Of a stretch of 37,404 nucleotides of DNA, positions 1 through 37,404 are shown one piece after another (within the stretch, counting starts at the first letter, position 1; each line of letters opens with the position of its first letter). This DNA is from Desulfurococcales archaeon. Its GTDB lineage: Archaea > Thermoproteota > Thermoprotei_A > Sulfolobales > Desulfurococcaceae. The notes below the pieces were generated by a model that searched no databases, had not been told where the DNA came from, and was given only the letters and a program-made list of their open reading frames with translations. Location: contig JALWZC010000065.1 in assembly GCA_027002875.1 (NCBI GenBank), positions 22,965-60,368 on the forward strand, given 5' to 3'. Both the position numbers and the translations under genes were made by a program.

Positions 1-1324
1 GGATTCCCCTTGCATTAAGGGCCAACAGAGCAGGCTGGGCTGTTGCCGATAATGATTCTGCGTCATAGTAGTACTTCGTCTCGAGTAGTGCTCGGTTAGC
101 CATTAATGCTAGCGTGTAGGATACTTTGTATTGTAGCCCACTGTCAGGGTTTGTCTCTGCAACCTTCCCGTTTATCTCTGCCTCGGCGCATCGTGGTATA
201 TATATTGACAAGCCCCTTATAGGGCTCCACGGAGATCCCGCCCTTATGCTTGCTTTCAGTAGGGCCATGTGGAATCCCTGGTAGAAAAGGTTTGTATCGG
301 GGACGACGGCTATCCACCCCTTATCGTTTGAAAGCCTTAACAGTACTCGGTGTAGTTTCTCATTAATCAATCCTTGAATATCCTTCGACTGCGAAACGAT
401 CTCCTTAGCAATCAGGTCTGCGGCTCCAACATATCTCTGGATCTGCATTATCATCCTGTCAAGTGCTTGTCTATCCTGGAAAGACCTGCTGAGTAAATCC
501 GCTATGTTCTTCCAAGCAGTGTATAGCTGGCTAGCAGTCTTCTCGTCCGGGCCTAGTAGCTCGTCTATCGTGAATAACCGTTTACGCTCGGTTATCGCTC
601 CCAGCTCGCCGATCCATGCTGTAAGCTTCTCTCCTTCATCCAGTAGCTTCCGCCGGTTGTCTATTAGGGACTCTATGCATCCACACCTTGTAACCGTGTT
701 GAAAGCCTTTGATAACGCGATGTATATTCCCCTAGTCCCCCTCCACTCAATGTTTTTCGGGTAATCGTTTACGAGTGATAAACTGTGTTTATACTCTTCA
801 ATCTCGCCGAACACGTATACTCGGTGAAGCCACCTAGGACTGCCGGGATAGGCTGGGATACCGTAGAGGGGTAGTGAGTCTACTACCGAATACACTACTC
901 TTCCGTCGAGGTTTTTTCCGGCCGAGTAGGTTATCGCCGCTGCTGTTGCTCCATCAGTACCGGTTAGATCGATGACTATCTTCTCCGGTTTACCTAATCC
1001 ATTGAATGCTTTGAATAACCTTGTTAACTTACTACTAGTATCGAAGACGTTATCCGTTAAGACATGTTTTAAACCGATCCTTGTATCGATGTATACTTTT
1101 AAATCAAGGTTTCTGAGATGGGATAAACCCTCATCGATAACTGGGCTTGTGTGGGGGCTTGTAAGCACTAGGTACTTCCTTATACCCGTTTCTTCTGAAA
1201 GCCTGCCTATTATTGTCGGTATTATCCACGGGTACTTATTAACTGGTATAATACCGATCATGTCCTCCGCTGAAGCTTCATGTATAAACGACTCGAAACC
1301 CTTAGGAGCACTCGTATTAACCAA
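1..1324 (-). CDS. Partial CARF-like (N-terminal) + PIN-like (C-terminal) protein; runs off the left edge
   Basis: Manual minus-strand translation from TTG at 1324 to position 1 with no stop codon; absent from the ORF track because it has no in-window end. N-part: MIGIIPVNKYPWIIPTIIGRLSEETGIRKYLVLTSPHTSP...KIVIDLTGTDGATAAAITYSAG (CARF-like Rossmann pattern with D-L-T-G-T-D-G loop). C-part: GWIAVVPDTNLFYQGFHMALLKASI...IYIPRCAEAEINGKVAE (PIN-like PDTN and AEAEI acidic motifs). Confidence 0.65.
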   Translation of the reverse strand, partial: MVNTSAPKGFESFIHEASAEDMIGIIPVNKYPWIIPTIIGRLSEETGIRKYLVLTSPHTSPVIDEGLSHLRNLDLKVYIDTRIGLKHVLTDNVFDTSSKLTRLFKAFNGLGKPEKIVIDLTGTDGATAAAITYSAGKNLDGRVVYSVVDSLPLYGIPAYPGSPRWLHRVYVFGEIEEYKHSLSLVNDYPKNIEWRGTRGIYIALSKAFNTVTRCGCIESLIDNRRKLLDEGEKLTAWIGELGAITERKRLFTIDELLGPDEKTASQLYTAWKNIADLLSRSFQDRQALDRMIMQIQRYVGAADLIAKEIVSQSKDIQGLINEKLHRVLLRLSNDKGWIAVVPDTNLFYQGFHMALLKASIRAGSPWSPIRGLSIYIPRCAEAEINGKVAETNPDSGLQYKVSYTLALMANRALLETKYYYDAESLSATAQPALLALNARGI

Positions 1325-1476
1325 ATCCTACACCCATATTTTTCTCTAACCAATATAGACCATCTAGTACCTGTAATTATACATTATAAACCCTTAATGT
1401 ACATGTTAAATAATACCGTAGAGGTAGGTTAAAACACTATGTATCCCGTTAATGCGATCGAAGCGGTGGCTCCGGT

Positions 1477-2580
1477 ATGGCTAGGAGTAGGAAGGGTAGG
1501 AGGGAGTTATCGCCCACTGAGAAGAGGATCGTATATGGTATCATAGTGTTGATTATAGGGTTAACGATTACATTGATTATTCTCACATTAAATACCCCGA
1601 GCCAGAGCGTGATATACGCCCTACCACCCTATAATGGAGAGTACAGCGATGCCCTCAGAGACATTGCTTCTAAATCCCTAGCCGTAAACGGTTCGGTAGT
1701 TAATGATACTATTAGATACTTATTCCTAAAGGAATATTTGAAACTATATAATGGGAGCCTGTTATTTAACAAAACCTTTAACGTCAAGGTTAATTTATCA
1801 GTAGCATATGTTTTCTATGCTACCCATAACGAGACAATTATTATTAAAACCCATGGTAATGGCAGCTACTACTATGCTTTATTCTATACTGAGAACAGGT
1901 ATTTGCTCGAGAACTCGGAGACGCCTGGTAATTCTTCAAGGATTTTCAGGATCGACCTGCCCGATAACTATTTTCCACCCGGCAAGCCCTACATGGAGTT
2001 TACAGTGATAATATCGAGTAACTCGACGAGGAGGGTAACCGGTTATATCACAGTCTCCAAGAAGCCCCCCATAGTCCTCGACACTATTATTAGACGTGCA
2101 CCCATCGCATACTACACCCTCATGCTCGACTCATGGATTAGGGATAGGTATACTGTTAGAGATGAACCTATAAGCAAAGTCTTAACGAGTACTAGGAGCG
2201 TCGGGGAACTCCTTGAACAAAACGGTACTGTTATTAATAGTTTGGAGGCAAGCCTTATCGCGAAGACTCTCCTAGACCATGTAATGGTTGAATCCCACAT
2301 AGTAGCAGTTGATACTAATAATGACGGAGTTGTAGATCACTTCGCAGTACTCTTCAAGTACCCCGTTAAACCGGGCGGTGTAACCGAGTATAGTTCTAGA
2401 CTACTAAACATCCTAGAAGGCTTTAACCTTGCCTCAAGACTTGGGGATAATGAAGCATTACACGTGAAGTATATTTATTACGGCGATTACAGCTGGATAG
2501 TCTTCGACCCAGTATATAGCAACGGTGTCCCGGGAGTAGTTATTACTGATACATACCACGTCCTCGGCATGATCATATAG
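1477..2580 (+). CDS. Membrane-anchored protein of unknown function (one N-terminal TM, large extracellular region)
   Basis: 367-aa ORF; basic N-terminus then TM YGIIVLIIGLTITLIILTL; many N-x-S/T sites. Confidence 0.75.
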   Translation: MARSRKGRRELSPTEKRIVYGIIVLIIGLTITLIILTLNTPSQSVIYALPPYNGEYSDALRDIASKSLAVNGSVVNDTIRYLFLKEYLKLYNGSLLFNKTFNVKVNLSVAYVFYATHNETIIIKTHGNGSYYYALFYTENRYLLENSETPGNSSRIFRIDLPDNYFPPGKPYMEFTVIISSNSTRRVTGYITVSKKPPIVLDTIIRRAPIAYYTLMLDSWIRDRYTVRDEPISKVLTSTRSVGELLEQNGTVINSLEASLIAKTLLDHVMVESHIVAVDTNNDGVVDHFAVLFKYPVKPGGVTEYSSRLLNILEGFNLASRLGDNEALHVKYIYYGDYSWIVFDPVYSNGVPGVVITDTYHVLGMII

Positions 2581-2581
2581 G

Positions 2582-3316
2582 ATGATATTAATGGCTAGGA
2601 AAAACATACTGCCCAAACCAGGATTAATCAATAGGATTAGGAGAATAATTGGCTGCAGATACCTGAAACCAGTGGGATTTGAGGAGAGTGAAGAGGTTAG
2701 GAATAGTGTTGAATCCCTATTGATCGACGGCGGCATCGGCGTCAACACGTATTATCGGGAGGCCTTAGAGCTGGCTGAACTACTTGGACTAGAACCCGGT
2801 ATGGTTAAATCCCTACTAGTGTATTTAGGCTTAACATACCAGTTACCCTTCTCAACTTATTACCTAATAGTTAACTCCGGGATCGGTTTTAAGGGTTATA
2901 ATCCTCTAAGCTGTCCAGGCTACATGGTTGTCGATGGAGTATTTGATCCTGGTGTAAGGGTTCACGAGACACCTAGCGGCGTAGTCTTTGATAAATACAA
3001 TAGCTCTGGCGAATACATTATTGAGCCTCAGATTATAGATGCTTTTATCCCGGTCGTTAATGGTTACAGCTATGTGTTAATCGACGAGCTTGTTGGGAAG
3101 GGCTTGTTGAGGAATGCTATTGATTTGTTTAGGAGGGTGGGTACTCATGTCTACATGTATTATATGATGATTATTATTGATAGAATCGCTGGGTTAACGG
3201 ATAATTATCCCCTGGCTAGGCTGGTTTTTGGTTCAAGGCTTAAAACATTATATGATTACGCCTGGGCTACTATCAACATATTCCGTAGATTAATGCCTAG
3301 GGAAAAGGTGTTTTAA
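2582..3316 (+). CDS. Hypothetical protein, probably co-transcribed with the preceding gene
   Basis: 244-aa ORF starting 1 nt after the previous stop; likely true start at MARKN. Confidence 0.7.
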   Translation: MILMARKNILPKPGLINRIRRIIGCRYLKPVGFEESEEVRNSVESLLIDGGIGVNTYYREALELAELLGLEPGMVKSLLVYLGLTYQLPFSTYYLIVNSGIGFKGYNPLSCPGYMVVDGVFDPGVRVHETPSGVVFDKYNSSGEYIIEPQIIDAFIPVVNGYSYVLIDELVGKGLLRNAIDLFRRVGTHVYMYYMMIIIDRIAGLTDNYPLARLVFGSRLKTLYDYAWATINIFRRLMPREKVF

Positions 3317-3582
3317 GCCACTGCCTCGGCTTCCTCGGCTTTACTTATTAGTTCAAGTAGTCCCGGCTCCTCGGTTTCGTAGGGTAGTCCCAGCTCGTCG
3401 GCTATGATCTTCTTCATAGCTTCAATCCCGATCAGCCTGATCTCGTCGATAGGCGTCCTCTCGGCACGGCTCTTAATCTCCGCCTCCTCCGCAAGGATCT
3501 CTTCGAGCATGGATACGTACTTGTTCTCGATAAACCTCATTACTTGGAAGGCCCTCTTACTAATAGTTTCCTCTGAAGCCAT
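3313..3582 (-). CDS. Small acidic hypothetical protein
   Basis: 89-aa ORF MASEETISKRAFQVMRFIENKYVSMLEEIL..., convergent with the upstream gene; biased charged composition typical of a real protein. Confidence 0.6.
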   Translation of the reverse strand: MASEETISKRAFQVMRFIENKYVSMLEEILAEEAEIKSRAERTPIDEIRLIGIEAMKKIIADELGLPYETEEPGLLELISKAEEAEAVA

Positions 3583-3769
3583 GACTATACACCTACTTGG
3601 TTAATCCTTTTAGGAGTGTTTTTAACTGGTAAAGACTGGTCTTATCCCCGGGTTACCCGTTGATATATCCTTGTATTACCGGGATACTCGGCGTATTCTC
3701 ATAGTTATAAACTTGTCCCATAAGGTATTCTCCTCATAGGGTAAAGGGTCTTAAACGGGGTGTTCATCG

Positions 3770-4069
3770 GTGAGACGTGTTGTTACTATTACTGTAACAT
3801 ATGGATCGCCCGGTCGCGGAGTAGTGTTAAACGCCGTATTAGTCGCTGCATCCTACCTAGCGCGTAAAGGCATTGAGCCGAGGATATTACAGGTTTATAG
3901 TCCTGGCTCTGAGACCCGTGTTAGCGTAAACGGGTTAGATGTCCCAGTTGATGAGAGGCTTGCCGACTCTATTACGGAAAAGGTTTTCGAGGCGTTAATG
4001 GATGAGGATGCAGGTGAGATCAAGACTGGTCTGCGAGGTGTTGCGGGAGCCTTGTTTAAAGGGGGTTAG
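3770..4069 (+). CDS. Small hypothetical protein
   Basis: 99-aa ORF with GTG start; GGGGTG Shine-Dalgarno-like sequence upstream; alternating hydrophobic/beta pattern. Confidence 0.6.
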   Translation: MRRVVTITVTYGSPGRGVVLNAVLVAASYLARKGIEPRILQVYSPGSETRVSVNGLDVPVDERLADSITEKVFEALMDEDAGEIKTGLRGVAGALFKGG

Positions 4070-4551
4070 GCTTCCCCTCCCTTCTTATCTAGTTCCTCTA
4101 CGTAGTGTTTATTGCTTATATTGATCTTCGCTCCGTAATAGATGTATAGGGTTGTTAATACTAGTGTTATTATGAATGATATGCTTAAAGGCATCCCCGT
4201 CCACGGTGATAGGTTCGCCGCCGACTCCTCGCCCGTGTCTAGTAGGAGGAATCTGATGAACATGCTCGTAGTACCCATTAACCCGTAGAGGCCCATTGAG
4301 CCGTATAGTACTAGGCTGAAGCCTTGCTTTACTTCTCTACGGCATAGTTTACAAGTGTATACTTCGAACATCGCCCATGATAGGAAGATTGTTACTATTA
4401 ATGGTGCTATAATGTATTTAGCAGCGTAGTTATTTCCTAGTAGCGCATCTATTAACCCCCACGTAAAACCTGCTATACCGAACAGCGAATACGCAAACCT
4501 GTACTCGTGGCCGGACATGCTCTCTATCAGCTTAATAAACTCCTGCGTCAA
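4066..4551 (-). CDS. Multi-spanning membrane protein of unknown function
   Basis: 161-aa ORF with several hydrophobic segments. Confidence 0.65.
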   Translation of the reverse strand: MTQEFIKLIESMSGHEYRFAYSLFGIAGFTWGLIDALLGNNYAAKYIIAPLIVTIFLSWAMFEVYTCKLCRREVKQGFSLVLYGSMGLYGLMGTTSMFIRFLLLDTGEESAANLSPWTGMPLSISFIITLVLTTLYIYYGAKINISNKHYVEELDKKGGEA

Positions 4552-4659
4552 CCCGGGCCATCCCTAGAGTTACCGCTAGCGTCTTATCAATGGTTATATC
4601 TTATTAGACTGGTTAAAGATATCGTTAGTGGAATGGGTTTAGGGGCTGGTTGAGGCTGT

Positions 4660-5469
4660 TTGAATCATATTATTAGGGTATCGGCTATAATAACATTACT
4701 ATTAGTCCTCATAGCTCCAGCTTCTAGTATAGCCGCTTATAGGAAATCATACAGGTTCGAAGAGAGTTATAGTGCATACATCCTAGTATTTAACGCAGTT
4801 ATCGTGAAATTCGGTAATTACGGGGTTTTCACTATATATTTGAAGCCGGATGGTATCTATGCATACGGCCTCGCATTAATGAAGGATCCCGATGAGGAAT
4901 ATATTCACGCGTACCTGCTTGCCGGTGCCCAGGATCGATGGTTTGATCTAGGCTTCGCGTCTTCGAGTAATATATCGTTTACAATGGTTCTAGACACCTT
5001 TAATAAATTCTTGATTGCAAGGTTTAATAATCACAGTATACAGGTGAATCTATCCTTTTCGCCTTTAATCCTTGAACTATACACTGCATCCCTAAACATT
5101 ACTGGTAGGAGCAGCGATTACCCCCTGCTCAATATTACGAGCCTCTACGTCTTCGCCGGCAACGTATCGATCAAAAGGTATCAGGAGCTACGCCTAGATA
5201 AACCAGTCTATACTGCTTGGAAGCTAGGCTTGAAAACACTGCTCAATATCACTCATAGGGAAACCATACTAGAGCAATCTCCAACTCAAACACCTAATCC
5301 AAAATCCCGTGGAGGCCGGACTCCCGGCTACACAGGCTTAATCCTCTACCTAATACTTCCAGCAGTAATCACGATCCTCTCCATAACATTAATCATATAC
5401 ATCCTGTACCAGAGGAAACAGAAATACGGGGCTAGGGAGCTTCTAGGGGCCGGATCCCCCGGTCCGTGA
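4660..5469 (+). CDS. Secreted/membrane-anchored protein with signal peptide and C-terminal TM
   Basis: 269-aa ORF (TTG start): N-terminal hydrophobic signal, extracellular domain with N-x-S/T sites, Pro/Thr linker, TM LILYLILPAVITILSITLIIYILY and basic tail. Confidence 0.7.
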   Translation: MNHIIRVSAIITLLLVLIAPASSIAAYRKSYRFEESYSAYILVFNAVIVKFGNYGVFTIYLKPDGIYAYGLALMKDPDEEYIHAYLLAGAQDRWFDLGFASSSNISFTMVLDTFNKFLIARFNNHSIQVNLSFSPLILELYTASLNITGRSSDYPLLNITSLYVFAGNVSIKRYQELRLDKPVYTAWKLGLKTLLNITHRETILEQSPTQTPNPKSRGGRTPGYTGLILYLILPAVITILSITLIIYILYQRKQKYGARELLGAGSPGP

Positions 5470-5535
5470 ATCCTTCATTCCCCCAGCCCCTGTTAAGGGT
5501 CAGCTAGTAGAGGCCTAGGTCATCCCGGCCCTTTT

Positions 5536-7899
5536 TTATGCTATTGGTTTACCGTATTTACTAGTTATCGGTTCTACTAGTACTCTCTTCTTACCCGTTA
5601 TTATTGTTCCCAACACGTATTTTGCCTTCTTCCTGCTTAGTACTTGGTTATTGTTTCCACAGTATGGGCTGTATATGCATCTTGGGCAGCCGTCTTCGCA
5701 GTCGCAACTACTAACTATTTCATAAGCTATTTCCTCGGCTTTCTCGAAACGGTGGAATAATAGTTTTGCAAGGCCCGAGCCTCCAGGTGCTCCATCATAT
5801 ATTACTATGTCTCCACTCGGATAGCTTATACCGCCCATCTCCCCCAGTGCTGCTCCACAGACTGGTCTAGCTGCTGATATTAATGCGTGTTCTATTGCGT
5901 GGAAGGCTTCAGCATTCTCCATGATCCCCCATTCTTCTACTTCCGGATACTTTAATAGTAGTGCTTTAGTCCTATAACTATACCTTACCGGTGTATCATA
6001 CCAGTTTTTAACACCGCGGTTCTCCTGCTCCCAGAAATTCCTTACAACGTATCCTTCAACGATGAGCTCGAGCTCTACGTCTGCATATACTAGTGGTATT
6101 CCCCGGCTAGTTACCCTTGAGTCTATCGGTTTATAGTCTAGGAGGTCTACGGTGTATAGTGGTCTTGTATAATAGGTTGTATCGTCGGGTAATGGTTCTA
6201 CTAGGGCCCTCCTACGATCAATATCTATACTGATAACCCTATAGATCCTTCCAAAGCTTAGATACACAGCCTCAGGGTAAAGGTCTAGTACTGCCTGCGG
6301 TAGCTCCCTATAACCAATCGGATCCCCCGACGCCTTATTGATGATCACTACGTGGGGGCCTGAGCCTCGAATGCTCATATACTCCCTGAAATACTGCCTA
6401 GCCCTCCTCCAGTTCGGGAATACCCTGTTACCAGTTATTACTGCGAGCCCCATTGATTGCAGTTCTAGGGCGGCCCTAAACCAGTGTTTATCCAGTTCTC
6501 TAATCCTGATAGGGCCTTGTTGTAGTAGTAGTGCTAGTAGGTGTATCTTCAATACCTCGATGTTACCGGGCTCTATATATGTAGGCGGTATTTCCTGGTT
6601 GTAGAAGCGGGATGGGTTTCTCTCATAGTATGCATCTATTGGATCATCCGCCAGTATCGTGAAAACGTATCCTCTGCGGCCCCTCCTCCCAGCTCTACCG
6701 GCTCTCTGGAGGTATTTAGCGTAGCTCGGGGGTATTGTAGCCATTACTACTGCGTCTAGATAGCCTATATCGATCCCTAGTTCCAGGGTTGGTGTAGCGA
6801 CTACTCCTAATGCTTCACCACTCTGCAGCTTGTATTCTACTAGTCTCCTCTCCTCCATTGGTAGTCCTGCACGGTGAACATATAGTTCTACACCGTAGGA
6901 TTTCCGGGCTATCCTAGAGATCAACTCTACCATTTGCTGGCTATCGGCGAATACTAGTACTTTCAACCCCTGCTTGACGAGTATGCTTGCAAGGCCAGCC
7001 GCGATCGTCCACCTGCTCAGGTTTCCAGCCGATACCATTACGTGTACTGCTTCACCACGCCTCCTCCGAGGACCCTCTACGACTTCAACATCGACACCGA
7101 AGAGTGTCTCGGCATGCTCCTTCGGGTTTCCTATCGTTGCAGAGGAGCCGATCATTAGGGGTGGTAGTCCCCCCCGATACTTTTTAACCCTCTCGATAAC
7201 TGCGTGTACGTGGCTCCCAAATACTCCCTCGTAAACGTGTAGTTCGTCGAAAACCATGTACTGGGCGGTCTTAATGAATTTCCTAATAGCTGGGCTAAGC
7301 ACTAGTCCTACATGTATCATGTCCGGGTTTGTAACAATTATATCCGGCGGATTACTAGAGATCCTCTGCCTAGCCCTCCTAGGAGTGTCTCCATCGTATA
7401 CCGCCGCCGAGAAAGCACCATATCCTAGGAATTCGTATAGCCTCGATAACTGGTCTCTTGCTAATGCCTTCGTTGGATAGGTTAGTATTGCAGCTGGCTT
7501 CCTCGGCTTACCGGTTATGATCCTTGATAGTATTGGGATCATGAATGCCTCCGTCTTACCCGTCCCGGTACCAGCAGTTACTACGACGTGTTTACCGTCG
7601 AGGATCTTCCTTATAGCTTCCCACTGGAAACGATATAATCTATTAATACCCCTCTTCTTCAATGCATCCCTTACCTGATCAGGTATTTCATCTAGTTCAT
7701 CGATACTGGGCCCAGGCTCAGGCTCCCCGGCAACCTCCCTGTAAACGTGGACGATGTGTACTCTACCGCCCCGATAATAGTCTTCAAGCATCCTCGAAGT
7801 TGTCAATAATAATTCGTCACGGTAAATACTCAAATCAGCATACACCACTACTAGCTTCAATGAATACAATATGGCTTCTAGCCGGCTATAATGGTTCAC
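5536..7899 (-). CDS. DEAD/DEAH-box helicase with C-terminal DUF1998-like zinc-binding region (MrfA-like)
   Basis: TAGTGTGKTEAF (Walker A), FDELH box, GSSATIG, QRAGRAGRRG; C-terminal CDCEDGCPRCIYSPYCGN Cys cluster. Confidence 0.92.
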   Translation of the reverse strand: MNHYSRLEAILYSLKLVVVYADLSIYRDELLLTTSRMLEDYYRGGRVHIVHVYREVAGEPEPGPSIDELDEIPDQVRDALKKRGINRLYRFQWEAIRKILDGKHVVVTAGTGTGKTEAFMIPILSRIITGKPRKPAAILTYPTKALARDQLSRLYEFLGYGAFSAAVYDGDTPRRARQRISSNPPDIIVTNPDMIHVGLVLSPAIRKFIKTAQYMVFDELHVYEGVFGSHVHAVIERVKKYRGGLPPLMIGSSATIGNPKEHAETLFGVDVEVVEGPRRRRGEAVHVMVSAGNLSRWTIAAGLASILVKQGLKVLVFADSQQMVELISRIARKSYGVELYVHRAGLPMEERRLVEYKLQSGEALGVVATPTLELGIDIGYLDAVVMATIPPSYAKYLQRAGRAGRRGRRGYVFTILADDPIDAYYERNPSRFYNQEIPPTYIEPGNIEVLKIHLLALLLQQGPIRIRELDKHWFRAALELQSMGLAVITGNRVFPNWRRARQYFREYMSIRGSGPHVVIINKASGDPIGYRELPQAVLDLYPEAVYLSFGRIYRVISIDIDRRRALVEPLPDDTTYYTRPLYTVDLLDYKPIDSRVTSRGIPLVYADVELELIVEGYVVRNFWEQENRGVKNWYDTPVRYSYRTKALLLKYPEVEEWGIMENAEAFHAIEHALISAARPVCGAALGEMGGISYPSGDIVIYDGAPGGSGLAKLLFHRFEKAEEIAYEIVSSCDCEDGCPRCIYSPYCGNNNQVLSRKKAKYVLGTIITGKKRVLVEPITSKYGKPIA

Positions 7900-7981
7900 T
7901 AGCCCTATTATACATAGTATTGTTTGAGGAGCTTCTTACCATTACCTTTTACATAGAAACTAATTATAAAAATAAAAGAGT

Positions 7982-8230
7982 TTAGACCTCAGCCTTCTGA
8001 GCAAACTCCCTAGCCTTCCTCTCCTGCTTTGTCAGCTTCTTCCATAGCTTATAGTGTTCCTCGCAGAGATAAACTATTCCAGGCCTGCGGGGCGGTCTTG
8101 CATGGTATACTTTTAGTTTCAGACCGGCCTTCTCCTCGAGGATCCTTGCTTCATTATAGCTTAACTCATGTAAGGCTTCTTTCTCACAGCCTTCAACGCT
8201 ACAGGTCTTAGCCGTCAAAGCTAATCCCAC
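7982..8230 (-). CDS. Small Cys/His (possible zinc-binding) protein
   Basis: 82-aa ORF with CSVEGC...LCEEH pattern. Confidence 0.6.
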   Translation of the reverse strand: MGLALTAKTCSVEGCEKEALHELSYNEARILEEKAGLKLKVYHARPPRRPGIVYLCEEHYKLWKKLTKQERKAREFAQKAEV

Positions 8231-8373
8231 CCTCCCAGGGCTTAAGTATTACGGGATAGTATTATCATGTATATAGTCATGCATTCGGAGTTAATAGGGG
8301 TAGCTTTGCAGAGTGTTTTTAGATACCCTTTTTTCCGGGTATCCTTGATGTTATATGTATTGGTGCATGTGAA

Positions 8374-9768
8374 TTGTATGATCCGGATAAGATCCTGCAT
8401 TATGCGGAGAATATTGGAGTAGACTATATAGATGTCCGGATTAACAGGAAGATCTATGAGAACATCCTGCTCGATAACGGCGTTGTCAGAGAGTATAGTC
8501 TTAATGAAGTCATGGGTCTAGGCGTTCGCGTACTAGTTGATGGCTATATGGGTTTTGCAGCGACTAATAAGCCTGACTCGGAGTCTTATAAGGAAGTCGT
8601 GGATAACGCTGTCAAGGCAGCTAGAGCCCTAAGGACTTCGGGTAGGAAGACACGGCTCTACCCGCGCCGTACTAGTAAGGATCGAGTTGTATCAAGATAT
8701 GTTAAAGACCCCTTAGACGTTGATAGTGAGTCTAAGATCAGATTGCTCAGGGAGATCTATGGGTCTACTAGGAGTGTTGAAGGCATTGTTAGTTCTACGG
8801 TGAGATACGGCTTCGAGCTTGACGAGAGGCTCTTTGTTTCCAGCTGGGGTGATCGCGTCGAGACCACTACGAGGCTAATAGGTATAGGGGTGCTGGAAGT
8901 CGGTAAATCGGGTAATGTAATGGAGAGGATTTGGGATTCCGAATCCCGCGTCGCAGGGTGGGAGTTTATCGAGGGCATGGATTGGAATAACTTCGCGAAG
9001 GAGGTAGCCCAGCTAGCCGTTGAAGCCTCAAAGGCACCGGTTGTTAAGCCCGGTAAGTATACCGCGATACTGGACAACGAGATCGTTGGCCTCCTCCTAC
9101 ACGAAGCCTTCGGCCATGCAACCGAGGGCGACGAGGTAGAGTCCGGAACCAGTATCTTGAAGGATCGGATTGGTGAGAAGGTTGCTAGCGAACACGTAAC
9201 GATCGTTGATGACGGGAGCATTGAGGGAGGCTTCTACCTAGCCTACGATGATGAGGGTACTAGGAAGGTTAGGGTTGCAACGGTTGAAAAAGGTGTTTTA
9301 AAGACTTACCTGCACAGTTTATCGACCGCTGTAGAGCTGGGCGGTAAGCCTACCGGTAATGCTAGGGCTGAAAACTTCGCTAAGCCGATACTTGTAAGGC
9401 AGACGAATACCTATATGGAGCCGGGTGATTGGAGCGTCGAGGAATTATTCAATGATACTGGCTCCGGGATATATATTCGGGGCCGGGGTGCTATGGGTGG
9501 ACAAGTTGATCCATCAGTAGGGACCTTTACCTTCACGGCAGGGCCGAGCTATATCATTGAGAACGGTGAGCCGGTAAGGCTTGTACGTGGAGTAATGATG
9601 TCTGGAATGATCCTTGAAACGCTTAAGAACGTTGATGCAGTAGCTAAAGACCTAGTTGTTAAGACGAGTGTTTTCGGCGGCTGCGGTAAGGGAGGACAAC
9701 TTGCCCGCGTTGGCGATGGCGGGCCACATATACGTGTTCGTGGATTAACAGTTGGTGGAGGTAGGTAG
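8374..9768 (+). CDS. tldD: TldD-family metalloprotease
   Basis: LLLHEAFGHATEGDEV (HExxxH motif), GNARAENFAKPILVRQTNTYMEPGD; TTG start. Confidence 0.93.
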   Translation: MYDPDKILHYAENIGVDYIDVRINRKIYENILLDNGVVREYSLNEVMGLGVRVLVDGYMGFAATNKPDSESYKEVVDNAVKAARALRTSGRKTRLYPRRTSKDRVVSRYVKDPLDVDSESKIRLLREIYGSTRSVEGIVSSTVRYGFELDERLFVSSWGDRVETTTRLIGIGVLEVGKSGNVMERIWDSESRVAGWEFIEGMDWNNFAKEVAQLAVEASKAPVVKPGKYTAILDNEIVGLLLHEAFGHATEGDEVESGTSILKDRIGEKVASEHVTIVDDGSIEGGFYLAYDDEGTRKVRVATVEKGVLKTYLHSLSTAVELGGKPTGNARAENFAKPILVRQTNTYMEPGDWSVEELFNDTGSGIYIRGRGAMGGQVDPSVGTFTFTAGPSYIIENGEPVRLVRGVMMSGMILETLKNVDAVAKDLVVKTSVFGGCGKGGQLARVGDGGPHIRVRGLTVGGGR

Positions 9769-11140
9769 AGGAATGCGTGAATACATGCTACGCTTAGCCG
9801 AGGAATTCTTCCGTGCACTAGAAAAGTATGGTGTTGATGAAGCCGAATTCTATGGCTCATGGTCTAACAATGTATTAATAGATATAAGCAATGGGAGAAT
9901 ACAGAGGGTTAGCATTAGGGTTACCGGCGACTATGGTTTAAGAGCGTGTATTGGTAAACGAGTAGCGGGGTTATCCTCAAGTAATTTGTCCCCGAACATC
10001 GATGATTTAGCGCGGAGGCTCGCTAAGATCATAAAGGCTTCTCCAGAGGATAAAGACTGGCACGGCTTCTCAAAGGGTTACCGGAGAGGTGTTCTCGCAA
10101 GGATTTATGATGAAAAACTAGCCAATACGAGCCCCGAGGATATGATCGAGAAGCTTAAACACTACATGGAGACATCGATCGAGGCCGCAAGGTCTAAGGG
10201 CGGGGAAGACGTCCGAATACCCTCCGGGATGACTAGCTATGGATCAGGCGGATTAATAGTTGCTAACAGTATTGGCGAACACTTATATGATGAATCAACG
10301 AGTATGCTCATATACTATGAAGTTAAAACGAGGCGTAGCGGTGGAGAAGCAAGTTTTGAAACAATGTATATTGGTAGAAAGCTCGAGGAGGACAGAGTTC
10401 TTAGGGAGGCTAGGCGGGGAGGAGAGTACAGCGTATTATTCATAGGTGCTAAGCCTGTTCCAAGCGGGAATTACAAGTTATTATTAGACCAGTATAATGC
10501 GGCGGCATTCATCGAGACGGCATTGATCCCGGCTTTTTCAGCGTTGAACGTGCAGGAGAAGCGTAGTCCTCTACGCGGGAGGCTTGGGCAGAGGGTCCTT
10601 GGCGAAAACATATCTATTATAGATGATCCAGGTATTGATTGGGGTGTTGGTAGCAGGAGTTTCGATGATGAAGGAGTACCTACTAGGAGGAAATACATAG
10701 TGAATAATGGATTACTGGAGACATATCTCTACGACCACTATACTGCTAGCCGGGAGGGGAGGAGTAGTACTGGTAATGGGTTCCGGAGAAACCCGGGATC
10801 ACCGCCTACACCTGGACCCACTAACATCGTATTTGAAACCGATAAGGCTTGGAGCTGGGATGAGCTAGTCTCTAGTATTGATCGTGGATTAATAGTGCAT
10901 GGAATGATCGGCTACTGGATGTCGAACCCGGTAAACGGCTCCACGCAGGCAACGATTAGTCATGGACTACTAGTTGAGAAAGGTGAAGTAGTTCACCCGG
11001 TTAAGGGCGTTGTTATCGGCGGTAACATCTACGATTGGCTAAGCAAGGATCTAGTGGGTATCGGCAAAGAACTACTATCTATCGGAAACATGTATATGCG
11101 GCCATTACTGGTAGCTAACGTTGGCGTTGCAGGTAAATAA
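9752..11140 (+). CDS. tldE: TldE/PmbA-family protein, partner of TldD
   Basis: Adjacent to tldD; PmbA-like GNYKLLLDQYNAAAFIETALIPAFSALNVQEKRSPLRGRLGQRVLGENISIIDDP and GSTQATISHGLLVEKGEVVHPVKGVVIGGNI. Likely true start at ATG 9773. Confidence 0.92.
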   Translation: MVEVGRGMREYMLRLAEEFFRALEKYGVDEAEFYGSWSNNVLIDISNGRIQRVSIRVTGDYGLRACIGKRVAGLSSSNLSPNIDDLARRLAKIIKASPEDKDWHGFSKGYRRGVLARIYDEKLANTSPEDMIEKLKHYMETSIEAARSKGGEDVRIPSGMTSYGSGGLIVANSIGEHLYDESTSMLIYYEVKTRRSGGEASFETMYIGRKLEEDRVLREARRGGEYSVLFIGAKPVPSGNYKLLLDQYNAAAFIETALIPAFSALNVQEKRSPLRGRLGQRVLGENISIIDDPGIDWGVGSRSFDDEGVPTRRKYIVNNGLLETYLYDHYTASREGRSSTGNGFRRNPGSPPTPGPTNIVFETDKAWSWDELVSSIDRGLIVHGMIGYWMSNPVNGSTQATISHGLLVEKGEVVHPVKGVVIGGNIYDWLSKDLVGIGKELLSIGNMYMRPLLVANVGVAGK

Positions 11141-11151
11141 CGCCCTATTTT

Positions 11152-12063
11152 TTACTCTAAGTGTCTCAACTGGTAAGTCTCCGTCGCGTCTATCTTGATT
11201 ACACCCTTATCGGTCTCGAGTATTAGTGATCCATACTCATCAATACCCTTGGCTATGCCCTCTATCCTTGAGCCATTCATCATTATTGCCTGTACCCTTC
11301 TATTAAGCGTTGACAGGTATTCTCTGTATTCTTCTCTGATCTCATCCGGCTTCTCGGCTAGCTTGGGGGCCCTACTAATCCATCCAATTATCATTGATAA
11401 TACCCGGTTACGCGGGGTAATACCGCCCAATACATCTTTCAAAGAAACAGCTTCCTCCACCGGAGGCTTATTATTCACGTTAAGGCCTACGCCGATATAA
11501 GCGATTATCTGCTCCTTGAAGGCTTCTGCTTCAACCAGTATGCCCGCAAGTTTTTTATCATCTACTATGACATCATTAGGCCACTTAATCCAGGCATCAA
11601 CACCTATGTTTTTACGGAGTATCCTTACCAGTATTGTTGGTACTAGGACTGGCAGCATCGAAGCCGTAGATGGATCAACCATTACTTTAAGAGTTATCCA
11701 TAACCCGCCGAGACCTGTAACCCATGTTTTACCTGTGCGGCCCTTACCCCATAACATGTATTCGGCTACTATAACAGTCCACGGCGGGTGTCCACGGGCA
11801 GCATCCTGCGTTGAGCCTAGCAGTGATCTATGAATAATAGTCCAACCCCAGGGTTTAATATAGGATGGTATATCGGCTGGGTTCCAGAATACTCTACCAC
11901 TACTGATCTCTAACATGTAGTGCTGGGATAGTTCTTCGAGGAGGCTTTCTACAACCGGTTGCTTAACCCCTATCTCCCATCCAAGCTCTCTAATAACCCA
12001 CTCATTCCTATCGATAAGGTGTTTTATGAGTAGTAGCTGGAGAACTGTTTTCTCAGGTATCAA
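11152..12063 (-). CDS. birA: Biotin--[acetyl-CoA-carboxylase] ligase (BirA-type)
   Basis: GRTGKTWVTGLGGLWITL, WPNDVIVDDKKLAGILVEA, IGVGLNVNN motifs; C-terminal small domain. Confidence 0.9.
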   Translation of the reverse strand: MIPEKTVLQLLLIKHLIDRNEWVIRELGWEIGVKQPVVESLLEELSQHYMLEISSGRVFWNPADIPSYIKPWGWTIIHRSLLGSTQDAARGHPPWTVIVAEYMLWGKGRTGKTWVTGLGGLWITLKVMVDPSTASMLPVLVPTILVRILRKNIGVDAWIKWPNDVIVDDKKLAGILVEAEAFKEQIIAYIGVGLNVNNKPPVEEAVSLKDVLGGITPRNRVLSMIIGWISRAPKLAEKPDEIREEYREYLSTLNRRVQAIMMNGSRIEGIAKGIDEYGSLILETDKGVIKIDATETYQLRHLE

Positions 12064-12743
12064 TAGCCTAATACCCCCCTTGCTCTTCTAAGTATTTCAT
12101 TTATTCCTAGTATATATGGTAGATTTGGATAAAACCTCCTAAGCACTTCATACAAATTAACGATGGGCGCATAACCAGGCCCCCTACCACTCAAATCAAC
12201 CACACCCCTAACCCATAACTGCGAGAGCATCCTTAACAATAGTGATCTCTTCTCCTCGAATTCCAGCGCGGCCTTATACTCGTTGGGCAGGTATAGTTGG
12301 GGCCAGTTAGGATACCTTGAAATAAGGTTTACGAGGTATTCCCTATCATTTTTTATAACTGGGCATTTAATACTTAACCCGTACTCGGCTGTTGAGAATA
12401 CTGTTTTACTATTATCATCGATTGTATATCTTATCTCCCTGGGCACGTATGGGTAGCTCCTACATATCAGTGGTTTGTATATGTCATTGATCATGCACAA
12501 GTTATCATCTCTGAGGAAGACGCACTTACCATCAACAAGCTCCATCGCGTAGCTCAGCGCTATCCAAACATTACTCCTCCTATCGAAAACCCTGTATCCA
12601 GGCCTGCTCTTATACGGTTTATTAAGCATTCCAGCTAGCTCCCTAAGGATTACTTCTTCGTATGGTAGTATTGTTACTGGTGAAGCCCTACAGCATTCAC
12701 CGCACAATGTACACTTGAATACTTTTAGACTAGTTGTTTTCAA
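12060..12743 (-). CDS. YkgJ-family Cys-cluster (putative Fe-S/zinc-binding) protein
   Basis: FKCTLCGECCRASPVTILPYEE...CVFLRDDNLCMINDIYKPLICRSYPY. Confidence 0.85.
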   Translation of the reverse strand: MKTTSLKVFKCTLCGECCRASPVTILPYEEVILRELAGMLNKPYKSRPGYRVFDRRSNVWIALSYAMELVDGKCVFLRDDNLCMINDIYKPLICRSYPYVPREIRYTIDDNSKTVFSTAEYGLSIKCPVIKNDREYLVNLISRYPNWPQLYLPNEYKAALEFEEKRSLLLRMLSQLWVRGVVDLSGRGPGYAPIVNLYEVLRRFYPNLPYILGINEILRRARGVLGY

Positions 12744-12760
12744 ACCCTATACCCGTCCCG

Positions 12761-13321
12761 TTAAGCTGTAGCGTAGTATCCTGGAAGCTTTTCTTTCAGA
12801 AGCATTCTAACCCTATTAACACCATCAATCCTCTCAATGATCTCAGCTACAGGCGGTGGTACTAGTTTCTTCCACTCCGGGTTTCCCTCAGCCATTAATT
12901 TCCTAATCACTGTCCCCCTATAATTTGATCTTGGTAGTTCGGGAGGCTTTATCACCGTATAGCCCTCCTCGTGGAATATCCTCTGTATGATCGGGTTTAG
13001 CGTTACAACGTATTTAAACGGGGGACTGTAGAGCTTGACGTAGTGTACAGCTACCCTGCTAACCTCGAGCGTCGGCAGTGTTACGGTTATAAGCCTGTCT
13101 AGGCTTATATTGCTCCATTTAAGCGACTCCCTGATCATCTCGATCCTTTCACCAGCGGTGAAAGGGTTCTCCGGCGTGTGGCTCTGGCTAGCCATTCCGA
13201 CAACTACTACAACCTCGCTACTCTGCTTGAAACAGTATTTTAACACGTTTAAGTGTCCATAGTGTAGCGGCTGGAACCTTGCTATCATCATGCATCTATC
13301 GCTACTGGTCAACGCGATCAT
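12761..13321 (-). CDS. nadM: Nicotinamide-nucleotide adenylyltransferase
   Basis: ARFQPLHYGHLNVLKYCF, SQSHTPENPFTAGERIEMI, SNYRGTVIRKLMAEGNPEWKKLVP. Confidence 0.9.
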   Translation of the reverse strand: MIALTSSDRCMMIARFQPLHYGHLNVLKYCFKQSSEVVVVVGMASQSHTPENPFTAGERIEMIRESLKWSNISLDRLITVTLPTLEVSRVAVHYVKLYSPPFKYVVTLNPIIQRIFHEEGYTVIKPPELPRSNYRGTVIRKLMAEGNPEWKKLVPPPVAEIIERIDGVNRVRMLLKEKLPGYYATA

Positions 13322-13395
13322 ACCCGTTCGATCATTTTTCGAAGAGTATTTATCCGTTGGTATTCTATGGTTATCCTAGGAATAAATTATTTGGT

Positions 13396-14052
13396 ATGCG
13401 TAGCGGGGTTTTCCAGGCCTTGGCTTCTAGTATTGTATCTATGAGTGAGTGGTTATCCCTGCTCATCGCTTCGATCGTTATAGCACTAGTATTTGGCTCC
13501 GGGGTTTTACTTAGAGGTGATCTAATTAGCTTCACTATTGTAACCCTCGGCGCTATACTAGCGGTTATACCCCATGAGCTTATGCATCGGTGGAGCGCTA
13601 GGAGGCTTGGCTGTTATAGTAGATACGTATTATACCCTATGGGTTTACTCTTAACGCTTGCAACAGCAGTACCCTTCATACCCTTCAAGATAATCCTCCC
13701 CGGCTTCGTCGTTATCAGCTGTGGTGTTATTAGTGGTAGAAGGGCTAAGTGGATCGATGGCGTTACTAGTTTTGCAGGGCCGGTTACAAACATCTTCTTA
13801 TCCGCTATCTCCCTGACCCTACTGAAAATATTGCTGCAGGCCCCGCTAGTATATTATTATAGTGGATGGTTCAGGCTACTGCTCGCCTTCCTAGGTTTTT
13901 CAGCCCTCTTAAACGCTTGGGTAGGCTTCTTCAACCTACTGCCCGTTCCCCCACTAGACGGTTCCAAGATTATACGTTGGAAGCCCCTACTATGGCTTCT
14001 ATCATTTGTAATCTCAATAATATTATTGATCGCTACGGGTTTCTCCTTCTAG
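13396..14052 (+). CDS. M50-family (site-2-protease-like) membrane metalloprotease
   Basis: HELMH (HExxH) in a TM context and NLLPVPPLDGSKI; ORF track starts at 13279 but that overlaps nadM antisense, so ATG 13396 is preferred. Confidence 0.85.
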   Translation: MRSGVFQALASSIVSMSEWLSLLIASIVIALVFGSGVLLRGDLISFTIVTLGAILAVIPHELMHRWSARRLGCYSRYVLYPMGLLLTLATAVPFIPFKIILPGFVVISCGVISGRRAKWIDGVTSFAGPVTNIFLSAISLTLLKILLQAPLVYYYSGWFRLLLAFLGFSALLNAWVGFFNLLPVPPLDGSKIIRWKPLLWLLSFVISIILLIATGFSF

Positions 14053-14110
14053 CCCGCTTTATAACTACCTGGTATCTCCTAGTGGAATCCCGGAATAAGG
14101 TGTTTATAGT

Positions 14111-14527
14111 TTGAGCATTGTCGGCGAGAGCAGGGGGTTGAGTATAGACCGCAGATTTGTTATGATCATATTATTCCTAGTCTTCTTTTTATCAACCCTA
14201 TGGTTCGCGAGAATGGGGCTAAACGCTCCTCGCCCCAGTATTAGTGCTGGAACGGGTATTAGGGTTGAGGCTTACTGGTCTAACACTACTTGCCTATTAT
14301 TAAGCGTGAATAATACTTATGGTAACAGGATAGTGGTCGACACAGTTAGGATAGGAAACCATACTTTCAGTATCGGAAAAACCCTTGCTCCACATGAAAA
14401 CCTATCGCTACGCCTGTGCAGCGTTAAGATCAATGGCGGGCTTGGGAGTATTACCTATACCGTTAATGGACGAAAGAGTTATAGGTTGTTTATGATCCCC
14501 GTTAAAGGGGGACGCTTAAATTATTAA
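14111..14527 (+). CDS. Small membrane-anchored secreted protein, unknown function
   Basis: 138-aa ORF, N-terminal TM FVMIILFLVFFLSTLWF followed by a beta-rich domain. Confidence 0.6.
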   Translation: MSIVGESRGLSIDRRFVMIILFLVFFLSTLWFARMGLNAPRPSISAGTGIRVEAYWSNTTCLLLSVNNTYGNRIVVDTVRIGNHTFSIGKTLAPHENLSLRLCSVKINGGLGSITYTVNGRKSYRLFMIPVKGGRLNY

Positions 14528-15307
14528 CTGCTCTTCCCCCGATTCCTCTCTTCCGCCTTTCTCGAGTATTACGGCTTCTTTACGGTATTCCTCGAATTTA
14601 TGGAACCTGTACGCTATTAATATGTAGGTTATCAGCCCTACTACGAATAATAGTATAGACTGTACTACGAGTGGAAGTATTGCTGCAAGTAGTTTCATAA
14701 GTATTGTTACCTGTGGTTGCGGAGTATTCGTCGTCCCGGCCTCCTTGACGCGTATTAGGTATTCTTTAAATTCTCTCAGCCCGTTAGCAGTTGCGATCTT
14801 AGCCGGTAAGCCTAGGTATGCTAGTATAACCATGAATACTAGTAGGATAATAATATATAGAGGCATAGCTCCCCCAGTCTTATCTCTAATAGCCTTAAAA
14901 CCAAGTAATTCCAGGAATAGCCCCGTACCCGCTAGTATCGGAGCTAGTAGTGACATGGGATTCGTCAACTGGTAGATTAGAAAGTCAACGAGCTTTACGG
15001 ATTGATCGATTAATTGATCCAGTGTAACCGTTCCACCTGTCTGTATTGAAGGCGTAGATAAACCAGTTATCTGCCCATTTAGAGCATCCAAGACTATTCC
15101 GGATAATAATAGTATTGATCCTATCATTGCCGCCTTGAAGTATCTATGCTGGAACCATTCCTTATCTAGTTTAAACCAGCCTATCGCTGTGAGTACTGCT
15201 CCAACAGTATTTACTAATGGTATTATTCTAAGTATGTATCCTATTAGGAGTATTTTAGAGGTCTTCGATGGATATTTCCGGAATATTTCTTCTGCCATTA
15301 TTCTCAT
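14516..15307 (-). CDS. Multi-spanning membrane protein (DUF996-like)
   Basis: 263-aa ORF; four or more TM segments; N-terminal LLIGYILRIIPLVNTVGAVLTAIGWFKL pattern. Family assignment is tentative. Confidence 0.7.
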   Translation of the reverse strand: MRIMAEEIFRKYPSKTSKILLIGYILRIIPLVNTVGAVLTAIGWFKLDKEWFQHRYFKAAMIGSILLLSGIVLDALNGQITGLSTPSIQTGGTVTLDQLIDQSVKLVDFLIYQLTNPMSLLAPILAGTGLFLELLGFKAIRDKTGGAMPLYIIILLVFMVILAYLGLPAKIATANGLREFKEYLIRVKEAGTTNTPQPQVTILMKLLAAILPLVVQSILLFVVGLITYILIAYRFHKFEEYRKEAVILEKGGREESGEEQLII

Positions 15308-15677
15308 CCTCGAGTATTTTCTCCATAATAGATATTATTTCCCTACTCCTCTCATAGGTGTAGTGGTTTATGCATTGTTTTATCATTTCATCCCTCATCT
15401 TTGCATAGTCTTCTTTCCTAATGTTACCCCTATGGAATAGGTTTTCGATCTCCATTAAACACTCTCTTTCCAAGTCGTGGAATTTAGGCTTTACAATGTA
15501 TATGTGCGGGTATCTTGGATCGACGTAGCCTATCCAAACCTTCCCCATTAACCCGGTTTTTCCGAGTAGTTTCCTAACTTTATCGTGCTCCTCTTTTTCA
15601 TAGATGAAGCAATTATAGTGTTTAAACGCGTTGATCATTCTCTTCAATAGTTCCTTCTCCCAGTCTTCTAGCTTCAA
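15255..15677 (-). CDS. Hypothetical protein
   Basis: 140-aa ORF overlapping both neighbours, operon-like. Confidence 0.65.
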   Translation of the reverse strand: MKLEDWEKELLKRMINAFKHYNCFIYEKEEHDKVRKLLGKTGLMGKVWIGYVDPRYPHIYIVKPKFHDLERECLMEIENLFHRGNIRKEDYAKMRDEMIKQCINHYTYERSREIISIMEKILEDENNGRRNIPEISIEDL

Positions 15678-16105
15678 TGTTTTTCATCACCAAGCCTAGT
15701 CTTCTTAACCGGTATTCGGAGCTTCTCGACGAACAAGCGAATTATCCATGCATATACTGGGTTTCCAATGCTCCGCCGGAGTTCTCCATCCCTATACTTT
15801 GCCCTGTATACTAGTTCGCCCTTATAATTATAAACCGAGATTTCCCCGACTACTTTCCCGAGAAAGTTCTTGATGAATCGTGCTTGTATCAGGAACTCTC
15901 CATGGCCTAGTTTTACTAGGTACTTTCTAGCTTCCCCCCTCCTATAGGTCGGCTCCGCATCCTCTCCTCTAATAATTCTCTCCGAGGCCCTGCTTAGGGG
16001 TATTAGTCCCTTCTCCCTACTATAGATATATACTAGTCTCCTAGCTACGTGTTTACCAGTCTTGCTCTTACTCTTCTCTTCGAGCGCTTCTATTACCGAC
16101 TCCAT
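15674..16105 (-). CDS. Hypothetical protein
   Basis: 143-aa ORF with 4-nt overlap to the next gene. Confidence 0.65.
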   Translation of the reverse strand: MESVIEALEEKSKSKTGKHVARRLVYIYSREKGLIPLSRASERIIRGEDAEPTYRRGEARKYLVKLGHGEFLIQARFIKNFLGKVVGEISVYNYKGELVYRAKYRDGELRRSIGNPVYAWIIRLFVEKLRIPVKKTRLGDEKH

Positions 16106-16389
16106 GCTTCATCCTCTACAACTAGTATATTACCAGCTTTAAGCTCTATAATCGGCTTCTCACCATGTACGACGAGTACTACTGGTGAATCCGCTATCTG
16201 CCTTGAAATCCTTGTTTCGGGTACTCTTAATACTACTTGTTTAACACCCTTATACTCTCTAGATTCTTCTAGTTTACCCTCATCATTGTAGATTGCTATT
16301 TTTACATTGTATTCCTCGGGTTTATAGTGTAGGCTTAAAAGTATTTTAGGCATAACTGGTTCCTCCAAGCCTTCATAGTTGTATTCCAT
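16093..16389 (-). CDS. Hypothetical small beta-rich protein
   Basis: 98-aa ORF overlapping the next gene's start. Confidence 0.6.
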   Translation of the reverse strand: MEYNYEGLEEPVMPKILLSLHYKPEEYNVKIAIYNDEGKLEESREYKGVKQVVLRVPETRISRQIADSPVVLVVHGEKPIIELKAGNILVVEDEAWSR

Positions 16390-16519
16390 TATACACTATA
16401 TTCCCCCGGTAAAACTATAAAGGGATTCGTGGGGTATTCGCTTTTTATCCCTACCCATATCAATATAGGGGTTGGGGAGTCTGCCCTGCTTCCACGCGCC
16501 CTGGAGGTGTTGCATAGGT

Positions 16520-16867
16520 ATGGATGTATTTGATGATTCATGGATTGAGTTGATGCATTGCATATTGTGGATGCTCCGAGAAGTTGATGAATGGGTTTTC
16601 CACCGGTTAATATATGAGCTTAGTAGGGATAAACGCGTACCAGTTGATTCCTGGAAATGGTTTGGGGACTGGCCTCGCAGCGGCGAGGTTGATGCTTTGA
16701 TTGGTTTCTTGAAGATGATGGGTATTGTTGAAGCCGAGGATGGGGTTTTAAGAGCTGTTAAGCCTCCAGTAGTTGACTGTAGGGAGCTGGGTATTCACAG
16801 GGATTTATTGGATAAGTATTTGGGAAACGTTAAACGGTTATCTTCTGCTTCTCGGCTTCGTGGATAG
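16520..16867 (+). CDS. Hypothetical protein, possible winged-helix-like
   Basis: ORF track begins at 16472; internal ATG at 16520 (MDVFDDSWIELMHCILWML...) preferred, with upstream GGAGGTG. Confidence 0.6.
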   Translation: MDVFDDSWIELMHCILWMLREVDEWVFHRLIYELSRDKRVPVDSWKWFGDWPRSGEVDALIGFLKMMGIVEAEDGVLRAVKPPVVDCRELGIHRDLLDKYLGNVKRLSSASRLRG

Positions 16868-18416
16868 GTAGTTCTTTGAATACTTCCTTCATAACCTTTC
16901 TGTACGCGTCTTCACTGATCTCCAGTGTTTCCCTTATCGTTTCAGCTATTACAGTTGTTGCTATCTTCTCATACTCGAGGCGGTGGAGCCCCCTCCTAAT
17001 ATATGGCCTGAACAGTACTTGTAGGGGTATGCCCTCCTCGATGAGGTATAGCTCGCGATCCCTCACGATCCTCTTACCCTTCTTCTTCCCCATGAATAGT
17101 GTTAGCAGGTTTGCTGCTTCACTAGTCTTACCGGGTACTAGTACTGATTGAGGTACTGGCGATACCGTTACCACGTCTATCCATACATCATCCCTGCTGA
17201 CGCCTCTTGAACGCAGGGCTTCGTACAGGTTTTCCTCGAGTTTTATTTTCAGGTTATTCTTGAAGTCTTTATCGAAAAGTATTCTCAGTATCCATTTTAC
17301 AGCGTGCGGCCCCTTATTGCTTGATAATATGTATTCTCTACCAACCCTCTTCCACTCCGGCTTCCTCTCGATCAATAGTTTCCGTGCTAGCCTCGCTATT
17401 GGCTCGTGGTTTTTCATTGCTTTCTCCAGCATTATACTATACATTTTCACGTCTAACAATCCAAGATAGGGCTGTGGGTCTCCCTCTGCTACTCTTACTA
17501 CTGCTTCGGTTAATCCTAGCTCGGGGTCTAGCATGTGTAGTATGTTTTTAAGTAGTTTGTCGAATGCACGGTTTACACTGTGGAAGTATACGTGTTCAAA
17601 CATGTTAGCCTTAGCGTATAGGTAGGCTCTGAATTCTCCCCAGGTATTCCTATCCAGTAAAAGCAATGGACGGTGGTCGTCGAAGTATGGATAGGTGTTC
17701 CGGTACAACCTCTTATAAGCTATGTATCCATACTCATTCGTCCCGGTAAAGTAGCTGTCCCGGCGGAGGAAGTCTAGTATATCGCTCGGGTATAGGCTAT
17801 CCTTTATGAGCCACCTCATCAACTGTATAACCGGCTCCTTAGGCTCGCCGGGGCCAAGGATCTTTAATAGTACCTCGTAGAGGTTATCTAGGCCGTAATC
17901 GTCTTCAAACCCCCTAATCGTATCCTCCAACAAGTACTGTACTAGTAGTAGCCCTATCTTCTCGTGATTATTCACTTTCTCCGGTATATCCTTGTTAGTC
18001 CACAGGATTGCCTCCTCGAAAGCGTGGCCGAAGCAGGCGTGTCCTGCATCGTGTAGTAGTCCTGCAAGCCTCACCGCTTGTATTAGGGTGTCTGGACTGT
18101 ATCCTTCTAGTTTTTCAACACCGTAGTAGTCTAGTATTTTTGAAACAAGGTCCTCCGCCATTAAGCCTGCTAGATGCATTACACCAACTACGTGTTGGAA
18201 CCTAGTATGTACTGCTCCCGGGTATACTAGGTGGGCTGTCTGTAGCTGCATAATGTATCTTAGTCGTTGTATTATAATACTATTAATGATCTTCTCTTCA
18301 ATCTCCCGGTTGAAGTATACGTAGTCGTAAATAGGGTCGCTAATCTCCTTCCACGAGAACTTATTCTTATAAACCTCGCTGATATACCGGTTACTAATCA
18401 ACAGCTTCACCATCAC
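16830..18416 (-). CDS. HD-domain phosphohydrolase (dGTPase-like)
   Basis: HTRFQHVVGVMHLAGLMAE...LAGLLHDAGHACFGHAFE (H...HD signature), ...SLYPSDILDFLRRDSYFTG. Confidence 0.9.
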   Translation of the reverse strand: MMVKLLISNRYISEVYKNKFSWKEISDPIYDYVYFNREIEEKIINSIIIQRLRYIMQLQTAHLVYPGAVHTRFQHVVGVMHLAGLMAEDLVSKILDYYGVEKLEGYSPDTLIQAVRLAGLLHDAGHACFGHAFEEAILWTNKDIPEKVNNHEKIGLLLVQYLLEDTIRGFEDDYGLDNLYEVLLKILGPGEPKEPVIQLMRWLIKDSLYPSDILDFLRRDSYFTGTNEYGYIAYKRLYRNTYPYFDDHRPLLLLDRNTWGEFRAYLYAKANMFEHVYFHSVNRAFDKLLKNILHMLDPELGLTEAVVRVAEGDPQPYLGLLDVKMYSIMLEKAMKNHEPIARLARKLLIERKPEWKRVGREYILSSNKGPHAVKWILRILFDKDFKNNLKIKLEENLYEALRSRGVSRDDVWIDVVTVSPVPQSVLVPGKTSEAANLLTLFMGKKKGKRIVRDRELYLIEEGIPLQVLFRPYIRRGLHRLEYEKIATTVIAETIRETLEISEDAYRKVMKEVFKELPIHEAEKQKITV

Positions 18417-18626
18417 CGAGTCTCTGAATAGTAATGTTTATATTTAGGTATTTATACTTGATCATGGAGAATTCCCGGTAATACCATATAAGTAACACGG
18501 TTATCATAATTAAAACACTATTACCTATCTAGGCCATAACAGCGATGATAATAAATCAGCTATATTTTAACTGGTAAGTTATTAATCCCATTATTTAAAA
18601 ACAAATAGGCATCCCTAAGCGATATT

Positions 18627-19067
18627 ATGGGTGTATTGAAAAGGTTGAATTTCAGGGTTTTACATAATGTTTTCATGTTTGTGAAGATCAAATTCCTCGA
18701 TTATAATCAGCCATTTATACGTAGTTTATCCGGGAAAGGATCAAGTTTCTATGACTTCTTGAAACTCTTTGTTCGTGGATTACTGTTCTCGACTGGTTAT
18801 TTACTCTCTCCGCTTTCATGGTGGAATGATCTAATTATTAACGTTCCATTAGCTTATGTTTTCGCTATCCTATTTTCTTCTTTAAGTGGAAGGTTTTTCG
18901 CCTTCTGGTTTAGCCTTGGTTATACTTTGAGTAACATAATTGGTATCTTGTTGATGAAGTTTAGTGTTTCAAAATATAGTGGTTCCTGGATTAGGGATCT
19001 CATTTATTCTATAGCTTACTCGGTTGTCGCCTATATTATTCTTTCAATATTTCTTGCCGGGTTGTAA
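18627..19067 (+). CDS. Small multi-spanning membrane protein
   Basis: 146-aa ORF with repeated hydrophobic segments. Confidence 0.6.
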   Translation: MGVLKRLNFRVLHNVFMFVKIKFLDYNQPFIRSLSGKGSSFYDFLKLFVRGLLFSTGYLLSPLSWWNDLIINVPLAYVFAILFSSLSGRFFAFWFSLGYTLSNIIGILLMKFSVSKYSGSWIRDLIYSIAYSVVAYIILSIFLAGL

Positions 19068-19123
19068 GCGAAGGATTATTTTGTAAAAAATATTTATCAG
19101 GTTATTTACAGGCGTGTTCAAAG

Positions 19124-19363
19124 TTATTTCTTCTTCCTCTTCCTTGTCTTCTTAGTCTTTTTCTTCTCCTTAACGTATTCCTTAGCGATCCATCCTTCAT
19201 CTGTTCTTACTACTAGTCCTTCTTTTTTGAGGTCCTGTAGTCTTCCCCGTATTGTGTTATAGTTTAGGTTTGTTAGCTTCTGTATCTCCTTCGGTGTTAA
19301 GGGTCTTTTCTCTTTTAGTAGTGTTTCGTAGACTATTTGTTTAGCTGTTTTCTTCTCGGGCAT
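19124..19363 (-). CDS. Winged-helix DNA-binding protein with Lys/Arg-rich C-terminal tail
   Basis: 79 aa; PLTPKEIQKLTNLNYNTIRGRLQDLKKEGLVVRTDEGWI wHTH pattern then KEKKKTKKTRKRKKK. Confidence 0.8.
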   Translation of the reverse strand: MPEKKTAKQIVYETLLKEKRPLTPKEIQKLTNLNYNTIRGRLQDLKKEGLVVRTDEGWIAKEYVKEKKKTKKTRKRKKK

Positions 19364-19461
19364 TGCTCCTCAACCCTTAATGTTATCTATCATTCATTTA
19401 TGATCTGATCCTATAAGGGTTATTAAACTTGATCCAGTTAATTGAATCCTAATAATGGGAG

Positions 19462-20484
19462 TTAGGGGCTTGATCCGGGGGTGATCCGGTACTCTATGAG
19501 TACTATCCTATCCCCCTCTTCGACCTGGGTGTCTGGGTCTAGTGCTCCGATTATTTCTCCGGTTTTCCTTTTAACTATGATCGCTTTATAGCCTCGCTTA
19601 TTCTTCTCTGCTAGTTCTTCTTCTAGTTTTTTAATTGATGTTTTCTCCCTTGCTACTACTTCTATGAGGTCTAGTCTTCCACGCGCTGTTACTAGGTCTG
19701 ATAATACCTCGAGTACTGTTGGTTCAAATATTGCTGATGCAATAGTTCTGCCTAGTAGTCTTGTTGATACCGTGTATTCTACTCCCGCCTCTTTCAGTAA
19801 TTCCTCGGTTTTAGCGTTTGATACTACTGCGTATATTCTTGCTTTCCTATTCATGTGTTTTAATAGTAGTGCTGTATGTATCGTTTTACTATCGTCTCCT
19901 AGGCATAGGTATATGTGCTCGGCTCCTGCAACTCCGGCTTTTCTTAGTGAATCCTCCGATCCGGGATCTCCTATTAGGTAGTCTATATCAACTACTCCAC
20001 GGGGCTGTTTCTCGGTTAGCCATCCGACCTGATCCCCGAGATCATTTATTAATAGTTCATCGATTATTTCTCGGCATGCATCACTACTACCAATCACTAG
20101 TATCTTTTTCTTCTTAAGAGGCATCAACCCCATACTCCTCCTCATACTAGTTGAAAGGAACCAGTCTGCTATAACGGATACGGTCAGCGTATAGGCTAGT
20201 ATACCCATTAATGCCGCAAATCCCGCAACGATCCATCCCAGCCCTCTCACCGGAGTTATATCACCATAACCTATCGTAGCCATCGTTATAATACTCCAGT
20301 AAAGACTAGCAGCTAAATCAATATCGGGCCTCCCAGCAACAATGTGTTCACTATAATAGAATAAACCGGCATTCACCAGCCACATCGTTATGAAGAATAA
20401 TGCTACGTAGAAAACCCTTGTACGCGTAAGCCTCCTAAACAATCTACGCCTACGAATCAACCGGTAGATAATGAAGGAAACCAT
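19462..20484 (-). CDS. Potassium channel with RCK/TrkA-N and TrkA-C domains
   Basis: SIITMATIGYGDITP selectivity filter, ILVIGSSDACREIIDELL Rossmann-like region, C-terminal GDRIVLI. Confidence 0.92.
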   Translation of the reverse strand: MVSFIIYRLIRRRRLFRRLTRTRVFYVALFFITMWLVNAGLFYYSEHIVAGRPDIDLAASLYWSIITMATIGYGDITPVRGLGWIVAGFAALMGILAYTLTVSVIADWFLSTSMRRSMGLMPLKKKKILVIGSSDACREIIDELLINDLGDQVGWLTEKQPRGVVDIDYLIGDPGSEDSLRKAGVAGAEHIYLCLGDDSKTIHTALLLKHMNRKARIYAVVSNAKTEELLKEAGVEYTVSTRLLGRTIASAIFEPTVLEVLSDLVTARGRLDLIEVVAREKTSIKKLEEELAEKNKRGYKAIIVKRKTGEIIGALDPDTQVEEGDRIVLIEYRITPGSSP

Positions 20485-20676
20485 TTCCTAAATCCCCACA
20501 CTATTTTTCATTTTAATGCCGTATTAGGTGGGGTTAATTACATGTATCATTTTTATAAATGATGGATTAGTTGTACGCGTAGTAATGCATAGTATTTTAC
20601 GTGTTAACTTCACTGCTTATTGATCAGTGTGTTTCTATAGTCTACTCGTTGTATTGAATGCTATCTTAGCCGTTGT

Positions 20677-21069
20677 TCACGGTAGGACTAGGGTAGCTGG
20701 ATATTCTTCCCCGGTTACTGAGTGGAGTACGATTGAGACAAGTTGTCCGTGGACGAATGAATTATTGATAACTGGTTCCCTATAATAGGGTGAGGATTGA
20801 ACCGTGTTTTTCGAGTCGAGGGTAAAGGATAAATGGGCTTCACCGCCTGGTTCAATAGTTACTATACCACTAGCTGGATCTCTAAATGCCTTGTAACTGT
20901 AAGTTAAATAAGTGTTTCTCAATGATCCAGCTACTCTATTAATTATTATCTGATCAATCGTTACCGGCCTCGTACCCGTATTCATAATGGTCAGCGTTAT
21001 ATTCCACTGACTAGAACCCACATTATAACTGGCCATTACATTACGGATTTCAAGCTTAACCATAACCAT
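20677..21069 (-). CDS. Pilin-like extracellular domain lacking its N-terminal prepilin signal in this frame
   Basis: 130-aa ORF paralogous to the 21313-21780 pilin (WNITLTIMNTGTRPVTIDQIIINRVAGSL vs WTITITVKNTGTKPATIDNIFINNVPGTL; LVSIVLHSVTGEEYPATLVLP vs SVSIVIHTASGGQYPATVTLP). No hydrophobic N-terminus. Confidence 0.8.
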   Translation of the reverse strand: MVMVKLEIRNVMASYNVGSSQWNITLTIMNTGTRPVTIDQIIINRVAGSLRNTYLTYSYKAFRDPASGIVTIEPGGEAHLSFTLDSKNTVQSSPYYREPVINNSFVHGQLVSIVLHSVTGEEYPATLVLP

Positions 21070-21173
21070 CTCCCTTTAACACTATCCATTAACCAGAAAC
21101 CCATAGCCAAACTAATCATCAAAACAACAAATAAAACAATCACAAAGGAAACAACCGGATGAATACCCTTCAC
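21036..21173 (-). CDS. Out-of-frame N-terminal prepilin signal/TM fragment belonging to the 20677-21069 pilin-like gene
   Basis: Manual translation from GTG 21173: (M)KGIHPVVSFVIVLFVVLMISLAMGFWLMDSVKGRWLWLSLKSVM*; aligns with MKAISPVIATVIIVAVAIAISIAVALWITG of the intact paralogue. Below the ORF-track length cutoff. Confidence 0.75.
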   Translation of the reverse strand: MKGIHPVVSFVIVLFVVLMISLAMGFWLMDSVKGRWLWLSLKSVM

Positions 21174-21312
21174 AGCAACCACCACCAAATCTAGGAGTTG
21201 AGTTAAGTATAATATAACATAATATAACCAGGATATATTAGCAGGCTTTAATAAAAATAATCTGAATGATATAGCAAAGAGTAAAAAATGATAATATACT
21301 AGAAAACCAAGG

Positions 21313-21780
21313 TTATGGTAGAGTTACTGTTGCTGGATACTGTCCACCACTGGCTGTATGTATAACAATGCTTACACTCTGACCGCTGGTAAAGTTCGCA
21401 TTTACTATAGGATTGTGTCCAATGTTTCCGGTGGTGTCGGATGTTAGATAGAATGTTATGTGAGCTTCATCGCCTGGGTTTAACGTCCATGAGCCGGTAT
21501 CAATGTCAGCGTTTGCGAGAGTACCTGGGACATTATTTATGAAGATGTTGTCAATTGTTGCTGGCTTAGTTCCAGTGTTTTTGACTGTGATCGTTATAGT
21601 CCAGTATTTAGTACCGTCAGTAGCGGTGTTTACAGACGCGTATGCGTTTACTACTTCTAGTTTTTCTACGCCGGTGAATGACGACGTCATTCCGGTGATC
21701 CATAGTGCTACTGCGATGCTGATTGCGATTGCTACTGCTACAATGATTACCGTTGCTATTACTGGGGAGATTGCCTTCAT
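21313..21780 (-). CDS. Archaeal type IV pilin-like major subunit
   Basis: MKAISPVIATVIIVAVAIAISIAVALWITG prepilin-like N-terminus plus beta-rich head; own upstream intergenic region. Confidence 0.88.
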   Translation of the reverse strand: MKAISPVIATVIIVAVAIAISIAVALWITGMTSSFTGVEKLEVVNAYASVNTATDGTKYWTITITVKNTGTKPATIDNIFINNVPGTLANADIDTGSWTLNPGDEAHITFYLTSDTTGNIGHNPIVNANFTSGQSVSIVIHTASGGQYPATVTLP

Positions 21781-21913
21781 GCGTGCTCACCCTTCTTTGA
21801 AGGCGTTATTCCTTGTAATATTGTAATTGTGTGGATTATTTAAATGATTCGTTTATATTTCTCAAATAATAGTAGTAATTATATGGGATAGTGGATTGAT
21901 TAATAAACCCCGT

Positions 21914-23182
21914 TTACTGGTTTGTGAAGGTTACTTGTCCTGGGTCTCCTACTATGTAGTCGTTGAATACCCAGTCGTAATTGGTTGGGGCTGTATCGAA
22001 CATGTACGTGTATACTATTTGGATCGGGGTGGTCATGTAGATGCCGTCTATTGTAGCGTATAATAGTCCTCCAATGAAGAATGTCATCGTGTGTCTTGCA
22101 ATATAGGTGTTCGGGTCGTCTTCGCTGCAGGGCATCCTATAGGAGTCGTCCGCGTCTGGATCGCTTAGGGACATATTGTAGATCATGCTGTTTAGTATTA
22201 ATGCTATAACGTTTCTCTTCATTTCTGCTGCGTAATATAGTGTTGTTTCACCGTTTCCATGGTAGTATCCTGCTGTGCTTTTCAGCTTGATCGTTTCCAG
22301 TATTCCCGGAGCATATACCGTCTCACTCATCCTGTGGAACATTTTGCTGTAGAGTATTATTGTTATATTGCTTGGGTCTAGCATGTATGCTATCCTATTG
22401 TTTCCTATTGTTAAGTAGGCTGTAGTCTTAATTGGTAGGTATATCTCTGTGTCTCCCTCGACTCCTTCTTTGAAAACCGTCCTTATCTCGGCCTCGACTC
22501 GTTCGCTGAATCTCTTGTACCCGCTCCAAGGCGAGTAAACGTCTATTACTGCGTGTACTCCGACCCTATTGATCCCTATTGATCCATTTGTGGGGTTTGA
22601 TTGTAGATCTACGTAGTAGTATGCTAATACGTCTATTATCTGGATCCTATATCCCAGTGTTGATCTCTCTTCAACCCATCTCTGGAGGGTTGCCCATACC
22701 GTGTCGGAGAGCACTGCTGATGCAGTTGTTGATGCTTTATGGATAGCGTCTATAAACTGTGTTCTACTCATATTGTATCCTTCTAGGTTTTTCTTGTACA
22801 GGTCATCTGGATCGTTTGTTTGACAGTATATCGTTGTGCTCGAGTACCTGCTGTACTTATAGTATATGTAGCTGTTGGTATCCCATCCATACCTGGATTC
22901 TCTCACTATTACCCTATTGGGGTCTTCGCTGAATCCCTGATCGGTGTATAGTGTTTTGAATGTTTGGTTAAAGGCTTCTGCTGCTTTTTGACTTCCCTCC
23001 ATTAGGCTGGTTAGTAGTACTGATTTTATTTCTTCTTCGAATATCCACCATTCGCTTGTTGATTTCGGCCCGGACGATATATTTGTATTATAGGTTACGA
23101 TCATAGTGGTAAAATATATTGTTGCAAGCACTAACATTAATACCAGTACCAACGCTATTATCAAGGGTATGATCGATTTCAC
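21914..23182 (-). CDS. Membrane-anchored pilus-locus protein (pilin-like N-terminal TM, large extracellular domain)
   Basis: MKSIIPLIIALVLVLMLVLATIYFTTM then a 390-aa soluble region; 4-nt overlap with the preceding gene. Confidence 0.75.
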   Translation of the reverse strand: MKSIIPLIIALVLVLMLVLATIYFTTMIVTYNTNISSGPKSTSEWWIFEEEIKSVLLTSLMEGSQKAAEAFNQTFKTLYTDQGFSEDPNRVIVRESRYGWDTNSYIYYKYSRYSSTTIYCQTNDPDDLYKKNLEGYNMSRTQFIDAIHKASTTASAVLSDTVWATLQRWVEERSTLGYRIQIIDVLAYYYVDLQSNPTNGSIGINRVGVHAVIDVYSPWSGYKRFSERVEAEIRTVFKEGVEGDTEIYLPIKTTAYLTIGNNRIAYMLDPSNITIILYSKMFHRMSETVYAPGILETIKLKSTAGYYHGNGETTLYYAAEMKRNVIALILNSMIYNMSLSDPDADDSYRMPCSEDDPNTYIARHTMTFFIGGLLYATIDGIYMTTPIQIVYTYMFDTAPTNYDWVFNDYIVGDPGQVTFTNQ

Positions 23183-23571
23183 CTATAGCCCACCACGATC
23201 GTATATGTGTATAGATATGCATCCCTAGTTGAAACGGAGTAGCTATACGTCCTGATATTCATGCTGCCCGGGCTTACCCCTACCTCGCTAATCTCATAGT
23301 AATCCCTAGAAATAACACGGCCCGTCAACAAGTCGTACACCGTTATATTCACCTTAACATACGATGCCCCCGTCTTATCGGCTATTGTCTCAGCTAGGGA
23401 TTTCGCATCCCATTGGGCTTTCGAGGTTAGTATATCGTATATGGTGTTCTTGTATGCTACTAGGTGATAACTACTAGTGTAGGAGTATATTCCGAGATAA
23501 AGTATTATGACTGCTAATGATAATAGGCTCGCCGCTATAAAGGCTGATATTAGTACGCCTTGAGCCTTCAA
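23179..23571 (-). CDS. Minor pilin-like protein
   Basis: 130 aa; MKAQGVLISAFIAASLLSLAVIILYLGIYSY N-terminal helix and short head. Confidence 0.75.
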   Translation of the reverse strand: MKAQGVLISAFIAASLLSLAVIILYLGIYSYTSSYHLVAYKNTIYDILTSKAQWDAKSLAETIADKTGASYVKVNITVYDLLTGRVISRDYYEISEVGVSPGSMNIRTYSYSVSTRDAYLYTYTIVVGYR

Positions 23572-23574
23572 GGC

Positions 23575-24726
23575 TTACTTCCTCCAGACTATTAATAATA
23601 TGTTGTAGTCAAACATTCCGATCCTCATATAGCTCTTCACCGTTAACACCGAGGTTGAAGGTACAGATTCCTCGCCAAGTATTATTGTTCCCCGGTACAC
23701 TGGGACATACACCCTATTGTTATAGTAGTCGTTTATTCTTAGTAGGAGTGCATTGTATATTGGGTAGTATATCGTGTTCACTGTTGAAACCGGCTGCCCG
23801 TCTGTTTCGTCTATCAATCTACACGTGTAGTATATGTCGTCGTAGCATTCATACCATCTAGTCGATGGAGTATCTACTCTAAGCTCTTTAACCTGGTATT
23901 CGTTATAGTTGCTCCACTGGTTTGATCCCTGGGTGTCTAGTATGTATTGTATGTTTGTCTTGTTAAGATGTACTTCTTTTTCCTGGTAGTAGGGGTATAA
24001 TATTGTTTCGTAGATTATCTCGAAGTATTTATGTGAGTAGTACTGGTATTTCTGTGTTGCAGCGTTGTAGTACGTTATACTAGTGTTTAGCGCGTAGTAT
24101 CCGTATAGGTTCATGGGTGTTAACTGTATCGTTGAATTTATGAATACCGTTAGGCTACCGGTGTTTAGCACGTATCCTTTATATATGTTGTCGCTGAACC
24201 AGTATCCTATATATCTACTAGTCCTCGACTCCAGGATCGCGATTAATGCGTCTACATCATGTATACTATGTGTTAGGCTTGATGATGATATTACATAGTA
24301 GTATTCGCCATTAATCGATTCATCAGGCGATTGCTTATCGATTTGCTGAGTTAGGCCATCATTATAGTATACTAGGAGATGTAATGGATAATTATCTAGT
24401 GTTTCTACGATTATCTTGTTCGTTGTATAGTTTACGGTTATTCTCCTAACGCTTGAATAAATTATTACCCTGTAGCCGTATCCGCTTATTATTTCCTCCC
24501 CGATCTTATCCCTAATTATCGCGTCAAGATCTATTAGTTCCGGCGTTAAGTTCCCATGACTATACTCGTAATTTATCACTTGCTTAACAGTACTCAGTAG
24601 GAAGTCCTGGAACCTTGCAACGGGCATTTGCGGCTTAACAGTGTAGTAGCTTTGTACGACGATGTTGAATAATGGTATGAATGATACTAGTATTATGAAT
24701 GCTAGGATGTACTCAATCACTCTCAC
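23575..24726 (-). CDS. Pilus-locus membrane-anchored protein
   Basis: 383 aa; MRVIEYILAFIILVSFIPLFNIVVQSYY N-terminal helix; overlaps the preceding gene by 4 nt. Confidence 0.75.
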   Translation of the reverse strand: MRVIEYILAFIILVSFIPLFNIVVQSYYTVKPQMPVARFQDFLLSTVKQVINYEYSHGNLTPELIDLDAIIRDKIGEEIISGYGYRVIIYSSVRRITVNYTTNKIIVETLDNYPLHLLVYYNDGLTQQIDKQSPDESINGEYYYVISSSSLTHSIHDVDALIAILESRTSRYIGYWFSDNIYKGYVLNTGSLTVFINSTIQLTPMNLYGYYALNTSITYYNAATQKYQYYSHKYFEIIYETILYPYYQEKEVHLNKTNIQYILDTQGSNQWSNYNEYQVKELRVDTPSTRWYECYDDIYYTCRLIDETDGQPVSTVNTIYYPIYNALLLRINDYYNNRVYVPVYRGTIILGEESVPSTSVLTVKSYMRIGMFDYNILLIVWRK

Positions 24727-27182
24727 GGATACCTCTCACCACCGATCAACGCTACGATTACGTACTGGTTATCCTGAGTAACAACTAGTGCTAAGTCTAC
24801 TAGTAGAGTGCTCGAGAATACTATGTAGTTTCCAGTCGTATACTCTATTACCGGTACCGATGGGGTGGCTAGGTGTTCTATTGCACTATACTGCGGCTCT
24901 ACACTCGGCTCTGGGTATACGAATGGCCGAATCCTAATCCATGAGTAAAACGTATAAGCTGTTTCTTCGTTTTCATTGTTGAGCTTAGCTGCTCCGAAGG
25001 ATGCATAGTATGAGCCTGTTGATGGAAACTCTACTTCTCCACTGGCTATTCTTGAATACGTAGTATTGTATATAACGTAGTATGATTTATCACCGTATAA
25101 GCCTACACCCAGTATTACCGGCGTATCAGGGTATGCTGCTGTAAGTGGTGTTTCTTGTAGTTGTGAAGCGTCTGGGTTGTAGACCGCATCCCAGGTTAGC
25201 CCGTTTGTATCTGAGACTGCGTCTAAACTAGTCATTACCGATATGTCCGGGCTCCAGGGCTCAACGTTGATAGTTAATATGCTCCCACCGGGTATTGGAT
25301 AGTTTACTTTAAAGTAGTATACTAGGTTTCCATAGCGATCCCTCACCTCTATGTAGAGTGGGCCTTTCGTGCCTATTATTGGACTTGTTGTTACATCAAT
25401 GTATGCTATACCATTACTCTGAGCTATCGCGCTATAGTACTCGCCTGTTCCAGAATCGTATATTGTGATATTCCATCCCGGCGATAATCCTTTGACATAG
25501 ATTATTCCCGGATCAAGGTATGTTGTACCAATGAGGTTTCTAAGCTCCCTCCGATCATACCTAGCAGATACTAGGTCTTGGAAATAAGATGATGTTATAT
25601 ATCCGTAATCGGTATATGCATAGTATCCTATATAGTCGGGCTCAAACCTACCAACCTGTGTTCCGCGGAGGGTTTTCGACAATAACTTGTTCCCGTATTC
25701 ATCGTATACCTCGATCCTCCACCGAGCGTTTGATCTTCCGGGAGTCTTAGCTGTTACCTTAATGTATAGCCAGCCCTCATAGCCTATGCCTTGATAGTCC
25801 CGATTTCTCTTCAATACTTGTGATGATAGATCAGGGAAATACGTTTTCACAAGATATATCCTCCCATACGTATCCTCGTATACTCCGAAGCCTATAGAGC
25901 TCGTCGAGTAACTATCGATGTATGGGTTGTCCGCAAACACGATCCCCCTGATCACATCGTCCGGTTTAACATAAACTTTCACGATTACACTGATGCCTTC
26001 GCGGCCGGGGCGTGAATCATATTGGGCGTTCTGCCTCATTATTGCGGCAGCATTATAATAGTTATATGGAGGCCATCCAACCACTAGATCCGTATTGTTC
26101 CCCCTGAGAACGGTTGTCGAGGAATTACCGTTTCCTATTGTAGCGATGTCCCAGTCGCCCCATACTACTGTATAATCGGATAGGCTAGTGTTCTGATCGT
26201 ATTCTTGATATAATCCTGGTTCTAGGAGGTACGTGAATCCTGCCCCGCTACTGGTTGAATTGTACCATGAAAGCCTTACTACGTGTGTATTTATAGGTAT
26301 AGGTGTAAGGGGGGCTGTTAACGCTTCAGCGATCCATCCATGCTCGCCGGGGGTTATGTTGTATGTTTTAGTAGTATATATGTTTAGGTATGCGTTGTTG
26401 TAACGGCTTTGGAGATCAATTATTAGTTCTAATCCATTATATTCTACGTCATCATATGTCAATGTGTATGGGCTACTACTATAAGTTGCATGTAAATCGT
26501 ATAGGTGCCAGTTTCCATTGTTTAATAATTGATCTATTGAAGTATACTGTGAAAGGTCTTCGTATAATGGAAATATTGCTGTTGTTCCCTCATATGATGC
26601 CTCGGGCTGTCCCCAGTATGCATAAATAATCTTTGATGAATTAGCTGTTAAACTAGGTATTTTTACCCAGGCAATTGCTACCCCTCTGTTGTTATCCCAG
26701 TATTCTATCCAGTAGTCTAGCCTTGTCCGTCCATCGCTGTCCGTGAATCTTAGGTCGTTTAGGGTCGGCTTGTATATTGTTCCTTGATAATTACAATACA
26801 TATTGTTTATATCTAGGATTATCCTTACCGGGTAGTTTTCGAGGCTAGACCCCGATCTCTCGGTTACCGTGATAGGCATTCTACAAGTCCATTCAAGCCC
26901 GTTTTCAACGTATCCCTGTCCCGGAAGGAACCCTGTTAAACCCGTTTCTTGTATTAAACGACCTTTACCTATTAATGCCCTCGGTGAACCATCGCTTTTC
27001 GGGGGTAGGGCGAGGGCGTAGCTGTAAATGTTTCTTCCAGGTATCGAGGCTACGACGTATATTGCATAGGGACTGTAGTCTGGATCTTTCCGTATATCGG
27101 GGAATTTTCCAGCTAGCTGCGCCCCATACCCAATATATATGTTATAATATGTACGACTAGCTATTTCCACGGGGTTATTCAT
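24723..27182 (-). CDS. Large extracellular protein with DUF2341-like domain (candidate tip or surface adhesin); N-terminal anchor is separated by an in-frame TGA
   Basis: 819-aa ORF; CRMPITVTERSGSSLENYPVRIILDIN...LRFTDSDGRTRLDYWIEYWDNNRGVAIAWVKIPSLTANSSKIIYAYWGQPEA is DUF2341-like. No signal peptide or TM at its own start. Confidence 0.85.
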   Translation of the reverse strand: MNNPVEIASRTYYNIYIGYGAQLAGKFPDIRKDPDYSPYAIYVVASIPGRNIYSYALALPPKSDGSPRALIGKGRLIQETGLTGFLPGQGYVENGLEWTCRMPITVTERSGSSLENYPVRIILDINNMYCNYQGTIYKPTLNDLRFTDSDGRTRLDYWIEYWDNNRGVAIAWVKIPSLTANSSKIIYAYWGQPEASYEGTTAIFPLYEDLSQYTSIDQLLNNGNWHLYDLHATYSSSPYTLTYDDVEYNGLELIIDLQSRYNNAYLNIYTTKTYNITPGEHGWIAEALTAPLTPIPINTHVVRLSWYNSTSSGAGFTYLLEPGLYQEYDQNTSLSDYTVVWGDWDIATIGNGNSSTTVLRGNNTDLVVGWPPYNYYNAAAIMRQNAQYDSRPGREGISVIVKVYVKPDDVIRGIVFADNPYIDSYSTSSIGFGVYEDTYGRIYLVKTYFPDLSSQVLKRNRDYQGIGYEGWLYIKVTAKTPGRSNARWRIEVYDEYGNKLLSKTLRGTQVGRFEPDYIGYYAYTDYGYITSSYFQDLVSARYDRRELRNLIGTTYLDPGIIYVKGLSPGWNITIYDSGTGEYYSAIAQSNGIAYIDVTTSPIIGTKGPLYIEVRDRYGNLVYYFKVNYPIPGGSILTINVEPWSPDISVMTSLDAVSDTNGLTWDAVYNPDASQLQETPLTAAYPDTPVILGVGLYGDKSYYVIYNTTYSRIASGEVEFPSTGSYYASFGAAKLNNENEETAYTFYSWIRIRPFVYPEPSVEPQYSAIEHLATPSVPVIEYTTGNYIVFSSTLLVDLALVVTQDNQYVIVALIGGERYP

Positions 27183-27215
27183 TTTATAAATTGTACCGTT
27201 AAATCCGCTATAGTA

Positions 27216-27383
27216 TCATGATCTAATGGTTAAAGCGTAGTCTTCGGCAATAGTTTTCAAAATGTGTTTAAAGTTGCTATTTGTCATTATTGACACATTT
27301 ATATATGTATAACTAATAATGCCGGTTAAAACGATTATTAAGGCAACTGTTCCTATTATATGGGTAATTGTTACCGAGACCAT
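27216..27383 (-). CDS. Short N-terminal TM fragment in frame with the DUF2341-like ORF, ended by TGA
   Basis: Manual translation: MVSVTITHIIGTVALIIVLTGIISYTYINVSIMTNSNFKHILKTIAEDYALTIRS* (TGA = revcomp of 27216-27218), then in the same frame YYSGFNGTIYK-MNNPVEIASRTYYNIYIGYG...; ATG lies just after the upstream gene's TAA. Confidence 0.8.
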   Translation of the reverse strand: MVSVTITHIIGTVALIIVLTGIISYTYINVSIMTNSNFKHILKTIAEDYALTIRS

Positions 27384-27384
27384 T

Positions 27385-28167
27385 TTAGGTCATCTCCACC
27401 CCTAAGTTATATACTATTACGTCCAAGTATATTGGTAACTCTAATCCTAGATCCTTATAGTTGATTTCTGTAATGTTGCCGTTCTGGTTAAACCTTATGT
27501 CAAGACTCATAACGTTATCGTAGCTGACTAATAGCGGTGTTGACCGGAAGTAGTAGCGCAGAGTATGTATTTTCCCGTATCCCTTGAAGGATGCTATCGG
27601 CGTTATATTTATGAAGAAAACCCGTACGTAGTAAACAGTAGTGTTATCCCGTAAAATCCTCGTCTTGTATAGTAGGATGCGGCACGTATCTAGTCTTATA
27701 TATGTTGATCCTTCCTGGTAGTATTCTACAACTCTCGGCATTAGACGTGTATCGTTGACTATTAGTGCATTGATGCCGTATACTATTCTCTTCGAGGTAA
27801 TTATCGCGGTATCGATCTTGCTATAGATAGCGGTACATGGTAGTTCGTATTCAATAGTATTATTAACCACGATCGTAATAGAGCCGTACTTCATCCATCC
27901 AATACCCATGCGTATACCCGGGTAGGAGATAGTATATGTTCCACCACTCAACGGATTAACTATTTCGGGGATATTCTGAGCTGATGACTGGAACAACTGT
28001 CTAACGTAGAAATACTCTGTGGAAGAAACCCCGCTGGTAGCACTATGTAATACGTAAACAGACATAAATAATGCTAGGGCTACTAGTATTGAGTATATTA
28101 TTATTGTAGAAATAGCCTCCGATAGAGCCCTCAAAACTATCACTCTAATAGTTTTAGTATAGCTCAT
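27385..28167 (-). CDS. Pilin-like membrane-anchored protein
   Basis: 260 aa; RALSEAISTIIIYSILVALALFMSVYVL N-terminal helix; beta-rich head. Confidence 0.75.
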   Translation of the reverse strand: MSYTKTIRVIVLRALSEAISTIIIYSILVALALFMSVYVLHSATSGVSSTEYFYVRQLFQSSAQNIPEIVNPLSGGTYTISYPGIRMGIGWMKYGSITIVVNNTIEYELPCTAIYSKIDTAIITSKRIVYGINALIVNDTRLMPRVVEYYQEGSTYIRLDTCRILLYKTRILRDNTTVYYVRVFFINITPIASFKGYGKIHTLRYYFRSTPLLVSYDNVMSLDIRFNQNGNITEINYKDLGLELPIYLDVIVYNLGVEMT

Positions 28168-28193
28168 TCCTTTATATTGGTATTCATAGGAGC

Positions 28194-28964
28194 CTAATAT
28201 AGTTCGAAGTGGATATCGTAGACTAGTACTTCAAGCCTAAAACTACTTATACCTGCTGGATCTACTCCTACGCTTCTAAGCAGGTCGTCCGATGAAGCTA
28301 TGAATTCACCGTTTCTATATATGCGGAAATATGTTGTGTTTTCTATTGTTGTAGTGATTGTTGTGTTTATCTTAGAGTATACTCTGAGTATGTATTGTCC
28401 ATGTATTACTGGTTTAACTATTCTTACAAGTGCGAGTCTTATTACTAGTGAGCTAGTATTTACCGTGTTTATCCGAAATATATTATAATATATTTTGTTC
28501 ATGGATAATTCGATTACTGAGCCTATGTTTGTATTGTATTCTACGATGAATGGTACTTGATCAGTCCTATTAACTATTAATTGTTCCTCGTCTCCATATA
28601 TAACGTTCCTGCCCTTCAATATCACGTTGCTTGAGCGGCCGTATATCGTGTAGAAGGAGTCAATTGATATGTTTTGATGGATACCTCCGTATTGTGTTAT
28701 TGATATTGTTATAACCGTGTTTAACCTCTTGTAGCCGATTCCTATACTCTTATAGTTTAAGTGGTAGGTTACGACTGCGCCGCGGAGTATGTCGTCTAGT
28801 TTTGCTGTAGCGATGTCTTTGAGCATCGATTTTACCTGTCCATATTCTAGCACTGTTCTTGTAGTAGTTGTTGTATACATTGTTGTATAGAATAAAGCTG
28901 CTGAAACTGCTAATACTACGGCTACCAATATTATCAGCGATATTGATTCACTTATTCCCCTCAT
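28194..28964 (-). CDS. Pilin-like membrane-anchored protein
   Basis: 256 aa; MRGISESISLIILVAVVLAVSAALFYTTM prepilin-like N-terminus. Confidence 0.78.
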   Translation of the reverse strand: MRGISESISLIILVAVVLAVSAALFYTTMYTTTTTRTVLEYGQVKSMLKDIATAKLDDILRGAVVTYHLNYKSIGIGYKRLNTVITISITQYGGIHQNISIDSFYTIYGRSSNVILKGRNVIYGDEEQLIVNRTDQVPFIVEYNTNIGSVIELSMNKIYYNIFRINTVNTSSLVIRLALVRIVKPVIHGQYILRVYSKINTTITTTIENTTYFRIYRNGEFIASSDDLLRSVGVDPAGISSFRLEVLVYDIHFELY

Positions 28965-28994
28965 CCATTTATTCCGCCTCTCTCAACCATTTTG

Positions 28995-30779
28995 TTAAGC
29001 TGGTTGTGTTAGTGTTCCAAGTACTCCCTGGAATAGTGGTGATGCATAGAATAATAGTAGTGTTATAAGTGTTAGTATTACTGCGTGTTTAAAGCCCATA
29101 GCGATCGAGCCTGATGAAACCTTTCCAGCTACGAGACCCATGAGGTAGGTGTTTAGGACTATTGCGGGCATAACTGTAGCCGCCGCCTGATAATATGATC
29201 CTCCGGCTCCCAGCTGGATTGAACCCATGAAGGCCGCCATCATGATCACTGTTGCAGCTGCTAGTATTGAGCCCATGTAGGGTACTATGAGTAGCGTCCT
29301 TAGATTCCTCTTTTTCTCCTCTTCTATTGCTTCAACGCTTTCAGCGAACCATGATAGATGCTCCATTATCTCTATGCTTCCACCGCCTACTTCGATAGTG
29401 TCTGTCATTATGAATAACAGTACCTTTGCCCTCCAAATAATTATTTTCTTAAATAGATCATCCATGATCCTCGATAATGGTACTCCTAGGCTTAAGTGTA
29501 AAGCCATGCGTTTAAGATATTTTGTGAATACCCCGTAGCTTCTACGGGATAATTCTATGATGCTCCTCTCGGGTGAGAGGCCTGTTTTCCTAACCTCTAC
29601 TAGGTCTCTGAGGAACCTCGTAATCCCATTTATTACCTTGTACTCCCTCCCAAGGTATTCAGCATAGATCATTGATGGTAGTGTTGCTATGATCAATGCT
29701 GTCGATAAGGCTATTGATGATAAGAAGTAGCTTGGAATATTCAAGTCCTTCGCGGGACCAACTAAGAAATTGTATAGTCCGGATACTAGGAAGCTGTTTC
29801 TCAACTGGTTTCCGGGTGGTAGTACTGCTGGTAATAGGATGCCGAATACTGTTAAGTAGGCTGTCAATGGAATTGTTACTCCGCCGAACATTATATATGG
29901 GCGGTAATCTATCCATGGCTCTTTGTACTGCATTACATCGGTTAGATATATTATCATGCCCGAGATCATCGGTAGCAGGATATACATCATTAGAAACATG
30001 GATGCCGGCGAGATTCCGAAGGATAGGGTTCCAGCATAGGATATTGTTACAAAGTACATTACCGACATACTGATGAGTGTAAGCAATACGAGTGCTAGGT
30101 AGGCTTCCAGTAGTCCGGATAGTCTGTCCGATATTATCTTCATCTTAACAAGGATCTCCGAGAAGAGTAGGCGGGCTTTCTTAACGAGGTAGTCTACAAC
30201 GTCTCCACCGGCTCTAACAGTTGTAACGTATCCCATTAATAGGTCTCTAACGGTTGCACTAGGCGTTCTCTGTGCTAGTATTGAGAAAGCCGATAATGGG
30301 TCTCTTCCCAGAACCCTTACCAGTAGTATGAATCTCTGGCTAAGCTCAGCACTTTTAGTGAATACTCTACGGCTCCTAGTAATCCTCTCAAAGGCTACAT
30401 AGGGTGACAGCCCACTCATAACCATCATGCTTAGATAAGCAACCGTGTATGGGAATTCACCCTCAATCCCTCCGGCCCGGCTACTGCCGATTAACGCTGG
30501 TAGGTATACTAGGAACAGGAAGCCTAGGAAGGGGAATAGTACTAGTATAGGGATCGCCAGGTAGAATCCCAGCAGGGCAGAAACAATGCTTAACAGTATT
30601 GTTAAGAGAAACAATAGGAGGGTTGCAAATGCTATAAATGAAGCATAGACTTCGGGGTAAAGGTGTATACCGCTTTTACGTATTTCATCCGAGATCTGAG
30701 GGTATAATTCGAGTATTTTACGTCCGGGGCGTTCAAAATACCTATAAACCCAGTCCCAGAAACTCAACCCACTGAACAC
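28995..30779 (-). CDS. Archaeal TadC/FlaJ-like pilus assembly membrane protein (tandem T2SF domains)
   Basis: 594 aa with two T2SF-like halves (LSMMVMSGLSPYVAFERI...FRDLLMGYVTTVRAGGD and LVEVRKTGLSPERSIIEL...VGGGSIEIMEHLSWFAE) and many TM segments. Confidence 0.88.
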   Translation of the reverse strand: MFSGLSFWDWVYRYFERPGRKILELYPQISDEIRKSGIHLYPEVYASFIAFATLLLFLLTILLSIVSALLGFYLAIPILVLFPFLGFLFLVYLPALIGSSRAGGIEGEFPYTVAYLSMMVMSGLSPYVAFERITRSRRVFTKSAELSQRFILLVRVLGRDPLSAFSILAQRTPSATVRDLLMGYVTTVRAGGDVVDYLVKKARLLFSEILVKMKIISDRLSGLLEAYLALVLLTLISMSVMYFVTISYAGTLSFGISPASMFLMMYILLPMISGMIIYLTDVMQYKEPWIDYRPYIMFGGVTIPLTAYLTVFGILLPAVLPPGNQLRNSFLVSGLYNFLVGPAKDLNIPSYFLSSIALSTALIIATLPSMIYAEYLGREYKVINGITRFLRDLVEVRKTGLSPERSIIELSRRSYGVFTKYLKRMALHLSLGVPLSRIMDDLFKKIIIWRAKVLLFIMTDTIEVGGGSIEIMEHLSWFAESVEAIEEEKKRNLRTLLIVPYMGSILAAATVIMMAAFMGSIQLGAGGSYYQAAATVMPAIVLNTYLMGLVAGKVSSGSIAMGFKHAVILTLITLLLFYASPLFQGVLGTLTQPA

Positions 30780-30864
30780 CTATTTACCCAGAGCATATCT
30801 CCTCATTATATATAGTATTGAACAAAGTAATCCCTTATATCTCCATCCAAGAGTTTAGAGTGTG

Positions 30865-30882
30865 GGAATAAATATTTACTCC
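30865..30882. promoter_or_regulatory. Near-perfect 18-bp inverted repeat GGAATAAATATTTACTCC in the divergent pilus intergenic region
   Basis: Half-sites GGAATAAAT / GGAGTAAAT differ at one base; AT-rich TATA-like centre; between divergent starts at 30779 and 30974. Confidence 0.4.
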
Positions 30883-30973
30883 GCTCTAGTTAATTCTATA
30901 CCATAACGGAAACCGGTAACAACGTATACATGCACAAATATAATAACCGATAAGCAGGGTGTATTTATAGGCC

Positions 30974-33900
30974 TTGGAATCCCTTAAGAAGATATTTCGG
31001 CTTTCCCGAGGTGCTCGGAGGCCTAAGCCGGCTGTTATTTCTAAGCGGGAAGAGCTTCGCGAAGAAATTGTTAAATCTATTGTTGCACCAGCTGGGCCTG
31101 TTCAGATTGCTGAGCGTGATCCCAGCTGGAGGATTATTGAAAGCTACTATATCTATAAGCCTTTCGTTAAAATCGTTATTGCTGAAACGGATACTGGGCC
31201 CCGCTATTTCGTTGAGGAGTATGGTTTAACTCCCGCGGACAACGAGGTTTTGAAGAAGCTTACACAGATCCTTATAGATGAGATCAAGCCTCCTACGAGG
31301 CCTGAGGATATAAAGGATCTTAAAGGCTACGTGTTCAGGGAAGCCGAGCGTATAGCTGAGAAGTATAAGAACAAGCTGGGCTTAATTGGTAGTAGGAGGA
31401 TTAAGCTACTCTACTATATTGAACGGAACCTTCTAGGTTACGGACCTATTGATCCATTACTTAAGGACCCCAATATTGAGGATATTTCTTGTAATGGTAT
31501 TGGTATACCCATATATGTTTGGCACAAGAAGTACGAGAGTATACCGACGAATATAACTTTCGTAGAGGAAGACTATCTTAACGAGTTTATTATGAAAATG
31601 GCGCATATGGCTGGTAAGCATATTAGTATAGCTTTCCCAATACTCGACGCAATGCTTCCAGAGAAACATAGGCTAGCTGCAACCTTCGGCCGGGAAGTAT
31701 CTGTTAAGGGGCCTAGTTTTACCATTCGTAAGTTCCGCGAGAGGCCCTTCAGTGTAACCGAGATCATAAAGTCGGGCGAGATCAATAGCCTAGTAGCCGC
31801 TTATATATGGACGCTCATCGAGCATGGTAAGACCGCGATGATTGCTGGAGGTACCGGTACTGGTAAGAGTTTTCCGGGAGACACACTGATCCCTATATTA
31901 GTTAATGGTAGACCTGCTATAACGCGTGCAAAGGATCTATACAGTCTTGTTAATAGCCGGGAGTACCGTGTCGGAGAGCACTATGTTAAAGATGTTGACG
32001 GCGATATACGGATCCTGAGCGTCGGGAGAGACTATAGGATCGGTTGGCGCCGGGTTAGGAAAGTTATTAGGCACCGCGATAATAGGCCCTTAGTTAGGGT
32101 TGTAACAGATTCCTCCATAATCACTACAACGATAGATCACAACTTTATAAAGATCGATCCGGAAACGATGGAGCTAATACCGGTAAGAGCTGGAGAGCTA
32201 CGCGAAGGGGATTGGATAGTTAATTCCTGGCTAGACCTAGAGTATATGGGTGGAGAACTATCACTAGATGAAGCAGTCTTTCTGGGAATATGGATTGGCG
32301 CTGGATACTTAATGGAGGATGGCGTTATTGGTTTAAAGCATCGTAGCAAACCTCTAGTTGAAAAGTATAGATTCCTAGTACGGAAACTCTATAGTACAGA
32401 TCCACGGGTAAAGCTGGAGGGCAGGTATTATAGGGTAGAATTCACCAATTATAAGTTATTCAATGAACTACGGGAACTTGTGGAAAACAAGGATTCAATC
32501 CCAGTCATCATTAACAGAATAATCTTCGCCAAGGATAAATCCTACATAATAGGTTTCATGGCCGGCTTAACAGAGACTAGTAGTAGTATAATTATCGACA
32601 ACCATAATGGCGAGATCAAGGCACAGATTATATATAGTTTTGAGTCGAAGCACTTGTTAAACCTTGTCAGTTACTTATTAAAGAGGCTTAGGATTAAGCA
32701 TAGGGTAAGTGTAGAGGGAGAAGTGTATAAGGTTGCTGTTAAGGAACCCTATATGCTTAAACTTTTAGAATACATGATGGAATACTTCACGACTAGTGAA
32801 ATGAGGGAATTCGTCAGTAAGATAAAGGACATGATCAGTAGGTTTAGTGGTAGGGAAGATAAGGATAGTGAGGCTTCTCAGCTATATAGAGAAAAGGATG
32901 GTATTGGTCTATCCATGCTTGCTAAGTTAGCTGATACCGATATCCTGCTTGAGGAGGTTAAGAGCATCGAGTATGTTGATCCATCGAATGATTTCCTCTA
33001 CGATTTAGAGGTTGAGGATACCCATAACTTTGTGATCGGGCAGATCGGTTGGAGGCTGAACCATAACACGACTCTGTTAAACGTTGTATCAATGTTTATA
33101 AGGCCCGGAATGAAGATCGTAACGATCGAGGATACGCCGGAGATAAATCTACCACATCCTAACTGGGTACAATTAACGAGTCGTGAAAGCTACCTCGTTG
33201 GATCACAGGCTGCTGGAACTAATATTAGACTATTCGACCTCGTAAAACTCAGCTTAAGATACCGTCCCGACTACATAATCGTCGGAGAGATTCGTGGAGA
33301 AGAAGCATTCGTATTATTCCAAGCTATGGCCAGCGTCTCCCATGACACACCGGTCCTCTTAAAGGATGATGCTGGCCATATATCCCTTGTAAAGATCGGA
33401 GAGTTTATCGATAAGTTTTACAATGTTGGAGAGGAGAGGATCGCTAAACCTGTTGAAGGATACTATGTGTTAAGCCATAACGGCTACAATGCTGTATGGA
33501 AACCTGTAAAGTACGTATTGAGGCACAGCACTGATGAGATATATGAGATAGAATACGAGGGTGGGGGTAGACTCGAAGCAACTGGAAGCCATAGCGTCTT
33601 CGTATTAGACCCTGATACCCTTGATATCGTTGAAAAACCCGTCTCGCTGCTGGGAAGTGGAGACTACCTAGTATCGTTTAATGGTGTAGAAAGAGATGAA
33701 GACTATCAGGAGATCAATGTAGTGAAGCTAGTTATGGATTATGACGATGTCTACGTTGACAATATCCCTGAGGAAATCAAGAAGTATACTAATGGTAAGA
33801 ACCCAATACCGCTACAAAAGTACACTGTATTGAAGAGTAAGGCTATGGTAGATGACAGTGATTTAAGGATAAAACTGCTGCGGAGTAAATACTCATTACC

Positions 33901-35383
33901 CCCCATGCTCGTCCTAGACGAGGATCTAGCCTACGTGTTTGGAGCCTATACTGCTTATGGATGTGTGAAAGAGTATAAGGAGAAGCGTATATGTTTCGCA
34001 TTCAGTAAAGGAGAGGAAGAGATTGCAAGTAGAGTACTCGATATAATAGAGAGGAAGTTTAATATAAAGCCTACTATAAATGATCGCGGAACCCATGTTA
34101 TATACGAGTTCAACCATACCCTACTAGCCACCGTCTTCGAGAAACTACTGGGGAGGAAGCCGGGTGAAAAGAAGATCCCGGAGATTCTCTGGAGATCACC
34201 AGTAAATGTCGTTAGGTCGTTTTTTGAAGGGTTAAAAGCTGATCAGCGAAGAACTCATCGGGGAAGCTATGCTTCATATAGTACTGCTAACAAGGACCTT
34301 GCATATCAGCTGTTATGGCTGGCTAGATATAAGGGATTATACTCGGAACTTGTAGTAAAGCATGCGGGTAAGGATAGAGGCGGAACTTACTATAATGTTC
34401 TCGTATACCTTGATGAAAATCTTAGAAAAATCAATGCTTCTGAAAGAATTCCCGTTAAACCATTGATTAGGCTAATCAAACTATCTAAGCCTAGATCCAT
34501 CCCTTACGAATTAACCCGTATTAGAGAAAGAGAATTCATATCCCGGAGAACAGCGAGGGAAGTCTTAGAATGGATCAAGAAGAACGGGACATTCACAGAT
34601 ACAAGTAGAAGCTATATGAAGAAGATAAAAGAGCTTATCGAAAGTAATCTAACCATACATAAGGTTAAGAATATCAGGAAAAAAACTTATCACGGATACG
34701 TCTACGACATCTCAGTACCAGAAACAGAATCATTCTACGGCGGAAACATTCCAATCCTACTCCACAACACCGGCCACGGCGGATTATCCACCCTGCACGC
34801 TGAAACGCTTGATTATGCTATTAAGAGGTTGACTAGTCCGCCGATGAATATTAGTCCGCCGTATATTAAGTTGATGAATATCTTTATTCACTTGAAGCGT
34901 GTAATTACGCGTATTGAGAAGGGTGTTATTCGTGTCGAGCGCCGCGTTACTACTGTGCAGGAGGTTGCTGATTATGGTAAGTATATCGAGATCGCACACT
35001 GGGATCCCAAGACTGATCAGTTCAAGGTTCGCTTCGAGGATAGTATTCATTTAAGAGATATAGCTGATAAACGTGGGCTCGATCTCGAGGATATCATAGA
35101 CGAGATTTATCGTAAAGCCACTGTGTTGAATTGGATGATTCTGAAGAATATATTCAACGTATGGGATGTATCGAGGATAATATTCGACTACTACTACGAT
35201 CCCGCTACCGTTTATAAGAGAGCTGTCGAAGAACTAGAAGAAGCCGGGCGGGAAGCTGCGATACCAGCAATAACTACTACACGGGAGGAAATTGGGGAGA
35301 CGGAAGAGCTTGTAACCGGTACTAAGGAGATGGGTGAGGCTACAAAAGAATTATTCGAGCGGACGCGGGAGCTTGGAAAGTAG
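30974..35383 (+). CDS. Type II/IV secretion-family (TadA/GspE-like) pilus ATPase precursor interrupted by two inteins
   Basis: Extein: LGYGPIDPLLKDPNIEDISCNG, GGTGTGK-[intein]-TTLLNVVSMFIRPGMKIVTIEDTPEINLPHPNWVQL, RPDYIIVGEIRGEEAFVLFQAMA-[intein]-TGHGGLSTLHAE. TTG start. 1469 aa precursor, 590 aa after removal of the two inteins. Confidence 0.93.
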   Translation: MESLKKIFRLSRGARRPKPAVISKREELREEIVKSIVAPAGPVQIAERDPSWRIIESYYIYKPFVKIVIAETDTGPRYFVEEYGLTPADNEVLKKLTQILIDEIKPPTRPEDIKDLKGYVFREAERIAEKYKNKLGLIGSRRIKLLYYIERNLLGYGPIDPLLKDPNIEDISCNGIGIPIYVWHKKYESIPTNITFVEEDYLNEFIMKMAHMAGKHISIAFPILDAMLPEKHRLAATFGREVSVKGPSFTIRKFRERPFSVTEIIKSGEINSLVAAYIWTLIEHGKTAMIAGGTGTGKSFPGDTLIPILVNGRPAITRAKDLYSLVNSREYRVGEHYVKDVDGDIRILSVGRDYRIGWRRVRKVIRHRDNRPLVRVVTDSSIITTTIDHNFIKIDPETMELIPVRAGELREGDWIVNSWLDLEYMGGELSLDEAVFLGIWIGAGYLMEDGVIGLKHRSKPLVEKYRFLVRKLYSTDPRVKLEGRYYRVEFTNYKLFNELRELVENKDSIPVIINRIIFAKDKSYIIGFMAGLTETSSSIIIDNHNGEIKAQIIYSFESKHLLNLVSYLLKRLRIKHRVSVEGEVYKVAVKEPYMLKLLEYMMEYFTTSEMREFVSKIKDMISRFSGREDKDSEASQLYREKDGIGLSMLAKLADTDILLEEVKSIEYVDPSNDFLYDLEVEDTHNFVIGQIGWRLNHNTTLLNVVSMFIRPGMKIVTIEDTPEINLPHPNWVQLTSRESYLVGSQAAGTNIRLFDLVKLSLRYRPDYIIVGEIRGEEAFVLFQAMASVSHDTPVLLKDDAGHISLVKIGEFIDKFYNVGEERIAKPVEGYYVLSHNGYNAVWKPVKYVLRHSTDEIYEIEYEGGGRLEATGSHSVFVLDPDTLDIVEKPVSLLGSGDYLVSFNGVERDEDYQEINVVKLVMDYDDVYVDNIPEEIKKYTNGKNPIPLQKYTVLKSKAMVDDSDLRIKLLRSKYSLPPMLVLDEDLAYVFGAYTAYGCVKEYKEKRICFAFSKGEEEIASRVLDIIERKFNIKPTINDRGTHVIYEFNHTLLATVFEKLLGRKPGEKKIPEILWRSPVNVVRSFFEGLKADQRRTHRGSYASYSTANKDLAYQLLWLARYKGLYSELVVKHAGKDRGGTYYNVLVYLDENLRKINASERIPVKPLIRLIKLSKPRSIPYELTRIREREFISRRTAREVLEWIKKNGTFTDTSRSYMKKIKELIESNLTIHKVKNIRKKTYHGYVYDISVPETESFYGGNIPILLHNTGHGGLSTLHAETLDYAIKRLTSPPMNISPPYIKLMNIFIHLKRVITRIEKGVIRVERRVTTVQEVADYGKYIEIAHWDPKTDQFKVRFEDSIHLRDIADKRGLDLEDIIDEIYRKATVLNWMILKNIFNVWDVSRIIFDYYYDPATVYKRAVEELEEAGREAAIPAITTTREEIGETEELVTGTKEMGEATKELFERTRELGK
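31868..33067 (+). mobile_element. Intein 1 (400 aa), inserted in the Walker A motif, with degenerate LAGLIDADG domain
   Basis: Starts S1 (SFPGDTLIPILVNG, block A), block B TTTIDHNFI, block F FLYDLEVEDTHNFV, ends RLNHN followed by T+1; removal restores GGTGTGKTTLLN. LAGLIDADG-like motifs FLGIWIGAGYL and FMAGLTETSS. Confidence 0.92.
33332..34768 (+). mobile_element. Intein 2 (479 aa), inserted before the GHGGLSTLHA motif, with degenerate LAGLIDADG domain
   Basis: Starts S1 (SVSHDTPVLL), block B ATGSHSVFVLD, block F YHGYVYDISVPETESFYGG, ends ILLHN followed by T+1; removal restores FQAMATGHGGLSTLHAE. LAGLIDADG-like motifs VFGAYTAYGCV and FFEGLKADQR. Confidence 0.92.
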
Positions 35384-35393
35384 TTTAAGCCCT

Positions 35394-36275
35394 TCATGGC
35401 CCAAATAATGTTTCAGCAATCTCCACCTCGAATTCACAGAAACTATGCATTTTATTAATACATTTCTTTTCCGAAACTACTACCCTCCTACCAGTCATCC
35501 TCCTGAAGAAAGCTTCGATTAAAGCCTCCGTTATGTATCCAGTCTTCATATTGAAGTGATATTTCCTCAATCCCCGGCACTCAATTGCACCCTTTCTGAA
35601 GATTACTATATACTTCCTGCCCATGCTCACTTCTTGAACATCGACTCTACCGAAACCAGTCGCTACCAAGAAGGATTTAAATAACTCGATCAGCGCTCTA
35701 TACTGCTCCTCGATACTTCCTTCCTCCGACACATACCGAGAGATATAGTCGAATAACGTCTCGCCAATAGCCCTTCCAAGCATTGCTGTATGGCTCAAGT
35801 ACCCTGTTTCAGCAATTGGCACCGACCTTCCACCCCTAGTCATGATATAGTAAGCATACTTCGCGATCATTTCTTCAGTAAACAATAAGGCTGGAACATC
35901 AACGAATTTTATCTCCCTATACTCTGGTATTACGTAGCCGTAGTTAGGCAAATAATATTCTACTTCGAGAACATCATCTAAACTCGTTATTTTCTCCTTT
36001 ATACTATCGGAGCATTCTTTATCACAATTCGATACTAGTATGTAGAAATAGGTTGTATCTTCAGACGGTTTCTCCGGAACCCCGATCTTTTCAATATTCT
36101 TGCCGGCTTCAGCTATTATTGATGAAACCCCAGCTAATACGCCGGGTTTATTATAGGATTTGATCATGAATAATGATGCTTTTTTATCTTTAACCTCTAT
36201 AACAGTATCGACATGGTAGCTTGGAGGTACCTTTTTGGTTTTAGGAGATATAATAAAGCGAAGTACCTCCGGCAT
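35394..36275 (-). CDS. ACT domain + V4R (4-vinyl reductase-like) domain sensor/regulatory protein
   Basis: N-part SLFMIKSYNKPGVLAGVSSIIAEAGKNIEKIG (ACT); C-part FGRVDVQEVSMGRKYIVIFRKGAIECRG...GYITEALIEAFFRRMTGRRVVVSEKKCINKMHSFCEFEV (V4R). Confidence 0.85.
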   Translation of the reverse strand: MPEVLRFIISPKTKKVPPSYHVDTVIEVKDKKASLFMIKSYNKPGVLAGVSSIIAEAGKNIEKIGVPEKPSEDTTYFYILVSNCDKECSDSIKEKITSLDDVLEVEYYLPNYGYVIPEYREIKFVDVPALLFTEEMIAKYAYYIMTRGGRSVPIAETGYLSHTAMLGRAIGETLFDYISRYVSEEGSIEEQYRALIELFKSFLVATGFGRVDVQEVSMGRKYIVIFRKGAIECRGLRKYHFNMKTGYITEALIEAFFRRMTGRRVVVSEKKCINKMHSFCEFEVEIAETLFGP

Positions 36276-36373
36276 ATAATCCCCAAGTTTAAAATTCTTC
36301 AGATAATAATATTATTGAAGATTATGGTTTAAATATGTATCATCATACCGGTGTTGTAGCCTCATAATATAAA

Positions 36374-37186
36374 CTATTTCTTAACCTCCTTAACCTCAAT
36401 CCTATAAGGGATATCGAGGTCAAGCATTGATAGTATAAGGTCTACATCGCCTGCAAGAACATCTTCCAGTTTGTCGACTTTACATCTACTAAACAATCCC
36501 TTCTTAGTCACGAATACCTTAAGCGCTAAAACACCCCTACTAAGCTCTATTTTAACATCAATTGTTTTACAGCCATAGAAGGGTGCTACTTCCTGTAATT
36601 CACTAGTAATCCTATCGAGGAATTCTTTAAGCTTCTTGGAGAATTCAAGTATAACCGGCTTACCCTCTTCGCTCCGCGCTTTCTCCCCGAGCTTCTTCTC
36701 CGTTTTTTCCTCCCGCTTAGTCCTCAGTTCTGCATAGATTCTTCTAGGTGTTTCCCGCGTAACATCTTCTCGGAACTCTTTCTGTACTTCGAACAGCTTG
36801 AAGGAGAGGGGTTTAATCCTTGAAGCTAGGATGAGTGTGGCGAGAGGCCTTAAACCCACTACCCTCTTACTAGTCTTGGGATCTGATACTGCTGTAGAAA
36901 CTATTCTTCCGTGATCTATGTATATGAGGAACCTCTTCCCCTCGAGATTAGTTGTTAAGAGTATTTCCTTATCCTTGCCTAACTCATATATTTTCTTGAA
37001 GTCTTCGTATGAAATAGTTATTTTCCGGACAAACTTGCTGCGCATTAATAATTGTGCTTCGAAAGTTATGTCTTTTAATACGTCTATTCTCTTAGTATCT
37101 ATAGGCATACTTGCAATTATCTCGTATACTTCTCTTTCTTCATCGCTTGACAAATACTTCCACCGGGCTAACACTAGATAATACAT
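36374..37186 (-). CDS. Hypothetical protein with charged central linker
   Basis: 270-aa ORF; RTKREEKTEKKLGEKARSEEGK linker between two folded-looking regions. Confidence 0.65.
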   Translation of the reverse strand: MYYLVLARWKYLSSDEEREVYEIIASMPIDTKRIDVLKDITFEAQLLMRSKFVRKITISYEDFKKIYELGKDKEILLTTNLEGKRFLIYIDHGRIVSTAVSDPKTSKRVVGLRPLATLILASRIKPLSFKLFEVQKEFREDVTRETPRRIYAELRTKREEKTEKKLGEKARSEEGKPVILEFSKKLKEFLDRITSELQEVAPFYGCKTIDVKIELSRGVLALKVFVTKKGLFSRCKVDKLEDVLAGDVDLILSMLDLDIPYRIEVKEVKK

Positions 37187-37230
37187 ATCATTAAATACGT
37201 GGACTTAAACAACTATAATGCTAGGCCGCA

Positions 37231-37404
37231 CTAAATAATAATTGTCTCATCAACTATATTAATAAAGAGCTTCTCTTCAGCAGTTTTAAGAACGTTATTC
37301 GGGAGGAAAAGTACTAGTCTAATATCACCCTTCCCCGCCTCATTGATGAGGGAGGCCGCTAACGCTAATTCCCTTACTAGTTTATAGGTTTTCTCTATAC
37401 CCAT
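37231..37404 (-). CDS. Small hypothetical protein, or C-terminal part of a gene continuing past the right edge
   Basis: Manual translation MGIEKTYKLVRELALAASLINEAGKGDIRLVLFLPNNVLKTAEEKLFINIVDETIII*; upstream sequence lies outside the window. Confidence 0.5.
   Translation of the reverse strand: MGIEKTYKLVRELALAASLINEAGKGDIRLVLFLPNNVLKTAEEKLFINIVDETIII

Follow-up and report, generated by a model that had tools for sequence, protein, structure and literature searches.

The window analysed here is a stretch of 37,404 nucleotides (37 kb) from the draft assembly of a Desulfurococcales archaeon, and it contains a run of minus-strand genes next to a secretion ATPase gene (Table 1). The T2SSE-type ATPase and the T2SSF/TadC platform protein, both recognised by Pfam, are linked here, and the linkage is kept in relatives. 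The gene order TadC-256-260-DUF2341-383-130-422 is kept in several genera of the family. Six proteins of the locus carry N-terminal hydrophobic segments, and the best N-terminal 19-residue hydropathy means of the five neighbours of the DUF2341 gene were 2.6–3.2. No Pfam pilin family matched the N-terminal domain of the DUF2341 protein (hereafter the N-domain) or the operon neighbours, and an obvious charged leader was not seen on the N-domain. An AlphaFold model made from three sequences only had a mean pLDDT of 34.8, which was too poor for a reading of the fold. Judged from the sequence, the genes constitute a conserved type-IV-pilus-like locus. DUF2341 proteins have been placed in methanococcal-type loci (Makarova, Koonin and Albers 2016, PMC4858521), and for those in archaeal type IV pilus loci a role as tip adhesin was proposed, on the analogy of PilY (PMC4858521). 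The present locus resembles the loci described there in having a secretion ATPase, a TadC-like platform, several small proteins with hydrophobic N-termini and a large DUF2341 protein. It differs from them in that theirs are of the methanococcal type, whereas the one in the window comes from a relative of Desulfurococcales and its DUF2341 gene is interrupted.

Table 1. Positions of the interrupted DUF2341 gene, its parts and the neighbouring genes in the window
Feature	Position	Strand	Basis or remark
Secretion ATPase (T2SSE) with apparent inteins, divergent orientation	30974–35383	+	Pfam
TadC-like platform protein (T2SSF)	28995–30779	-	Pfam
Operon gene, 256 aa, pilin-like N-terminus	28194–28964	-	
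260-aa gene upstream in the operon, hydrophobic N-terminal segment	27385–28167	-	
Interrupted DUF2341 gene with pilin-like N-domain	24723–27383	-	886-codon frame, TGA is codon 56; translation and uninterrupted orthologue
Codons 1–55, N-terminal hydrophobic segment and helix	27219–27383	-	20 synonymous / 3 nonsynonymous vs same-genus genome
In-frame TGA, codon 56	27216–27218	-	TTA (Leu) in same-genus genome
Codons 57–67 (YYSGFNGTIYK), in neither annotated ORF	27183–27215	-	4 synonymous / 0 nonsynonymous vs same-genus genome
Mechanical 819-aa ORF from ATG 27182, DUF2341 present, N-terminal hydrophobic segment absent	24723–27182	-	
383-aa gene downstream in the operon, hydrophobic N-terminal segment; overlaps the DUF2341 gene by 4 bases	23575–24726	-	
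130-aa gene downstream in the operon, hydrophobic N-terminal segment	23179–23571	-	
422-aa gene downstream in the operon, hydrophobic N-terminal segment	21914–23182	-	

Translation of the minus strand from ATG 27383 gave MVSVTITHIIGTVALIIVLTGIISYTYINVSIMTNSNFKHILKTIAEDYALTIRS, the stop, and then YYSGFNGTIYKMNNPVEI and onwards. The 55 codons, the TGA, the 11 following codons and the 819-aa ORF are all in one frame, and the count of 886 codons includes the TGA. This retranslation reproduced every coordinate of the preliminary description, which had reported a 55-aa frame with a transmembrane segment, its TGA and the in-frame continuation. The DUF2341 domain (PF10102) was matched in the 819-aa protein with 63.7 bits against a gathering cut-off of 23.4. 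When the first 60 residues were compared, the best 19-residue Kyte-Doolittle mean was 1.02 from ATG 27182 and 2.32 from ATG 27383. A start at 27182 thus lacks an N-terminal hydrophobic segment, as had been anticipated in the claim that it would yield a surface protein without an export signal. ATG 27383 directly follows the end of the upstream ORF at 27385. The same description had taken this ATG as the real start within the operon, and it is supported as the ancestral start.

The gene was compared with its orthologue in one genome, the only other available from the genus (MAG Desulfurococcales archaeon isolate S143_80, contig WAON01000135.1). The orthologue is uninterrupted and has 886 codons, with 88% identity over all residues, no insertions or deletions and an identical operon order; the two genes differ in that the orthologue has TTA, for leucine, where the window has TGA. 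Around the stop site it reads ATTAGATCATTATATTAC, and the window reads ATTAGATCATGATACTAT, with one substitution within the codon. The codon of ATG 27182 is also conserved in it. Because this uninterrupted gene can be aligned with the frame over its full length, the frame is more than a chance one, and the alignment indicates that the ancestral unit is a single 886-codon gene starting at ATG 27383. The expectation of a continuous protein of about 886 aa is therefore borne out by an existing orthologue. In the stretches of the window that can be aligned to this genome, stops besides the TGA sit upstream of starts or in shadow frames, and no second gene clearly interrupted by an internal stop or a frameshift was seen in these parts.

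Matches were found in 23 of 40 genomes of the family. The N-domain was aligned for 12 long homologues that cover the N-terminus and 10 short ones of about 170–180 aa. All 22 sequences, the same-genus orthologue included, are free of stops at and around the site. The residue aligned to the TGA is mostly Leu (10) or Ala (9), with Gly, Ile and Cys once each; Trp, Arg or Sec never occurs there. The proposal that a single base change accounts for the stop stands, with TTA against TGA, although the residues given as examples, Trp and Arg, do not. The conserved N-domain extends from residue 1 to about 130 and has the motif YN-x-x-IG. Since the 22 aligned homologues have no stop, the TGA lies inside one conserved N-domain and not at a domain boundary. 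The alignment of homologues at the stop that the preliminary description had suggested is thereby provided. It had also envisaged homologues that naturally begin at the downstream ATG beside a separate small membrane gene, and this is contradicted by the short relatives, which run through the stop position.

The short N-domain proteins, which occur in other genera of the family, are homologous to residues 1 to about 130 and are without the DUF2341 head. In the one case where the operon position was checked (genome G017, L068 5987–6352), the short protein occupies the slot of the DUF2341 protein and the head is absent. This suggests that the DUF2341 head was gained or lost within the family. 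A fused arrangement is present in the MAG Staphylothermus sp. isolate AUK316 (JAGHDU010000255.1), where the TadC-like gene and genes for 256 aa and 249 aa are followed by a DUF2341 protein with a fused N-domain. This partial orthologue is about 43% identical and cut by the contig end, and the stop is absent at the site.

The dN/dS of the whole frame against the same-genus orthologue was 0.067, as compared with 0.026–0.078 for the five small operon neighbours and 0.035 for the platform protein. From these values, at most about 2% (neighbour baseline) or about 8% (lowest baseline) of the divergence could have accumulated without constraint, an estimate that is rough because dS is near saturation. 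Codons 57–67 have only synonymous differences, and the dN/dS of the frame is similar to that of its neighbours; therefore, translation covered this region until recently, and the stop is a young one. These substitution counts indicate that codons 57–67 were constrained at the protein level after the two lineages split, and they point to a stop that is either young or not real.

The gene is whole in every relative found, so a recent mutation of an ordinary kind or an error in the sequence is most likely, rather than special decoding. We assign a probability of roughly 0.9 to a very recent single-base nonsense change, either a real mutation in the sampled population or an error in the draft consensus, in a continuous gene of about 886 residues. 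None of the tests run here speaks against this reading. Both options had been named in the preliminary description, and both hold, with the same-genus orthologue and the other homologues intact and one base affected. That the organism in fact has a sense codon and an intact gene has a probability somewhat below one half. The assembly is a draft of 1.81 Mb in 132 contigs, and the gene has no decay elsewhere, a single base being affected. On the other hand, comparison with the same-genus genome is clean over the rest of the window, so that the consensus is not generally poor, and a probable TAG-split gene on another contig, described below, suggests that real nonsense mutations may occur here. 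A real nonsense mutation in the sampled population, leaving a null or anchorless protein, comes close to an even chance. It is consistent with one clean substitution among contig genes that are otherwise intact, and surface appendage genes are often dispensable; the restriction of decay to the one base argues against it.

By comparison, a division into two genes, one for a membrane peptide of 55 aa and one for a functional protein of 819 aa from ATG 27182, is very improbable. The ATG is present and its codon is conserved in the same-genus genome, but the 11 intervening codons evolve like protein-coding sequence, and no export segment is encoded from 27182. Moreover, the stop falls inside a conserved domain that in other genera stands alone as a protein of about 175 aa, which has the equivalent operon position and runs through the site. 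Programmed UGA readthrough or recoding that sets the amount of an anchored adhesin, the third option of the preliminary description, is similarly disfavoured. The frame downstream of the stop is intact and under selection, which readthrough would demand, but the same is expected if a nonsense change is young. Against it stand the absence of the stop from all 22 homologues and an RNA 3' of the stop that folds no better than shuffled sequences (z -0.85). No tRNA-Sec match in the genome exceeded the cut-off. Eight places lay below it, seven of which are ordinary Ser, Leu, Lys, Arg, Met or Gly tRNAs according to ARAGORN; for the eighth and weakest, ARAGORN gives no tRNA gene. In addition, a review (PMC8211752) counts only Sec, Pyl and one -1 frameshift as demonstrated archaeal recoding, and no further TGA-split gene was found in about 275 kb of the genome. 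If true, readthrough would be a case of archaeal recoding beyond Sec and Pyl, and the evidence speaks against it. Its specific form, in which the TGA is real, fixed in the species and partly read through to give a small regulated amount of anchored DUF2341 protein, appears even more remote.

Nor does the leucine of the same-genus orthologue suggest Sec or Trp at the stop. For a general reassignment of TGA, coding frames broken by one in-frame stop were scanned in sampled stretches covering about 275 kb of the genome; the split frames were mostly pairs of adjacent, complete genes, and the one other probable split gene has TAG. Nothing pointed to a decoding of TGA in particular as sense, so that this candidate was rejected. 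That gene is a PIN-domain-like (VapC-type) frame on another contig (L058), split by the in-frame TAG near 8987 (+) and, as judged by eye, probably broken.

With the nonsense change or consensus error as the preferred reading, the intact protein most likely serves as a pilin-like component of the type-IV-pilus-like machine. It would consist of an N-terminal hydrophobic helix and a small N-domain, followed by a large DUF2341 head outside the cell. From the homologues we infer that in this machine the N-domain forms a constant pilin-like subunit, with the DUF2341 part as an optional external head. The loss of the anchor noted in the preliminary description is thus upheld, and its likely adhesin with a membrane anchor is more aptly seen as a pilin-like subunit that can have DUF2341 as a head. 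The constant part of the operon slot would then be the N-domain and not the DUF2341 head. If the stop is real, translation would end after 55 residues. A product restarted at ATG 27182 would be without the N-terminal segment on which membrane insertion and assembly depend, and loss of the protein is the probable outcome. On this sequence-based view, a real stop probably leaves the protein non-functional. For annotation, automatic gene calling would give an 819-aa surface protein without an export signal, whereas the true family member is a pilin-like protein of 886 aa.

The secretion ATPase of the locus appears to hold two inteins, and both stretches are absent in relatives. One follows GGTGTGKS in the Walker A motif (about residues 300–698), and the other precedes TGHGGLSTLHAE (about residues 788–1265). 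In the same-genus genome, the ATPase seems to contain an additional intein at TGHGGL/STLHAE, six residues past the second, which is missing in the window (near 34786); in that genome the two parts are on different contigs.
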